The notes below the pieces were generated by a model that saw only the letters and a program-made list of their open reading frames with translations, was not told the DNA's origin and searched no databases. A DNA stretch of 64,000 bases from Hyphomicrobiales bacterium (GTDB lineage: Bacteria > Pseudomonadota > Alphaproteobacteria > Rhizobiales > Rhizobiaceae), in contig UBPA01000023.1 of NCBI GenBank assembly GCA_900467185.1, positions 186,001 to 250,000 of the forward strand. The letters run 5' to 3'. The position numbers were made by a program, and so were the translations under genes. Shown here one piece after another: positions 1 to 64,000 of this stretch (position 1 is its first letter; each line of letters starts with the position of its first letter).

Positions 1-109
1 GGAGCCCCGGCGGGAGATTCCGACCCGCGCCGATTCCTCCTCCATCGCCTATCGCCGCTGGCTGAAGGAAAAGGGCCTGCGCTTCGGCACCATTGCAGGG
101 GCAGGCTGA
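1..109 (+). CDS. C-terminal end of an unidentified protein (partial)
   Basis: Only the last 35 codons are inside the window, read in the frame that starts at base 2 and ends with TGA at 107-109. The tail is basic (a YRRWLKEKGLRFG stretch) and ends in a small glycine/alanine segment. I do not recognise the family. The stop is two bases before the ATG of the next gene, so it is probably the preceding member of the same operon as the molybdenum hydroxylase. Confidence 0.5.
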   Translation, partial: EPRREIPTRADSSSIAYRRWLKEKGLRFGTIAGAG

Positions 110-111
110 CG

Positions 112-3100
112 ATGGCCCCCCTGTCGTTCGACGTCCTGCACCCGGCCAGCGTCCGGGAGGCGCGCGATATGCTGCAGGGCGACGCGCGTCTCGTCGCCGG
201 CGGCACGGCGCTGCAGCTGGAATGGGCGCGCGGCCTGCCCAGGCCGGCACGGCTGATCGATCTCGGCCGCATTCCCGGCCTCAAGGGCATCACGGAAGAC
301 GCGGGGGGCCTGCGGATCGGGGCGCTGTCGCCGCTTGCTCGTCTCGCCGACAGCGCGCGTGTGGCGCAACACCTGCCGCTGCTGCAGGCCGCCGCCCGCA
401 GCGTGGCAGGGCCTGCGGTGCGCAACCTCGCCACGCTCGGCGGCAATATCGCCGGCCGCACCGGCTGCCTCCTGCCGGCGCTGCTGGCGCTGGACGCGGT
501 GCTGGAGATGACGGGCAGGGACGGGCACTTTCGCGAGCCCCTGTCCGACTGGCTCGCCCGCCCGGCCGACCCGACGGAGGTGCTGAAGGCGGTGCATCTG
601 CCGGTGCCGGATGCGCAGAGCCGCTGGACGCAGCGCAAGATCGGCCTGCGCGCCGCCTTCACCCCCAGCGTCATCGGCATTGCCGGCCGTCTCGCATGCC
701 GCGACGGCACCATCGTTTCGGCGCGGCTTGCGGTCGGCGGCGGTCTCGTCGTCCCGTGCAGGCTGTCTGCGATCGAGCGGCAGCTCGTGGGGCAGGAGGT
801 CGCCGGGGTGGACTGGCCGGCGCTGCGCACCGCGCTGATCGCCGCGATCGACGCGCCGGACGATGCGTTCCGGTCCGCGCGCTACCGGCGGATGGTCGCG
901 GCCAATGCGCTGGTGCGGGGCCTGCAGGATGCCGGAGGGGCCCGCGCGGCCGAGAGGCCGCCCGGGAGATCGGCGCAGGCGGACACACCGGCCACGCCCC
1001 CGGAGATCCGCCTGTCGCGCTCGGAGCAGGCGTCCCGCTGGCACGTCCGGCCCGATATGGACCCCAAGGTTTCCGGAATGCTGTCCTACCTCACCGACCG
1101 GCGGGAGGCGGGCATGCTGGTCGGGCGGATTCTGAGGGCCGGGCGCCCGCATGCGCGCATCCTGTCGATCGATACGCGCGCGGCCGAGGCGCTGCCGGGC
1201 GTCGCGGTGGTGGTCACGCACCGCGACATCGGCGGCGAGAACGCGTTCGGCATCGTGGTGCAGGATCAGCCGGCCTTCTGCTTCGACAGGGTGCGCCATG
1301 CCGGCGATCCCGTGGCCGCGGTCGCGGCCGTGGATGCGGCGACGGCCGAGGCGGCGCTGGCGCTGATCCGGGTGGACTATGAAGACTTGCCCATCGTGAC
1401 CGACCCCGAAGAAGCCCTGTCGGACACAGCCCCGGCGATCCATGCGGGCGGCAACCTGCAGCGGATACTGCATTTTTCGCGCGGGGATGTCGCGGCAGGC
1501 TTTGCGGCGGCGGCGCATGTCGTCGAGCGGCGCTACGAGACCTCGCGCCAGATGCACGGCTTCATGGAAACGGAAGGCGGCTTTGCGCGCGTCGAGCCGG
1601 ACGGAACGCTCGCCGTCTTCGTGGGCGGCCAGCACGGCGCGCGCGACCGGCTGCAGCTGGCGCGCATTCTCGGGCGTGCGGAAGACACGATCCGTGTCGT
1701 CACCAGCCCGACCGGCGGCGCCTTCGGCGGCAAGGACGAGCTGACGGTGCAGCCGGCGCTGGCCCTGCTGGCGATCACATCCGGCCGGCCGGTGCGCCTG
1801 CAGCTGTCGCGGGCCGAGTCGGTCGCCGCCGGGATCAAGCGCCATCCGATGATCATCCGCATGCGCACTGCCAGCGACGCCGCCGGACGCCTGATCGCGC
1901 AGGAGGTGGACCTGCTCGCCGATGCCGGCGCCTATGCCTCGCTCGGCCCCGGCGTGCTGGAAACCGCGCTCGAGCACGTGGCCGGCCCCTATGTGATCCC
2001 CCATGTTTCGACGCGCGGGCGCCTGGCCTATACCAATAACGGCGTCTGCGGCGCCTTTCGCGGTTTCGGCGCCAACCAGATGACCTATGCGATCGAATGC
2101 CAGATGGATGCGCTGGCGGACCTCTGCGGCCTGACGCCGGTGGAGATCCGCCGGCGCAACCTGCGGGCAAAAGGCTCACCCGGTTTTCTCGGCCAGACCG
2201 TCGCCCCGTCGGAGCGCCTTACGGATATGCTGGAGGCCGCCGCCGCGAGCCCGCTCTGGGACGGGCGCGCGGACGACGACGGCGACGGCGACGGCGACGA
2301 CGATGGCGAGGAGATGATCGGCACGGGCATGGCGCTGAACTATCAGGGCAACGGGCTCGGCTCGCTGGTGCCCGATCCGGCCGGCGGGCGCCTGCGTCTG
2401 CGCGCCGACGGGCGGATCGAAGCGGCCTACGGGCTGGACGAGATGGGGCAGGGGCTGCTCGCCTCCATCCAGGCGGCCGTGTCGGCCGAACTCGGCTGCG
2501 CCCGCGACGACATCCTGCCCGTCATCGGCGACACGGCGCTCGCCCCGGATTCCGGCTCGACCAGCGCCTCGCGCGGCGGCCATGTCGTCTGGCGCGCGGC
2601 GCGCCTGGCGGGACCGGACTTTTCCGCCCGGCTGACGGATGCCGCCGCAGGCCTGCTCGGCCGGCCCGCCGACGGGCTGAAACTCGCTCCCGGCGGCATC
2701 GCCGACCGGCGCAGCAACAGCGGCCGACTGCTCCTGCGCTTTTGCGACCTGGCCGAGGCGCTCGCCCCCGACGCCCGGCCCTCCGTCACGGTCGCCTTCG
2801 ACTTTCCGAAGACAGACCACACGGCCGGCAATGCCCGCTACATCTTCGCCTTCGGCGCCTGCATCGTGCGCGTGGCGGTGAGCCGGGTCACGGGCATGGT
2901 CCGCGTCCTCGACATCCACCAGCACACGGCGGCAGGCCCGGTTCTCGACGTCGCCGCCTATCTCGGGCAGATGGAGGGCGGGGCGATCCAGGGGCTGGGC
3001 TTCACCCTGACCGAGCACGCGCGGATGGCGGACGGCGCCTATCTGACGGCCAATCTCGACACCTACATGCTGCCCGGCATCCGCGATACGGCGCGCCGCC

Positions 3101-3288
3101 TGTCGGTCTTCGCGCTGGAAGGGCTGGACGACGGCGACGGCCTTGGCCCGCGCGGCGCCGGCGAACTCGGGATCGGCGCGATTACCCCGGCGATCGCCAA
3201 CGCCGTCGGCAGGGCCATCGGCCACACGCCGCTGAGCCTGCCCTTCTGCCCGGAAGCGCTTCTCGATGCGATCGGAGCACGCCCATGA
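112..3288 (+). CDS. Molybdenum hydroxylase, fused FAD-binding and molybdopterin-binding subunits
   Basis: A 1058-residue protein of the xanthine dehydrogenase / CO dehydrogenase family, expected to hydroxylate a heterocycle or oxidise an aldehyde in the cytoplasm. Residues about 1-285 match the FAD subunit (CoxM type), with flavin loops VAGGTALQLEW (28-38) and TLGGNIAGRTG (108-118). From about 290 the molybdopterin subunit (CoxL/XdhB type) follows, with FGGKDE, an AFRGFGANQ motif and the probable catalytic glutamate E1018 in GAGELGIG. Both domains are near full length, so this is a true fusion; the family usually keeps these as separate chains or links FAD to 2Fe-2S. An acidic stretch of Asp/Gly/Glu occupies residues 721-734. 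The stop overlaps the start of the 2Fe-2S gene (ATGA). The substrate cannot be read from sequence; the aldehyde dehydrogenase next door suggests a carbonyl compound on the route. Confidence 0.9.
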   Translation: MAPLSFDVLHPASVREARDMLQGDARLVAGGTALQLEWARGLPRPARLIDLGRIPGLKGITEDAGGLRIGALSPLARLADSARVAQHLPLLQAAARSVAGPAVRNLATLGGNIAGRTGCLLPALLALDAVLEMTGRDGHFREPLSDWLARPADPTEVLKAVHLPVPDAQSRWTQRKIGLRAAFTPSVIGIAGRLACRDGTIVSARLAVGGGLVVPCRLSAIERQLVGQEVAGVDWPALRTALIAAIDAPDDAFRSARYRRMVAANALVRGLQDAGGARAAERPPGRSAQADTPATPPEIRLSRSEQASRWHVRPDMDPKVSGMLSYLTDRREAGMLVGRILRAGRPHARILSIDTRAAEALPGVAVVVTHRDIGGENAFGIVVQDQPAFCFDRVRHAGDPVAAVAAVDAATAEAALALIRVDYEDLPIVTDPEEALSDTAPAIHAGGNLQRILHFSRGDVAAGFAAAAHVVERRYETSRQMHGFMETEGGFARVEPDGTLAVFVGGQHGARDRLQLARILGRAEDTIRVVTSPTGGAFGGKDELTVQPALALLAITSGRPVRLQLSRAESVAAGIKRHPMIIRMRTASDAAGRLIAQEVDLLADAGAYASLGPGVLETALEHVAGPYVIPHVSTRGRLAYTNNGVCGAFRGFGANQMTYAIECQMDALADLCGLTPVEIRRRNLRAKGSPGFLGQTVAPSERLTDMLEAAAASPLWDGRADDDGDGDGDDDGEEMIGTGMALNYQGNGLGSLVPDPAGGRLRLRADGRIEAAYGLDEMGQGLLASIQAAVSAELGCARDDILPVIGDTALAPDSGSTSASRGGHVVWRAARLAGPDFSARLTDAAAGLLGRPADGLKLAPGGIADRRSNSGRLLLRFCDLAEALAPDARPSVTVAFDFPKTDHTAGNARYIFAFGACIVRVAVSRVTGMVRVLDIHQHTAAGPVLDVAAYLGQMEGGAIQGLGFTLTEHARMADGAYLTANLDTYMLPGIRDTARRLSVFALEGLDDGDGLGPRGAGELGIGAITPAIANAVGRAIGHTPLSLPFCPEALLDAIGARP

Positions 3289-3803
3289 GCCCCGTCGCCT
3301 TCCGCCTCGATGGCGAAGCGCTGTCCATCGCCGTGCCGGCCGAGACGCGGCTGTCGGAGATCCTGCGCGACCGGTGTCTGCGCACGGCGACCAAGGTCGC
3401 CTGCGGCATCGGGCGTTGCGGCGCCTGCACGGTGATGATGAACGGCGAGGCCGTCAATGCCTGCCTCGTCATGGCCTGGCAGATCGAGGGCGCCGAGATC
3501 GTTTCGCCGGAGGGGCTCGACGCCTTCGGGACCGCCCGCATCGTCAAGGCGGCGCTCATCGCGGAAAACGCCTTCCAGTGCGGCTATTGCGCCCCCGGCA
3601 TCGTGATGGCGCTGACCGCGCTGTTTCTCAGCCACCGTCAGGCGGGGGAAGCGGAGATTCTGTCGGCGCTGGAGGGCAATCTCTGTCGCTGTACCGGCTA
3701 TCATTCCATCCTGCGCGGCGCGCTTGCCGCCGCCAACCGCCTGCGCGACGGCGCGGCAGGCGAGACCGGAGATCCCCATGACGCTAATCCTTCGTCCCTT
3801 TAA
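3285..3803 (+). CDS. 2Fe-2S subunit of molybdenum hydroxylase
   Basis: A 172-residue CoxS/XdhC-type iron-sulfur subunit that passes electrons from the molybdenum site to FAD. The plant-type cluster ligands are C40, C45, C48 and C60, and the second cluster ligands C99, C102, C134 and C136 (CGYC and CRC motifs). Length is normal for the family, with a short polar C-terminal tail after residue 155. The ATG at 3285 overlaps the stop of the preceding fused subunit by four bases, which argues for translational coupling and decides the start, since the open frame extends upstream only as antisense-like noise. Its last 26 bases overlap the start of the aldehyde dehydrogenase. Confidence 0.93.
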   Translation: MSPVAFRLDGEALSIAVPAETRLSEILRDRCLRTATKVACGIGRCGACTVMMNGEAVNACLVMAWQIEGAEIVSPEGLDAFGTARIVKAALIAENAFQCGYCAPGIVMALTALFLSHRQAGEAEILSALEGNLCRCTGYHSILRGALAAANRLRDGAAGETGDPHDANPSSL

Positions 3804-5292
3804 GCCCGAAACCGCGGGCGCCCAGGCCTTTCTGTCGGTGCCGCGCAAACGCCTGCTGATCGGCGGCGCCTGGGTGGAGGCGGCCGGCGGCGCGACGTTC
3901 TCGACCCACGATCCGGCCACCGGCGAGCCTCTGGCGGAGCTCGGCGAAGCGACGGCCGCGGACGTGGATGCGGCCGTCGCGGCCGCGCGCGCCGCCTTTA
4001 AAAGCGACGTCTGGCGCGGCATGACGCCGTCGGCCCGCGCAAGACTGCTCTGGCGGATCGCCGACCGGATCGAGGCGCAGGCGGATGCTCTGGCGGAGCT
4101 CGAGACGCTCGACCAGGGCAAGTCGCTGAAGACCGGCCGCTTCGGCGAGATCCCGGCCGCGGCCGAACAGTTCCGATATTTCGCGGGCTTCGCCACCAAG
4201 ATCCTCGGCACCACCATTCCCACCTCGATTGCCTACCAGCCGCCGGGCAAAACGATCTTCGCCTATACGACGCGCGAGCCGATCGGCGTGGTGGCGGCGA
4301 TTACGCCGTGGAATTCGCCGCTGCTGATGGCGGCGATGAAGCTGGCGCCGGCCCTTGCCGCCGGCTGCACCGTGGTGCTGAAGCCGGCCGAGGAAACCTC
4401 GCTCACCGCCCTTCGCCTCGGCGAACTGATGATCGAGGCGGGACTGCCGGCCGGGGTCGTCAACATCGTCACCGGCTCCGGGGCGGTCGCGGGGGCCGCA
4501 CTCGCCGCCCATCCGGACGTCGACAAGGTCGCCTTCACCGGCTCGACCGAGGTCGGCAAGCTGATCGTGGGCGCCGCGCGCGGCAATCTGAAGAAGCTGA
4601 CGCTCGAACTCGGCGGCAAGTCGCCGGCCATCGTGCTGGCGGACGCCGACATGGACCTGGCCGTCCCAGGCATCGCCCGCGGCATTTTCGCCAATGCCGG
4701 GCAGGTCTGCGTCGCCGGTTCGCGCGTTTATGCGCACCGCTCCGTCTACGACCGGCTGGTCGAGGGGCTGGCGCGCGAGGCGGGCAGGCTGCGCCTCGGC
4801 CACGGCCTCGATCCGCAGACCGATCTCGGGCCGCTGGTCAACCGCAAACAGGCCGACCGGGTGGCGCAGTACGTCCGGACAGGCGTGTCCGAAGGCGCGG
4901 AGATCGTCGCGGGCGGGTTGCAGGACGGCGAGCAGCAGACCTTCTACACCCCGACCGTCGTCACCGGCGCGCGCGCGGACATGGCCCTGATGCGCGAGGA
5001 GATCTTTGGCCCTGTCGTGGCCGTCACGCCCTTCGACGAGGCGAGCGAGGCGCTCGCCTTCGCAAATGATTCGCCCTACGGCCTTGCCGCCAGCGTCTGG
5101 ACCGCTGAGCTCAGCGCTGCCCACCGCCTGTCGGCCGCCATCCGCGCCGGCACGGTCTGGATCAACTGCCATTCCTATTTCTCGCCCGAACTGCCCAAGG
5201 GCGGCCACAAGCAATCCGGCTGGGGCTACGAAAACGGCGCGCCGGGACTGGAGAACTATCTGGAGACGAAGACGGTGTGCGCCGTGGTGTGA
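3778..5292 (+). CDS. NAD(P)-dependent aldehyde dehydrogenase
   Basis: A 504-residue class-3-fold aldehyde dehydrogenase that should oxidise an aldehyde to the carboxylate with NAD(P). Visible are the cofactor-binding stretch ITPWNSPL, the general base E277 in LELGGKSP, the nucleophile C311 in NAGQVCVAGS, and the EIFGPV motif. The ATG at 3778 lies 6-7 bases after GGAG and overlaps the 2Fe-2S gene, so I prefer it to the in-frame upstream ATG at 3724, which would overlap much further. Being in the same operon as a molybdenum hydroxylase, it probably acts on the same catabolic route, for example on an aldehyde formed after ring opening. The specific substrate is unknown. Confidence 0.93.
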   Translation: MTLILRPFKPETAGAQAFLSVPRKRLLIGGAWVEAAGGATFSTHDPATGEPLAELGEATAADVDAAVAAARAAFKSDVWRGMTPSARARLLWRIADRIEAQADALAELETLDQGKSLKTGRFGEIPAAAEQFRYFAGFATKILGTTIPTSIAYQPPGKTIFAYTTREPIGVVAAITPWNSPLLMAAMKLAPALAAGCTVVLKPAEETSLTALRLGELMIEAGLPAGVVNIVTGSGAVAGAALAAHPDVDKVAFTGSTEVGKLIVGAARGNLKKLTLELGGKSPAIVLADADMDLAVPGIARGIFANAGQVCVAGSRVYAHRSVYDRLVEGLAREAGRLRLGHGLDPQTDLGPLVNRKQADRVAQYVRTGVSEGAEIVAGGLQDGEQQTFYTPTVVTGARADMALMREEIFGPVVAVTPFDEASEALAFANDSPYGLAASVWTAELSAAHRLSAAIRAGTVWINCHSYFSPELPKGGHKQSGWGYENGAPGLENYLETKTVCAVV

Positions 5293-5454
5293 CGCCACGG
5301 CGCCTGCGCGCCCTTCGTTCGATGTCCATGCCCGATGTCAATGACACCGTCGCCGATCCACACGAGCCGGCCTGCGGCCTCCTCCGGGAGGGGCGTCGCG
5401 CCGACGAGGAACGCGGCGCCACGGACGGGCCCGGCAAGCCGGTTGCGCCCGTGT

Positions 5455-5760
5455 TTTCGCGCCCGCCTGGCCGGCGGACAGGGCCGTCGCCGTCCCCCAG
5501 ACGAGGAGGCCGGTGGCGCTGTAGCCGGCGCCCAGCATCGACACTCCGCGCCATCCCCCCTGGGCATAGGCGATCGTGGACATGATGCCGCCGACCGCAC
5601 TGCCGATCGCTTAGAACACGATATAGCCCTCGACGATGCGGCTGCTTGCCTGCGGATGGCGCGCGAGAATGACGCTCTGGTTCGTCACGTGAACGGCCTG
5701 CACGCAGAGATCGAGCAGGACAACGCCCGCGAGGAACAGGCACCGGCCGGTTGCCCTCCC
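5455..5760 (-). pseudogene. Remnant of an MFS transporter (C-terminal part)
   Basis: Read on the minus strand, the region encodes LLDLCVQAVHVTNQSVI, then RIVEGYIVF, a TAA at 5611-5613, and on in the same frame to AIGSAVGGIMSTIAYAQGG and WRGVSMLGAGYSATGLLVWG. This order is typical of the last third of drug-efflux-type MFS carriers, where the stop falls at a position usually holding an aromatic residue. No upstream two thirds of the transporter is present; sequence beyond about 5760 is unrelated. The frame runs on past the family's natural end to a stop near 5338. I regard it as a decayed fragment. The surrounding 5293-5454 holds nothing else I can recognise. Confidence 0.65.
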
Positions 5761-5823
5761 ATCCCCTCCCGGATCGATCGCAGCCAGCCGTTCCCCTCTG
5801 GCGGTTCATCCTTCACGCCTTAA

Positions 5824-5853
5824 GGCCGCGGGTCACCCTGCGGCCCTTTTTTT
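5824..5853 (+). terminator. Rho-independent terminator
   Basis: GGCCGC (5824-5829) pairs with GCGGCC (5840-5845), with GGG/CCC continuing the stem inside, followed by seven T from 5847. An almost identical terminator lies at 37870-37898 in the same position ahead of the intact sister gene. Confidence 0.75.
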
Positions 5854-5922
5854 AAGGGACAGCGAGAGCCGGCGCCGGGCAGGGGCCTGGACGTCGAGGA
5901 ACACATCAATCAGGAGGGTGGC

Positions 5923-6330
5923 ATGGTGACGGCGAACTCTGGACGGATGCCGAGGCCGAAGCGGACCCGCGGGTGCAGGCCGTGTTTGCGGATATCCGCG
6001 CCGTGCGCGGCTCGGATGTCGTCAACAATTTCTGGCGCGGGCTCGCCAACGATCCGGCCACGCTGGAGCGGACCTGAAACAGCCTGAAAGCGGTGATGGT
6101 CGCCCCTCGGCGCTCGATCCGCTGACGAAGGGGTTCATCTATATCGCCGTTTCGGTGGCCAGCGGCGGCAGCGACTGCATCCACTCCCATACGGCAGCAG
6201 CGCGCGCCAAGGGCATGACGGAGGCGCACTATGGCGATCTCCTTGCCGTGATCGGCATGGCATCCCAAACCAACCGCCTCATCACCGCCCTCGGCATTCC
6301 ATCGACCTTGCTTTCGAGGTGACCGGGTGA
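5923..6330 (+). pseudogene. Broken AhpD/carboxymuconolactone decarboxylase-like gene
   Basis: A degenerate paralogue of the intact gene at 37961-38371. The start and Shine-Dalgarno AGGAGG survive, but one base is missing within the first codons, the conserved Trp codon after the second helix is TGA (GAGCGGACCTGAAACAGC), another base is lost in the following segment, and the region matching the last dozen codons is scrambled. The CxxC redox pair of the intact copy (CSYC) reads GSDC here, so the first cysteine is also lost. All lesions point to relaxed selection after duplication. It cannot yield a functional peroxidase. Confidence 0.85.
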
Positions 6331-6522
6331 TCCCGGCGGTATGTTTCGTGCGGGGGGCCGGCAACGAACTCAAGGCCTGCGGTGCACGGCGTTTCCCTCT
6401 GCACGGGTTTCGCTGCCGAGCCGTTTGCTTGACGAGGTCCTGTAGCCTTCGAAATCTGGCGTGACTATGCCCTGCAACACGGACATGGTCTCGCGACGAG
6501 ATACGACATTGTCGCATTATTC

Positions 6523-6534
6523 TAATACCAGTAT
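6523..6534. promoter_or_regulatory. Candidate GntR operator upstream of gntR
   Basis: The sequence TAATACCAGTAT contains the palindrome ATAC-CA-GTAT, about 60 bases ahead of the regulator start. TAATACCAGT recurs at 7338-7347 directly ahead of the NanE-NanK gene. HutC-type amino-sugar regulators bind palindromes with TGGT/ACCA halves, so the repeated motif is a reasonable operator candidate; binding is inferred only. Confidence 0.4.
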
Positions 6535-6593
6535 AGCTCCAGAAAATTTTTTGAGGCCAGGTATCGGTCACTTGCGCAAGATGAGGGAACAAG

Positions 6594-7340
6594 ATGGGCG
6601 AAGATTTGCTCGGGTCGATTGGGAGAGAGTTGCAGGCAGCGCCTCAAGGACAGCCGCTCTACAAACGACTGAAGACGGCGATCGAAGCCGTCATCCGCGC
6701 AAATACGGTCAAGGCCGGCGCTCTCCTGCCGGGCGAGCGAACGCTCGCGGACGCCCTGTCGCTGTCCCGCGTCACGGTCCGCAAGGCGCTCGCGCTTCTG
6801 GAGGAGGAACGGTTGCTCAATCGCCGTCACGGGTTCCGGACGGAAATCGGATCGCGCGTCGAGAAATCCCTCTCTACCCTGACCAGCTTCTCCGAGGACA
6901 TTGTCGCACGGGGCCTCGTGCCCGGTTGCATATGGCTTTCCAAGGAGATAGGCCGGCCGTCACCCGCTGAGATGATGGCGCTGGGCGTTGCGGGCAACAG
7001 CCAGATCCTGCGCATGAAGCGCATCAGGACGGCCGACGACGTCGCCATCGCGGTGGAGACCTCGACGGTTCCCATCCGGTTTATTCCCTCGGGCGACATG
7101 GTGGGCGCCTCGCTCTACGAGACGCTGGAAGCCCGTGGCTTCCTGCCGCAACGCGCCGTTCAACGCATGCGCTCGCGCGGTGCATCCGCGCAGGATGCCA
7201 TGCACCTCCACTGCGAGGTGGGGGCGCCGCTGCTGATGACGGAGCGCCGGTGCTTCCTGGCCGACGGGCAGATCGTCGAGTTTTGCGAGACCCGCTACAA
7301 GGGCGAGGTCTATGACTTCGTGTTCGAATTGCAGAGATAA
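6594..7340 (+). CDS. GntR/HutC-family transcriptional regulator
   Basis: A 248-residue regulator. Residues about 20-90 form the GntR winged helix (LLPGERTLADALSLSRVTVRKALALLEEE), and about 100-245 the UTRA effector-binding domain that senses phosphorylated sugars or related ligands in this family. The ATG follows gagggaacaag, a weak Shine-Dalgarno. The gene lies directly upstream of and co-directional with the NanE-NanK fusion, so it most likely controls that amino-sugar operon and itself, perhaps through the TAATACCAGT repeats on both sides of the gene. The predicted ligand would be an amino-sugar phosphate such as ManNAc-6-P or GlcNAc-6-P; this is inference from context. Confidence 0.9.
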   Translation: MGEDLLGSIGRELQAAPQGQPLYKRLKTAIEAVIRANTVKAGALLPGERTLADALSLSRVTVRKALALLEEERLLNRRHGFRTEIGSRVEKSLSTLTSFSEDIVARGLVPGCIWLSKEIGRPSPAEMMALGVAGNSQILRMKRIRTADDVAIAVETSTVPIRFIPSGDMVGASLYETLEARGFLPQRAVQRMRSRGASAQDAMHLHCEVGAPLLMTERRCFLADGQIVEFCETRYKGEVYDFVFELQR

Positions 7341-7347
7341 TACCAGT
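7338..7347. promoter_or_regulatory. Second copy of the TAATACCAGT motif
   Basis: It overlaps the stop codon of the GntR gene and lies about 60 bases before the NanE-NanK start, repeating ten bases found upstream of gntR at 6523. The right half of the palindrome is degenerate here (AGTTCG). Suggested operator, not proven. Confidence 0.35.
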
Positions 7348-7408
7348 TCGTCGCTGGTTGCCATCTGGTCTTTTCCGATTATCGTGAGGCTGAACCGGAG
7401 TGTCGCGT

Positions 7409-8965
7409 GTGTTTGCCGAAGACCTGAAGAACAGCCTCATCGTCTCCTGCCAGCCGGTGCCAAATGGCCCGACGGACACGGCCGACTTTGTGGTTGGCTT
7501 TGCGAAGGCGGCCATCGATGCCGGCGCTCGGGCCTTGCGGATCGAGTCCGTGGCCTATGTCGCGGCCGTCCGGGCGGCGGTCGCCGCTCCGATCATCGGG
7601 ATCGTCAAGCGCGACCTGGACGAGAGCGCCGTGCGCATCACGCCCTTTGTCGCAGATGCGGAGGCGCTGATGGCGGCGGGTGCCGATATCGTCGCTTTCG
7701 ACGCAACCGACCGTCCCCGTCCGGCTCCCGTGGAGGCACTCGTGCAGGCCGTCAAGGCGCGGGGCAAGCTGACGATGGCGGACTGCTCGAGTCTCGAGGA
7801 TGCAAGACGGGCGCTGGCCGCCGGCGCTGATTTCGTCGGCACCACACTGTCGGGCTATGTCGGCGGCCCGGAGCCGGTCGATCCCGATCTCGACCTCATT
7901 GCGACCATGCGGAGACTGACCCCCTTCGTGATTGCCGAAGGGCGCATCCGCACGACCGAACAGGCGGCGGCAGCGGCACGGGCAGGGGCCTACGCCGTGG
8001 TCGTCGGTTCCGCCATCACCCGGACGGAGCATGTCACGGCCTGGTTCCGCGACGCTGTCACTTCCGCCTACCGGAGCAGGCCCGATGGCGAGAACGCGGT
8101 GCTTGCCATCGACATCGGCGGCACGAAGACGATGGCGGCCCTGGTCGTAGAAGGCGATGTGGTCGAAGACATCACGGTTCCCACGCGACGGCAGGACGGC
8201 CCGGACACATGGCTGGAAGGCATCGCGGAGGCCACACGCTCCTGGGCGGGGCGTTACGCGCGCGTCGGTATCGCCGTCACCGGCTTCGTCGAGGATGGAC
8301 ACTGGTCGGCCTTGAATGCTGCAACACTGAACATTCCCCATCGATACCCGCTTCTCGGCCGGGCGGCGGCCCTGTTCGGTGTGCCGGTTCTTGCCGTCAA
8401 CGATGCACAGGCGGCGGCCTGGGGAGAGTTCAGGTTCGGCGCCGGAGCTGCGTCACCGTCGCATGACGGGCACGGCAACCTGGTGTTTCTCACGATCTCG
8501 ACCGGCATTGGCGGCGGCATCGTGATCAACGGCCGGCCGCTTGACGGGCTCGCCGGCCACTTTGGGCTCATGCGCGGCCCGTCTGCTGGTCAATCGCCGC
8601 TGGAGGACCTGACCTCGGGCCGCTGGATGGCTAAGGAGGCCGCAAGGCTCGGACATGAGGCAACGGCGGCAGAGATCTTCACGTCGGCAGGGGAGGGGGC
8701 ACCCTGGGCGAAGGAGATCGTCGCGCAATCCGCATTCCGCACCGCGACGCTCTGCCGCGATATTCAGATGATGCTGGATCCCGGTTTGATCGTGATCGGC
8801 GGCGGCATCGGGCTTGCCGATGGCTATATCGAGCGCATGCGCCGTGCCTTCGACGGGATGGATGCCCGCGTGACGCCCCGGCTGGTGCCGGCGCTGCTCG
8901 GCAGCCGGGCAGGCGTCGTCGGCGCCGCAAGCCTTGCCGCGGAGATGCCTCAGAGACAGACCTGA
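7409..8965 (+). CDS. nanEK: N-acylmannosamine-6-phosphate 2-epimerase / N-acetylmannosamine kinase fusion
   Basis: A 518-residue fusion. Residues 1 to about 222 are NanE, a TIM barrel that converts ManNAc-6-P to GlcNAc-6-P, with IGIVKRDLDE carrying the catalytic lysine and VIAEGRIRT the glutamate. From about 229 the ROK kinase NanK follows (AIDIGGTKTMAAL phosphate loop, STGIGGG), phosphorylating ManNAc. The kinase lacks the CxCGxxGC zinc motif of most ROK proteins; the equivalent stretch after GLAGHFG has no cysteine, reading GQSPLEDLTSG. GTG at 7409 is chosen because GGAG (7397-7400) is eight bases upstream; the in-frame GTG at 7400 overlaps that site. No sialate lyase, NagA or NagB is in the window, so products must enter amino-sugar catabolism elsewhere. 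Confidence 0.9.
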   Translation: MFAEDLKNSLIVSCQPVPNGPTDTADFVVGFAKAAIDAGARALRIESVAYVAAVRAAVAAPIIGIVKRDLDESAVRITPFVADAEALMAAGADIVAFDATDRPRPAPVEALVQAVKARGKLTMADCSSLEDARRALAAGADFVGTTLSGYVGGPEPVDPDLDLIATMRRLTPFVIAEGRIRTTEQAAAAARAGAYAVVVGSAITRTEHVTAWFRDAVTSAYRSRPDGENAVLAIDIGGTKTMAALVVEGDVVEDITVPTRRQDGPDTWLEGIAEATRSWAGRYARVGIAVTGFVEDGHWSALNAATLNIPHRYPLLGRAAALFGVPVLAVNDAQAAAWGEFRFGAGAASPSHDGHGNLVFLTISTGIGGGIVINGRPLDGLAGHFGLMRGPSAGQSPLEDLTSGRWMAKEAARLGHEATAAEIFTSAGEGAPWAKEIVAQSAFRTATLCRDIQMMLDPGLIVIGGGIGLADGYIERMRRAFDGMDARVTPRLVPALLGSRAGVVGAASLAAEMPQRQT

Positions 8966-9001
8966 TAGTAGCTTCCATCAACGATAACAAAGGGAACCTA
9001 G

Positions 9002-10333
9002 ATGACATCGAACAGGACATGCCTATCGGCGCTTGCCATGCTTCTCGCGAGCGTCTCGCTGCCCACCACCTCGAACGCAACGGTGACGGTGCTCGGTTGG
9101 CCGGGTGGATCGGAGGAAACAGCCCTGCGCGCTGCAGTCGAAACCTATAACGGCACGTCCGGCTTGGCGGATGCCGACAAGGTGGAGCTGCTGTTCTTCA
9201 ACCGCGAGGGGTTCTACGACAAGCTGCAGGCCGACATGGCTGCGGGCTCAACCGCATTCGACATCAACCTCGTCGCCACCTACTCGATTGGGCGCTATGC
9301 TCCCTACATGGAGCCGATCGATCTCGGCAGCGAGGCCGAAAAGACCTTCGGCGATGCCGTGCTGAAGACGATGCAGTTCGCGGGCAAGCAATATGGCGTG
9401 CCGACCGATCTGTCGCTGCACTTCATGTACTACCGCAAAGACCTGATGGACGCCCTGATGCAGGACGAGGCGGGCAAGACGAAATATGCCGAAATCTCGC
9501 AGCAATTTCTCGGCAAGGCGCTGCAACCGAAAGACCCCGATAGCTGGACCTGGGACGACTGGGCGGCAACCTCTCTCTATTTCTCCAAGCAGGTCAATTC
9601 CGAAAGCCCGGTGCGCTACGGCACGGTGCTTCAGATGAAGAACCTGCTGTTCAACATGATGGTGTTCCAATCCCTGCCGCGCGCCTATGGCGGCGACTGG
9701 ACGGACCAGGACGGGAATGTAACGGTCGACAGCAATGCCTATCGGACCGGGCTCGAACTTTACAAGACGCTCTACGACGCCGGCGCATCGCCGAAGGACT
9801 CGCTCAGCTACGAATATCCCGAAACCAACGCGGCCTTCAGTTCGGGGCAGGCGGCAACCGCTCTGCAATGGAACGCTGCCGCGGCCGATCTGACGAACCC
9901 GGAAACCTCTCCGGCCATCGCCGGGGTTACCGGCATCGTCGCGCCGCCCGCAGGCCCGAACGGCCGCGCCGACCATATTCACGGCCTCGGTCTCGGCATG
10001 AACAAGAATGCCAAGAACAAGGAGGGCGCCACCCGGTTCCTGAAATGGCTGGCGACGGAGGAGGCGGCGCTCGCCTATGCCCGCAGTGGCGGTTCTCCTG
10101 CTCTCGTGCCGGAGGTGGTCGCCAAGGTTGCAGAGGCACGTCCCGACCTCGTCAAGCTAGGCGCGTTCGCCAGCAAATACGGCTACGTCATGAACGGCGC
10201 GACGTCGGCGAACGCGCTTTCGATATACGAGCTTCAGGCTAAGGAATTCACCGGCTACTGGTCCGGTCAGCAAAGCCTCGACGAGGCATTGGCGAACACC
10301 AGGTCCGGAATGCAGACCCTCCTCAAGAAGTGA
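9002..10333 (+). CDS. ABC transporter sugar-binding protein
   Basis: A 443-residue periplasmic solute-binding protein of the extracellular sugar-binding family 1. Residues 1 to about 26 form a signal peptide (hydrophobic LSALAMLLASVSLP, cleavage likely after SNA). It should capture a sugar, probably an amino sugar or an oligosaccharide containing one, and deliver it to the two permeases that follow. The gene starts 36 bases after the NanE-NanK stop, behind the purine-rich aaagggaaccta, so it is in the same operon. It is followed by an intercistronic stem-loop. The substrate is inferred from the NanE-NanK neighbour only. Confidence 0.9.
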   Translation: MTSNRTCLSALAMLLASVSLPTTSNATVTVLGWPGGSEETALRAAVETYNGTSGLADADKVELLFFNREGFYDKLQADMAAGSTAFDINLVATYSIGRYAPYMEPIDLGSEAEKTFGDAVLKTMQFAGKQYGVPTDLSLHFMYYRKDLMDALMQDEAGKTKYAEISQQFLGKALQPKDPDSWTWDDWAATSLYFSKQVNSESPVRYGTVLQMKNLLFNMMVFQSLPRAYGGDWTDQDGNVTVDSNAYRTGLELYKTLYDAGASPKDSLSYEYPETNAAFSSGQAATALQWNAAAADLTNPETSPAIAGVTGIVAPPAGPNGRADHIHGLGLGMNKNAKNKEGATRFLKWLATEEAALAYARSGGSPALVPEVVAKVAEARPDLVKLGAFASKYGYVMNGATSANALSIYELQAKEFTGYWSGQQSLDEALANTRSGMQTLLKK

Positions 10334-10342
10334 CGGCATCCC

Positions 10343-10371
10343 CCGGGCGGCGCATTCATCGCGACGCCCGG
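10343..10371 (+). other. Intercistronic stem-loop after the binding-protein gene
   Basis: CCGGGCG (10343-10349) pairs with CGCCCGG (10365-10371), with a shorter GCG/CGC pairing inside. There is no T-run, so it is unlikely to stop transcription fully. Its place between binding-protein and permease genes fits the mRNA-stabilising hairpins of malE-type operons. Confidence 0.5.
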
Positions 10372-10388
10372 ACCGACCGTGGATCGAC

Positions 10389-11258
10389 ATGACCATTGTA
10401 CGACGCTCCGAAGGACGTGTTTTTCTGACGCCGCTGGTCGGCTTTCTCCTCCTGTTCCTCGGCTTTCCCGCCATCATCAACCTCGTCTATTCCGTCTCGA
10501 CCGTGACGTTCGAGACGCTTCGCGCGCCGACGGTCAGCGGCTTTGGCAACTATCTTGCCGTGCTTGCAGACAGGGATTTCTGGCGGGCAACGTCCTTCTC
10601 TCTCCGCTTCGGCCTGCTGACGGCCATTGCGGAATGCCTGCTTGGCCTGTTTCTGGCGGTGTTCCTGGCCCCGCTTCTGACGAAGCGTCCCGTGCTGATG
10701 GCGCCGCTGATGTTGCCATTGATGGTGGCGCCGGCGATGGTCGGCCTGATGTACCGACTGGTGCTGCACGAGTTCGCAGGGCCGGTGCCCTACTATCTCT
10801 TCGAATGGTTCGGCGACAGCCCGGCCTTTCTCGACATCAACAATGCCTTCTGGACGCTGAGTGTCGTCGAAATCCTGCAATGGACGCCGTTCGCCTTCCT
10901 GCTGTTCTACATGGCCTATGTCGCCGTACCCAACGATATCCGTGAGGCCGCCGCCCTTGACGGCGCTTCGGGCTGGAAAGTGCTTTGGCTGATCGAACTG
11001 CCGCTGATGCTGCCGACGCTCGTCATCGCCTTCTTCATCCGTTTCATCGACGGCTTTCGCGTGTTCGACAATGTCTACGCCCTGACTGGCAGCGGCGCCG
11101 GCGGATCCACGATGTCGCTGTCGATCTACATTTACCAGGCCTTCTTCAAGCAAGGGGCGATCGGAAAGGCCGTGGCTGCATCCGTGGTGCTGTTTCTGGC
11201 CTCGCTTGCCGCGCTTTATATCCTGAACTGGCTGGCCGGCCGGCGGCGCAGGAGCTAG
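10389..11258 (+). CDS. ABC sugar transporter permease (MalF/UgpA type)
   Basis: A 289-residue inner-membrane permease with about six transmembrane segments (first at residues 13-33). The EAA loop that contacts the ATPase reads EAAALDGASGWKVLWLIELP (about 179-198). It pairs with the next gene to form the channel. The start is the ATG at 10389. No ATPase gene lies in this operon; the complex may borrow a MalK-type ATPase such as the one at 30755 or one elsewhere, as is common in this transporter class. Confidence 0.9.
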   Translation: MTIVRRSEGRVFLTPLVGFLLLFLGFPAIINLVYSVSTVTFETLRAPTVSGFGNYLAVLADRDFWRATSFSLRFGLLTAIAECLLGLFLAVFLAPLLTKRPVLMAPLMLPLMVAPAMVGLMYRLVLHEFAGPVPYYLFEWFGDSPAFLDINNAFWTLSVVEILQWTPFAFLLFYMAYVAVPNDIREAAALDGASGWKVLWLIELPLMLPTLVIAFFIRFIDGFRVFDNVYALTGSGAGGSTMSLSIYIYQAFFKQGAIGKAVAASVVLFLASLAALYILNWLAGRRRRS

Positions 11259-11261
11259 ACC

Positions 11262-12083
11262 ATGATGAAAACCTTGCGCTGGTCCGTTTTTGTCATCGCC
11301 GTTCTCGCGATGAACTTCCCCATCATCGTCACACTCGTCACGTCATTCAAAAGCGCGCGCGAGCTCTCCGTCAATCCCGGTCTCTGGATCGGCCAGCCGA
11401 CAATCGAGAATTATCTGCGGATCCTTACGCAGACGGACCGGTTCAATATCTATGCCTATCTTTGGAACAGCACCGTCGCCGCGTTGATCGGTACGGGCCT
11501 TGCAATCCTGCTCGCGTTTCCCGCCGCCTATGCGATTGCCAAGAGCGATGTCGGACGGCGGACGCTCCTGCCGATCGTCATCAACCTTCGCGCCGTGCCG
11601 CTGATCATTTTCGCGATCCCGCTCTACATGATGTATCAGTGGCTCGGACTGCTCGACACGCAGCTCGGCCTTGGGCTGATCCTCACCATCGTCAACATAC
11701 CGCTGGCGCTCGTGATCCTCGTCGATGCGATTTCCGACGTTCCGCTCGAGCTTGACGAGGCGGCGAGGATGGACGGTGCCAGTTCCTGGCAGATCATGAC
11801 ACGGATCGTTCGTCCCGTCGTGCGTCCGGCGCTCGTGACGACCTTCATTTTCGGGTTCATAACGGCTTGGAACGAGTTTCTCTTTGGTTTGATGCTGACC
11901 ACCAGCCGGGCCGTTCCTGCAACCGTCGGCGCGTCATTCTTCTTCGCCGCCAGCGGTGGCGGTGTTCAATGGGGAACAGCTTCTGCCGTCATGGTCCTTG
12001 GTGCCTTGCCACCCGTTCTCCTCGGACTGGTCATGTACCGCCAAATTTCCGGCTCGATGATGGCGGGCGCGGTCAAAGGGTAG
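11262..12083 (+). CDS. ABC sugar transporter permease (MalG/UgpE type)
   Basis: A 273-residue second permease with six predicted membrane spans. The EAA loop is visible as DEAARMDGASSWQIMTRIVRP, ending the family-typical way (MMAGAVKG). It begins three bases after the preceding stop; ATG at 11262 and 11265 are both possible. It is the last recognisable gene of the amino-sugar operon, and base composition changes after its stop. Confidence 0.9.
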   Translation: MMKTLRWSVFVIAVLAMNFPIIVTLVTSFKSARELSVNPGLWIGQPTIENYLRILTQTDRFNIYAYLWNSTVAALIGTGLAILLAFPAAYAIAKSDVGRRTLLPIVINLRAVPLIIFAIPLYMMYQWLGLLDTQLGLGLILTIVNIPLALVILVDAISDVPLELDEAARMDGASSWQIMTRIVRPVVRPALVTTFIFGFITAWNEFLFGLMLTTSRAVPATVGASFFFAASGGGVQWGTASAVMVLGALPPVLLGLVMYRQISGSMMAGAVKG

Positions 12084-12322
12084 CTGATGAGGTGTCTTCA
12101 GCAGGCAAACTTTCTGCGCCGATTGACACCGTGGGATCTCGACAGGAGAGCTGTGCTTTCCAGACAACAGGCTTTAGAGCCCAAGAAGAGAGGCATCGGC
12201 AGCCATGGATATTGGTCGTTCGCCATACGTGTGGCGGTAACGAGGTTGTCAGTTGCGACGTGACCAGAAGGGGGAACGAAGACGGAGGCATAAGGGTTTG
12301 CCCGGAACAACCAGGAATAGTT

Positions 12323-13108
12323 ATGGCCACGTCCAGCATCGCCGTCTTGTTTTCCACATTGGCTCTTGTCGCCTTCTTTGCTGTATCCGCCCTTACCCCC
12401 AACTTGGCCGTGGCATCCGGCACAGAGTTCAGATCCTTACACGCTTCCCGTCAGTTGCCTACGAATGTCTTCCATGGCCAGCAGGTGAGCGAAGCCGTGT
12501 CGGAGACGTCTGAGCGGCAAGATCGTTTAGTGATCCTTTTCCACGGAATTCGGGGTCGTGGATCAGTGATGGCCGCAATTGTCGATACGTGGCGGTCAGC
12601 TTTGCCGGGGACTACATTCGTTGCACCGAACGCACCGTTCCCGCATACGTCAGGCGGCTACCAGTGGTTCGCTGTCGACGACCAAGTCCTAAATCCGCAC
12701 CGCATCCAAGCTGCCCGGCGCGCCTTCGACACGCTCGTGAAGGAGATCGTCATGCGTGAGGGTTTCGAAGACCGCCTTGACCGGGTCGCCTTCGTTGGCG
12801 TTTCCCAAGGAGCGATCGTTGCCCTGGATGCGGTGACCTCAGGACGCTGGAAAGTCGGCGCTCTAGTGAGCTTCGCGGGACTGATGCCTTTGCCTCCTAG
12901 CCGATCGTCGTCCGAGACACCCGTTTTACTGCTGCACGGGGCGGCCGATCAGACGATACCGTCATCGGCATCCGTTAATGCCGAAAGGCAACTGAAGAAG
13001 GCTGGCTATGATGTTACGGTCAAGGTCTTCCAAGGCGTCGGCCATACGATTTCCGCGGAGGAGGCAAGGGCCGCGGCGGCCTTCCTGCAGGAGCGCTTCG
13101 GCCAATGA
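12323..13108 (+). CDS. Exported alpha/beta-hydrolase (carboxylesterase/phospholipase type)
   Basis: A 261-residue serine hydrolase. Residues 1 to about 30 form a signal peptide (IAVLFSTLALVAFFAVSAL), so it is exported to the periplasm or beyond. The alpha/beta core has the oxyanion region LFHGIRGRG, nucleophile S161 in GVSQG, D209 in HGAADQT and H241 in VGHT, a complete triad, as in the LysoPhospholipase/YpfH carboxylesterase group. The ATG at 12323 follows caggaata; the open frame runs farther upstream but without coding character. The 239 bases before it (12084-12322) hold nothing I recognise. No obvious partner genes; it begins a region of different composition, perhaps acquired separately. 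Substrate unknown. Confidence 0.85.
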   Translation: MATSSIAVLFSTLALVAFFAVSALTPNLAVASGTEFRSLHASRQLPTNVFHGQQVSEAVSETSERQDRLVILFHGIRGRGSVMAAIVDTWRSALPGTTFVAPNAPFPHTSGGYQWFAVDDQVLNPHRIQAARRAFDTLVKEIVMREGFEDRLDRVAFVGVSQGAIVALDAVTSGRWKVGALVSFAGLMPLPPSRSSSETPVLLLHGAADQTIPSSASVNAERQLKKAGYDVTVKVFQGVGHTISAEEARAAAAFLQERFGQ

Positions 13109-13571
13109 TGTTTGCGGCTTGACGGCGGCCGACTACGCAAACGCCAAGTAGTCGACGGCTGGTAAAACGCGAGGTTTCTGGCCGCAGGCGGACGACTGAA
13201 CAGGGCGGCACCGCTACAGGTGGGGCCCTCGTTCGACCCCAGTGGCCGGTCGCAGAATGCCGTCCAGGCCGCGACGCGTCCCCACATGGATGAACTGCAA
13301 CGGCTGATGCCTGCCAGGCCAAGAATATGCACCGCACAGCCGAGCTCTACACGGCTAAGCCTCAGGTCACAGAGTGTCAGGAGTACGCGCGGCTGATGAA
13401 AGGGACACGAGCCAAAGGAATAGACGCGTGGGTAGGCCGTGGCCCACTGTGCTGGCGTCAACTGTCTCAACCAACCCCGTTCCCATTTAAAAAGATTGTT
13501 GGCGACAACTCCGGCCTCGAGGCAGGCCAATCATACAGGGATAGCGTTGTACCGTGACCGAAACCGACGGT
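13109..13571. other. Non-coding or decayed stretch
   Basis: No open frame here has convincing coding character on either strand. A minus-strand stretch near 13475-13530 reads CLEAGVVANNLFKWERG, which faintly resembles the helix-turn-helix of IS66-type accessory proteins, but it is too short to call. I see no terminal repeats or target duplications. Confidence 0.4.
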
Positions 13572-13823
13572 TTAAGCATGCCAGAGCGGAAAGATGCCGA
13601 AGATCACGCCCCGCGCGATGAGGAGATTTGACCCTGTACCGAGTGCTTCGCGAAGCTCGGACGGGTCGTCAATCGTCGGAAAAGCTGTCGACAGGCCCTG
13701 TGACAACAGCAGCGTTACTAACAGAACGAGGGGCGGGCTCAGAATGTCGTCGTACTGGCTTTCCGGACGGTCCGAAAGTTCGAGGTCCGCGTACCGCATC
13801 ATGGAAAGCTTCTGACGATGCAC
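13572..13823 (-). CDS. Hypothetical short membrane protein, possibly truncated
   Basis: An 83-residue frame with a hydrophobic helix (SPPLVLLVTLLLSQGLSTAF) and a second apolar stretch near the C-terminus (LLIARGVIFGIFPLW). The pattern resembles the N-terminal part of larger membrane proteins annotated as permeases in alphaproteobacteria, so it may be a truncated remnant. No clear Shine-Dalgarno was found. Function unknown, and reality as a gene is uncertain. Confidence 0.35.
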   Translation of the reverse strand: MHRQKLSMMRYADLELSDRPESQYDDILSPPLVLLVTLLLSQGLSTAFPTIDDPSELREALGTGSNLLIARGVIFGIFPLWHA

Positions 13824-13848
13824 TGATCTGCAACTTTACGATCTTGAA

Positions 13849-14202
13849 TTAGCGAACTGGTTCTGTCCCACCTCCCGGATTCTGTCGGATACTGAACGTC
13901 TCGATCCATGCCCGCAGGTGCCGGAAACCTGCATCATTGAACATGTAAACGCGACGGGTGCCGCTGTTTTGAACTGTGACCAACTGTGCTTCGCGCAACG
14001 CTCTGAGATGTTGTGAAACGGCGGGTCGGCTGATCGGAAGATGATCCGCCATCTGATTTACGGTCATTGCAGACGCTCTGAGCTGCTCCAGCAGGTGACG
14101 ACGGGTCGGATCTGAGATGGCCTTGAAAACGCAATCCATGACAGGCGAGCAATGGCTGGGAATTTCCCGGGATGTCACTACCGTGCGTGTATCAGAACTC
14201 AT
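13849..14202 (-). CDS. ArsR-family transcriptional regulator
   Basis: A 117-residue winged-helix repressor: [17 protein letters not shown] opens the domain, then [29 protein letters not shown] forms the recognition region, and the wing has RRVYMF. It lacks the metal-binding cysteines of ArsR/SmtB sensors, placing it with the SRPBCC-linked, non-metal group. Its ATG overlaps the stop of the upstream chemoreceptor gene by 11 bases (ATGAGTTCTGA), implying translational coupling. A shorter start at the in-frame ATG near 14139, before [10 protein letters not shown], is also possible. Its targets are unknown; no SRPBCC gene is adjacent. Confidence 0.85.
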
Positions 14203-15970
14203 GCCATTCCTCGGTGGTCAGCACAGTGTTCCCTCGACGCGTGGCCACCAGTCTGACCGGCTTCGCAATCTGGCGCGCGCCCGTCATGGAGGTATGGCGC
14301 ATCGCACCGGTGCTCTGCCGGACGTCCTCGCGGACTTCTCCGACCTTGAACCGAGACAGCAGTTCGAACAGCTGCCCCGCTTCCGTTGCCAGTTGGCTGG
14401 CTGCAGCACTTGTCTCTTCGACCATGGCCGCATTCTGCTGGGTCGCCTGGTCCATGGTATTGACGGCCGTGCTGATCTCCTTGAGCCCGGTTGCCTGCTC
14501 CGTCGAAGCCACCACGATCGCACTGACATTGCGGTCGACCTGAACGACCTGCTCCACGATATCCTGCAGGGCGTTCCCTGTCGTCCCGACCAAAGCCACG
14601 CCGTTCTTGACGAACCCGCCTGACTTCGCGATCAGATCCTTGATTTCCTTTGCAGCAACAGCCGACCTTTGGGCCAGTTCGCGTACTTCCTGTGCAACAA
14701 CGGCAAAGCCCTTGCCGGCCTCACCGGCCCGTGCCGCTTCAACACCCGCATTCAGGGCCAGCAGGTTGGTTTGGAAGGCGATACCATCGATCACGCTGAT
14801 AATGGTCGCGATCTCCGTGGAAGAACGCTCGATATCCCCCATGGCGGACACTGCCTCGCTCACCACCAGCCCTGACTGCTCGGCGCTGCCCTTGGTGGTC
14901 CGCACCAGTTGCCCGGCTTCCTTGGCCCGGTGACTGGAGTCGGCAACGGTGGTGGTGATCTGCTCAAGGGCAGCGGCCGTTTCTTCCACTGAAGCAGCCT
15001 GCTGCTCGGTGCGTCGTGCCAGGTTATCCGAGGCAGACTGAATTTCCTTGGACGCGGCTGCAATGGCAGCGGCGTTCCGCGAAACCGTCTGCATGGCGGA
15101 ACGGAGGCTGGCGGCGGTCTCATTGAAGTCGCCCCGCAGCGTTTCGAGCGCTGGCAGGAAAGGGGTCGTGATAGACTGCATCAAGTCACCCTGCGACAGT
15201 GCCTTCAATGCGTGGCCCAGTTGTTCGACATTGTTGACCCGCGCGGTGACGTCGGTGGCGAATTTGACCACCTTGAAGACCCTGCCGTTCATGTCGAAGA
15301 TGGGGTTGTAGGAGGCCTGGATATAAACCTGCCTGCCACCCTTGCCGATGCGCATGAACTCGTCGGCGACCAGTTCACCTGCCGTCAAGCGCGACCAGAA
15401 GCGCCTGTAGTCGTCACTCGCAACGTAAGCGGCGTCGCAGAACAGCGAATGATGCCTGCCGACGATTTCGCTGGCCGTATAGCCCAGCGCCGTCAGGAAA
15501 TTCTCGTTGGCGGTGAGGATCTGACCGTCGGGGGTGAACTCTATGACGGCCTGAGCGCGCGATATCGCTGCAAGCTTACCGGCATCCTCAGCGGCGCGTA
15601 GCTTCTGTTGCGTGATATCCGTCGCAAACTTGACGATTTTCGCCAGCCGCCCGCGATGGAAAACGGGGTTATAGGAAGCCTCGATCCAGACTTCTTTACC
15701 TCCTTTGCCGAACCTCTTGTATTGTCCGCGGTCGAATTCTCCACGGCCGAGCTTTGCCCAGAATGCTCGGTAATCCGGGGATGCTGCTTCAGTCGGATCG
15801 ACGAAGAGACGATGATGCTTTTTCTCAATCTCTGAGATGTCGTAGCCGAGGGTCTCACAGAAGTTTGCGTTGGCTGTTATGATCGTCCCATCGACCTTGA
15901 ACTCGATGATGGCTTGGGACGCCTGCAGGGCCTTCAGTATGGCGCTTGCTCCCGGATTTGCTCCAAACAT
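14192..15970 (-). CDS. Soluble PAS-PAS methyl-accepting chemotaxis protein
   Basis: A 592-residue cytoplasmic chemoreceptor. Two tandem PAS domains cover about 8-125 and 130-250, each ending in a [10 protein letters not shown] / [10 protein letters not shown] stretch; a short HAMP-like linker and the signalling coiled coil follow (about 290-540), with the conserved tip [20 protein letters not shown]. No membrane span is present, so it senses an internal cue such as redox state or a small ligand via PAS. The C-terminus is EEWHEF, a xWxxF-type pentapeptide that tethers CheR/CheB, similar to the EEWEEF ends of rhizobial receptors. GAGAGG precedes the ATG. Its stop overlaps the ArsR start. Confidence 0.93.
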
Positions 15971-16149
15971 TCAGAACCTCTCTCTACCGACAAACTCGCG
16001 AGCACTCTCACCTGAAGGCGCCGCGAAAAAACGTCTCCACCCCCTAAAAATAGGGTCAAAAATTGAGAAACTGTAAACGGTTGGAACCGCTAACGAAATG
16101 ATGCGGATTTTAGATCTTCGTTTCGCATCCATCCCCTGAGTGTCATCAT

Positions 16150-17094
16150 TTAAAGCGGGTTTCCGTGTCGGAACAGGTCGCCGGGCCTTTCACCGAACTC
16201 GGCGTAGAACAGGCGGGCAAACTCACCAGACGACAGAAATCCCCATTTCCGCGCAATCTCGCCGACCCCCGATCCCCGGCCTGCTTTCAGATCTGCATGA
16301 GCACGCCTGAGCCGTATCCTCCGCAGGTACTGCTGCGGCGTCGTTTCCAATCTCTCGCGAAAAGTGAGCTGGAGTGATCGTATGCTAAGTCCCGAAGCTA
16401 CCGCTACATCAGTTGGTGTGATCGGCAGATGGGCATTGGCGTCTATGAACTGCATGGCTGCACGGATCTGCCGGGGCATCTCGATGGAGCCGCGTGACAG
16501 GGCTGCCGAATAAGAATGCTGTGCGCCGTAAAGGATCGTATTCAGCAGGGCATCGTGAAGACTGGCGGTCGCCAGTGGATTATCGGCCAATCCGCCCCAT
16601 TGTGACAGTCCTGCCTGCAACGTGTTGCAGATGTTCTCACAGGCGATGTGCACGGGCACCGACATACCATCGGGGGCAAACGCGATACGAGGAACCTGCT
16701 CTTGACCCAGCCTGTCGGATACTGCTTTCATCAAGGTATCAGCCTCAATGATGAAGCCCTTTCGAGATGTCATGGCCAAACCCGACGTCCCATCTGAGGA
16801 TTTTCGATCAGCGATAAGGGCTTTCTGCACATTGAATCGGCTGATCGATGAGGGCTCATCGAGATCAAGGGTTCTGCGCTGAACGACAAAGACGAAATCA
16901 TCTAGCGGGCTCGTATACCGGGCATGGTACCCAGTAATGGAAGCCGCTCCGAAAATCTTTAAGCTGCCAGTTTGCGCCAACCGACCCTGAATGTGGAACT
17001 TTCCAGTATCGCCTGCCTCAAGGGTAATGGGGGCAGAGAGGCTGCGGATGGTCTCATTTGCCTGGTCAATGTCGAAAAATTCCATCTGCGGCAT
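16150..17094 (-). CDS. AraC-family transcriptional regulator
   Basis: A 314-residue regulator. The N-terminal half is a sensing domain of the AraC-binding-like type without obvious cupin metal residues; residues about 210-310 hold two helix-turn-helix units (ITPTDVAVASGLSIRSLQLTF and VGEIARKWGFLSSGEFARLF), ending GERPGDLFR. I chose the ATG at 17094 because GAGGA is eight bases upstream; an in-frame ATG at 17148 would add 18 residues. It stands alone between a chemoreceptor and a decayed region, so no target is evident. Similar proteins control aromatic or fatty-acid catabolism, but that is only a family tendency. Confidence 0.85.
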   Translation of the reverse strand: MPQMEFFDIDQANETIRSLSAPITLEAGDTGKFHIQGRLAQTGSLKIFGAASITGYHARYTSPLDDFVFVVQRRTLDLDEPSSISRFNVQKALIADRKSSDGTSGLAMTSRKGFIIEADTLMKAVSDRLGQEQVPRIAFAPDGMSVPVHIACENICNTLQAGLSQWGGLADNPLATASLHDALLNTILYGAQHSYSAALSRGSIEMPRQIRAAMQFIDANAHLPITPTDVAVASGLSIRSLQLTFRERLETTPQQYLRRIRLRRAHADLKAGRGSGVGEIARKWGFLSSGEFARLFYAEFGERPGDLFRHGNPL

Positions 17095-17589
17095 AGGCGG
17101 CATCCTCGATGTGAGGAACATGACATAGAAGGAATTTCCGTTTAGCAATGGACCGAGTTCTGCCGAAGCGAAACGCAGCTCAAAGTCTCCATTATTAAAA
17201 GGGTGTCTTTATCAGCAAGCCACGTTTTCTCTCGCCTAAATCTCAGGACTAGCAGGAGAACTAAGGATGGCTATCACGATCAAACCGCGCGTAGACCAGT
17301 GGAAGCAGCTTCTTGGGTCGCAGCAGGGCGAGAATCGAAAGCCGGTACCTGTTGCCTGTGATTGTCGGAAGAGCCGTAGGTATGAAGAACGGTTTCTGCC
17401 TTGCGATGGCGACTGCCGGATTTGCTTCAGGTGATCGCACCGCCGTCGGTAGTGAGGGTCGCTCCCGTACTACGCTCGCGGCTGAGCTTGCTAGAATACT
17501 AGGGCGTTGGAAATCTCCTTCGGCTCACTGTAGAGTCCGAGCGACGTCAGGCTCGGCTGAAAGTCTGCAGCGGCGCCCTCTGCCGGGTT

Positions 17590-17880
17590 GAATCGGTGCT
17601 GGGCGCTTCAGGCTGGACGAGGTCCACGGTTGTGCCGCTCGGTCCAAGTTCGCGGGAAAGGCCACGCGTCAAGTACGTGAGTGCCGCCTTCGACATCGCA
17701 TAGGCGTGAGATCAGGAAACGGGACCCTCTCGCCAAGTGCCAAAAAACGATGGTGTTGATACGCCGCCGTCACTGCGGTAAATCTCGCAGTGGCGGTCCT
17801 GACCGGTGATATGTGCGGCAAGCCCTGTTGCGCGCTCAGTACCGGATTGCTGGCACGTTTGTCGGGGGCGGTCATTGGCA
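17590..17880 (-). pseudogene. Remnant of a short-chain dehydrogenase
   Basis: On the minus strand one frame reads LGERVPFPDLT and the next YAMSKAALTYLTRGLSRELG, then PSGTTVDLVQPEAPSTDST. Together these match the classical SDR segment around the catalytic YxxxK (here YAMSK) and the following strand and loop, but they lie in different frames, so at least one frameshift has occurred. The Rossmann N-terminus with TGxxxGxG is not found. The stretch from 17149 to 17589 has no recognisable gene. Confidence 0.6.
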
Positions 17881-17971
17881 GTCCTTCCTAAAAACGGCAA
17901 GCTTGGCGCAAGCCTCGCGGCCTACTGCCGCCTCTGGCGGGTGTCCGCGCCGGTAAGATCATGAGGATTCG

Positions 17972-18118
17972 ATGGTTTATGACTGGGACGGGAAACGAAC
18001 GCGGCAGCTGAAGATCATTCAGGGCGTCGCCGTCGGCATGACGGTCGTGGCGGTCTGTGCAGCCTCCGCAGCATTATTGGCGCTCGGTTCAGGCCTGCCA
18101 TTCGGGGTTCTCGGATGA
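17972..18118 (+). CDS. Possible 48-residue membrane peptide
   Basis: ATG at 17972 is five bases after an AGG core. The product begins MVYDWDGKRTRQLKIIQ, with a charged amphipathic start, followed by one hydrophobic helix (GMTVVAVCAASAALLALG) and a short tail PFGVLG. The layout matches the single-span small proteins common in rhizobia. No function is known and the reality of the gene is uncertain. Confidence 0.4.
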   Translation: MVYDWDGKRTRQLKIIQGVAVGMTVVAVCAASAALLALGSGLPFGVLG

Positions 18119-18188
18119 TCTTGCCCCTTGGGTTCCTGCATGGGGTAGGTTAGAGGACTCCACCCGAAAATACAGGCAGGTCATTTGC

Positions 18189-18662
18189 ATGCGGTCGGTA
18201 CTAAAAGTGGTGACCTACCCCATTCGAACGGTCATCTTCGTTGGCACGCTCATCGAGCTGTCACTTCGCCCGGCTTACAGGCCAATCGTCAGAGCCATGA
18301 TGGAATTGCAAATGTTTGCCGCGATGGAGCGGTGGATAGGAAGCCTTCCGAGGCTCGCAATTCTCATCCTCTTCGCCGTGCCATTCGCAATAGCCGAACC
18401 GATGAAGGTTGCCGCGGTCGTGATGATCGCGGAGGGCCGGTTGGCGCTGGGAACGACCATCCTCATCCTCTCGTACCTTGTAACATTTCTGATCGTTGAA
18501 AGGATCTATCACGCTGGTCACAACAAGCTTCTGACCTACAGGTGGTTTGCATGGGCCATGAAATACGTGAGGATAGCGCGCGCCTATTTCGATTTCGCCG
18601 CTGCAACTGCTGTCAGGGCGGCAAGGTCAGTTTGGGCTTGGTTCTTCGAACCGCCTGCATAG
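18189..18662 (+). CDS. Conserved-type hypothetical membrane protein
   Basis: A 157-residue protein with an N-terminal amphipathic or short hydrophobic segment (VTYPIRTVIFVGTLIEL), then two strong membrane spans (about 58-78 and 88-106) and a basic, aromatic C-terminal part (HNKLLTYRWFAWAMKYVR). I chose ATG at 18189 because the hydrophobic character begins there; the frame is open further upstream but overlaps the preceding small gene. Function unknown. Its codon use is similar to the flanking accessory genes rather than to the large catabolic operons. Confidence 0.6.
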   Translation: MRSVLKVVTYPIRTVIFVGTLIELSLRPAYRPIVRAMMELQMFAAMERWIGSLPRLAILILFAVPFAIAEPMKVAAVVMIAEGRLALGTTILILSYLVTFLIVERIYHAGHNKLLTYRWFAWAMKYVRIARAYFDFAAATAVRAARSVWAWFFEPPA

Positions 18663-19209
18663 CGCGGCGTCGCAGCTCCGACTGAAAATACAAGGTAATC
18701 TATGACAGTATAATTTGAGAGCAATTGGCGTCAGACCGCGACCTTTCTGACGACAATCTTCATCGCTGCTCCGGCAACGGAGCGACGTTTGAGGAGAATA
18801 ATCCCTATTCCGCAGGATTGATTGTCACACTGCTAAGCCTGAGCAGCGTCAGCACGTGAGGCGCCATTCTAGATCGATGTTAGCTTTACAAGCGCCGTCC
18901 TCGATCGTCATCGCGTGTTTGTCGAGCCAAACGCTGACCATAGATCCTGTCAAATCCAACTCTGCAGATAGTGCTCAATCCGTCGTACACCTCCTGTTTG
19001 GGCTATCGAGTCCATTTCATTGGCTGCCGTGAACACGCACCAGAGCCACATCAAATGGCGCTCATGTCGTTAACACCCAAAATAGTACTTTATCTATTTG
19101 CTATTCAATGAGACCCTTACCTGTGAAGAATCGGTGACCGAGCTGAAGTGTGAGGTGCGTCGGCTAACTCCGTCTTAGGATATGCCAGGTCTGAACAATG
19201 GGCTGACAG
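18663..19209. other. Intergenic region without recognisable genes
   Basis: This stretch is visibly richer in A+T than its surroundings, especially 19070-19130, and contains no convincing open frame. It may carry the promoter of the ArsR-type gene at 19210, but I see no clear -35/-10 pair or palindrome. Confidence 0.4.
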
Positions 19210-19524
19210 ATGAACGAAATGCAGGCGAAAAAAGCGGCAGCTGGTATTCTTGCAATATCAAATGCCATGCGGATCCGCATGATTAAGGTAATGCTTGGGG
19301 GTGAGATACAAGTTGGCGACTTGGCTGCCAAAGTGGGCCTTTCACAGTCCGCTACATCTCAACACCTTCAGAAATTTAAGCGGGCCGGGCTGATTGTCCA
19401 GAGAAAAGACAGGCAATGGCGGTACTGCGCACTCGAGCCTAAGCGCGTTGATGTGCTGAAAAAACTAATTTCAGTCGGTGAAGAGCAAGCCAACAGGCGC
19501 GCCAGAACGTCAGTGCGCCCATGA
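19210..19524 (+). CDS. ArsR-family regulator (NolR-like)
   Basis: A 104-residue winged-helix regulator. AILAISNAMRIRMIKVML-type first helices are followed by VGDLAAKVGLSQSATSQHLQKF as recognition region and a wing ending RQWRYCALEP. Size and the SQSATSQHL motif fit the NolR-type subgroup of ArsR proteins in rhizobia, which are global repressors without metal sites. No partner gene is adjacent; downstream is a broken antitoxin-like gene. The regulated genes cannot be inferred. Confidence 0.8.
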   Translation: MNEMQAKKAAAGILAISNAMRIRMIKVMLGGEIQVGDLAAKVGLSQSATSQHLQKFKRAGLIVQRKDRQWRYCALEPKRVDVLKKLISVGEEQANRRARTSVRP

Positions 19525-19721
19525 AGCTCCCGTTGTCAGGGGATATTGTCGAGACCGTCGAATGCTTCAACGCGTTTTGGTGATTTCTGGCTGAACCAAA
19601 TCTGTTTCGCTAAGGCTCCTGGAGCGGATGGATGCTCTTATGCGGCGAATAACGTCAATCCTTGGAACCTGGGGGGACTGAAAGCGACCGTCCCTTTTTT
19701 CCGCGATGGTGCCCGGAATGT

Positions 19722-20010
19722 GGTCGAACGAGGGCGGACGAAGCACGGCGGTTCTTGGCGCCTCTGGGCATCGAAGTGACGGTTGCTGCTCAGCGCGTTG
19801 GAGTGGCTCGCACAACGCCGTCTCGTATCATCCACGGGAAATCGGGCATCAGTCCCGATTTGGCGATCCGATTGGAGCGCGCTGGCGTGAGCGCGGCATG
19901 TTTCTGGATGAACTCGCAGTCGAACTACGAGCTCTCGAAGGCGCAAAAGCGGGGCCAGCCTGACGTTCAACCGTTGCAGCCGGCAGCTTGTAGCGACACG
20001 AAACCGCAGC
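19722..20010 (+). pseudogene. HigA/VapI-like antitoxin, N-terminus lost
   Basis: In frame, the sequence reads FLAPLGIEVTVAAQRVGVA, then SRIIHGKSGISPDLAIRLERAG and WMNSQSNYELSKAQ, the helix-turn-helix and tail of HigA-type antitoxins. The usual beginning (a Met and a HPGEIL motif) is absent: the frame starts with unrelated sequence at 19662. No HigB toxin gene is seen upstream. The frame continues past the family's normal end to 20162, running antisense into the DUF993 gene. It is probably a decayed orphan; a short functional DNA-binding product cannot be excluded. Confidence 0.5.
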
Positions 20011-20056
20011 TCTCTCTGGGTGACGTCTTCTCCACGCATCTGCCGTTTTCCAAGTT

Positions 20057-21223
20057 TCAGTCAATCCCATGCGTCCCTACAAAATGGCGCATGCGGTGTG
20101 CGGCCAGATCGGGTCGATCGAGGATGTCGGCTTGGTCGGCGAGGCGGAAGATGTCGGCGTAGTGATGGATGCCGCGGGCCGACTGCATGCCGGCCGGAAG
20201 GGTGAAGTGCGACTGGTGGCCGTTGAGCCAGGCGAGGAAGACAATGCCCGCCTTGTAATACTGGGTCGGCGCCTCGAAGATCTTGCGGGAGAGGGGAACC
20301 GTCGGGTCGATCACCGCGCGGAACGTCTCGCCATTGCCCGCGGCCAGCGCTGCCAGCGCCTTCGAGGCGGCCGGTGCGACGGCGTCGAAAATGCCGAGCA
20401 GGGCATGGCTGTGGCGCCGGCCGTCGCCTTCGATGAGGCCGGCATAGTTGAAATCGTCGCCCGTAAAGCAGAGCACGGTCTCCGGCAGCCGGTCGCGCAG
20501 GGCGATTTCCTTCTCGTGTTCGAGCAGCGAGATCTTGATGCCCTCGACCTTGTCCGCATTCTCTGAGATGATCCGCAGCGCGCAATCGAGCGCCGGCTCG
20601 AAGTCAGTGCTTCCCCAATAGCCGCGCAGCTGCGGGTCGAACATGTCGCCCAGCCAGTGCAGCACCACCTTGTCCTTGGTTTGCGAGAGAATGCGGCCAT
20701 AGACCTTGGCGTAATTGTCGGCGGAGCGTGCGATGCGGGCGAGCGCCCGGCTCGCCATCAGGATCGCGCGGCCGCCATGCTTTTCGATATGCTCGATCTG
20801 CGTTTCGTAAGCCCCGATCACGTCGTCCAGCGTGCGGGCGTCGGTCGGGTCGAGATGATCCGTGCCGGCGCCGCAGGCGAGATCGGCACCCTCCACCGTG
20901 CGCGCTTCGGCGAGCGAGCGGGCGATGAGCTCCTGCGCACCGGCCCAGTCGAGACCCATGCCGCGCTGCGACGTGTCCATCGCCTCGGCAATCTTGAAGC
21001 CGAGGCTCCAGAGATGATGGCGGAAGGCAAGCGTCGTGTCCCAGTCGATGGCCGGGCGGTTCCACGGATCGGCGTCCCGTTCGGGCGCGGAAACGACATG
21101 CGCGGCGGCATAGGCGATGCGGTTGAAGACAGGCGTCGTCGCCGGCCTTGCGATCGGCGTGCCCACAAGGCGATACGCTTCGACCGCGCCTGCAGATGTT
21201 GGCAGATTGAGAACCTGGGTCAT
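20057..21223 (-). CDS. DUF993 family protein, dihydrodipicolinate-synthase-like TIM barrel
   Basis: A 388-residue protein of the DUF993 group, related to class I aldolases of the DHDPS family. Visible are an N-terminal segment (VGTPIARPATTPVFNRIAYAAAHVV), a conserved ACGAGTDHL, KVVLHWLGDMFDP and KISLLEHEKE that may carry the Schiff-base lysine, and CFTGDDFNYAGLIEGDG. ATG at 21223 follows GAGGAGG, deciding the start. It probably performs a retro-aldol or dehydration step on a sugar acid or keto acid; no DUF993 reaction is known to me with certainty. It diverges from the LacI gene, with a perfect palindromic operator 28 bases upstream, so it belongs to the LacI regulon. Confidence 0.85.
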   Translation of the reverse strand: MTQVLNLPTSAGAVEAYRLVGTPIARPATTPVFNRIAYAAAHVVSAPERDADPWNRPAIDWDTTLAFRHHLWSLGFKIAEAMDTSQRGMGLDWAGAQELIARSLAEARTVEGADLACGAGTDHLDPTDARTLDDVIGAYETQIEHIEKHGGRAILMASRALARIARSADNYAKVYGRILSQTKDKVVLHWLGDMFDPQLRGYWGSTDFEPALDCALRIISENADKVEGIKISLLEHEKEIALRDRLPETVLCFTGDDFNYAGLIEGDGRRHSHALLGIFDAVAPAASKALAALAAGNGETFRAVIDPTVPLSRKIFEAPTQYYKAGIVFLAWLNGHQSHFTLPAGMQSARGIHHYADIFRLADQADILDRPDLAAHRMRHFVGTHGID

Positions 21224-21250
21224 GATGCCTCCTCGGAATGTCAATCGGAT

Positions 21251-21270
21251 AATTTGGATCGATCCAAATT
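21251..21270. promoter_or_regulatory. LacI-type operator O1 (perfect palindrome)
   Basis: AATTTGGATCGATCCAAATT is a perfect 20-bp inverted repeat with the CG centre typical of LacI-family sites. It lies 28 bases upstream of the DUF993 start, where bound repressor would block that promoter. Confidence 0.8.
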
Positions 21271-21425
21271 GCAAGACTCTATTTTCCGGTGACTGATCAT
21301 CGACATTGCAGCCCATTGCGAGTGAAACGCACTGGAATTGCTGCGGTGCACATCGAATGGAGCTTGTGTGCGTCTGAGCCAGGCCCTTCAAAAAATATGA
21401 AAACACTCCGGAAATGGCTCTTGAT

Positions 21426-21445
21426 ATTTTGGAACGATCCAAATA
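21426..21445. promoter_or_regulatory. LacI-type operator O2 (imperfect copy)
   Basis: ATTTTGGAACGATCCAAATA matches O1 at 17 of 20 positions with the same CG centre, 35 bases before the LacI start. The two centres are 175 bp apart, compatible with autoregulation and possibly looping. Confidence 0.7.
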
Positions 21446-21479
21446 TGGAGAGGTCCAAGATGGAGGCGCATGAAAGTTC

Positions 21480-23527
<2,048 letters not shown>

Positions 23528-23535
23528 GTCAGATC

Positions 23536-25146
23536 ATGGGCAAGCACATCACTCCGGCCGAAGCGGCCGCCATGATCCCCGACGGCGCCGTCGTCTCCGT
23601 CTCGTCCTCGAGCGGGCTCGGCTGCCCCGATCTGATGCTGAAAGCGATCGGCGAGCGCTTCGCGGCGACGGGTCATCCAAGCGAGATCACCACCCTGCAC
23701 CCGATCGCCGCCGGCGACATGAGCGGGATCAAGGGTGTGGATCATATCGCGCGCAAAGGCCTCCTCAAGCGGATCCTTGCCGGCTCCTATCCGTCGGGGC
23801 CTTCGACATCCGAGCCGCCGCTGATCTGGCAGATGATCACGGCCAACGAAATTCCCGCCTACAACATCCCCTCGGGCATCCTTTTCGACATGCACCGCGA
23901 GGCCGCGGCCAAGCGTCCCGGCGTCATCACCAAGATCGGGCTCGAAACCTTCGTCGACCCGGAGCGGCAGGGCTGCGCCATGAACGCGCTGGCGGCGGAG
24001 ACGCCGGTGGTCAAGCGGGTGTCGTTCGAGAACGAGGACTGGCTCTATTTCCCCGCCATCGTGCCGCAGGTTGCCATCATCCGCGCAACCACCGCCGACG
24101 AGCACGGCAACCTCACCTATGAGCACGAGGGTGCAACGCTCGGTGGGCTCGATCAGGCGCTGGCCGCGCGCAACAACGGCGGCATCGTCATCGCGCAGGT
24201 CAAGCGCATCACCAAGCAGGGCGCGCTGAAACCACACGACGTGCGGGTTCCCGGCATGCTGGTCGATTACGTCATCGTTGATCCCGACCAGAAGCAGACG
24301 ACGCTGACCGATTACGATCCGGCCATTTCGGGCGAGATCTTCCGGCCGCTCGAAAGCTTCTCCGTGCCGGACTTCAACATCCAGAAGGTCATCGCGCGCC
24401 GGGTGGCACAGGAGCTTCAAGCCGGTAGCTGCGTCAATCTCGGCTTCGGCATCTCCGCCAACGTGCCGCGTATCCTCTTGGAGGAGGGCCTGCACGGCGC
24501 GGTCACCTGGGTCATCGAGCAGGGGGCCGTCGGCGGCGTGCCGCTGCTCGATTTTGCCTTCGGCTGCGCGTCCAATGCGGATGCCTACATGCCCTCGCCC
24601 TACCAGTTCACCTACTTCCAGGGCGGCGGCTTCGATGCCTCGCTGCTCTCCTTCCTCGAAATCGGCCGCGACGGCTCGGTCAATGTTTCCCGTCTGTCCT
24701 TCCGTCCGCATGTGACGGCCGGCGCCGGCGGCTTCGTCGATATCACCGCCCGCGCCCGCAAGATCGTCTTTTCCGGCATGTTCAATGCCGGCGCCAGACT
24801 GTCGATCGTCAACGGCAAGCTCGTGATCGAGAAGGAAGGCAAGCTGAAGAAGCTGGTCGAGGCGGTCGAGCACGTCACCTTCTCCGGCAGCCGTGCCATC
24901 GCGCAGGGGCAGGACATCACCTACGTCACCGAGCGTTGCGTGCTGAAGCTGACGCGGCAAGGGCTGGTGCTGACCGAAATCGCACCCGGCGTCGATCTGC
25001 AGACGCAGGTGCTCGATCAGTCCGAATTCCCGCTGATCGTCTCGCCGGACCTGAAGCTGATGGATGCCGCACTGTTTGGCGAGGCGCGCATCGGCCTTTC
25101 GCTGCCCATCCAGGCGCCGCGTGTTCTGGAGGGTGCCCATGTCTAA
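23536..25146 (+). CDS. Type I acyl-CoA transferase (fused alpha-beta subunits)
   Basis: A 536-residue CoA-transferase of the propionate/acetate CoA-transferase class, in which alpha and beta halves are one chain. The catalytic glutamate is E328 in VIEQGAVGG, the EXGxxG motif of type I enzymes; the N-terminal half carries the CoA-binding SGLGCPD-type loop. It would activate a carboxylic acid by exchange with acetyl-CoA or a similar donor. Two starts are possible: TTG at 23524 overlapping the previous stop, or ATG at 23536, which I prefer because the family similarity starts at GKHITPAEAAAMI. It sits before an enoyl-CoA hydratase-like gene, so a CoA-linked beta-oxidation-type step is expected. 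Confidence 0.9.
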   Translation: MGKHITPAEAAAMIPDGAVVSVSSSSGLGCPDLMLKAIGERFAATGHPSEITTLHPIAAGDMSGIKGVDHIARKGLLKRILAGSYPSGPSTSEPPLIWQMITANEIPAYNIPSGILFDMHREAAAKRPGVITKIGLETFVDPERQGCAMNALAAETPVVKRVSFENEDWLYFPAIVPQVAIIRATTADEHGNLTYEHEGATLGGLDQALAARNNGGIVIAQVKRITKQGALKPHDVRVPGMLVDYVIVDPDQKQTTLTDYDPAISGEIFRPLESFSVPDFNIQKVIARRVAQELQAGSCVNLGFGISANVPRILLEEGLHGAVTWVIEQGAVGGVPLLDFAFGCASNADAYMPSPYQFTYFQGGGFDASLLSFLEIGRDGSVNVSRLSFRPHVTAGAGGFVDITARARKIVFSGMFNAGARLSIVNGKLVIEKEGKLKKLVEAVEHVTFSGSRAIAQGQDITYVTERCVLKLTRQGLVLTEIAPGVDLQTQVLDQSEFPLIVSPDLKLMDAALFGEARIGLSLPIQAPRVLEGAHV

Positions 25147-25918
25147 GGGAGAGGTACGCCTCGACATCGAAGGCCCCATCGCCATCCTCACCGTTTCCCG
25201 GCCGGAAAAGCGCAATGCGCTCGATCTCGACATGCTCAAGGCACTGGTGTCCGTGGCCGATACGGTGGAAGCGGACGCGCGCGTTCGCGTCGCCATCCTC
25301 ACCGGCGAGGGGCCGGGATTTTCGGCCGGCGGCGATATCACCGCCTGGGGCGGTATGCGGCCGGACGCGTTCGGCCATGGCTGGGTGCGCTACGGGCACC
25401 GCGTGTTCGAGCGGCTTGCAACGCTGCGCATGCCGCTGATCGCGGCGCTGAACGGGCACGCGCTCGGCGGCGGTCTCGAGCTCGCCGGCATCGCCGACAT
25501 CCGCATCGCCGAGGAACACATCCGGATCGGGTTGCCGGAAACGGGCCTCGGCATGGTGCCGGGCTGGTCGGGTACGCAGCGGCTGGTCAAGCGCTTCGGC
25601 GCTCAGCCCGTGCGCCGGATGGCGCTCGGCGGCGAGATCTTCACGGCGCAGGAGGCCCTGTCGCTCGGGCTGGTGGACCGGGTGACCGCGACCGGACAGG
25701 CGCTTGCCGCTGCAAAAGACATGGCAACTGGCATCGCCGCGCGCGGGCCGGCGGCGCTGGAAATCGTCAAGCTGATGATCGCAAGCGCCAACGGGGAGGA
25801 CAACGGGACGGCCGTGGAGGCGCTGGGGTCGATCCTTGCTGCCAAGACGGCCGACCTGAAGGAGGGCGTTTCCGCTTTCAAGGAGAAGCGTGCCGCACAG
25901 TTCAAGGGAGAATGGTAA
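25139..25918 (+). CDS. Enoyl-CoA hydratase/isomerase family protein
   Basis: A 259-residue crotonase-fold protein. The oxyanion-hole segments are GFSAGGDITAWGG and NGHALGGGLELAG; the glutamates of GGGLELAG and LPETGLGMVPG match the two catalytic glutamates of enoyl-CoA hydratase. The ATG at 25139 overlaps the CoA-transferase stop by eight bases, so the two are coupled and likely act in sequence. It should hydrate or isomerise the CoA ester made by that transferase, though crotonase members also perform decarboxylation and retro-Claisen steps. Confidence 0.9.
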   Translation: MSKGEVRLDIEGPIAILTVSRPEKRNALDLDMLKALVSVADTVEADARVRVAILTGEGPGFSAGGDITAWGGMRPDAFGHGWVRYGHRVFERLATLRMPLIAALNGHALGGGLELAGIADIRIAEEHIRIGLPETGLGMVPGWSGTQRLVKRFGAQPVRRMALGGEIFTAQEALSLGLVDRVTATGQALAAAKDMATGIAARGPAALEIVKLMIASANGEDNGTAVEALGSILAAKTADLKEGVSAFKEKRAAQFKGEW

Positions 25919-27438
25919 TGACGGTTCTGGTAAACCCGACGGCGCTCGTGGATCATGCCCCGCGCGACTTCAAGATGCTGATCGACGGCCGGTGGAGCGA
26001 GGGAACGACCGATCCGATCGAGCGGGTCGCGCCCGGCCATGGTGTCGTCGTCAGCCGGTTCCAGGCGGGAACGCGGGCGGATGCCGAGCGCGCCATCGCT
26101 GCAGCCCGCAAGGCCTTCGACACCGGGCCCTGGCCGCGGATGACGGCGTCGGAGCGCTCCGGCATTCTCCTGAAGGCCGCCGATCTTATCGCCGCGCGTG
26201 CCGAGGAACTCGCCTTTCTGGATGCGGTGGAAGCCGGCAAGCCCATTTCCCAGGTGCGCGGCGAAATCGCCGGTTCGGTCGATATCTGGCGCTATGCCGC
26301 GGCCCTTGCCCGCGATCTTCATGGCGAGAGCTACAATACGCTGGGCGACGGCACGCTGGGCGTGGTCCTGCGCGAGGCGATCGGCGTTGTTTCGATCATC
26401 ACGCCGTGGAACTTCCCCTTCCTGATCGTCGGGCAGAAGTTGCCCTTCGCGCTGGCCGCCGGCTGCACCACGGTCGTCAAACCGTCGGAACTCTCGTCCG
26501 GCTCGACCGTCGTGCTCGGCGAAATCCTCGAGGAGGCCGGCGTTCCGAAAGGCGTCGTTAACATCGTCACGGGCACCGGCGCCGAGGTGGGGGCGGTCAT
26601 GACGTCGCATCCCGATGTGGACATGGTGTCGTTCACGGGCTCCACCGGCGTCGGCAAGCTGACCATGGCGAATGCCGCGCAGACGCTGAAGAAGGTGTCG
26701 CTGGAGCTTGGCGGCAAGAACCCGCAAATCGTCTTTCCCGATGCCGATCTCGACGGCTTCATCGATGCCGCCGTGTTCGGCGCTTATTTTAACGCCGGTG
26801 AGTGCTGCAATGCCGGCTCGCGGCTGATCCTCCACAAGAGCATCGCCGAGGACGTGGTGAAGCGGGTGGCCGCCCTTTCGGAAAAAGTTCGGGTCGGCGA
26901 TCCGCTCGATCCGCAGACGCAGGTCGGTGCGATCATCACCCTGCAGCATCTGGAGAAGATCGCCGGCTACATTTCAGGGGCGGCAAACGGTGGCGCGGAT
27001 GTGGCCCATGGCGGCAAAGCGCTCGATCTCGGCCGCGGCCAGTTCATGGCGCCGACGATCCTCGCCAATGTGACGCCGGACATGCCGGTCGCGCGCGAGG
27101 AGGTGTTCGGCCCGGTTCTCTCCGTGCTCACCTTCGAGACGACGGCGCAGGCGATCGAGATCGCCAATGCTGTCGATTACGGGCTCTCGGCCGGGGTGTG
27201 GAGCAAGAATTTCGACACCTGCCTGACGATCGGCCGGCAGGTGCGGGCAGGGACCGTGTGGATGAACACCTTCATGGACGGCGCCTCCGAACTTCCCTTC
27301 GGCGGTTACAAACAGTCGGGCCTCGGCCGCGAACTCGGGCGCCACGCTGTAGAGGACTATACAGAGACCAAGACGCTCAACATGCATATCGGCGGCCGCA
27401 CGAACTGGTGGATGCCGCAGACGGAAAAGCTGGCCTGA
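25918..27438 (+). CDS. NAD(P)-dependent aldehyde dehydrogenase (betaine-aldehyde-dehydrogenase-like)
   Basis: A 506-residue aldehyde dehydrogenase with cofactor motif ITPWNFPFLI, general base E263 (LELGGKNP) and nucleophile C297 (GECCNAGS, the second cysteine aligning with GQxC). The start ATG at 25918 shares a base with the upstream stop (TAATG) and is eight bases from GGGAG; an alternative ATG at 25912 is too close to that site. It resembles the BetB/PuuC group. In context it probably oxidises a semialdehyde from the substrate of the locus. A 144-bp gap separates it from the transporter genes. Confidence 0.92.
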   Translation: MTVLVNPTALVDHAPRDFKMLIDGRWSEGTTDPIERVAPGHGVVVSRFQAGTRADAERAIAAARKAFDTGPWPRMTASERSGILLKAADLIAARAEELAFLDAVEAGKPISQVRGEIAGSVDIWRYAAALARDLHGESYNTLGDGTLGVVLREAIGVVSIITPWNFPFLIVGQKLPFALAAGCTTVVKPSELSSGSTVVLGEILEEAGVPKGVVNIVTGTGAEVGAVMTSHPDVDMVSFTGSTGVGKLTMANAAQTLKKVSLELGGKNPQIVFPDADLDGFIDAAVFGAYFNAGECCNAGSRLILHKSIAEDVVKRVAALSEKVRVGDPLDPQTQVGAIITLQHLEKIAGYISGAANGGADVAHGGKALDLGRGQFMAPTILANVTPDMPVAREEVFGPVLSVLTFETTAQAIEIANAVDYGLSAGVWSKNFDTCLTIGRQVRAGTVWMNTFMDGASELPFGGYKQSGLGRELGRHAVEDYTETKTLNMHIGGRTNWWMPQTEKLA

Positions 27439-27582
27439 AGCATCTCGCCTGGGCGCGCGACGCGCGGTCGGGAAGACGGGATGCGGCTGAACAAGCCGGC
27501 TGACGCCGACGCTCGAGGAGGGCGGCGGCACGGGAGCGGAAATGGGTTTCGCTCTTCACTGTGCTCATGGGAGGAAAACATC

Positions 27583-28824
27583 GTGCGCAAGTTTCTGACA
27601 TCGACTGCATTGGGTCTCGCTTTGATGGCCGGCGCCGTGCAGGCTGCCGAAAACGTGGAGGTGCTTCACTGGTGGACATCCGGCGGCGAGGCCTCGGCGC
27701 TGGAAGTTCTCAAGAAGGACCTCGAAGCCAAGAACATCTCCTGGACGGACATGCCGGTCGCCGGTGGCGGCGGCACGGAAGCTATGACGGTGCTGCGCGC
27801 CCGCGTCACGGCCGGCAACGCGCCGACCGCCGTGCAGATGCTCGGCTTCGACATTCTCGACTGGGCCAAGGAAGGCTCGCTCGGCAACCTCGATGCGGTC
27901 GCGGCCAAGGAAAACTGGGACAAGGTCATCCCCAAGGCGCTTCAGAAGTTCTCGAAATATGACGGCCACTGGATCGCGGCGCCCGTGAACCTGCATTCGA
28001 CCAACTGGATGTGGATCAACAAGGCGGCGCTCGACAAGGCCGGCGGCAAGGAGCCGCAGAGCTGGGAAGAGCTGGTCGCCCTCCTCGACAACTTCAAGGC
28101 GCAGGGCATCATCCCGGTTGCTGCCGGCGGACAGCCCTGGCAGGACGCGACCGTCTTCGACGCCGTCGTCCTGTCGCTCGGCGTCGATTTCTACACGTCC
28201 GCCTTCATCGATCTCGACCCGAAGGCGCTCGGCGGCGACAAGATGAAAGAAGCCTTCAACCGCATGACGACGCTGCGCTCCTATGTCGATCCGAACTTCT
28301 CGGGCCGCGACTGGAACCTCGCCTCTGCCATGGTCATCGACGGCAAGGCCGGCGTACAGTTCATGGGCGACTGGGCAAAGGGCGAGTTCTCCAAGGCCGG
28401 CAAGACGCCGGGCAAGGACTATGTGTGCATGCGTTTCCCCGGCACGCAAGGTGCCGTCACCTTCAACACCGACCAGTTCGTCATGTTCAAGGTCGCCGAC
28501 GCCAAGGTGCCGGCACAGATGGAGATGGCCACGGCCATCGAAAGCCCTGAATTCCAGTCGGCTTTCAACGTGGTCAAGGGTTCGGCACCGGTGCGCACCG
28601 ACGTGTCGGACGCCGCCTTCGACGATTGCGGCAAGAAGGCCATCAAGGATGCGGCCGAAGCCGACAAGAACGGCACGCTTCTCGGCTCCATGGCCCATGG
28701 CCACGCCAATCCGGCAGCCGTGAAGAACGCGATCTACGACGTCGTGACCCGTCAGTTCAACGGCGACCTGACGGCCGACGACGCGGTCGCCGAGCTGGTG
28801 AGCGCGGTCGAAGCCGCCAAGTAA
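27583..28824 (+). CDS. ABC transporter sugar-binding protein (glucose/mannose type)
   Basis: A 413-residue family-1 periplasmic binding protein. The signal peptide is residues 1 to about 21 ([19 protein letters not shown]). The mature start [20 protein letters not shown] and the later [13 protein letters not shown] are typical of the glucose/mannose-binding group found in rhizobia and pseudomonads. GTG at 27583 is chosen because GGGAGG lies about eight bases upstream and the signal peptide begins there. It feeds the two permeases and ATPase that follow, the only complete sugar ABC set with a MalK-type ATPase here. A large hairpin lies just after its stop. Confidence 0.92.
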
Positions 28825-28828
28825 GCGC

Positions 28829-28866
28829 GGCGGGCGCTGCGGGCCTTCTCGCCCGCAGCGCCCGCC
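28829..28866 (+). other. Strong intercistronic stem-loop
   Basis: A perfect 16-bp inverted repeat: GGCGGGCGCTGCGGGC at 28829-28844 and its complement at 28851-28866, six-base loop. It starts four bases after the binding-protein stop and has no T-run, so it probably protects the upstream mRNA or attenuates transcription into the permease genes rather than ending the operon. Confidence 0.75.
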
Positions 28867-28903
28867 ATCACACCATCCAATACGTCAAGACTGCCGGGGA
28901 GAC

Positions 28904-28956
28904 CGGGTGCGCTGAGAGGCCGGCCATGATGGCCGGTGCCTGAGGCCGTGCACCCG
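28904..28956 (+). other. Nested stem structure in the leader of the permease gene
   Basis: CGGGTGC (28904-28910) pairs with GCACCCG (28950-28956), enclosing a second hairpin CCGGCCA-tga-TGGCCGG (28920-28936), with GCTGAGAG on one side and TGCCTGAGGC on the other. It ends 30 bases before the permease start. Whether it is a regulatory RNA or only GC-rich chance pairing is undecided. Confidence 0.35.
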
Positions 28957-28986
28957 TATTCCGGGCGAGGGGAGGGGAACGAAGCC

Positions 28987-29865
28987 ATGCAGAGCCGCAG
29001 CTTCCTACAGGACCAGTTGCCGAAAATCGTGCTCGCGCCGAGTTTCCTGGTCATCGTGATTTTCGTCTACGGCTTCATCGCCTATACCGGCTTCCTGTCG
29101 ATCACCGACAGCAAGATGCTGCCGTCCTACAACGTCGTGGGCCTGTCGAACTACAGCAAGCTCTGGGCTTTGCCGCACTGGTGGCGGGCGATCACCAATC
29201 TGGCGATCTTCGCCTCGCTCTACATCCTCATCTGCTCGGCGCTCGGCCTGTTCCTGGCGATCATGCTCGACCAGAAAATCCGCGGTGAAGGCTTTCTGCG
29301 CCCGATCTATCTCTATCCCATGGCGCTCTCCTTCATCGTCACAGGCACCGCCTGGAAGTGGATCCTCGATCCCGGCATCGGCATCGAGAACACCATGCAT
29401 CTCTGGGGCTGGGAGACCTTCGCCTTCACCTGGATCAAGGACAGCAAGATGGCGATCTACTGCGTCGTGCTGGCCGCCGTCTGGCAGTCCTCGGGCTTCA
29501 TCATGGCGATGTTCCTCGCCGGCCTGCGCGGCGTCGACAACGAAATGATCAAGGCCGCGCAGATCGACGGTGCGGGCACCGTGACGATCTACCGACGGAT
29601 CATCATTCCCCTGATGCGCCCGGTCTTCCTGTCGGCCTTCGTCGTGCTCGCCCATCTCGCCATCAAGGCCTACGACCTGATCGTCGCCCTGACCGGCGGG
29701 GGACCGGGGCAGGCGACCGAACTGCCGGCCACCTTCATGTATTCCTACACCTTCACCCGCAACCAGATGGGCATCGGCGCATCCTCCGCCATCATCATGC
29801 TGGTCATGATCTTCTCGATCATCGTTCCCTATCTCTATTCCGAAATCCGGGGAGGAAAACGCTGA
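28987..29865 (+). CDS. ABC sugar transporter permease (MalF/UgpA type)
   Basis: A 292-residue permease with six predicted spans (first at residues 15-40). The EAA-like cytoplasmic loop is KAAQIDGAGTVTIYRRIIIP. Length and ending (SEIRGGKR) match glucose-type permeases. The ATG at 28987 follows a purine-rich GAGGGGAGGGGAA; an in-frame ATG at 28936 overlaps the structured leader and is less likely. It overlaps the next gene by one base (TGATG). Confidence 0.92.
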   Translation: MQSRSFLQDQLPKIVLAPSFLVIVIFVYGFIAYTGFLSITDSKMLPSYNVVGLSNYSKLWALPHWWRAITNLAIFASLYILICSALGLFLAIMLDQKIRGEGFLRPIYLYPMALSFIVTGTAWKWILDPGIGIENTMHLWGWETFAFTWIKDSKMAIYCVVLAAVWQSSGFIMAMFLAGLRGVDNEMIKAAQIDGAGTVTIYRRIIIPLMRPVFLSAFVVLAHLAIKAYDLIVALTGGGPGQATELPATFMYSYTFTRNQMGIGASSAIIMLVMIFSIIVPYLYSEIRGGKR

Positions 29866-30749
29866 TGAGCGGCGCCACCCATCCACAAAACGCGATCTCG
29901 CACGGCCTCCTCACCCGCGCCCTGATCTATACCGCATTGATCTTCTTTGCGATGTTCTACCTCATGCCGCTCTACGTCATGGTGGTGAATTCGCTGAAGC
30001 CGCTGGAGGAAATCCGCCAGGGCGGGATGGTCAACCTGCCGCAGGTCTGGACCATCGAGCCGTGGCTGTCGGCCTGGTCGACCGCGCAGATCGGCATCCA
30101 GCCGACGGGCCTCAAGCCCTTCTTCATCAACTCCATCCTCATGGTCATCCCCGCCGTCGCCATCTCGACGGTGATCGGTGCGCTCAACGGCTATGTGCTG
30201 ACCAAATGGCATTTCCGCGGGTCGAACATCGTCTTCGGCATGCTGCTCCTGTCCTGCTTCATCCCCTTCCAGATCGTGCTCATTCCCACGGCGCGCATCC
30301 TCGGCATGCTCGGCCTTGCAGGCTCCATTCCCGGGCTCGTTCTGGTGCACGTCGTCTACGGTCTCGGCTTCACCACGCTCTACTTCCGCAATTACTACGA
30401 GGCCTTTCCGACCGAACTCGTGCGGGCGGCGCAGATCGACGGCGCGACGTTCTTCCAGATCTTCCGCCGCATCCTGCTGCCCTCGTCTGGTCCGATCATC
30501 GTCGTCTCGGTCATCTGGCAGTTCACCAATATCTGGAACGACTTTCTGTTCGGCGCCTCGTTTGCCGGCGCTAATTCGACGCCGATGACGGTCGCGCTCA
30601 ACAACCTCGTGCAGTCGTCCACGGGCGTGAAGGAATACAACGTCCATTTTGCCGGCGCGATCCTCGCGGCCCTGCCCACCCTCCTCGTCTACATCGTTTC
30701 GGGTCGCTACTTCGTGCGCGGCCTGATGTCCGGCGCCGTGAAAGGCTGA
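29865..30749 (+). CDS. ABC sugar transporter permease (MalG/UgpE type)
   Basis: A 294-residue second permease. The membrane segments start at about residue 22 (YTALIFFAMFYLMPLYVM), the EAA loop is RAAQIDGATFFQIFRRILLP, and the C-terminus RGLMSGAVKG is the family ending. GGGGAGG lies nine bases before the ATG at 29865, within the end of the upstream gene, so the pair is translationally coupled and should form the heterodimeric channel. Confidence 0.92.
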   Translation: MSGATHPQNAISHGLLTRALIYTALIFFAMFYLMPLYVMVVNSLKPLEEIRQGGMVNLPQVWTIEPWLSAWSTAQIGIQPTGLKPFFINSILMVIPAVAISTVIGALNGYVLTKWHFRGSNIVFGMLLLSCFIPFQIVLIPTARILGMLGLAGSIPGLVLVHVVYGLGFTTLYFRNYYEAFPTELVRAAQIDGATFFQIFRRILLPSSGPIIVVSVIWQFTNIWNDFLFGASFAGANSTPMTVALNNLVQSSTGVKEYNVHFAGAILAALPTLLVYIVSGRYFVRGLMSGAVKG

Positions 30750-30754
30750 TCCTC

Positions 30755-31870
<1,116 letters not shown>

Positions 31871-31884
31871 GCGGGGGGACCGAG

Positions 31885-33411
31885 ATGAGCAGAACTCCCG
31901 ACATCGTCATCATCGGCTCCGGCATCGGCGGTGCGACGCTGGCCGCCGGCCTTGCCGCGTCCGGCTGCGAGATCCTGATCCTGGAGGCCGGCGAGCACAT
32001 TGCCGACACGCCAGTGAACCGCGACCAGCGCGCGATCTTCCAGCGCGGGCATTTCCGTCCGAAGGAGACCTGGTATGAATGGCTGGGCCAAGGGCAAAGG
32101 GAGCACAGGGGGTTTAACCCGGGCAATTACTACAATGTCGGCGGCAACTCGAAATTCTATGGCGCCGTTCTCTCGCGCTACCGGCGCGAGGATTTTGACG
32201 AACTGCAGCATCAGGAGGGCGTCTCTCCCGCCTGGCCGTTTCCCTACGCCGAGCTCGAGCCCTGGTATGGGGCGGCCGAGCGGATGTATCAGGTGCGCGG
32301 CGCGCTGGGGGACGACCCGACCGAGCCCGAACATTCCACCCCTTACGCCTTTCCTCCGGTGCCGGACGAACCGTCGATTGCAGACGTCCGCGCGCGTCTG
32401 AAGCAGAAGGGGCTCCACCCGTTCTCCCTGCCGCTCGGCGTCGATATCGACCGGTGGCTCGCCAAGGGGCGCACGCCGTGGGATGCCCATCCGAATTCCG
32501 ACGACGGCAAGATGGATGCCGAGAGTGCGGCCCTCGCCGTCGCGCTGGGCTATCCCAATGTCACGCTGCAAACGGGCGCGATCGTCCGGCGGCTCGAAAC
32601 GGGCGCCTCCGGCGGCCGCATCGAGCGCGTCGTCTATACCGCGGCCGGGGACACAAGCAGCGTCTCGCCGAAGCTCGTGGTGCTCGCCGCCGGCGCGGTC
32701 CAGTCGGCCGTCCTGCTGCTGCGCTCGGCCAATGCGCGCTTTCCCGATGGCCTTGCCAACAGCTCGGACCAGGTCGGGCGCAACTTCATGAACCACAATT
32801 CGTCCGCCGTGCTCGCTCTGTCGCCGCGCTACCGGAATACGTCGGTCTATCAGAAGACCTTCGCCTTCAACGACTTCTACCTGTCGGACGGCGAGGGCGG
32901 GCCGCCGCTCGGCAATGTCCAGCTTCTCGGCCGCGTGTCCGGGGCGATCCTCAAAAGCAGCCTGCCGCGCATACCGGAGCGGCTGCTCGACCGGCTATCG
33001 ACGCATGCGATCGATTTTTACGCCATGAGCGAGGATATTCCGCACCCTGAAAGCCGGGTCATGGTCGATGGCGAGCGGATCGTCCTCAAATGGCATCGCA
33101 CCAACTGGAACGCGCATCTGGCGCTGGTGGCGAAACTCAAGGCCGTTCTTCGCTCGGTCGGCTTTCCGCTCGTGTTGTCGCGGCCGTTCGACAAACGCAC
33201 GCCGTCCCATCAGTGCGGCACGGTGCGCATCGGCAACGATCCCGCAACGGCGCCGCTCGATCCCTTCTGCCGCGCCTATGACCACGACAACCTGTTCGTC
33301 GTCGATGCGAGCTGCCTGCCGACCTCGGCCGCCGTCAATCCGGCGCTCACGGTTGCGGCCCAGGCCTTGCGGGTCGCCGATCACATCGTCTCAAAGGACC
33401 TGCAACGATGA
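31885..33411 (+). CDS. GMC-family FAD-dependent oxidoreductase
   Basis: A 508-residue glucose-methanol-choline oxidoreductase. The FAD fold starts at residue 5 (PDIVIIGSGIGGATLAAGL); the second flavin motif is GGNSKFYG, and the active-site region has SHQCGTVRIG with the catalytic His equivalent, then NPALTVAAQALRVAD. No Tat or Sec signal is present, so it acts inside the cell. The ATG at 31885 follows GGGGGGA; an in-frame GTG at 31867 overlaps the ATPase stop. It would oxidise an alcohol or sugar hydroxyl. The next gene's start overlaps its stop (ATGA). Confidence 0.9.
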   Translation: MSRTPDIVIIGSGIGGATLAAGLAASGCEILILEAGEHIADTPVNRDQRAIFQRGHFRPKETWYEWLGQGQREHRGFNPGNYYNVGGNSKFYGAVLSRYRREDFDELQHQEGVSPAWPFPYAELEPWYGAAERMYQVRGALGDDPTEPEHSTPYAFPPVPDEPSIADVRARLKQKGLHPFSLPLGVDIDRWLAKGRTPWDAHPNSDDGKMDAESAALAVALGYPNVTLQTGAIVRRLETGASGGRIERVVYTAAGDTSSVSPKLVVLAAGAVQSAVLLLRSANARFPDGLANSSDQVGRNFMNHNSSAVLALSPRYRNTSVYQKTFAFNDFYLSDGEGGPPLGNVQLLGRVSGAILKSSLPRIPERLLDRLSTHAIDFYAMSEDIPHPESRVMVDGERIVLKWHRTNWNAHLALVAKLKAVLRSVGFPLVLSRPFDKRTPSHQCGTVRIGNDPATAPLDPFCRAYDHDNLFVVDASCLPTSAAVNPALTVAAQALRVADHIVSKDLQR

Positions 33412-34187
33412 GCGAACGGCGGCAGAGACCGGTGGCGGTCGTAACGGGCGGACGGCGGGGGATCGGTTTCGGCATCGCCTCGCACCTTGCCGCTGCCGGC
33501 TACGACATCGTCGTAACAGGTATCGGCGGCCCGGAAACGGCAAAGGACGCACTGGCGGAGCTCCGCGCCGCTGGTAAGGCGGACGCCGTCTACATCCAGG
33601 CGGATATCTGCGACGTCGCCGGGCACGCAGCGACGGTCGACGACGTCATGGCCCGGTTCGGGCGCATCGACTGCCTCGTCAACAATGCGGGCATGGCGTC
33701 CGTCGTGCGCGGCGATTTCCTCGACCTTTCGCCCGACAACTATGATCTGATCATGGCCACAAATCTCAAAGGGACGGTGTTCTTCACCCAGGCCGTGGTG
33801 AGGGCGATGCTGGCGACCGCGCCCGACCATTTCCGGTCGATCATCAACATCACCTCGGTCTCTGCGCAGGCGAGTTCTCCCGAGCGCCTCGACTACTGCA
33901 TCAGCAAAGCGGGGCTTGCGGCCTTTTCGCAAGGGCTGGCACTGCGGCTTGCGGCCGATGGCGTCGCGGTCTTCGAGGTACGGCCTGGCATCGTGCGGAC
34001 CGACATGACCGCCGGCGTCACGCCGAAATACGATGCCCTGATCGCCGGGGGTCTGGTGCCCATGCGGCGCTGGGGAGAAGCCGGCGATATCGGCGCCATC
34101 TGCGCAGCGCTCGCCTCGGGCAGCTTCGCCTTTGCAACAGGGACCGTGATCGACGCCGATGGCGGCCTGTCGATCCCGCGTCTGTGA
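33408..34187 (+). CDS. Short-chain dehydrogenase/reductase
   Basis: A 259-residue classical SDR. The cofactor motif is TGGRRGIG (about 14-21), then NNAGMAS, the catalytic Ser in ITSVSAQ and YCISK (Tyr/Lys pair). The C-terminal DADGGLSI is typical of 3-oxoacyl-reductase-like members. It interconverts a hydroxyl and a keto group with NAD(P). It lies between two GMC flavoprotein genes with overlapping codons on both sides, indicating a tight oxidative module. Confidence 0.92.
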   Translation: MSERRQRPVAVVTGGRRGIGFGIASHLAAAGYDIVVTGIGGPETAKDALAELRAAGKADAVYIQADICDVAGHAATVDDVMARFGRIDCLVNNAGMASVVRGDFLDLSPDNYDLIMATNLKGTVFFTQAVVRAMLATAPDHFRSIINITSVSAQASSPERLDYCISKAGLAAFSQGLALRLAADGVAVFEVRPGIVRTDMTAGVTPKYDALIAGGLVPMRRWGEAGDIGAICAALASGSFAFATGTVIDADGGLSIPRL

Positions 34188-34201
34188 CAGGAATGGAAAC
34201 C

Positions 34202-35857
34202 ATGCGCTTCGACTACATCATCACCGGGGCAGGCCCTGCCGGCTGTGTTCTCGCCAACAGGCTGAGCGAAGATCCCGATGTCACCGTGCTGCTGCTGGAA
34301 GCAGGTGGTGGGGACTGGAATCCTCTGTTTCACATGCCGGCCGGCTTTGCCAAGATGACGAAGGGTGTCGCCAGCTGGGGTTGGGAGACCGTGCCGCAGA
34401 AGCACATGAACGGCCGCGTCCTGCGCTACACGCAGGCCAAGGTCATCGGCGGCGGTTCGTCCATCAACGCGCAGCTCTATACCCGTGGGAACGCCGCCGA
34501 TTACGATCTCTGGGCAAGTGAAGACGGCTGCGAGGGCTGGGACTACCGTTCCGTGCTGCCCTATTTCAAGCGGGCCGAGGACAACCAGCGCTTTGCCGAC
34601 GACTATCATGCCTATGGCGGGCCGCTCGGCGTGTCCATGCCGGTGTCCGCGTTGCCGATCTGCGACGCCTATATCCGGGCGGGGCAGGAGCTCGGCATTC
34701 CCTACAATCACGACTTTAATGGGCGCCAGCAGGCGGGTGTCGGCTTTTACCAGCTGACGCAGCGCAACCGCCGCCGCTCTTCCGCCTCGCTCGCTTACCT
34801 CTCGCCGATCAAGGACCGGAAGAACCTGACGATCCGCATGGGCGCCCGCGTCTCGCGCATCGTCCTGGAGGGAACGACCGCCGTCGGCATCGAGATCGCA
34901 ACCAGCCAGGGCAGCGAGATCGTGCGGTGCGAGCGCGAGGTACTCGTCACGTCGGGCGCCATCGGCTCGCCGAAGCTGCTGCTGCAATCGGGCATCGGCC
35001 CGGCCGATCATCTGACGTCCGTCGGCGTTCCCGTGGCGCATGACCTGCCGGGCGTCGGTGGCAATCTGCAGGACCATCTGGACCTCTTCGTCATCGCCGA
35101 ATGCACCGGCGACCACACCTATGACGGCGTTGCGAAGCTGCATCGCACGCTCTGGGCCGGCCTCGAATACGTGCTGTTCCGCACAGGCCCCGTCGCCTCC
35201 TCGCTCTTTGAGACCGGCGGCTTCTGGTATGCGGATCCGGACGCGCGATCCCCGGATATCCAGTTCCATCTCGGTCTTGGCTCGGGCATCGAGGCGGGCG
35301 TGGAAAAGCTGAAAAATGCCGGGGTGACGCTAAATTCGGCTTATCTGCATCCGCGATCGCGCGGCACGGTGCGGCTCTCCGCGTCCGATCCGGCCGCAGC
35401 CCCGCTGATCGACCCCAATTACTGGTCGGACCCGCATGACCGGAAGATGTCGCTGGAGGGCTTGCGGATCGCCCGCGAGATCTTCGAGCAGGCGGCATTG
35501 AAGCCCTATATTCTGGCCGAGCGCCTGCCCGGTCCGAAGGTCCGCACCGAGGCCGAGCTTTTCGACTATGGCTGTGCGAACGCGAAGACCGATCACCACC
35601 CCGTCGGCACCTGCCGTATGGGCACCGGGGCGGATGCGGTCGTCGGGCTCGATCTGCGCGTGCGAGGGCTGCAGGGGCTTCGCGTCTGCGACAGCTCTGT
35701 CATGCCGCGCGTGCCCTCCTGCAACACCAATGCCCCGACCATCATGGTCGGAGAGAAAGGCGCCGACATCATCCGCGGCCTCGATCCGCTGCCGGCGACG
35801 ATCTTTGCCGACGAGCGCAACGACCAGCGCCCCCGTGCACGCGCGCATGTACGGTAA
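34202..35857 (+). CDS. GMC oxidoreductase, choline-dehydrogenase-like
   Basis: A 551-residue GMC flavoprotein of the choline/alcohol dehydrogenase branch. FAD-binding ITGAGPAGCVLANRL begins at about residue 5; GGGSSINAQLYTRG and the GMC signature TSGAIGSPKLLLQSGIG are visible, and the active site is HHPVGTCRMG with NTNAPTIM. The start at 34202 is nine bases from AGGA; GTG at 34184 and ATG at 34193 are alternatives. It oxidises a primary or secondary alcohol. The basic C-terminal tail beyond the family end (RNDQRPRARAHVR) is of no obvious function. Confidence 0.92.
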   Translation: MRFDYIITGAGPAGCVLANRLSEDPDVTVLLLEAGGGDWNPLFHMPAGFAKMTKGVASWGWETVPQKHMNGRVLRYTQAKVIGGGSSINAQLYTRGNAADYDLWASEDGCEGWDYRSVLPYFKRAEDNQRFADDYHAYGGPLGVSMPVSALPICDAYIRAGQELGIPYNHDFNGRQQAGVGFYQLTQRNRRRSSASLAYLSPIKDRKNLTIRMGARVSRIVLEGTTAVGIEIATSQGSEIVRCEREVLVTSGAIGSPKLLLQSGIGPADHLTSVGVPVAHDLPGVGGNLQDHLDLFVIAECTGDHTYDGVAKLHRTLWAGLEYVLFRTGPVASSLFETGGFWYADPDARSPDIQFHLGLGSGIEAGVEKLKNAGVTLNSAYLHPRSRGTVRLSASDPAAAPLIDPNYWSDPHDRKMSLEGLRIAREIFEQAALKPYILAERLPGPKVRTEAELFDYGCANAKTDHHPVGTCRMGTGADAVVGLDLRVRGLQGLRVCDSSVMPRVPSCNTNAPTIMVGEKGADIIRGLDPLPATIFADERNDQRPRARAHVR

Positions 35858-35864
35858 GACCCTG

Positions 35865-37130
35865 ATGCCCATCGAGACCCCGCGCGCATTTCTGGCGTCG
35901 CTCTTCCACGCTGCGGTTCGCGCGGCCGATCCGCTGGAGGCGATCCGCGCCCATCTGCCGGCGCGACCGAAAGGCCGCACGGTCGTCGTCGGCGCCGGCA
36001 AGGCGGCAAGCCAGATGGCACAGGCGCTCGAACACCTGTGGGATGGCCCTCTAGAGGGCGTGGTCGTCGCGCGCCACGGCCCGGTCGCCGCCTGTTCGCG
36101 CATCCGGGTGCTGCAGGCCGCCCACCCGGTGCCCGACCAGGCGGGGATCGATGCGGCGCAGGCCGTGATGGCGGCCGTGCGCGGGTTGACGCCGGACGAT
36201 CTCGTGATCGCGCTCATCTCGGGCGGCGGCTCTGCGCTGCTGCCGTCGCCGCCGCCGGGCTTTGCGCTTGCCGACGAGGTTGCCCTGAACGCGGCGCTGC
36301 TCGCCTCCGGCGCGCCGATCTCGGCTATGAACGTGGTGCGCAAGCACGTTTCGTTGATCAAGGGCGGGCGGCTGGCCGCGCTTGCTTCTCCGGCCCGTGT
36401 CGTCAGCCTCGTCGTCTCCGACGTTCCCGGCGACAACCCGGCCTTCGTCGCCTCCGGCCCGACCCTTCCCGACGCTGCCGGCCGCGAGGAGGCACTGCGG
36501 GCGATCCGGGACTACCGGATGACCCTTCCCTCAAGCATTCTCGACCATATCGCAACAGGAGAGACCCCGCGCCCCGACGATCCGGCCTTTGCCGGGCACG
36601 AAGCCCATGTCGTTGCGTCGGCCCGGGTCTCGCTGCAGGCGGCCGCGCGGGAGAGCGGTGCGGCCGGCGTCACGCCGTTGATCCTCTCCGACAGGATCGA
36701 GGGAGAAGCCCGCGATATCGGGCGCATGCATGCGGCGCTGGCGATGGAGTTTCAGGCGGGGCTGCGGCGGGAGAAGGGCCCGATGGTTCTGCTCTCGGGC
36801 GGGGAGACCACGGTGACGATCGGCCCCGGAGGTAGCGGCAAGGGCGGGCGCAACAGCGAACTTCTGCTGGCCGCCGCCATCGATCTCGACGGGACCACCG
36901 GCGTCACCGCCGTTGCGGCCGATACCGACGGCATCGACGGTTCCGAAGACAATGCCGGCGCCTTCTGCGACGGGGGCACCGCCGCGCGCATCCGGGCGGC
37001 CGGCGGAGAACCGCGCGGCCACCTCGCGGCACACGACGCCTGGTCGGCCTTCGCGCTTGCGGGCGACCTGTTCGAAACCGGCCCGACCGGCACCAATGTC
37101 AACGACTTCAGGGCGTTTCTGCTGCTGTAG
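35865..37130 (+). CDS. Glycerate 2-kinase (MOFRL family)
   Basis: A 421-residue GckA/TtuD-type kinase, often mislabelled hydroxypyruvate reductase. It has the N-terminal VVVGAGKAASQMAQALE, the central ISGGGSALLPSP loop, KHVSLIKGGRLA, and C-terminal MOFRL motifs (LSGGETTVTI, KGGRNSELLLA, DTDGIDG). It phosphorylates D-glycerate to 2-phosphoglycerate with ATP. This gives the only firm end point for the locus: a three-carbon acid feeding lower glycolysis. ATG at 35865 is preferred over 35847, which overlaps the preceding gene; no clear Shine-Dalgarno separates them. Confidence 0.9.
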   Translation: MPIETPRAFLASLFHAAVRAADPLEAIRAHLPARPKGRTVVVGAGKAASQMAQALEHLWDGPLEGVVVARHGPVAACSRIRVLQAAHPVPDQAGIDAAQAVMAAVRGLTPDDLVIALISGGGSALLPSPPPGFALADEVALNAALLASGAPISAMNVVRKHVSLIKGGRLAALASPARVVSLVVSDVPGDNPAFVASGPTLPDAAGREEALRAIRDYRMTLPSSILDHIATGETPRPDDPAFAGHEAHVVASARVSLQAAARESGAAGVTPLILSDRIEGEARDIGRMHAALAMEFQAGLRREKGPMVLLSGGETTVTIGPGGSGKGGRNSELLLAAAIDLDGTTGVTAVAADTDGIDGSEDNAGAFCDGGTAARIRAAGGEPRGHLAAHDAWSAFALAGDLFETGPTGTNVNDFRAFLLL

Positions 37131-37189
37131 GCGCGCAACGACCGTTTTTCGGGATGTCGCCCAATCTCAACCCTTCAAGGACGCCCTTC

Positions 37190-37669
37190 ATGCCTCAGCC
37201 GGATAACAGGACATGCACAGACCTCCTCTTGGCCGAGCGCGAGGGGGTCGTCACCCGGTTCACGACCGAGGATGCCTGGACGCTTGGCAGCCTGATGCGG
37301 CAATCGGCCATGGCCAGCCGCCTGGCCGTGGCGATCGAGATCACGATCGCGCGCGAACCGGTGTTCTTCACGCGCCTTGCGAACGCTACCGAGGACAACC
37401 GGCACTGGGCGGAGCGCAAGCGGCGCGTGGTCGAGCGGTTCCACCACAGTTCTCTCTACATGCGGCGTCTCGCGCAGGAGGAGGGCTACGACTTCCACCA
37501 CCGCTACGGCCTGTCGTCCGATCTCTTTGCGGCCTTCGGCGGTGCCGTCCCCATCTTTCAGACGGACGGCAATCTCATCGGAACGGCGACGATCAGCGGC
37601 CTTCCCGATGTCGAAGACCACGATTTCGTGGTCGCGCATCTCCAGCGGTTTCGGGCGCAAGGGCGCTGA
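37190..37669 (+). CDS. Heme-degrading-domain (GlcG/HbpS-like, UPF0303) protein
   Basis: A 159-residue protein of the UPF0303 group related to HbpS/GlcG. Typical pieces are AIEITIAREPVFF, the NRHWAERKRRVVERFHHSS signature, and the GGAVPIF...GTATISGLPDVEDH end. Members are small cytoplasmic proteins often found beside oxidoreductase or glycolate/glycerate genes; their role is poorly defined, with heme or corrinoid binding proposed for relatives. The start at 37190 follows AAGGAC. It is the last gene before a terminator. Confidence 0.8.
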   Translation: MPQPDNRTCTDLLLAEREGVVTRFTTEDAWTLGSLMRQSAMASRLAVAIEITIAREPVFFTRLANATEDNRHWAERKRRVVERFHHSSLYMRRLAQEEGYDFHHRYGLSSDLFAAFGGAVPIFQTDGNLIGTATISGLPDVEDHDFVVAHLQRFRAQGR

Positions 37670-37869
37670 GCATCCCGGCTGGAATGAAATAGCGCCGAAG
37701 GGGCGCGGGTTAGATGAAAATATCACATCCACCCGTTCCGACAGCGTCTCCCGTCTTTGAACCCGCTGACATAACGGGTCATTCTGATATTGGTTGACTG
37801 CCCTCATCCTCTTCCCGGATCGATCGCAGCCAGCCGTTCCCCTCTGGAGGTTTAACCTTCATGACTTGA

Positions 37870-37898
37870 GGCCGTGGGTCACCCTGCGGCCCTTTTTT
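37870..37898 (+). terminator. Rho-independent terminator
   Basis: GGCCGTGGGT (37870-37879) pairs with ACCC-t-GCGGCC (37881-37891), one G-U and one bulge, followed by six T. It closes the catabolic operon ending with the UPF0303 gene and insulates the AhpD-like gene that follows. Confidence 0.75.
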
Positions 37899-37960
37899 AT
37901 GCAATTTCGAACGAGGCAGACGGCGGTTTCGTCTCCCGCCGGTTACATCAGGAGGTTGGC

Positions 37961-38371
37961 ATGGCGACGGTAAGACTTTGGACGGATGCCGAGGCCGAAG
38001 CGGCGCCGCGGGTGCAGGCCGTGTTTGCGGATATCCGCACCGTGCGCGGCTCGGATTTCATCAACAATTTCTGGCGCGGCCTGGCCAACGATCCAGCAAC
38101 GCTGGAGCGGACATGGAACAGCCTGAAGGAGGTTATGGTCGCACCGTCGGCGCTCGATCCGCTGACGAAGGAGCTCATCTATATCGCCGTGTCCGTCGCC
38201 AGCGGTTGCAGCTATTGTATCCATTCCCACACGGCGGCGGCGCGCGCCAAAGGCCTGACGGACGCGCAATATGGCGATCTCCTTGCCGTGATCGGCATGG
38301 CGTCGGAAACCAACCGCCTCGTCACGGCGCTCGGCATTCCCGTCGATCCCGAATTCGACGTCACCGGCTGA
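37961..38371 (+). CDS. Carboxymuconolactone decarboxylase / AhpD-family protein
   Basis: A 136-residue AhpD-like protein. The redox motif is CSYC followed by IHSH (about residues 83-90), with the upstream EL-IYIAVS helix and the AKGLTDAQYGDLLAVIG signature. Such proteins are alkylhydroperoxidase-like thiol enzymes or decarboxylases acting as small oligomers. AGGAGG is five bases from the ATG at 37961; the frame is open further upstream across the leader but without coding character. A broken duplicate lies at 5923-6330. It has its own leader behind a terminator, so it is probably transcribed alone. Confidence 0.9.
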   Translation: MATVRLWTDAEAEAAPRVQAVFADIRTVRGSDFINNFWRGLANDPATLERTWNSLKEVMVAPSALDPLTKELIYIAVSVASGCSYCIHSHTAAARAKGLTDAQYGDLLAVIGMASETNRLVTALGIPVDPEFDVTG

Positions 38372-38419
38372 TCTCTTCGCGCCCCTGCGGCTCGCCGAGC
38401 CAGGCAACGCCGTCGCGCT

Positions 38420-39799
38420 TCAGATCGTGATCGTTGCAAGGGCCGCCTCGGCGTCCGCTGCAAGCTTTGCCTCGTCGAGGCCGGGAAATGCGCCGTTCGC
38501 CCACACGACCCGGCCGTTGATCATGGTCATATCCGTCGCCATGCCGATGCCGACGCGGGGAATGAGGCTCAGCGGATCGTGCCGTGTGCCGACATAATCC
38601 ATGCGGCGGGTGTCGATGGCGAAGAGGTCTGCAGCCATTCCGGGCGCAAGGCGGCCGATATCGCTGCGCCCGAGCAGGCTCGCGCCGCCGCTCGTGCCGT
38701 AGCGCAGGAAGTCGACCGGCGGTGGCACGGGGTGCGCGCGGGTGGAGGATGCGAGGCACTGCAGCATGTAGGCCGAGTGAAGGCTGTGCATCAGGTTGGA
38801 ATTGTCGTTGGAGGCCGCACCATCGCAGCCGAGCCCGACGCGCAGGCCGAAGGCCGCCATGGCGGGGATGTCGGTGACCTCGGCGCCGACGAGATAGACG
38901 GGTTCGGGGCAGTGGGAGACGCCGGTGCCGCTTGCGGCCATCGTCCGCAGTTCGTCATGGGTCAGTTCCCAGCAATGGGCGTAGAACGTATCCGGCCCGG
39001 CAAAGCCGAGCGCTTCGAGATAATCGACGGTGCGCAGGCCGTGGCGCGCCTGTATCACGGAGCTCTCGCCCTCGCCGACATGCGTGTGCAGCATGACGCC
39101 GCGGTCGCGCGCCAGCGCCACCGATTCCACGAAGGTCTCGCGGTAGGCGTTGACGGGCTGGCAGGGCGCGACGACGACCTGGCGCATGCTGAACGGCCCG
39201 GCATCGTGGTAGGTGTCGATCAGGCGGGCGCAATCGGCAATGAATTCGTCCGTCGTTTCCAGCATTTCGTCGGGGATCGTCGACCCCTCCGACTTCGGCA
39301 GGGTGTTGCCGCCGCGACCGGCGTGAAACCGCATGCCCAACAGATCCGCGGCCTCGAACTGGCGGTCGATCAGCCGCTTTCCGGCGTGGCGGGGAAAATT
39401 ATACTGGTGGTCGAAGGCCGTGGTGCAGCCATGCTTGATCAGCTCGGCCATGGCGGTGACAGAGGAATGGTAGAAGCAGGCTTCGTTCAGCTGCGAGAAG
39501 ACCGGGTAGATGCGGTCGAGCCATTCGATCACCGAGAGCTTCGTCCAGTCGAGATCGGCGCGGTTGCGCACGAAGCACTGGAAAAAATGGTGATGTGTGT
39601 TGACGAGGCCGGGATAGACGAACCAGCCGGTGGCATCCTGCACGCTCGTGCCCTCGGGCAAAGCCTCCGCCTCAAGATGTTCGCCGATGGCACGGATCGT
39701 CGGCCCCTCGGTTAGGAGATCGACATTGCGGCGAACGACCGGGCCCTTGCCCTCGTCGGTGATGACGGCCGCGCAGTTTTTGAGGAGAGTGCCACCCAT
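38420..39799 (-). CDS. Amidohydrolase-superfamily aminohydrolase (8-oxoguanine deaminase / hydroxyatrazine hydrolase type)
   Basis: A 459-residue metal-dependent aminohydrolase. Metal ligands are seen in the HxH of PGLVNTHHHFFQ, the His of LHTHVGEGES, the His of YAHCWELTHDE and the Asp of GLGCDGAASND. The TRHDPLSL-type end and ACxxGAASLLGR motif put it with AtzA/TrzN/8-oxoguanine deaminase enzymes, which hydrolyse amino or chloro groups from purines and triazines. The start ATG at 39799 is just before GGTLLKNCAAVI, where the family fold begins; the open frame extends further upstream. It is transcribed alone, away from the AhpD-like gene. Confidence 0.85.
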   Translation of the reverse strand: MGGTLLKNCAAVITDEGKGPVVRRNVDLLTEGPTIRAIGEHLEAEALPEGTSVQDATGWFVYPGLVNTHHHFFQCFVRNRADLDWTKLSVIEWLDRIYPVFSQLNEACFYHSSVTAMAELIKHGCTTAFDHQYNFPRHAGKRLIDRQFEAADLLGMRFHAGRGGNTLPKSEGSTIPDEMLETTDEFIADCARLIDTYHDAGPFSMRQVVVAPCQPVNAYRETFVESVALARDRGVMLHTHVGEGESSVIQARHGLRTVDYLEALGFAGPDTFYAHCWELTHDELRTMAASGTGVSHCPEPVYLVGAEVTDIPAMAAFGLRVGLGCDGAASNDNSNLMHSLHSAYMLQCLASSTRAHPVPPPVDFLRYGTSGGASLLGRSDIGRLAPGMAADLFAIDTRRMDYVGTRHDPLSLIPRVGIGMATDMTMINGRVVWANGAFPGLDEAKLAADAEAALATITI

Positions 39800-40069
39800 G
39801 TCAGACCTCGTCCTGCTGTAACCGTTTGGGAGAGCCCGAACCATCGTCATGACGACGGATCCAGGAAAGGAGCGACACAGTGTCCGGCGCCTCAAGGATC
39901 GTCATCCGCTGTACCTGTCGTTTTGATGTCCCTGGGTCATAACGATCTCGTACAGTTCGGGCTGCAGGTTCCGTCGCTATGTGACCCACGGAAACGCCGG
40001 GCGTCAAGCATGCGGCGCGCAGGGATGTGAACTGGTTGGGTCGCGACGGCATGGCGAGCTCCTAGGCCA

Positions 40070-40097
40070 TTGACAGCACATCCTTCTCAGTTATTCT
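40070..40097 (+). promoter_or_regulatory. Predicted sigma-70 promoter
   Basis: TTGACA at 40070-40075, a 16-base spacer and TATTCT at 40092-40097, about 50 bases upstream of the binding-protein start. The surroundings are markedly A+T-rich. Confidence 0.5.
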
Positions 40098-40118
40098 GTT
40101 ATAAAAGTCGTAATAACA
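40097..40118. promoter_or_regulatory. Inverted repeat TGTTAT-N10-ATAACA, candidate operator
   Basis: Perfect 6-bp arms at 40097-40102 and 40113-40118, directly downstream of the predicted -10 box where a repressor would block initiation. The IclR regulator at 45339-46193 is the obvious candidate protein. Confidence 0.4.
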
Positions 40119-40146
40119 TAATAATGGAACAAAACTGGAGGACTTC

Positions 40147-41676
40147 ATGATGCACCTGAAAACTGCGTTCTTCCTTGCAAGCGCGCTCGTCGCTATTCCA
40201 TCCTTTGTTGCGGCCCAGGAAAGGGGCGGCGTCATCAATGTCGCGACGATCGGCGAGCCGCCGACACTCGACCCCATGGCCTCAACGGCGGATCTCGTGG
40301 GTATCGTTTCCCAGCATATGTTCGAGACCCTCTACACGTTCGACAAGGCCTGGAAGCCGACGCCGCTTCTGGCGGAGAGCCTGCCCGAGATCAGCGCGGA
40401 TGGCAAAACCTATACGATCCGGCTGCGCAGCGGCATTACGTTCCACGATGGCTCGGACATGGCATCGGACGACGTCGTCGCGTCGCTCGAGCGCTGGTTC
40501 AAGGTTGCCTCGCGCGGCAAGCAGGCAGCTGCATTCCTGGACAAGATCACGGCCACCGATCCGCTGACGGTGACGATCACATTGAAGCAACCTTACGCGC
40601 CGCTCGTCTCGCTGCTCGCTTTCAACAACTCCGCCGCGATCGTCCTTCCGAGCGAGAAACAGGCCGAGCCCATGACGGATTTCGTCGGGACGGGCCCCTA
40701 TATGCTGAAGGAGCGCAAGGCCGACCAGTACATCCAGCTCGCCCGCTTTGACGGCTATACGCCGCGGTCCGGCGAGGCCGATGGCTACGGCGGTGCGCGT
40801 CACCAGTATCTGGATGAAATCCGCTTCGTGCCGGTTCCCGATGCAAACACGCGCGTCGAGGCGGCGATCTCCGGCCAATACGACTACATCGACAGCCTCC
40901 CCGTCGAATCCTTCGACAGGCTGAAGGGCTCGACGGCATCGGAACCGCTGGTCTTGAAGCCGTTCGGCTATCCGGTCTTCGTTTTCAACACGGCAGAGGG
41001 TGTTGCCAAGGACGTCGCCATCCGAAAGGCCATCCGCCAGGCTCTGAGCATGGAAGACATGCTGGCCGCCGCCTTCGGCAGCACCGATTTCTACGCGCTC
41101 GACGGCGATATCTATCCCAAGAGCTTCGTCTGGAACACGGATGCCGGCGTCGAGGGCCATTACAATCTTGCCGATCCCGAAGGATCGGCAGAAGCCGCCA
41201 AGGCCGCGGGCTATGACAGCAAGCCGATCCGCATCCTGACGAGCCGCCAGTACGAGTTCCACTACAAGATGGCGCAGGTTGCCGCCGAGTATCTGAAGCT
41301 CGCGGGGTTCACCGTCGATCTGCAGGTCGTGGACTGGGCGACGCTCACCCAGCGGCGGGCCGACAAGGGCCTCTGGGACATCTACATCACGCACAGCCCT
41401 TTTCTACCCGAGCCTGCGCTGATCGGATCCCTGTCGCCGAGCTCGCCCGGCTGGTGGGACACGCCGCTGCGCAAGCAGACGGTCGAGGCGTTTTCCGCAG
41501 AGGCCGACGAAACGAAGAGGCTCGCTTTGTGGGCCGATGTGCAAAAGGCCATGTACGCGGAGATTCCCTACATGAAGATCGGTGACTTCAACGCTCTCGC
41601 TGCCAAGAGCACGAAGGTCGAAGGCGTCGTCCCGGCTCCGTGGCCGTATTTCTGGAACGCATCGATCAAGAAGTAA
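40147..41676 (+). CDS. ABC transporter binding protein, peptide/opine type (SBP_bac_5)
   Basis: A 509-residue DppA/OppA-like binding protein. The signal peptide is residues 1 to about 23 (LKTAFFLASALVAIPSFVAA). The mature start VINVATIGEPPTLDPMAST and the TYTIRLRSGITFHDGSDM segment are family markers, as is the VGTGPYMLKE motif. GGAGG is five bases from the first ATG and eight from the second at 40150. It delivers a peptide or peptide-like compound to the permeases that follow. Given the amidohydrolase and PLP enzyme downstream, an N-acylated amino acid or dipeptide is a fair guess. Confidence 0.92.
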   Translation: MMHLKTAFFLASALVAIPSFVAAQERGGVINVATIGEPPTLDPMASTADLVGIVSQHMFETLYTFDKAWKPTPLLAESLPEISADGKTYTIRLRSGITFHDGSDMASDDVVASLERWFKVASRGKQAAAFLDKITATDPLTVTITLKQPYAPLVSLLAFNNSAAIVLPSEKQAEPMTDFVGTGPYMLKERKADQYIQLARFDGYTPRSGEADGYGGARHQYLDEIRFVPVPDANTRVEAAISGQYDYIDSLPVESFDRLKGSTASEPLVLKPFGYPVFVFNTAEGVAKDVAIRKAIRQALSMEDMLAAAFGSTDFYALDGDIYPKSFVWNTDAGVEGHYNLADPEGSAEAAKAAGYDSKPIRILTSRQYEFHYKMAQVAAEYLKLAGFTVDLQVVDWATLTQRRADKGLWDIYITHSPFLPEPALIGSLSPSSPGWWDTPLRKQTVEAFSAEADETKRLALWADVQKAMYAEIPYMKIGDFNALAAKSTKVEGVVPAPWPYFWNASIKK

Positions 41677-41695
41677 TCCGGAACCGGCATCCCGG

Positions 41696-41716
41696 ACGCC
41701 GCCGGCGGGGCGGCGT
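41696..41716 (+). other. Intercistronic stem-loop after the binding-protein gene
   Basis: ACGCCGCC (41696-41703) and GGCGGCGT (41709-41716) form a perfect 8-bp stem with a five-base loop, 20 bases after the stop. It has no run of T. Same location as the hairpins at 10343 and 28829. Confidence 0.6.
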
Positions 41717-41772
41717 TCTCTCAGCCAGCGTTCGTCACCCCTGTGTCCCTCCTGGGACCGGAGAGCCAAGAC

Positions 41773-42714
41773 ATGCTCCGTTACATCCTCCAGCGACTGG
41801 CCGGCATGATCGTCGTCATGTTCCTGGTCGTGACCATCGTGTTCGTCATCGTCCGCGTAACGCCGGGAGACCCGGCCGCGGTGATGCTCGGGCCCGATGC
41901 CTCGGCACAGGATATCGCCGATCTGCGCACACGGCTCGGCCTCGACCAGTCGCTTCTCGTGCAATATCTCTTCTATCTCGGGCAGATGATCAAAGGGGAC
42001 CTCGGCCAGTCGATCTTCCTCAACATGCCCGTGACGTCGGCCCTCCTCGACCGCGCCGAGCCCACATTCTTCCTGACGCTGTTTTCGCTGGCGATCGCCA
42101 GCGTCATCGCGCTGCCGATCGGCATCTATGCTGCCTATCGGCGAGGGTCCCTCGTCGATCAGGCGGCAACGACCGTCGCGATGCTGGCGGCCAGTATTCC
42201 GAGCTTCTGGCTTGGCCTCATCCTGATGCAGGTCTTCGCCGTCCATCTGAACATGTTTCCCGTTTCCGGCTATGGCGGGCCGGGGTCGACCTTTCTCGAC
42301 CGCATGTATCACCTGACTCTGCCGGCCTTTGCGCTCGGGCTCGTCTCCTCTGCGCTGATCCTGCGCTTCACGCGCGCCTCGATGCTCGACGTGCTTGGCG
42401 ACGATTATATCCGCACGGCGCGCGCAAAGGGCCTGATCGAGCGGAAGGTCGTGCTGAAGCATGCGTTGAAGAACGCGCTGATCCCGATCCTCACCGTGAT
42501 CGGCTTGACCGCCGCGGTTCTCATCTCCGGCGCGGTCGTCACCGAAACCGTGTTCGGCCTGCCCGGCGTCGGAAGCCTCGTCGTCTCCGCCGTACTGCGG
42601 CGGGACTACCCGGTTATCCAGGGTGCGCTGCTGGTGATCGCCGGACTCTACGTCCTCATCAACTTTGCCATCGACATGCTTTACCTGCTGATCGATCCGA
42701 GGGTGCGCTACTGA
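41773..42714 (+). CDS. Peptide-type ABC transporter permease (DppB type)
   Basis: A 313-residue permease. It starts MLRYILQRLAGMIVVMFLVV, the classic DppB N-terminus with its first membrane helix, followed by the RVTPGDPA motif. The EAA-type loop lies in YIRTARAKGLIERKVVLKHA. ATG at 41773 is chosen as the family start; an in-frame GTG at 41743 is less likely. The stop shares bases with the next start (TGATG). Confidence 0.92.
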   Translation: MLRYILQRLAGMIVVMFLVVTIVFVIVRVTPGDPAAVMLGPDASAQDIADLRTRLGLDQSLLVQYLFYLGQMIKGDLGQSIFLNMPVTSALLDRAEPTFFLTLFSLAIASVIALPIGIYAAYRRGSLVDQAATTVAMLAASIPSFWLGLILMQVFAVHLNMFPVSGYGGPGSTFLDRMYHLTLPAFALGLVSSALILRFTRASMLDVLGDDYIRTARAKGLIERKVVLKHALKNALIPILTVIGLTAAVLISGAVVTETVFGLPGVGSLVVSAVLRRDYPVIQGALLVIAGLYVLINFAIDMLYLLIDPRVRY

Positions 42715-43589
42715 TGACAGATGTATCTCTCACGACAAAGCCACCTGCCAGCGACGCTGCGAGGTTCATCCGCCGCTTTCTGCGGCGCAAGACGGTCGTC
42801 GTCGGGCTTGGCATCCTCGTTCTCTTCGTCCTTCTGGCGGTGCTCGCACCATGGATCGCGCCGTATTCGCCCTCGAAGCTGTCGATCGTCAACCGGCTGA
42901 AGCCGCCGAGCGAGATATTCTGGTTCGGCACGGACGAGTTCGGCCGGGACGTCTTCTCCCGCACGATCTATGCGGCACGGCTTTCGCTTCTCGTCGGCGC
43001 GGCCGTGTTGGTTCTCTCGGCGGTCATCGGAGTCACGCTCGGGCTGCTCGCCGGGTTCTTTCAGCGGCTGGACACGCCGATCGCCCGCCTGATCGACGCG
43101 ATGATGGCCTTTCCGGATATCCTTCTGGCGATCGCGCTGGTCGCGGCGCTCGGACCCTCGTTGACGACGGTGATCGTGGCGCTGTCGATTGTCTATGCGC
43201 CACGGCTCGCCCGCATCGTCCGCGCCTCGACGCTCGTCATCCGCGAACTGCCGTATGTCGAGGCGGCGCAAGCGCTCGGCATCTCCACCTTCCACATCAT
43301 GACGCGGCACGTGCTGCGCAATCTCCTGTCGCCCATCCTGGTACAGGGAACGTTCCTCTTCGCCAGCGCCATGCTCGCCGAAGCCGGCCTGTCGTTCCTC
43401 GGGCTCGGCGTCAGCCCCGATGTCGCGACCTGGGGCACGATGATTGCCGCCGGGCGCCAGTATATCGGGCAGGCCGGCTGGATGACCTACTTCCCCGGCT
43501 TTGCCATCATTCTTTCCGTCCTGTCGCTGCAGATGGTGGGCGACGGATTGCGGGACATGCTCGACCCCAGACTTCAGAAGGACTTGTGA
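42714..43589 (+). CDS. Peptide-type ABC transporter permease (DppC type)
   Basis: A 291-residue permease with the N-terminal cytoplasmic segment, first span at about 24-45, the FGTDEFGRDVFSR motif and the YVEAAQALGISTFHIMTRHVL EAA loop region, ending MLDPRLQKDL. It forms the channel with the preceding gene. Starts at the overlapping ATG at 42714. Confidence 0.92.
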   Translation: MTDVSLTTKPPASDAARFIRRFLRRKTVVVGLGILVLFVLLAVLAPWIAPYSPSKLSIVNRLKPPSEIFWFGTDEFGRDVFSRTIYAARLSLLVGAAVLVLSAVIGVTLGLLAGFFQRLDTPIARLIDAMMAFPDILLAIALVAALGPSLTTVIVALSIVYAPRLARIVRASTLVIRELPYVEAAQALGISTFHIMTRHVLRNLLSPILVQGTFLFASAMLAEAGLSFLGLGVSPDVATWGTMIAAGRQYIGQAGWMTYFPGFAIILSVLSLQMVGDGLRDMLDPRLQKDL

Positions 43590-43590
43590 C

Positions 43591-44820
43591 ATGACCGGCG
43601 AAACCCAGAAGCCGCTCCTCCTTTCCAATGTCAGGCCGATGGCCTTCGGCCAGTCCGAATCCAGCCCTGCCGGCAACCTTGGAGCCGATGGAACGACCGA
43701 CATCCTCATCGGTGCAGATGGTCGTATCGCGGCCATCGGCCAGGGGCTCGCGGTGCCCGGCGGCACGGAGCGCGTCGATGGAAAAGGCGCGTGGATGTCC
43801 CCCGGCTGGATCGATCTTCACGTTCACATCTGGCACGGGGGCACCGACATCTCGCTGCGTCCGTCCGAATGCGGCGCCGAGCGCGGCGTGACCACGCTGG
43901 TGGATGCAGGATCTGCCGGTGAAGCGAACTTCCATGGCTTCCGGGAATACATCATCGAGCCCTCGAAGGAACGCATCAAGGCGTTTCTCAATCTGGGTTC
44001 GATCGGGCTCGTTGCCTGTAACCGTGTCGCTGAACTCCGCGACATCAGGGATATCGACCTCGACCGGATCATCGAGTGCTACGCCGAGAACAGCGAGCAC
44101 ATCGTCGGCATCAAGGTGCGCGCGAGCCACGTCATCACCGGGTCGTGGGGCGTAACCCCGGTCAAGCTTGGCAAGAAGATCGCCAAGATCCTAAAGATCC
44201 CGATGATGGTGCATGTCGGCGAACCGCCGGCTCTCTACGACGAGGTGCTCGAAATCCTCGGCCCGGGCGACGTGGTCACGCACTGCTTCAACGGCAAGGC
44301 CGGCTCGAGCATCATGGAGGACGAAGACCTATTCGATCTCGCTGAGCGCTGCGCTTCCGAAGGCGTGCGGCTCGACATCGGCCACGGTGGGGCGTCCTTT
44401 TCCTTCAAGGTGGCGGAAGCGGCGATCGCGCGCGGGTTGCTGCCGCATTCGATCTCGACCGACCTTCACGGCCATTCGCTCAACTTCCCCGTCTGGGATC
44501 TCGCGACCACCATGTCGAAGCTGCTCTCCGTCGGCATGCCCTTCGACAAGGTCGTGAATGCCGTCACGCATGCGCCGGCCGACGTTATCAAGCTTTCTAT
44601 GGACGACAGGCTTGCCGTCGGCGCGCGGGCGGATTTCACCATCTTCGACCTCGTCGATGCCGACCTCGAGGCAACCGACAGCAATGGCGACGTCTCGCGC
44701 CTCACCCGCCTGTTCGAGCCGCGTTTCGCCGTCATCGGTGCCGAGGCGATCACGGCTAGCCGATACATTCCGAGAGCCCGCAGGCTCGTGCGCCACAGCC
44801 ACGGTTACGCGTATCGCTGA
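43591..44820 (+). CDS. COG3964-type amidohydrolase/deacetylase
   Basis: A 409-residue amidohydrolase-superfamily enzyme of the group containing EF0837 and Atu3266. Metal-site residues are the HxH of DLHVHIWHGG, the lysine of VGIKVRASHV (likely carboxylated), the His of MMVHVGEPP, the His of VTHCFNGKAG and the Asp of STDLHGHS. Members were long mislabelled dihydroorotase; some hydrolyse N-acetyl or O-acetyl compounds in vitro, as I recall. It begins one base after the permease stop region (TGACATG). In this operon it may deacylate the imported compound before the PLP enzyme acts. Confidence 0.88.
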   Translation: MTGETQKPLLLSNVRPMAFGQSESSPAGNLGADGTTDILIGADGRIAAIGQGLAVPGGTERVDGKGAWMSPGWIDLHVHIWHGGTDISLRPSECGAERGVTTLVDAGSAGEANFHGFREYIIEPSKERIKAFLNLGSIGLVACNRVAELRDIRDIDLDRIIECYAENSEHIVGIKVRASHVITGSWGVTPVKLGKKIAKILKIPMMVHVGEPPALYDEVLEILGPGDVVTHCFNGKAGSSIMEDEDLFDLAERCASEGVRLDIGHGGASFSFKVAEAAIARGLLPHSISTDLHGHSLNFPVWDLATTMSKLLSVGMPFDKVVNAVTHAPADVIKLSMDDRLAVGARADFTIFDLVDADLEATDSNGDVSRLTRLFEPRFAVIGAEAITASRYIPRARRLVRHSHGYAYR

Positions 44821-44851
44821 GGCCGACAAACTGCATGACACAGGAGTTCTC

Positions 44852-45349
44852 GTGACACATCTTTCCACCTTCGCCGATCCGAAGACGACCACGCCCTATC
44901 AGCGCCTGGCCGACCTCGGCATCGAGCTTCCGCCCGCACCGCCGCCCATCGCCAATTTTCTGACCCATGTGATCGAGGGAAACATGCTGTATCTCTCGGG
45001 GCAGGGGACCCGCGAGGCGGACGGGCGCATGCGCACCGGCAAGGTCGGCGCCGAGATCAGCACCGAGGCGGCCTATGACGATGCGCGTCTGGTCGGCATC
45101 AACCTCATTGCCGTGATGCACGAGGCCCTTGGTGACCTGTCGCGCGTGAAGCAGGTGGTGAAGCTGCTCGGAATGGTCAACGCCGCACCGGAGTTCCGGG
45201 ATCACCCCAAGGTCATCAACGGCTGCTCGGACCTTATCAACGCTGTCTTCGGGGAGGCCGGTCGGCATGCCCGGTCGGCCGTCGGCTTCGGCTCGCTGCC
45301 GGGCAACATCACGGTGGAAATCGAAGCCATCGTGGCGCTCAAGGATTGA
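44852..45349 (+). CDS. RidA (YjgF/UK114) family protein
   Basis: A 165-residue Rid protein. The conserved arginine lies in ARSAVGFGSLPGNITVEIEAI, matching the catalytic Arg of RidA, which hydrolyses reactive enamine/imine intermediates released by PLP enzymes. It is longer at the N-terminus than E. coli RidA. GTG at 44852, five bases after AGGAG, is the chosen start. Being between an amidohydrolase and a PLP-enzyme gene, it likely clears an unstable dehydratase product. Its last 11 bases overlap the 3' end of the IclR gene on the other strand. Confidence 0.85.
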   Translation: MTHLSTFADPKTTTPYQRLADLGIELPPAPPPIANFLTHVIEGNMLYLSGQGTREADGRMRTGKVGAEISTEAAYDDARLVGINLIAVMHEALGDLSRVKQVVKLLGMVNAAPEFRDHPKVINGCSDLINAVFGEAGRHARSAVGFGSLPGNITVEIEAIVALKD

Positions 45350-46193
45350 TGCCGTGAGGAGACGTTCCGTGCTGCCGCCAGCCCATCAGGGCCTCGATCC
45401 GCGCCGCCGAAGCCTTTACACGGTCGGCATAGCCGGCCTTGTCGGCAAAGGCCTTCTGTTCGGGAAGGACGATGGAGATGGTCGCAACGCAGTTGCCGTT
45501 GCGATCGACGATGGGCGACGCAATGCACGCAACCGCATAGTCGGATTCACCGGCCTGGATGGAGAGCCTCTCTTCGAACGCCGTGCGCGCAGCATCCGAC
45601 AGGGTCTCGGCATCCACCGCCGCGCGGCCGGTCGGCGACATGCGGGCACCACGCCGGAAGAGTTCGACGCGCTCGGCTTCCGGCATATGCCCGACGAGCA
45701 GCCGGCCGGAGGCCGTCCAGTTGAGCGGCACGCGGGTGCCGACCCGCGATGCGACCTGGAAATGGCTCGGCCCGTCAGCCATGGCGAGCACCAGCATGTG
45801 CTCTGCATCGCGACCGCAGACCTGCACCGTCTCACCGGCATCCCGGCAGAGGTCATGCATTTCCTGCGTGGCGACGCTCATGAAATCCAGCGAACGGGCA
45901 TAGGCAAGGCCGTAGTGGTAGAGCCTGGACCCCAGCCACAACGTGCCGTCGCCATTCCGAGCAAGCATGTTTTTTTCCACAAGGTCGTCGATGATGACAT
46001 AGACCGTGGAGAGCGGCGCGCCGACAGCCTTGGCAATGGCGTAGGCGCCGGCCGGGGCACCCGTCTCGTAGAGATGATCGATAACCTGAAGAGCCCGGTC
46101 GATCCCGCTGACGCGCGAGCGGCGCACGCTCTTTTCCGTGGTTTCGGAAACCGGTTCCGAGGCTTGCCTGTTCACAACAATCGTCCCGCACAT
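45339..46193 (-). CDS. IclR-family transcriptional regulator
   Basis: A 284-residue regulator. The N-terminal winged helix is SGIDRALQVIDHLYE...YAIAKAVGAPLSTVYVIIDDLVEK (about 29-85), followed by the IclR effector domain with LNWTASGRLLVGHMPE and the VACIASPIVDRNGNCVATISI ligand region. It lies inside the importer/amidohydrolase cluster but on the opposite strand, diverging from the SelA-like gene, so it probably controls both directions. Its start is 92 bases from that of the SelA-like gene. Confidence 0.9.
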   Translation of the reverse strand: MCGTIVVNRQASEPVSETTEKSVRRSRVSGIDRALQVIDHLYETGAPAGAYAIAKAVGAPLSTVYVIIDDLVEKNMLARNGDGTLWLGSRLYHYGLAYARSLDFMSVATQEMHDLCRDAGETVQVCGRDAEHMLVLAMADGPSHFQVASRVGTRVPLNWTASGRLLVGHMPEAERVELFRRGARMSPTGRAAVDAETLSDAARTAFEERLSIQAGESDYAVACIASPIVDRNGNCVATISIVLPEQKAFADKAGYADRVKASAARIEALMGWRQHGTSPHGINP

Positions 46194-46202
46194 CCGTCCT
46201 GT

Positions 46203-46224
46203 CTATTGCAGTATTATGGCATAG
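46203..46224. promoter_or_regulatory. Imperfect inverted repeat in the iclR / SelA-like gap
   Basis: CTATTGC (46203-46209) and GGCATAG (46218-46224) are near-complementary arms (five of seven pairs) ten bases upstream of the IclR start. It has the same 22-bp size as the repeat at 40097 but a different sequence. A weak operator candidate. Confidence 0.25.
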
Positions 46225-46284
46225 GCTCTGAAAGAGCAAGAGATGCCCGCGCCGTCACGACGTCGCGCAGCCTGGAGAATGACC

Positions 46285-47481
46285 ATGTCCGCTGATATCC
46301 GAACGACACTCGGCCTTCGCCCCGTGATCAACGTATCGGGAACGATGACGAGCCTTGGCGCGTCGATCGTCGTGCCGGAGGCCATCGCCGCGATGACGGC
46401 GATCCTGCCGCATTTCGTGGAGATCAACGCGCTGCAACGTCAGGCAAGCGCGGTGATCGCTCGCATGACCGGCGGGGAGGCGGGCTTCATTACGGCGTCG
46501 TGCTCCGCCGGCGTGAGCCTTGCCGTCGCCGGAACCATTACGGGGCCTGATCTCCTTGCGATCGAGCGGCTGCCGGAAACAAACACCGAGAAGAACGAGG
46601 TGCTCCTGCAGATGGGGCATGTCGTCAGCTACGGCGCTCCGGTCGATCAGGCCATCCGCATCGCGGGTGGCAAGGTCGTCATGATCGGCCAGGCGACATC
46701 GACGCATCGCTATCACATGGAAAATGCCATCACCGAGAGGACCGCAGCGGCCGTCTACGTCGTGTCGCATCATGTCGTCGACTACGGTCTGCTGAACCTA
46801 AAGGAATTCGTCGAGATCGCCCATGCGAGAGGCGTCCCGGTGATCGTGGATGCGGCATCCGAATACGATCTGAAAATCTTCCTCGCGCAAGGAGCCGATA
46901 TCGCACTCTATTCGGGCCACAAGTTTCTCGGGGGCCCCACCTCCGGCATCGTTGCCGGTCGAAAGGATCTGGTCCGCAACGCCTTCCTCCAGAACATGGG
47001 CATCGGGCGTGGCATGAAGGTCGGTAAGGAGAGCATCTACGGCGCAATGGCGGCGCTGGAGGCATGGGAGACGCGCGATCACGCGGGTATCCGGGCTCGG
47101 GAAGCAGGCGCTCTCGCGCTCTGGAAGGAAGCGCTCGACGGCCGCCCCGGCGTCATCGCGCTGATCGAACCCGATCCGACGGACAACCCGCTCGACCGCA
47201 TGCGTGTGATCATCGATCCACAGGAGGCGCATATCACGGCCTGGGACCTTGCCGCAGCGCTCCGATCGGGCGACCAGCCGATCATCGTCCGGGATCACGA
47301 GGTCGAGCACCGCTATTTCTACCTCGATCCGTGCAATCTGCATCCGGGTCAGGAGCATATCGTCGCCACCCGGCTCGCTGAGGAACTCGACAAGGCGCGT
47401 GCCTCCAACGCGATGATCGCAACCCCGATCGAAGACCTCAGCCGTCACCGCTTCGACGGGATGCTGCGCTGGCCGGACTGA
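46285..47481 (+). CDS. SelA-like PLP-dependent enzyme (EF_0838/DgaE-type)
   Basis: A 398-residue aminotransferase-fold enzyme. The PLP lysine is K213 in [13 protein letters not shown], and the aspartate of [12 protein letters not shown] would bind the pyridine ring. It belongs to the group that includes D-glucosaminate-6-phosphate ammonia-lyase and the partners of COG3964 amidohydrolases, which eliminate ammonia from amino acids or amino-sugar acids. GGAG is seven bases before ATG at 46285. Its pairing with RidA fits an enamine-forming elimination. It is not selenocysteine synthase: no selenium genes are nearby. Confidence 0.85.
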
Positions 47482-47519
47482 CCGCGGCAACCGAACAGAA
47501 CGAGCGGAGACGAGAAACG

Positions 47520-49379
47520 ATGGGAATGATCATGACGACGCAACAGGCCCACACCCGTCAGACCACGCCGCCAGAGGCGCAACCGGTGCTCTCCGTCGAG
47601 GCGCTGCGAACGTCGTTCCGCGTCGATGGCGCGTGGAAACCAGTCGTCCGCGATATCTCCTTCACCATCGCGCCCGCCGAGACCGTGGCGATCGTCGGCG
47701 AGTCCGGGTCCGGCAAGAGCGTCACGTCGCTGTCGATCATGCGGCTTCTCCAGCCCGATACGAGCCGCATCGAGGGTCGGGTCATGTTGGGGGGCCGCGA
47801 TCTCCTATCCTTGCCGGAGCCGGAGATGCGCAAGGTGCGCGGCAACGATGTCGCGATGATTTTCCAGGAGCCGATGACCAGCCTCAATCCGCTGTTCACG
47901 ATCGGCGACCAGATCTCGGAGGCGATCCTCTGCCACACGGCGATGAGCAAAGCGGACGCGCGCGCCGAAACCGTGCGCATCCTTGAGAAGGTTCGTATTC
48001 CCTCGGCGGCCTCGCGCTTCGACGACTATCCGCATCGCTTCTCCGGCGGCATGCGGCAGCGCGTGATGATCGCGATGGCGCTCGCGACCAAGCCGAAGCT
48101 GCTGATCGCCGACGAGCCGACGACGGCGCTCGACGTGACGATCCAGGGGCAGATCCTCGATCTCATCCGGATGTTGCAGGACGAGGAGGGGACCTCCGTC
48201 CTGTTCATCACGCATGACATGGGCGTGGTCGCCGAGATTGCCGACCGGACCGTCGTCATGTATCGCGGCGAGCAGGTGGAAACGGGACGCACAACCGACA
48301 TCTTTCACCGGGGCCAGCATCCCTACACCCGCGCGCTTCTGTCCGCCGTGCCCGTGCTCGGTGCCATGCAGGCCTATCGCCGGCCCTTGCGTTTTCCAAC
48401 GGTCGATCCGGCGACCGGACTGTCCGCCGTCCCGGTCGAAGTCGCCGATACCGTCATTGCCTCAGGCGAGCCGATCCTGCAGGTCCGCAACCTTACCAAG
48501 CGCTTCGACATCCATACCGGTCTTCTCGGCAAGGTGAGCGGGCGTGTACATGCGGTCGAAAACGTCTCCTTCGACCTGCGCGCCGGTGAAACCCTGTCGC
48601 TGGTCGGCGAATCCGGATGCGGCAAGTCTACGACGGGACGTGCCATTCTCCGCCTGATCGAGCCAAGCAGCGGTTCGGTTCTCGTCGAGGGCCGCGAGGT
48701 TCTGACCCTTCCGAGGCGCGACCTGCGCGAGATGCGCAAATCCGTGCAGATGATCTTTCAAGATCCGTTCGCCTCGCTCAACCCGCGCATGACGGTGGGA
48801 GCCGCGATTGCCGAACCGTATCTCGAGCACCGGCTGGGCAGTTCGAAGGAGGCAAAAGCGATGGTCGCCGATCTTCTGGAGAAGGTCGGCCTTACCCCGG
48901 ACATGGCGTCGCGTTATCCGCACGCGTTCTCCGGCGGCCAGCGCCAGCGGATCTCGATCGCGCGTGCGCTCGCCCTCTCTCCCAAGATCATCGTGGCGGA
49001 TGAGAGCGTTTCGGCACTCGATGTCTCGATCAAGGCGCAGGTCATCAACCTGATGCTCGACTTGCAGCAAAGCCTCAACCTTGCCTTTCTCTTCATCAGC
49101 CATGACATGGCCGTCGTGGAGCGCGTCAGCCACCGTGTCGCCGTCATGTATCTGGGAGAAATCGTGGAGATCGGGCCGCGGAGCGCGGTCTTCGGCAATC
49201 CTCAGCATGCCTATACGAAGAAACTGATGTCCGCCGTGCCGGTTCCGGATCCCGACCGTCGGCGTGAGACGCCGATGGCCGCAGCCGATGAACTGAGGAG
49301 CCAGATCCGCCCTGCAGATTACGTGCCGGTGCAGCGGGAATTCCGCGTCGTTTCCGAGGGGCACCTCGTCGCCACCTAG
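47520..49379 (+). CDS. Fused double ATPase of peptide-type ABC transporter (DppD-DppF/GsiA type)
   Basis: A 619-residue protein with two complete ATPase domains. The first (about 20-270) has [31 protein letters not shown] and THDMGVV; the second (about 315-560) has [35 protein letters not shown] and SHDMAVV. Each is followed by an oligopeptide-type C-terminal segment ([28 protein letters not shown]). It powers the DppB/DppC-like channel encoded at 41.8-43.6 kb, separated here by the enzymatic genes. Walker B of the second half ends DES instead of DEP, common for GsiA-type halves. Confidence 0.93.
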
Positions 49380-49872
49380 ACCAGGTCAGTGATCGAGCGT
49401 CGACGATATCGTGCTAGTCGGCGATGGACGTCTTGGCTTGCAGCGCCTTTCCACCCAGCACGGACGTTAGGCGAGCCTTCGGCAGCTTATGACCTTGGGA
49501 GTTGAGTGCCTGCCTGATCCGCTTGACGTGGTTTTGACAGAGATGGCGATCTCCCCACAAAAGTGCTGAGCGACGGACGGGAGTGGTCGTTCGCTGGGCT
49601 CGTGCCCTATCCATGACACCAACCATCTTGATCGGCTTAAGTGGGAACAGTCTGAGAGCTGTCCGGCAGGCAACGCGCATCGTCAACAATGTACACCGGC
49701 ACGACACAACACGCCGCGCATCGCGATTGAAGTATTTTCAATTCTGCGGCTCTGGAGAGATTTTTTCCAAAAACCGATGGTAATCCCATTCTCTGTAGGA
49801 AAATAACTCCACTGATTGGAAGACTGTTTCTTTGACGGACAGAAAATCTACCCATAGCCTTGAACCGCTTCA
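49380..49872. other. Intergenic region, no gene recognised
   Basis: No open frame with convincing coding character; base composition is more A+T-rich than the flanks. A 17-bp inverted repeat ATTGAA-N5-TTCAAT lies at 49726-49742, about 130 bases upstream of the LacI-PfkB gene, and may be a regulatory site. Confidence 0.4.
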
Positions 49873-51066
49873 ATGGTCGAGGAAATGATGAAAAAGGGCC
49901 GTCCCACCATTACGGATGTTGCACGTGCCGCCGGTGTCTCCGTTGGCACCGTGTCCAATTTTCTCAATGGGACAGTGCCGGTCAAAGCCGAAACTGCCGA
50001 TAGAATTCACGCAACCATCCAGAAGCTCGCCTATCGTCCAAGCGTGTTCGCGCGGTCGCTGCCGATGATGTCCGCCCGCAAAGCCAAGGCGTCCGAGGGT
50101 AATCCCCGGCTTCTCGTCGTTGGTCACATCTGCGTCGATTACCTCTGCCGCGTTCAGGTCCTGCCCCATCGCGACGACCGCGTGGCGGCAAGACACATCG
50201 ATAAGGCGCTGGGTGGCCCGGCTGCCAATCTTGCGGTTGCCGCTGCCGCCGTCGGTTCGCCTTACGGGTTGCAAGTCGATCTCGCCACGTCAGTCGGCGA
50301 CGACGCCGATAGCGAGTGGGCAATGGCTGAACTGCTGGCCCACGGCGTCAACGTGTTGCCGATCCGGCGGCCGAGCAAGAACCGACTGCCGCGAGCGATG
50401 GTGATCATCGAGGCCAACGGCGGCCGTACGATCATTCACGAGACCTTCGAGCTCACTGAGGTGGACCTCACCGCCAACATGGATATCGCGCCCGGTTCAG
50501 TGCGGTCGTGCCTGCACATTGAAGGGTTCCATTATGAACGAATGATGCCGTCGATTGCACGCTTCCACGCAGCGGGTTGGAATGTGAGCCTTCACGCCGC
50601 CGGCCTGCCCGAAGGATCGCGCAATCCGGACGCCTTCGAGCGGCTGATCGAGCAGATTGATCTGACCTTCATCAACGACGACACGCTGCGGGACATCTAC
50701 GCGATCCGCACGCCGCTCGCCTCGATGATTGAGGAGGCGGCGCGGACGATCGCGCGAGTCAAGCGGCGCGGTGATGTGGTGCTGACGCTTGGTGAATTTG
50801 GGGCTGTCGTCTTCCGCAAGAGCGGCGGCCCGCCGATCGAAGTGCCGGCGCTGCCGGTCAGCCGAGTCGATGCGACCGGTGCGGGCGATGCATTCGCCGG
50901 AATTTTTCTGAGCCTCTGGCTGAATGGACAGGCACTGGTCGATTGCGCACGTCACGCCGCGGTCGGCGCCAGCCTGACCACCACCTCCGAAGGCGCGCAG
51001 GCCCGCACAGCCAGAGCGCAGGAACTCGAAACACTCCTTTCTGCCGTCGAGGCAAAGGCCGGATGA
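49873..51066 (+). CDS. LacI-type DNA-binding domain fused to PfkB-family sugar kinase
   Basis: A 397-residue two-domain protein. Residues about 8-63 are a full LacI-type DNA-binding head: TITDVARAAGVSVGTVSNFL, then TADRIHATIQKLAYRPS and the hinge-helix-like FARSLP. From about 78 to the end is a PfkB/ribokinase fold (LLVVGHICVDYLCRV, KALGGPAANLAVAAAAVG, VLTLGEFGAVVF, VDATGAGDAFAG) with the catalytic base at D339. The periplasmic-binding-like domain that normally follows a LacI head is absent and replaced by the kinase. It could phosphorylate a sugar or nucleoside and use substrate occupancy to control DNA binding. It heads a ribose/AI-2-type importer operon, its probable target. This architecture is uncommon. 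Confidence 0.9.
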   Translation: MVEEMMKKGRPTITDVARAAGVSVGTVSNFLNGTVPVKAETADRIHATIQKLAYRPSVFARSLPMMSARKAKASEGNPRLLVVGHICVDYLCRVQVLPHRDDRVAARHIDKALGGPAANLAVAAAAVGSPYGLQVDLATSVGDDADSEWAMAELLAHGVNVLPIRRPSKNRLPRAMVIIEANGGRTIIHETFELTEVDLTANMDIAPGSVRSCLHIEGFHYERMMPSIARFHAAGWNVSLHAAGLPEGSRNPDAFERLIEQIDLTFINDDTLRDIYAIRTPLASMIEEAARTIARVKRRGDVVLTLGEFGAVVFRKSGGPPIEVPALPVSRVDATGAGDAFAGIFLSLWLNGQALVDCARHAAVGASLTTTSEGAQARTARAQELETLLSAVEAKAG

Positions 51067-51104
51067 TTTTTTAGACCACATAATCGCATGCATAGGAGAC
51101 GGAC

Positions 51105-51890
51105 ATGATAACGAAGGTTTTGTTGGTAGGAGAGAGCTGGGTCAGCTCGGCAACCCATTACAAGGGTTTCGATCAGTTCGGGAGCGTGACCTTCCATCTC
51201 GGCGCCGAACCGCTGGTCGCAGCCCTTCAGGGCGAAGAGTTCGAGATCACTTACATGACGGCGCATGACTGCGTCGAAAAGTTCCCCTTCACGCTTGAAG
51301 GTCTTTCCGAATACCAGGTCATCCTGCTGTCCGACATAGGGGCGAATTCGCTGCTGCTGCCGCCTGCTGTATGGCTGCACGGCAAGCCGGTTCCCAATCG
51401 CTTGAAGATCATCCGCGAATGGACCCAGGCCGGCGGCGGGCTTGTCATGGCAGGGGGCTATTTCTCCTTCCAGGGCATCGACGGCAAGGCCCGCTGGCGG
51501 CGTACGCCTGTGGAAGAGGCTCTGCCCGTCACCTGCCTTCCCTATGACGACCGACTGGAAGTTCCGGATGGCTTTCATGCCGTCGTGACCGGGCCAAAGG
51601 ACCATCCGATCCTACAAGGCATCGAAGGACAATGGCCGCTGCTTCTCGGTGCAAACGAGGTTGTCGCCAAGGAAGGCGATAGCATCGAGGTGCTTGCGAC
51701 GCTGCCGGAAGAGGAGGGTGGTCATCCGCTACTCGTCACCGGCAGCTACGGCCGGGGCCGCACCGTCGCCTGGACCTCTGATATCGGGCCGCATTGGGTT
51801 CCGAACGAGTTCGTCGCCTGGGCTGGATACGCGACGATCTGGAAGAACATTCTTCGCTGGGCGGCCAATACAGCTGGCACGGCCAAGTGA
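51105..51890 (+). CDS. Glutamine-amidotransferase-like (GATase1-like, DUF1355) protein
   Basis: A 261-residue protein with a class I amidotransferase-like / ThuA-like fold: KVLLVGESWVSSATHYKGFDQF at the start, LSDIGANSLLLPP, WTQAGGGLVMAGGYFSFQGI and a C-terminal GRGRTVAWTSDIGPHW. No nucleophilic cysteine is seen in the GGGLVMAGGYFSF elbow, so amidotransferase activity is doubtful. AGGAGA precedes the ATG. Members of this group often sit beside sugar ABC importers in rhizobia. Role unknown. Confidence 0.75.
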   Translation: MITKVLLVGESWVSSATHYKGFDQFGSVTFHLGAEPLVAALQGEEFEITYMTAHDCVEKFPFTLEGLSEYQVILLSDIGANSLLLPPAVWLHGKPVPNRLKIIREWTQAGGGLVMAGGYFSFQGIDGKARWRRTPVEEALPVTCLPYDDRLEVPDGFHAVVTGPKDHPILQGIEGQWPLLLGANEVVAKEGDSIEVLATLPEEEGGHPLLVTGSYGRGRTVAWTSDIGPHWVPNEFVAWAGYATIWKNILRWAANTAGTAK

Positions 51891-51918
51891 ACCTGCAGCG
51901 AACGCAAAGGACAGCACG

Positions 51919-52692
51919 ATGACCGTTCCATTCCTGCGCGCAACCGGGATCACCAAACGCTTCGGCGCGCTTACAGCACTGAAGGGTGTCGATCTCGACA
52001 TCAACTGCGGCGAGGTTCTGGCGCTTCTCGGCGATAATGGTGCCGGAAAGTCTACGTTCGTCAAGATCCTAGCCGGTGCGCATCCTCAGAGTGACGGCGC
52101 GTTTTTGGTCGAAGGCGAGCCTGTTCGCTTTGCCTCGCCCAAGGACGCGGCGAGCTCCGGAATCGCGACGATCTTTCAGGAACTGGCATTATCGGAGAAC
52201 CTGTCGATCTCGGAAAATGTCTTTCTTGGACGTGAACTCAAGCGCTCTGTGCTTGGTGTTCCGTTTCTGAAGCGGAAGACGATGCGCGACCGGGTGGATG
52301 GCCTGCTGCACGAATTGGATGCACATATTTCCGATCCGGAAGCGCCTGTCGGCAGTCTTTCGGGAGGCCAGCGCCAGGCGGTGGCGATCTGCCGCGCGCT
52401 CAACCTAAACGCGAGGCTCGTCATCATGGATGAGCCGACGGCGGCGCTCGCCGTCGCTGAAACCCGCAAGGTGCTGCAGCTGACGCGCAAGCTTGCCGAA
52501 CGAGGCTGCGCTGTCGTCCTGATCAGCCACAACATTGCCGATGTCTTTAAGGTCGCCGACCGCATGGTCGTTTTCCGCCGCGGTCGAAAGGTCGCGGAGC
52601 GGCAGAAAGATGAAACTAGCCCCGAAGAAATCGTCTCTCTCATCACAGGCGCTCATCCCGACGTGCGAGCGCTTGAACAAAACAGCCAATAA
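51919..52692 (+). CDS. ABC transporter ATPase, single-domain ribose/xylose type
   Basis: A 257-residue ATPase with Walker A GDNGAGKST (about 38-46), Q-loop TIFQELALSE, signature LSGGQRQAV, Walker B LVIMDEPTAAL and H-loop SHNIADVF. It is half the length of RbsA/XylG of E. coli, which carry two ATPase domains; single-domain versions are common in rhizobia. The start at 51919 is eight bases after AAAGGA and at the family's usual beginning. It serves the permeases at 53.7-55.7 kb. Confidence 0.92.
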   Translation: MTVPFLRATGITKRFGALTALKGVDLDINCGEVLALLGDNGAGKSTFVKILAGAHPQSDGAFLVEGEPVRFASPKDAASSGIATIFQELALSENLSISENVFLGRELKRSVLGVPFLKRKTMRDRVDGLLHELDAHISDPEAPVGSLSGGQRQAVAICRALNLNARLVIMDEPTAALAVAETRKVLQLTRKLAERGCAVVLISHNIADVFKVADRMVVFRRGRKVAERQKDETSPEEIVSLITGAHPDVRALEQNSQ

Positions 52693-52722
52693 AGCGCGTC
52701 AAACCGTTCCAGAGAGGTTCCA

Positions 52723-53709
52723 ATGTTTTCCAAACTCAAGACAATTCTCGCCGCATCTGCAGTGACGCTTGCGCTTGGCTCGTCCGCTTTCGCGCAAGAC
52801 AAGCCGAAAGTAGCCTTCGTTCCTCAGCTGATCGGAATTCCCTACTTCAACGCCATGGAAGCCGGCGGCAAGCGCGCTGCTGAAGATCTTGGCGTCGACT
52901 TTATCTATTCCGGCCCGGTCGATACCAATCCAGTTGACCAGCTGCAGATTGTCCAGAACCTGATTGACCAAGGTGTCAGTGCCGTGTCCGTCAGCGTGCT
53001 CGACGCATCCGCTATCGCACCGGTCGTCGAGGCCGCCAAGGCAAAGGGTGTCAAGCTCTTCACCAGCGACAGCGACGCTCCTGACAGCGGCCGTGCCGTC
53101 TATGTCGCCCAGGCAACCGACGAAGGTCTCGGCACCACCATCATCGACGAAATGGTCAAGCGCGTCGGCGAAGATGCCAAGATCGGCATCGTCTCGGGTG
53201 AGGCCACGGCCTCCAACCTCAACGCCTGGATCGGCTTCATGCAGAAGCGAGCGAAAGAGAAGTATCCGAAGCTCACCCTTCTTGAGCCGCAGTTCGCCGG
53301 CGGCACGGCACAGCGTGCGGCACAGATCGCTGGCGACCTGATGACCGCAAACCCAGACATCAAGGGCATCATTGCGGTCGCCTCCTCCACATGCCCGGGC
53401 GTCGCTCAGGCGATCGAAACAGCCGGCAAGATCGGCGCGGTGGTTGGTACGGGCTATTGCAGCCCGAATACTGCGCGATCCTACCTCAAGAGTGGTTCCT
53501 TCGGCTTCTCGGTGCTCTGGGATCCGGCGCAGCTCGGCTATTTGACAGTCTGGGCCGGCAAGCAGCTGATAGACGGCAAGCCGTTCGCGGCTGAAAACGT
53601 TGTGAAGGGCTTCGCCTCGCCGGTCACTTACGATGCCGGTAGCGGCATCCTGCTGCTTGGCCCTCCGGCCGTCTTTACCGCCGACAATGTCGACAAGTTC
53701 GACTTCTAA
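52723..53709 (+). CDS. ABC transporter sugar-binding protein (LsrB/ribose type)
   Basis: A 328-residue periplasmic binding protein of the Peripla_BP_4 group. The signal peptide is 1 to about 24 (ILAASAVTLALGSSAFA). The mature part begins KPKVAFVPQLIGIPYFNAME, with sugar-contact regions ALxxDSDAPDS and TGYCSPNTARSY; overall closest to AI-2 (LsrB) and rhamnose-type binding proteins. AGAGAGG lies ahead of the ATG. The ligand could be a pentose, a nucleoside or an AI-2-like compound; the sequence alone does not settle it. Confidence 0.9.
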   Translation: MFSKLKTILAASAVTLALGSSAFAQDKPKVAFVPQLIGIPYFNAMEAGGKRAAEDLGVDFIYSGPVDTNPVDQLQIVQNLIDQGVSAVSVSVLDASAIAPVVEAAKAKGVKLFTSDSDAPDSGRAVYVAQATDEGLGTTIIDEMVKRVGEDAKIGIVSGEATASNLNAWIGFMQKRAKEKYPKLTLLEPQFAGGTAQRAAQIAGDLMTANPDIKGIIAVASSTCPGVAQAIETAGKIGAVVGTGYCSPNTARSYLKSGSFGFSVLWDPAQLGYLTVWAGKQLIDGKPFAAENVVKGFASPVTYDAGSGILLLGPPAVFTADNVDKFDF

Positions 53710-53727
53710 GGCTGGATGTAATTTGTG

Positions 53728-54705
53728 ATGCGACAGTCAAGTCCACGTCTTCCTGCCATCGGCGGACGTGAAGGGGCGCTGCTTGGCGCCGTCATTCTCG
53801 CCTCGATCGTCTTTTCTGTCGCGTCACCCTATTTCGCGACGGTAGGCAATGCCACGACCATCGCCCGCAACAGCACCGAGTTGATGCTGGCTGGTCTCGG
53901 CATGACCCTGCTCCTCGCTATGGGCAGTATCGACGTTTCCATTGGCATCCTCATGGGCCTTGCCGCCATCGCCGTCGCCCATGCTCTGCTGGCATCGGTT
54001 GCACCGGCACTCGCCCTGCTTGTCGGGCCGGCGGCGGGTGCAGCACTGGGCCTCGTGACGGCGCTGGTCGTCGTTCTCGGCCGCGTGCCGGCAATCGTCG
54101 GCACGCTTGGCCTCCTCGGCGTCTATCGCATGGGGGTCTTCGCACTTCTCGGCGGGCAATGGCTTTCTGGCCTGCCCGTCGGCCTCACGCAGCTTCTGTC
54201 CGCCACCGTGCTCGGCCTTCCCATGTCGATCTTTGCGATCGGGCTTGCCTATCTGGCGGTGTGGCTGGCGCTTCGCCGCACGCCTTACGGCCCGCATCTG
54301 CTTTCGATCGGAAATTCAGAGGAGAAAGCGCGGCTCTCCGGCGTGCCCGTCAGCAAAGTCCGGATCGCCACCTTCATCATCAGCGGCGCTCTGACCGGAC
54401 TGGCCGCAAGCTTCTATGTCGCAAACTATCGTAACGTCGAAATGGCCATTGGCAGCACGCTGGCCCTCGATGCGATCGCCGCGGTTGTGCTCGGCGGCAC
54501 CAGCATCATGGGCGGGCGCTGCAGCCTTCTCGGAACCGCACTTGGCGTCATCCTCCTGCGCATCCTGCAGAACGGCCTGCTGCTGATGGGTGTGCCGTCG
54601 CTCTGGCAGCCTGTCGTGACCGGCGCTCTGCTGATCGGCGTGCTCGCGCTTGAACTGCCGGCCTCACGCATGGGTGAATTCAAGGCAAGGTGGATGCAGC
54701 GATGA
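53728..54705 (+). CDS. ABC transporter permease (RbsC/LsrC type)
   Basis: A 325-residue permease of the branched/ribose type with 8-10 predicted spans. It includes GLGMTLLLAMGSIDVSIGILMGL, the RVPAIVGTLGLLGVYRMG helix, and LDAIAAVVLGGTSIMGG. ATG at 53728 is preferred over the GTG three bases upstream. Its stop overlaps the next start (ATGA). Confidence 0.9.
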   Translation: MRQSSPRLPAIGGREGALLGAVILASIVFSVASPYFATVGNATTIARNSTELMLAGLGMTLLLAMGSIDVSIGILMGLAAIAVAHALLASVAPALALLVGPAAGAALGLVTALVVVLGRVPAIVGTLGLLGVYRMGVFALLGGQWLSGLPVGLTQLLSATVLGLPMSIFAIGLAYLAVWLALRRTPYGPHLLSIGNSEEKARLSGVPVSKVRIATFIISGALTGLAASFYVANYRNVEMAIGSTLALDAIAAVVLGGTSIMGGRCSLLGTALGVILLRILQNGLLLMGVPSLWQPVVTGALLIGVLALELPASRMGEFKARWMQR

Positions 54706-55658
54706 AACACCTTCTAAAACGCTCCGGCTCCAGCCGCATCCTCCTGCTTCTCGCCGTGTTGTGGATCGCCGTCATCTTCCTTTTCGCGGCGCTCAGGCCG
54801 TCGATGTTCAGCGCATCGACGGTGACGACTGTCCTGCAATTCTCGACTATCCTTGCCCTTGTCTCGCTCGGCCAATGCCTCGTCATTCTGGCCGGCGGTG
54901 CCGGTATCGATCTGTCGGTCGGTGGCACTGTATCGCTGTCGGTGGTGCTGGCTATGCTTGCGATCAAGGCCGGCATGCCGCCGGCACTGCTGCCGGTCGC
55001 CTGCGTCGTCTTCGGGCTACTGCTCGGCTTGCTCAACGGGCTATTGGTCACCTGGCTGAAGATCCTGCCGCTGATCGCGACGCTCGGCACGCTGTTCGTC
55101 TATTCGGGCATGGCTCTGGCGCTGACCGGCGGTGGAGCCCAATCGGGCGTGCCGACCTGGTTGCTCCCCTGGGGCAGGGGGATGATGCTGTCGCTGCCTA
55201 TGCCGTTCGTGACGTTGGTGGTGCCCGTCTTCGTCATTGCCGCAGTGCTCCTTCTCTACAGTGCATGGGGTCGGTGGCTGTTCGCCATCGGGTTCAACGA
55301 GCGCTCGGCGCGCCTTGTCGGCATTCCCGTCGATCGCGCCCGGCTTCTGGTCTACGGTCTCAGCGGTCTGCTTGCCGGCCTGGCGGGGCTTGTCTCGATC
55401 GCGTGGCTCGGAAGCGCGAGGCCCAATATTGGGCAAAACCTGGAGCTTGAATCGCTGACCGCGGTGATGCTCGGCGGAGTCGCCATCACTGGCGGTATCG
55501 GCGGCGTAGGCGGCGTGATCGCCGCCGTCATCCTGCTCGTCACACTGAAGACCGGGCTCCTGCAGCTCAACGTCAACTCTGTCTGGCAGGTCGGTATCGT
55601 TGGCGCGCTTCTGATCGCCGTCCTGCTTATCGAACGTCTTTCAAAACGCTGGAGTTAA
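54702..55658 (+). CDS. ABC transporter permease (RbsC/LsrD type)
   Basis: A 318-residue permease partner with the conserved LVILAGGAGIDLSVGG, LPLIATLGTLFVYSGMALAL and LTAVMLGGVAITGG segments. It starts at ATG 54702 overlapping the previous stop; a GTG at 54690 would add four residues. Together the two permeases and the ATPase form a complete importer. Confidence 0.9.
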   Translation: MKHLLKRSGSSRILLLLAVLWIAVIFLFAALRPSMFSASTVTTVLQFSTILALVSLGQCLVILAGGAGIDLSVGGTVSLSVVLAMLAIKAGMPPALLPVACVVFGLLLGLLNGLLVTWLKILPLIATLGTLFVYSGMALALTGGGAQSGVPTWLLPWGRGMMLSLPMPFVTLVVPVFVIAAVLLLYSAWGRWLFAIGFNERSARLVGIPVDRARLLVYGLSGLLAGLAGLVSIAWLGSARPNIGQNLELESLTAVMLGGVAITGGIGGVGGVIAAVILLVTLKTGLLQLNVNSVWQVGIVGALLIAVLLIERLSKRWS

Positions 55659-55660
55659 TT

Positions 55661-56977
55661 ATGCCATCCATTGAACAACAGATCTCAGACTGTGTCGAGG
55701 CAGCGCAGGAGCGGATTGTCCAGACGCTGAGCGACCTCGTCGCCTTCCCGTCCGTTGTCAAGTCGAACCCGAAGGAGGCCGGTCCGGGCGAGCGGGACTG
55801 CCAGCGCTACCTGCAGACGCGGCTTGAAGCGATTGGCTTCACCACAGATCTCTGGGATCCGGACGGTCCGGCTCTCTATGCCAAATATGAAGGACGCCCC
55901 GGCGCCAACAAAGGGCGTACCTTTGAGGGACGCCCCAATCTCGGGGGTACGCTGAAGGGAGCTGGCGGCGGCCGCTCGATCATGCTGACCGGCCATATCG
56001 ACGTCGTGCCACCCGGTGCCGCCGAGCATTGGACGACCGATCCGTTCGTGCCGGTGCTAAAAGACGGCTTCCTGCATGGCCGTGGGACCGTCGACATGAA
56101 GGGCGGTGTCGCCTGCATGCTGATGGCGGTCGAGATCCTCAAGGAGATGGGTTTAGAGCTGAAGGGCGATGTCGTCTTCACCACCGTGGTCGACGAGGAA
56201 ATCGGCGGCATGGGCTCCCTCGCCATGGTTGATCGCGGCTTCAAGGCCGACGCCGGCATCATGACGGAGCCGACCGCTAACCGCATCGCGCCGCTGTGCC
56301 ACGGCATTCTCTGGGGCAGGATCATCATCGACGGGATCGGTGGCCATGCCGAGCTGACGCCGAATTCCTGGTACACGAGCGGCCCGGTCGATGCTGTACA
56401 ACTCTGCCGCCAGATGCTCGACGGCATCGACATCCTCAACCGTCGCTGGATGTTCGACCCCAAGAAGAACCATCCCCTGATGGACCTGCCGAACCAAATC
56501 ATCGTCACCCAGATGACTGCCGGCGAGCACCCGTCGTCGATGGCCGGTCGTGCCGAGATCATCATCGACGCGCAATACTTGCCGAGCGAAAAGGACGAAT
56601 TCGCCCTTGGCGGCCATGTAAAGCGCGAGATCGAAGAGCATGTCCGCAACGTCTGCCAGGCAGATCCCTATCTGCGTGAGCATCCAGCCCGCGTTGAGTG
56701 GATCCTCGATGCCGATTGCGCCGAGATCCCAGCCGACAGCCCGTTCGTGACGATCTTTCAGCAGGCGGTGGAGATGGCGGACCTATCGCCGAAACTCTCC
56801 GGCTTCGGTGCACATAGCGATATTGGCCTGCCAACGGGACTTGGCAACACGCCGACAGTCAATTTCGGACCCGGCGATCCGGCCCAGGCGCACCAGCCAA
56901 ACGAACGCGTCGCGGTTCGCGACCTCATTGACTGCACGAAAGCTATTGCGCTAGCGGTGCAGAAGTGGTGCAACTGA
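55661..56977 (+). CDS. M20-family metallopeptidase (ArgE/DapE/ACY1 type)
   Basis: A 438-residue cytoplasmic zinc amidohydrolase. Active-site residues are visible: His and Asp of LTGHIDVVPPG, Asp of GRGTVDMKGG, the catalytic Glu of TVVDEEIGGMG, Glu of MTEPTANR and His of GFGAHSDIGLP. The dimerisation/lid domain is present at about 210-330. It would hydrolyse an N-acyl bond of an amino-acid derivative. It begins two bases after the permease stop, so it belongs to the importer operon and suggests that the imported compound carries an acyl-amide. Confidence 0.92.
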   Translation: MPSIEQQISDCVEAAQERIVQTLSDLVAFPSVVKSNPKEAGPGERDCQRYLQTRLEAIGFTTDLWDPDGPALYAKYEGRPGANKGRTFEGRPNLGGTLKGAGGGRSIMLTGHIDVVPPGAAEHWTTDPFVPVLKDGFLHGRGTVDMKGGVACMLMAVEILKEMGLELKGDVVFTTVVDEEIGGMGSLAMVDRGFKADAGIMTEPTANRIAPLCHGILWGRIIIDGIGGHAELTPNSWYTSGPVDAVQLCRQMLDGIDILNRRWMFDPKKNHPLMDLPNQIIVTQMTAGEHPSSMAGRAEIIIDAQYLPSEKDEFALGGHVKREIEEHVRNVCQADPYLREHPARVEWILDADCAEIPADSPFVTIFQQAVEMADLSPKLSGFGAHSDIGLPTGLGNTPTVNFGPGDPAQAHQPNERVAVRDLIDCTKAIALAVQKWCN

Positions 56978-57716
56978 GCGGAATACTCGAGCGACCCCGA
57001 TCAGCTATCAGTAAGAGATCGTCGAGAAAGATCAGGCCAAGCCGGCGTTGGGAGCCTGTGTCAAAACGGATCCAGTGAAGAGATACCGGCTCGCCGGACA
57101 TACACAATATTGCTGCTGGGGTTATCCGATCCTGGCAGCAGACCGCTTTGAGTATAGGGGTCATGCCCGACTGACTTGCAGGCGACCCGGTCGGCAAGAC
57201 GACGTTGTCAAATGCCTTGACCCAGCATGTTCCGAAGACCGAGGAAATCGTCACGATCAGGGACACGCCTGAGCTTATCGTGCCCGACCGAACCCTGTCC
57301 GGCTGTTTAATTTTAGAAGCGCACAGACACTGTCGACGAACGGACCGAATATACTTTTGGAATCCTCCTTGCGGATGCGCCCGCTCGCTTCTCTTAGAGG
57401 GCGAAGTTCCCCGGTCAGCCAAGGTGTTGGATGACCGAAGGACAATTGCGCTACGGGCCATTTGGGGAACGCAAGTAGCAGAAGAGCCTTTTCAAGCAGC
57501 CGCTCTTAGTGCATGAGGGCTTCATCCTCATGTTCGCTCGAAATTGGCAAGCAATCTTGATCTAGAACATCCAACGCTTAAGAAGAGAACTCTCTTTCGT
57601 CGATTTTTTGCCTTGAGGTGGATCATCGAAAGTGTAGTCGAGCCACGTCGCCAACTGCTGCAGGTGGTTCAAATATTGATTCCCCGGCTTTTTTTAAGAA
57701 CTATGACTGAGCCTAC
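56978..57716. other. Decayed region between operons
   Basis: A stretch of different composition with no complete gene. It contains the secretion-ATPase remnant described separately; nothing else is recognisable, though a minus-strand frame at 56943-57461 stays open for 172 codons without family features. Confidence 0.45.
57181..57310 (+). pseudogene. Fragment of a VirB11/CpaF-type secretion ATPase
   Basis: In one frame the segment reads GDPVGKTTLSNALTQHVP, then EEIVTIRDTPELIVPDR, matching the Walker A region and the IEDTxEL aspartate box of type II/IV secretion ATPases (usual Walker A GGTGSGKTT). About 40 residues remain; neither flank continues the family. It is a remnant of a conjugation or pilus gene. 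Confidence 0.5.
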
Positions 57717-58856
57717 TTAAGGATAAGCTGTCGACCCATCGGGTTTGCGAGTGATCTTACGCTCCCAATGCACGTAGTCGTCCTTCTGGAGGCATGCCTC
57801 ATCGATTTCGATACCCCAGCCTGGGCGGTCGGGGCGCAGCTCCATATGTCCATCGACAGGCATATATGGATCCACAGCCCAAGGGGCGTGGACATGCGGC
57901 TTGAACTCCAGAATCTTGAAGTTTGGCTGCGCCGCGCAGAAGTGGATGTTGACGGCGGTGGCCAGCGGACCCATGGGATTGTGCGGCGCCACTGTAACAT
58001 AATGCGCCTCAGCAAGTGTCGCGATGCGGCGCATTTCCGTTACGCCTCCCACCACGCAAATGTCTGGCTGGATGATGTCAGCACCTCTCGCATTAAGCAG
58101 CGCCAGAAACTCGAAGCGGGAATAGAGGGACTCCCCCGTTGCAAGCGGCACGTTGATCTTCGATTTCAGTTCGCTCCATGCCGGAATGTGCTCCGGCCGA
58201 ATCGGCTCCTCGTAGAACAGAGGATCGTGGGAGGCGATAGCGGCTGCAAGTTGAATGGCCTGATATGGTTCAAAGATCTTGGCATGCGCGTCGAACGCGA
58301 ATTCGAATTCCGACGGTGTTATCTCACGAATGCGCCCGAAATAGTCGCCCGTTTCCCGCACCAGCTCCCCCCAGCGCCCCTTGTGCAAATCTCGTCGGTA
58401 AGGGCTGATCTTGAATGCGGTGTAGCCGTAATCCTCATGCAGCTGCAGTGTCTGGTCGCGTGCATGCTCGGGATCCGGAGCGGTGTAGACACCGCAATAC
58501 ACTTTCACACGATCCCTGACGTTTCCGCCGAGGAGCATATAAACCGGCAGGCCTGCGGCCTTACCGGCAATATCCCATAGCGCATGATCGATCGCGGAAA
58601 TCGCAGCAAGGCCAAGGGCGCCGGGCGGAAAGCGGCATTGTTGGTTCAACTTCAGGATCAGGTACTCCACGCGGCGCGGATCCTCTCCCTCGATCTGGTG
58701 GAAGAGGTAGTCGAGCAACGGCGGCAGAGCAAGATCGGGTCCATGATTGTAGCACTCGCCCCAGCCGGAGATGCCTTCGCTGGTTTCGATCTTCACAAGC
58801 AGCCGAGGACGTTCGTCCACCCGCTGCATGTACGTTTTCAGGCTGGTAATATGCAC
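57717..58856 (-). CDS. Enolase-superfamily dehydratase (mandelate racemase/galactonate dehydratase-like)
   Basis: A 379-residue enzyme of the mandelate racemase subgroup. The metal ligands are in FAFDAHAKI (Asp, with the following His), the Glu of FYEEPIRPEH and the Glu of ATGESLYSRF; the general acid/base His is in VAPHNPMGPL, and a Glu follows in ILEFKPH. Such proteins dehydrate sugar acids (galactonate, mannonate, arabinonate) to 2-keto-3-deoxy acids. It is co-transcribed with a DHDPS/KdgD-like aldolase 14 bases upstream, fitting a two-step sugar-acid breakdown. The exact acid cannot be assigned. Confidence 0.9.
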   Translation of the reverse strand: MHITSLKTYMQRVDERPRLLVKIETSEGISGWGECYNHGPDLALPPLLDYLFHQIEGEDPRRVEYLILKLNQQCRFPPGALGLAAISAIDHALWDIAGKAAGLPVYMLLGGNVRDRVKVYCGVYTAPDPEHARDQTLQLHEDYGYTAFKISPYRRDLHKGRWGELVRETGDYFGRIREITPSEFEFAFDAHAKIFEPYQAIQLAAAIASHDPLFYEEPIRPEHIPAWSELKSKINVPLATGESLYSRFEFLALLNARGADIIQPDICVVGGVTEMRRIATLAEAHYVTVAPHNPMGPLATAVNIHFCAAQPNFKILEFKPHVHAPWAVDPYMPVDGHMELRPDRPGWGIEIDEACLQKDDYVHWERKITRKPDGSTAYP

Positions 58857-58870
58857 GGTTAGGTCTCCGG

Positions 58871-59791
58871 TCAGGCGGCGCGGGTTTCGGTATCGACGCG
58901 ATCAACGATCGAGCGTAGCAAGGAGCGCTCGTCTTTCGTCAAGGCTGTCACGCCGGGAACGCGCACGGGGCCGACATCGGTTCCTAGCATTCCCAGGGCC
59001 TCTTTCACGACGGTGACGTTGGCGCCATTGTTGTACTTGGTGCGCAGCGCTTCGAAGCCGGCAATACCGTCAATCAGGGTTCGGGCCGCGGCATAGTCCC
59101 CGGTCTCCAAAGCCCGATGGATCGCGTGGCTGCGTTCCGGAAAGACGTTGACGAGCCCCGACGTAAAGCCGCGCGCGCCGAGCGCGTAGAAGGCTGGCGC
59201 CCAGCCTTCTGCAAGGCCACAGACCCAGATAGCCGGTGCATCGCGCGTGGATCGGATGACATCCGCAAGCAGCATGAGGTTAGTGGAGGCAAACTTGATG
59301 CCGGCGATGTTGCCATGCAGAGCAAGCGCTCTGAAGTCATCGATCGAAAAACTATCACTGCGAACATAGGCGATCAGCGGGACGGTGACGGCATCGGCCA
59401 GATCAAGAAAATAGCGGGCCTGATAGCTCGGTCCAGCGAAAGGATCCATGGGATGATGCCCCATGATGGCATCTGCGCCTTCCGCGATCGCGTCATGTGC
59501 AAGGGATTTTGCTTCCGTCAGAGACCGGCCCACGGCGGCACTGACAAGGGTCTTCCGGTCTGCCGCGTGAATCGTAACGCGGTGCACCTCCCGAATTTCC
59601 TCCATCGTCAGGGTGAAAAATTCACCGGTGTTGCCGGCAGCCATGAGGTTTTGGACGCGGGCGGCCGCAAGGCGCTGGATGAGGGTCTTTAGTTTCCCGG
59701 TGTCGATTCTGCCGTCAGGATGATAGGGCGTCACCGGAACGCCGGAAATGCCGGTCAAGGCCGTCCGAACGACCTGAAGCGTGTCAGTCAC
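58871..59791 (-). CDS. Dihydrodipicolinate synthase / KdgD-family aldolase-dehydratase
   Basis: A 306-residue class I TIM-barrel enzyme. GVPVTPYHPDGRID starts the fold, GNTGEFFTLT is the oxo-acid-binding loop, the family tyrosine is in PLIAYVRSD and the Schiff-base lysine in IAGIKFASTN. It probably cleaves or dehydrates a 2-keto-3-deoxy sugar acid made by the neighbouring dehydratase. The start is GTG at 59791, six bases behind AGGAGAG; it lies one base after the GntR stop. No housekeeping DapA role is likely in this context. Confidence 0.88.
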   Translation of the reverse strand: MTDTLQVVRTALTGISGVPVTPYHPDGRIDTGKLKTLIQRLAAARVQNLMAAGNTGEFFTLTMEEIREVHRVTIHAADRKTLVSAAVGRSLTEAKSLAHDAIAEGADAIMGHHPMDPFAGPSYQARYFLDLADAVTVPLIAYVRSDSFSIDDFRALALHGNIAGIKFASTNLMLLADVIRSTRDAPAIWVCGLAEGWAPAFYALGARGFTSGLVNVFPERSHAIHRALETGDYAAARTLIDGIAGFEALRTKYNNGANVTVVKEALGMLGTDVGPVRVPGVTALTKDERSLLRSIVDRVDTETRAA

Positions 59792-59792
59792 A

Positions 59793-60497
59793 TCAACTCT
59801 CCTTATTACCGAATACGATGGCGAGGTAGGTCTCGCCGGACCGAACGACGTGGTCGCGCATCTGCCGTTCGGCGAGATCCGCATTGCCTTGCGTTATCGC
59901 CGCCGCGATGGCGGCATGTTCCCCAAACGCCTTTTTGCGCTCCGCAGGATCTGAATGAATGATACGGCGGGTGCCCGCGTCGTAGAACTGCTGGCGCTCG
60001 ATCAGCTTGCCGAGATAGGCACACCGCGACGCGACGTGTATCTGGTCATGAAAGGTCTCGTTCAGCAGGATCAGGCTGTCGACATCCCCACTGTCCGTCG
60101 CCTCGTGCATCAGGTTGACCGTCGCGGTCAGCGCGGTTCCTTCTAAAGGCTCCCGGCGCTTGGCGGCGAGGTGGGCGATCATTGATTCAAGTGCCGCCCT
60201 CGCAAGGATCATTTCCTCCGCCCAGATGGCATTGAAACGAACGATGACACCTCGGCGCGGCTGTGTCTCGACAAGCCCGTCGGATTCAAGCTGGCGCAAA
60301 GCTTCCTTGATGGGGGTCGTGCTCACTCCGAGTTGCTCGGCCAGGTGTCGCTCGTTCAGCTTCTGCCCAAAGGCAAAGCGTCCGCCAATGATCGCCGCGC
60401 GAAGGCTGCGGTGAACATGATCGCGCAATGTCGCGAAGACGCGGGGGTCCAGTTTGGACATTGCATCACCGAGATCCTCTGTCGTGTTTTGAGCCAT
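59793..60497 (-). CDS. GntR-family regulator (FadR/FCD type)
   Basis: A 234-residue regulator: winged helix at about 22-90 (LRAAIIGGRFAFGQKLNERHLAEQLGVSTTPIKEALRQL) and the all-helical FCD effector domain at about 95-225, with ligand/metal residues likely in NETFHDQIHVAS and GEHAAIAAAI. It probably represses the downstream sugar-acid genes and the divergent importer through the TGATATATCA palindrome between them, released by a sugar acid or keto acid. A shorter start at the in-frame ATG at 60461 (before SKLDPRVFATL) is also possible. Confidence 0.9.
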   Translation of the reverse strand: MAQNTTEDLGDAMSKLDPRVFATLRDHVHRSLRAAIIGGRFAFGQKLNERHLAEQLGVSTTPIKEALRQLESDGLVETQPRRGVIVRFNAIWAEEMILARAALESMIAHLAAKRREPLEGTALTATVNLMHEATDSGDVDSLILLNETFHDQIHVASRCAYLGKLIERQQFYDAGTRRIIHSDPAERKKAFGEHAAIAAAITQGNADLAERQMRDHVVRSGETYLAIVFGNKES

Positions 60498-60534
60498 GGT
60501 TTCGAGAACCCCGTTGACGTCGATTGCGTTTTAT

Positions 60535-60556
60535 GAAATCTGATATATCAAATTTC
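60535..60556. promoter_or_regulatory. GntR operator candidate around TGATATATCA
   Basis: A perfect 10-bp palindrome TGATATATCA (60541-60550) is flanked by GAAAT (60535-60539) and ATTTC (60552-60556), giving a 22-bp inverted repeat with a single mismatched pair. It lies between the divergent gntR (60497) and binding-protein (60618) starts. Confidence 0.65.
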
Positions 60557-60617
60557 AGATCGTTGTCGATATGAAAGTTTGCAAAGCATGAGGTTGAGGA
60601 GCCTCGGAGGAGACGGA

Positions 60618-62213
60618 ATGACCAACGCCCATATCTTCGCATTGGCCAGCGCAACCGCGCTGTCCCTTTTTGCAGCACCGTTCGCGAGCGCAGCCACTCC
60701 GGCAGACCAGCTCGTCCTTGCCTCCAACATGTCTTCGATGCGCGGACTGGACCCGCACGAACTCAATCAGCTTGAGTCTGCCGAAGTCGTCGCCAATCTC
60801 TATGAGCGGCTCGTCGTTTTGGCGGCCGATAAGATGTCCGAGCCGGAGCCGGGACTCGCGGAAAGCTGGATCGTCTCACCCGATGGAAAGACGTTCACGT
60901 TTAAGATCCGCTCTGGTGTGACGTTCCACTCCGGCAATGATCTCACGGCGAGGGATGTCGAATGGTCATTGCGCCGGCTCGTCAAGCTCGGGCTTGCGCC
61001 CTCTACCGATCTTCGTCAGTGGGGCTTTTCCGCCGAGAATGTCGATACGCTCATCCGCGCGACGGACGACGCCACACTGGTGATCGAGACGCCGGAGGTC
61101 TGGAATGCGAATCTTATTCTTTTCTCGCTAGCCAGCTTCTCCACCTCCATTCTCGACAGCGCTTTTCTCGCGGACAAGGCGAAGGATGGCGATATGGGGC
61201 GTGCCTACCTCCAGACGGCGGATGCCGGCTCGGGGCCCTACGCTCTGCGGTCCTGGCGGTCGAACGAGCTTCTGATCGCGGACGCCTTCAAAAATTACTG
61301 GCAAGGAGCGCCGGCTATGCGCCGCGTCCTGATCCGGCACATGCCGGAATCCTCCGCGCAACGCCTGCAGATCGAGGCCGGCGATATCGATGTCGCGACG
61401 CGCCTATCGTCGACCGATCTGAATGCGCTGGACACGGGTGACAAGGTGACCATCCAGAAGACGCCAGGCTTTGGCTTCTACTACCTCGCGCTTAACCAAA
61501 AGGACGAAATCCTTTCCAAGCCCAAGGTCCGGGAGGCCTTCCGCTACCTCATCGATTATGATGGGCTTGCCGGTACGGTGATGAAATTTTACGGTGTTAA
61601 ACAGCAGACAATCATCCCGGCCGGCCTGCCGGGTGCATCGGGCGAGAACCCCTATACGCTTAATATCGATAAGGCGAAGGCTCTGCTTGCTGAGGCAGGG
61701 TACCCCGATGGCTTCTCGAAAGTCTACTATGCGACGCCGGTCACGCCAGAATACGAGGTTGCTCAGTCGCTCGCCGCCAATGCGGCCAAGGCCGGCATCA
61801 AACTCGATCTTCAGGGGGGTGACCATATTGGCAAGTTCCGGGCGCGGGATTTCCAGCTGTTCTCGGCACGCTCCGGCGAACGCCTGCCCGATCCCCATGC
61901 CGTGCTGAACTCCTACGCGACGAATGCGGACAACGCCGATGCTGCCAAGCTGACGGGACTGCTCGCATGGCGTTCCGCCTGGGACGTACCTGAGGAAATT
62001 CAGACCATGGTCACAGCCGCGGCCCACGAGACCGACCCGTCCAAACGCTCAGACCTCTACACGAAGATCAATGCTGCCTACCTTGAGGCTTCTCCAGCCC
62101 TGATCACCTCCTTCCAGCGAACGGACGCCAAGGCGGTACGCAACGTGGTGAAGGGCTATATCGGCCATGCCACATGGCTCACCCGCTGGGACACTGTCAC
62201 GAAGGCCGAGTGA
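60618..62213 (+). CDS. ABC transporter binding protein, peptide/opine type (SBP_bac_5)
   Basis: A 531-residue DppA-like binding protein. The signal peptide is residues 1 to about 26 (IFALASATALSLFAAPFASA). Family markers are LDPHELNQLESAEVVANLYE, the TFKIRSGVTFHSG segment and AGSGPYALRSW. GGAGGAGACGGA precedes ATG at 60618. It diverges from the sugar-acid catabolic genes and shares the palindromic site, so it may carry a sugar acid or glycoside rather than a peptide; this family includes such members. Confidence 0.9.
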   Translation: MTNAHIFALASATALSLFAAPFASAATPADQLVLASNMSSMRGLDPHELNQLESAEVVANLYERLVVLAADKMSEPEPGLAESWIVSPDGKTFTFKIRSGVTFHSGNDLTARDVEWSLRRLVKLGLAPSTDLRQWGFSAENVDTLIRATDDATLVIETPEVWNANLILFSLASFSTSILDSAFLADKAKDGDMGRAYLQTADAGSGPYALRSWRSNELLIADAFKNYWQGAPAMRRVLIRHMPESSAQRLQIEAGDIDVATRLSSTDLNALDTGDKVTIQKTPGFGFYYLALNQKDEILSKPKVREAFRYLIDYDGLAGTVMKFYGVKQQTIIPAGLPGASGENPYTLNIDKAKALLAEAGYPDGFSKVYYATPVTPEYEVAQSLAANAAKAGIKLDLQGGDHIGKFRARDFQLFSARSGERLPDPHAVLNSYATNADNADAAKLTGLLAWRSAWDVPEEIQTMVTAAAHETDPSKRSDLYTKINAAYLEASPALITSFQRTDAKAVRNVVKGYIGHATWLTRWDTVTKAE

Positions 62214-62226
62214 AAACGGAGCGCCG

Positions 62227-63321
62227 ATGGCTGATCAGGAAGGATGGAATGTCGTGAGCATAACTCAGACCACTGAAAGCAGACTGCCGGACAAATCCGC
62301 GCTGCTGACCGGGGCCGGCAAGTTGACCGCGTCGCTTGGCGTTATCGCAACGACGCTGTTTGGGCTCCTCGTTATCACCTTTGTCATCGGCCGCATGGTG
62401 CCGGCTGACCCGGTCATCGCCGTCATCGGCGATCAGGCCGACCAGGTGACCTATGACCGGGTCTATAAGGAAATGGGTCTCGATCAACCGCTCTACGTCC
62501 AATTCGGCACCTATCTTGGTGATGTCGCCCGGCTTGATTTTGGGCAGTCCCATATCACCAAGAATCCTGTTGCAAGCGATCTGGCGCGGGTCTTTCCCGC
62601 AACGCTGGAACTGGCAACGCTTGCCACGCTGATCGGCGCGGGTTTCGGCGTGCCGCTCGGCGTCGTCGCTGCTGTGCGGAAGGGAACCTGGGTGGACCAT
62701 GTGGCGCGCGTGGTCGGGCTGCTGGGCTATTCGACGCCGATCTTCTGGCTCGGCACCATCGTCATCCTCGTGTTTTACGCGACGCTCGGCTGGATACCCG
62801 GCGGCGGGCGGGTCGATATCTATAATGAAGGCCTCGTCAATGGTCCGACCAACTCCTTGATCGTGGACGCGCTGCTGGCAGGCGAATGGGAAGTTTTCTG
62901 GAGCGCCCTTCACCATGTCGCCGCACCGGCAATCATTCTGGGCTACGCGGCCATGGCCTATCTCAGCCGCATGAGCCGCAGCTTTATGCTGGAGCAGCTG
63001 CGTCAGGAATACATACTGACAGCTCGTGCCAAGGGCCTGGGCCAGCGCCCCATCGTCTGGCGTCACGCCTTCCGGAACATTCGTGTCCAGCTTCTGACCG
63101 TGGTTGCTCTGGCCTACTGCGGTCTGCTGGATGGAACAGTGCTGATCGAGACGGTGTTCTCCTGGCCGGGCCTCGGCCAGTATCTGACATCGGCGCTGTT
63201 CTTTGCCGATATGAATGCCGTTCTCGGCAGCGTTCTGTTCATCGGGCTCATCTCGATTGCGATCAATCTGCTCTCCGACATCGTCTACCGCTTCATCGAC
63301 CCGAGGACCCGGTCATCATGA
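62227..63321 (+). CDS. Peptide-type ABC transporter permease (DppB type)
   Basis: A 364-residue permease with a longer N-terminal cytoplasmic tail (about 40 residues) before the first span TLFGLLVITFVIGRMVPADP. The EAA-like region is YILTARAKGLGQRPIVWRHA, and the C-terminus DIVYRFIDPRTR. ATG at 62227 follows CGGAG; GTG at 62254 is an alternative. The stop overlaps the next ATG (ATGA). Confidence 0.88.
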   Translation: MADQEGWNVVSITQTTESRLPDKSALLTGAGKLTASLGVIATTLFGLLVITFVIGRMVPADPVIAVIGDQADQVTYDRVYKEMGLDQPLYVQFGTYLGDVARLDFGQSHITKNPVASDLARVFPATLELATLATLIGAGFGVPLGVVAAVRKGTWVDHVARVVGLLGYSTPIFWLGTIVILVFYATLGWIPGGGRVDIYNEGLVNGPTNSLIVDALLAGEWEVFWSALHHVAAPAIILGYAAMAYLSRMSRSFMLEQLRQEYILTARAKGLGQRPIVWRHAFRNIRVQLLTVVALAYCGLLDGTVLIETVFSWPGLGQYLTSALFFADMNAVLGSVLFIGLISIAINLLSDIVYRFIDPRTRSS

Positions 63322-64000
63322 CACTTCGTTCCGGCACATTTCAAAACCTGCACGATTGGCTGATCCGCGAGGACTTCACTTCCAACCGTCAGGCGCGACT
63401 CCACAAAGCCTACGTCGGTTGGTTGAACCTTGTTGGCAATCCGCTGGCGCTGCTCGGCTTCATGGTCATCGTGCTGCTCGTGGCGATTGCGACGCTGGCG
63501 CCTGTGCTGACCATTCACGATCCGATCGCCCAGGATCTCAGCATGGCGCTTAAGGCTCCATCCGCCCTCCACTGGTTCGGAACTGACGAGTTTGGTCGGG
63601 ATGTCTACGCCCGCTTAGCCTATGGTGCCCGCACCACGCTCTATATCAGTATTCTTGTCACCCTTATCGTCGCGCCCATTGGCTTCATCATCGGCGCAAC
63701 GGCTGGCTACATCGGCGGCTGGGTCGATACCGTCCTGATGCGGATCACCGACATCTTCCTGTCGTTTCCCTCTCTCGTTCTGGCGCTCGCGTTTTCTGCG
63801 GCACTCGGTCCCGGGATTGAGAATGCCGTGATCGCCATTGCCTTGACAATCTGGCCGCCCATCGCACGCCTCGCTCGTGCGGAAACACTCACCTTTCGCA
63901 AGGCTGATTTCGTGGTGGCGGCCGAACTGCAGGGTGCCGGAATGGCACGTATCCTGTTTCGCCATATCGTGCCGCTCTGTGCGCCATCGATTGTCGTGCG
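63318..64000 (+). CDS. Peptide-type ABC transporter permease (DppC type), partial
   Basis: The gene starts at ATG 63318, overlapping the previous stop, and runs past the window end; about 227 codons are seen. It shows the N-terminal cytoplasmic tail, a first span near LLGFMVIVLLVAIATLAP and the DppC hallmark WFGTDEFGRDVYARL, followed by further membrane helices and the beginning of the EAA region (AELQGAGMARILFRHIVP). It is the channel partner of the preceding gene. The ATPase genes presumably follow outside. Confidence 0.9.
   Translation, partial: MTLRSGTFQNLHDWLIREDFTSNRQARLHKAYVGWLNLVGNPLALLGFMVIVLLVAIATLAPVLTIHDPIAQDLSMALKAPSALHWFGTDEFGRDVYARLAYGARTTLYISILVTLIVAPIGFIIGATAGYIGGWVDTVLMRITDIFLSFPSLVLALAFSAALGPGIENAVIAIALTIWPPIARLARAETLTFRKADFVVAAELQGAGMARILFRHIVPLCAPSIVV

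Follow-up and report, generated by a model that had tools for sequence, protein, structure and literature searches.

What does a protein do that carries the DNA-binding head of a LacI-type regulator on a sugar kinase? In LacI, the textbook repressor, the core that senses the sugar also pairs the two heads. In the window analysed here (the whole stretch of DNA, 64,000 nucleotides) an open reading frame on the forward strand (49873–51066, open throughout, 397 amino acids) encodes in a single frame a LacI-type helix-turn-helix (HTH), a hinge region and a complete PfkB (ribokinase-fold) domain. The earlier note had described the protein as such a fusion on the basis of its letters, and the profile searches confirmed it, with the Pfam LacI model (PF00356) matching ORF residues 12–57 at 53.7 bits (cut-off 27) and PfkB (PF00294) matching residues 79–377 at 110.6 bits (cut-off 25.8). 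The usual sugar-binding domain of LacI proteins is indeed missing, as had been noticed: no Pfam match to Peripla_BP, the periplasmic-binding-protein-like ligand core, was obtained in the fusion protein, and PfkB stands in its place. Both the FARSLP hinge motif and the Asp of the DATGAGD motif (D339 in ORF numbering) were found where the note had placed them. The NCBIfam model nearest to the kinase part is ribokinase, far under its cut-off (101.9 vs 299.65 bits). The two annotated database records examined name the gene only as a PfkB family carbohydrate kinase, so that a likely regulatory role has been missed by annotation.

The open fusion frame stands as first reported, and it is the start that probably has to be moved, to 49888. 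In the orthologues a conserved R-P-T follows within a few residues of the start (MKKGRPT in 14 of 16 aligned rows, other short starts in the rest). As the first five residues of the ORF are not conserved among them, a GAGGA (49879–49883) precedes ATG 49888, and ATG 49873 has one base in common with the operator O1 described below, the start is most likely ATG 49888, which yields a protein of 392 residues. Residues are numbered from this position hereafter, and D339 thus becomes D334. The gene and its parts are the following.

49888–51066, + strand: LacI-head/PfkB fusion gene (likelier start, 392 residues; reported ORF from 49873)
49900–50058, + strand: LacI-type DNA-binding head (residues 5–57; recognition helix 19–27 in the model)
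50044–50091, + strand: hinge region SVFARSLP.. (residues 53–68; helical in the model, pLDDT about 55)
50107–51003, + strand: PfkB/ribokinase-fold domain (residues 74–372)
50674–50676, + strand: N263, the Asn of the NXXE motif (here NDDT)
50869–50889, + strand: DATGAGD loop, with D334 as the expected catalytic base

A search for the same architecture elsewhere returned complete single-frame fusions in 28 distinct Rhizobiales loci including the window, many of them close relatives (the other 27 at 53–93% identity), and in Roseivivax marinus (40.0% identity), which rules out a frameshift, a start error or two separate genes as the origin of the fusion. The set of 28 drops duplicates (L001, L070 and L071), truncated copies (L024:8001–8630, L025:8073–9778 and L053:9001–9579, the last of which is not followed by transporter genes) and the Roseivivax locus (L051). 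Scanning the genome contigs turned up 23 loci, comprising 15 complete fusions (66–93% identity), two partial copies (L024 and L025) and six others, five with a match to the kinase only and one to the head only. Among 215 plasmid records with a match, four reached at least 80% query coverage; three of these are the fusions of R. etli 8C-3 (91.6%), Rhizobium WYJ-E13 (74.1%) and Roseivivax marinus (40.0%), the fourth being a Deinococcus ribokinase whose match begins at residue 52. A partial copy is present in two further plasmid records of equal length. The fusion was matched in 10 of 394 genomes of the family sample (E ≤ 1e-30) and 4 of 397 of the order sample (1e-40), own genome included in both, in the own genome alone among 385 of the class sample (1e-40), and in the own genome and one other (G298) among 398 of the phylum sample (1e-25); within the genus, one of six other genomes carries it. 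No fusion outside the Alphaproteobacteria was found in this phylum sample of 398 genomes, at strict thresholds and with few candidates scored per genome. This patchy occurrence, sometimes on plasmids, indicates that the fusion is probably mobile.

Is the head still in use? The ratio pN/pS, pooled over all pairs of the 28 loci, is 0.25 for the head, 0.29 for the kinase, 0.79 for the linker and 0.63 for the tail; pS lies near saturation (0.61–0.67), which makes the individual values rough and leaves the contrast between domains and linker clear. Judged from these ratios, purifying selection acts to a similar degree on head and kinase and much less on the linker. Within a set of residues of our choosing, Val17, Ser18, Gly20, Thr21, Ser23 and Asn27 of the head are identical in all 29 rows, Roseivivax included, and so are Asp84, Leu108–Asn114, Asp328 and Thr330–Asp334 of the kinase; the GAGD sequence (the GXGD loop with the catalytic Asp) is likewise present in 29/29. 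Ala55, Arg56 and Leu58 of the hinge are found in 28 of the 29, Roseivivax being the exception (28/28 Rhizobiales). The conserved Ala and Leu of the LacI-family hinge have a functional role. That the head is a functionless vestige of an accidental fusion is hardly conceivable in the face of its low pN/pS, its six invariant residues and the conservation of the operators.

A closer look at the aligned upstream regions of the intact Rhizobiales orthologues showed the pattern TTGAANCGNTTCAA directly before the start, and a second palindrome built of the same half-sites farther upstream.

49860–49873, no strand assigned: O1, TTGAACCGCTTCAA, LacI-type predicted operator with a CG centre, right before the start
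49727–49741, no strand assigned: O2, TTGAAGTATTTTCAA, palindrome with the half-sites of O1 and a 5-bp centre

O2 sits 132.5 bp upstream of O1, and a search of the whole window for TTGAA N4-5 TTCAA returns these two sites only. Both are found upstream of 28/28 intact Rhizobiales fusions; since a pattern was used to locate the sites, conservation of the fixed columns is built in and the evidence lies in the counts. In the own genome (5.04 Mb) the O1 pattern, with 12 fixed bases, and TTGAAN5TTCAA for O2, with 10, occur once each (reversed controls, 0 and 0). A wider regulon was considered and rejected, as in the own genome neither site is present besides the fusion locus. The O1 pattern is present in all 11 fusion genomes and in 2 of 14 genomes without the fusion, the latter within chance given that the reversed pattern occurs in 7 of these 14 (and in 0 of the 11). 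The extra O1 sites, placed within a long frame in G374 and beside another gene in G1106 (an O1-like TTGAACCGGTTCAA at L088:3867–3880), were not counted as evidence. The pair O2-N100..130-O1 was seen in 4 of 327 family genomes, all of which carry the fusion and have the pair at that locus (control 0/327); these four are the long-spacing carriers known in that sample, which has five further carriers whose short spacing the pattern was not meant to cover. Flanking columns across the 28 loci mostly hold less than 1 bit, with the exceptions of a T 28 bases before O1 (1.4 bits, within the TTGAC of the likely −35), a T after O1 (1.2 bits), and an A before and a T after O2 (1.4 and 1.6 bits), these last two extending the symmetry of O2.

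According to the available part of a survey of the LacI family (PMC4052901), 1251 of 1303 regulators use even palindromes, 1173 with a CG centre, and 4% use odd ones; spacing is usually constant within a regulator group, and autoregulation is seen in 72% of the regulators. O1, as a predicted site, fits this rule, and O2, with its odd spacing and an AT-rich centre in place of CG, belongs to the rare odd kind, so that by comparison with the groups covered there it would be unusual for one regulator to use both spacings. This constancy within groups (same source), together with the centre of O2 unlike that of O1, speaks for a different regulator acting at O2, with only O1 belonging to the fusion. 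We regard this as unlikely, while giving it some weight, because the two sites have identical TTGAA/TTCAA half-sites, are both kept in 28/28 loci and are unique in the genome. The truncated copies point both ways: L053 has an altered O1 and no O2, yet L024 retains both.

The distance between the centres of O2 and O1 is 131.5–135.5 bp in 22 loci and 84.5–95.5 bp in six, and the distances 84.5 and 94.5 differ by about one helical turn. Over the 28 loci the two classes share a common helical phase poorly (R 0.62 at 10.5 bp, 0.47–0.50 at 10.8–11.2), and looping between the sites is for this reason a suggestion only. Tetramers, which E. coli Pfk-2 forms with MgATP, were considered as a looping device. 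They were found neither in the available part of PMC7867265 nor in the literature search. In Roseivivax, where the fusion lies inside its run of genes, no site was found directly before the fusion gene. Upstream of the run lies TTGAAAAAATTCAC (L051:9200–9213), one base off the paired half-sites, which may be the cognate site there.

The direction of the regulation was approached through the promoter, whose candidate boxes were assigned by eye.

49832–49837, + strand: predicted −35 TTGACG, 17 bp ahead of the −10
49855–49860, + strand: predicted −10 TAGCCT, a weak match whose last base is common to O1

A strict promoter scan did not report these boxes. With boxes placed by eye, a weak −10 and a silent scan, it is the position of the site that argues for repression: O1, touching the putative −10, is in the place of a repressor site. 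The fusion could also be an activator that works from O2, with O1 secondary. O2 lies on the upstream side of the promoter region, a common place for activators, and both sites are conserved. This is very unlikely in our opinion, given that O1 touches the −10 assigned by eye, adjoins the start codon and has the form of a canonical LacI-type site, and that LacI-family regulators of such kind are mostly repressors. The conserved LacI-type sites, together with the purifying selection acting on the head, make DNA binding by it at the gene's own promoter very probable, and they lend support to the earlier proposal of one chain that should bind both DNA and sugar and control its own operon.

How would two heads be brought together on these sites without the LacI core? 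The structural model obtained from a more diverse alignment (pLDDT 81.4, against 67.1 for the first model) has helices at residues 8–15, 19–27 and 34–48 and a less certain one at 53–68, followed by a ribokinase fold from residue 74, hinge and linker being of low confidence. An alignment including a LacI row from L031 was set aside, as this row was scattered. The top Foldseek matches are ribokinases and sulfofructose kinase (the best a ribokinase, E 4e-21), with TMt values of 0.78–0.84 to 6znx_A, 9zpu_A, 7ag6_A and 1rka. Strands 82–89, 105–109, 169–175 and 180–184 of the model occupy what we read as the positions of the lid. PfkB kinases of this group pair through their lids, and the E. coli ribokinase dimer closes on the sugar with wide changes in its overall dimensions, as stated in the available part of PMC6240065. 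Behaviour of this kind would give the sugar a way to act on the spacing of the heads. Perfect palindromes imply two heads, and the presence of lid strands in the model is consistent with dimerisation through the kinase, which had been put forward from the letters.

The fusion gene is followed on the same strand by the genes of a sugar-type ABC transporter.

51105–51890, + strand: GATase1_like protein (PF07090), next gene of the operon
51919–52692, + strand: sugar-type ABC transporter ATPase (start from family matches; the ORF runs from 51649)
52723–53709, + strand: sugar-binding protein, RhaS/LsrB-like (under both family cut-offs)
53725–54705, + strand: ABC permease 1
54690–55658, + strand: ABC permease 2
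55661–56977, + strand: M20 ArgE/DapE-family deacylase, last of the conserved gene set

Upstream of the fusion, the unit at 44558–49379 comprises a RidA-like gene (by eye) and, by Pfam, a divergent IclR regulator, a SelA-like PLP enzyme and a fused dipeptide-type ABC ATPase; elsewhere in the window Rfam matches the small RNAs ar15 (37792–37897) and suhB/mmgR (5786–5860). Among the 29 loci examined (some of them the same genome twice), the 26 intact ones all have the fusion directly before transporter genes on the same strand; the other three are truncated. Two types of operon were distinguished. Type A, to which the window belongs, has the fusion, GATase1_like, ABC ATPase, binding protein, two permeases and the M20 deacylase (L079 is of this type without the GATase1_like gene). 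Type B (L021, L074–L078 and L080) has the fusion, ABC ATPase, binding protein, permeases and a second, headless PfkB kinase, and in L021 and L078, the loci scanned for it, also an IF-2B-family and a SIS-domain protein (the three genes at L021:12982–16019 and L078:13676–16624). The L078 kinase is nearest to the ribose-1-phosphate kinase model and the IF-2B-family protein to ribose 1,5-bisphosphate isomerase, both below cut-off, and the set is a possible uncharacterised sugar pathway. In Roseivivax a ribokinase gene comes right after the fusion. In L009 (438–4123), and similarly in L011, L013, L022, L024 and L053, another sugar-type ABC ATPase and permease are found no more than about 8 kb from the fusion, along with a GATase1_like paralogue (69–71% identity to that of the window).

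The two types differ at the NXXE motif, which binds magnesium in the ribokinase family (available part of PMC5931981). Its Asn is kept in the fusion in 21/21 type A rows, whose operons have no second kinase, and lost in 6 of the 8 rows with a companion kinase (five Gly, one Ser; kept in L021 and L075), these eight loci being related and thus standing for few events. The companion kinase itself keeps the Asn in 7/7 checked, the Roseivivax companion lying outside this set. None of the 29 fusions or of the 7 companions shown has the final Glu; its lack alone says little, since the companions lack it too, and the motif is not strict, as sulfofructose kinase reads SEPG at the aligned position. In the window the motif reads NDDT, with the Asn kept and the Glu absent, and its own operon yielded no second kinase gene. 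A dead kinase in the window was considered and is unsupported, GAGD and N263 being kept, though the Glu is absent. The loss of the Asn in 6/8 suggests that a fusion beside a headless kinase is purely or mainly a sensor. These data also bear on the alternative that the fusion works chiefly as an active sugar kinase and uses its head just to adjust its own expression, ligand regulation being minor. The invariance of Asp328 and Thr330–Asp334 and of the Asn in the operons without a second kinase favours such an enzyme; the head, however, shows as much constraint as the kinase, all 28 intact loci have the operators, and beside a second kinase the fusion stays while the Asn is mostly lost, which makes this alternative quite unlikely.

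Taken as a whole, the best explanation, and in our judgement a probable one, is that LacI heads paired by PfkB act on O1 and O2 as a sugar-released autoregulator, likely a repressor, of the fusion's own sugar-ABC operon. The fusion protein would be a local autoregulatory transcription factor in which the PfkB dimer joins two LacI-type heads, and the heads would bind O1 at the promoter and start region, with a second dimer, or the same assembly, binding O2 and helping. The transported sugar or a derivative would enter the kinase pocket, and the sugar-bound dimer would change shape and with it the spacing or orientation of heads and hinges, so that the heads let go and the operon is released. 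In operons without a second kinase, where the NXXE Asn and GAGD are kept, phosphorylation of the ligand by this domain may in addition remove the inducer; in those with a separate headless kinase, the fusion would be mainly a sensor. From the single-chain feedback switch of the earlier note we retain the binder of DNA and sugar at its own operon, consistent with sites and selection, and the likely kinase dimer; the feedback idea is plausible, and the proposed resetting of the switch by catalysis would probably not be general.

A more tentative reading joins these elements further, and we would sooner expect it to fail in some part than to hold entire. The PfkB dimer would do the work of the LacI core, with the spacing of the heads set by the bound sugar, perhaps also by ATP; this spacing would let one regulator use operators with 4- and 5-bp centres, O2 and O1 would be looped together, and the operon types would form a series from enzyme to repressor, in which the headless kinase of the sister type allows the fusion to give up catalysis and act purely as a sensor. 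The core of LacI has apparently been swapped for a metabolic enzyme, the conserved sites make the switch directly testable, and the two operon types may show stages on the way from enzyme to sensor.

With the LacI family the fusion shares the head, the hinge residues, an even CG-centred predicted operator (O1) and a single local pair of sites in the genome; it differs in having a PfkB kinase instead of the ligand-binding core and in its odd-spaced second site. From ribokinase and sulfofructose kinase, with which it has in common the fold, GG..AN, GAGD and lid strands, it is set apart by the added N-terminal DNA-binding head and by NDDT for NXXE. Our literature search, most subscription journals being beyond its reach, brought up no account of a PfkB kinase with a LacI head, and "fused" or "fusion" has no occurrence in the available main text of the LacI survey (PMC4052901). 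The uncharacterised E. coli YeiI (b2160) also has an N-terminal HTH followed by a PfkB domain, but its winged HTH_24 is of another family than the LacI HTH found here. We know of no operator for YeiI. BLASTP aligned only a short piece of the two proteins (E 0.002), and YeiI has GADD where the fusion has GAGD. In the available parts of the respective papers, YeiI is an uncharacterised sugar kinase (PMC12506659) and is placed among hypothetical transcription factors (PMC6055005). HTH-PfkB fusions are thus already known from YeiI, and LacI-PfkB is a new form among enzyme-based regulators. In the ROK repressors, NadR, BirA and the Gram-positive PurR, an enzyme or enzyme fold combined with an HTH serves as a sensor, with other enzyme folds and other HTH types than those of the fusion. 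In the lsr system, the LsrK kinase, the LsrR repressor and an ABC transporter control the uptake of a sugar-like compound; the parts are those seen here, with a related binding protein, whereas kinase and repressor are separate proteins there.
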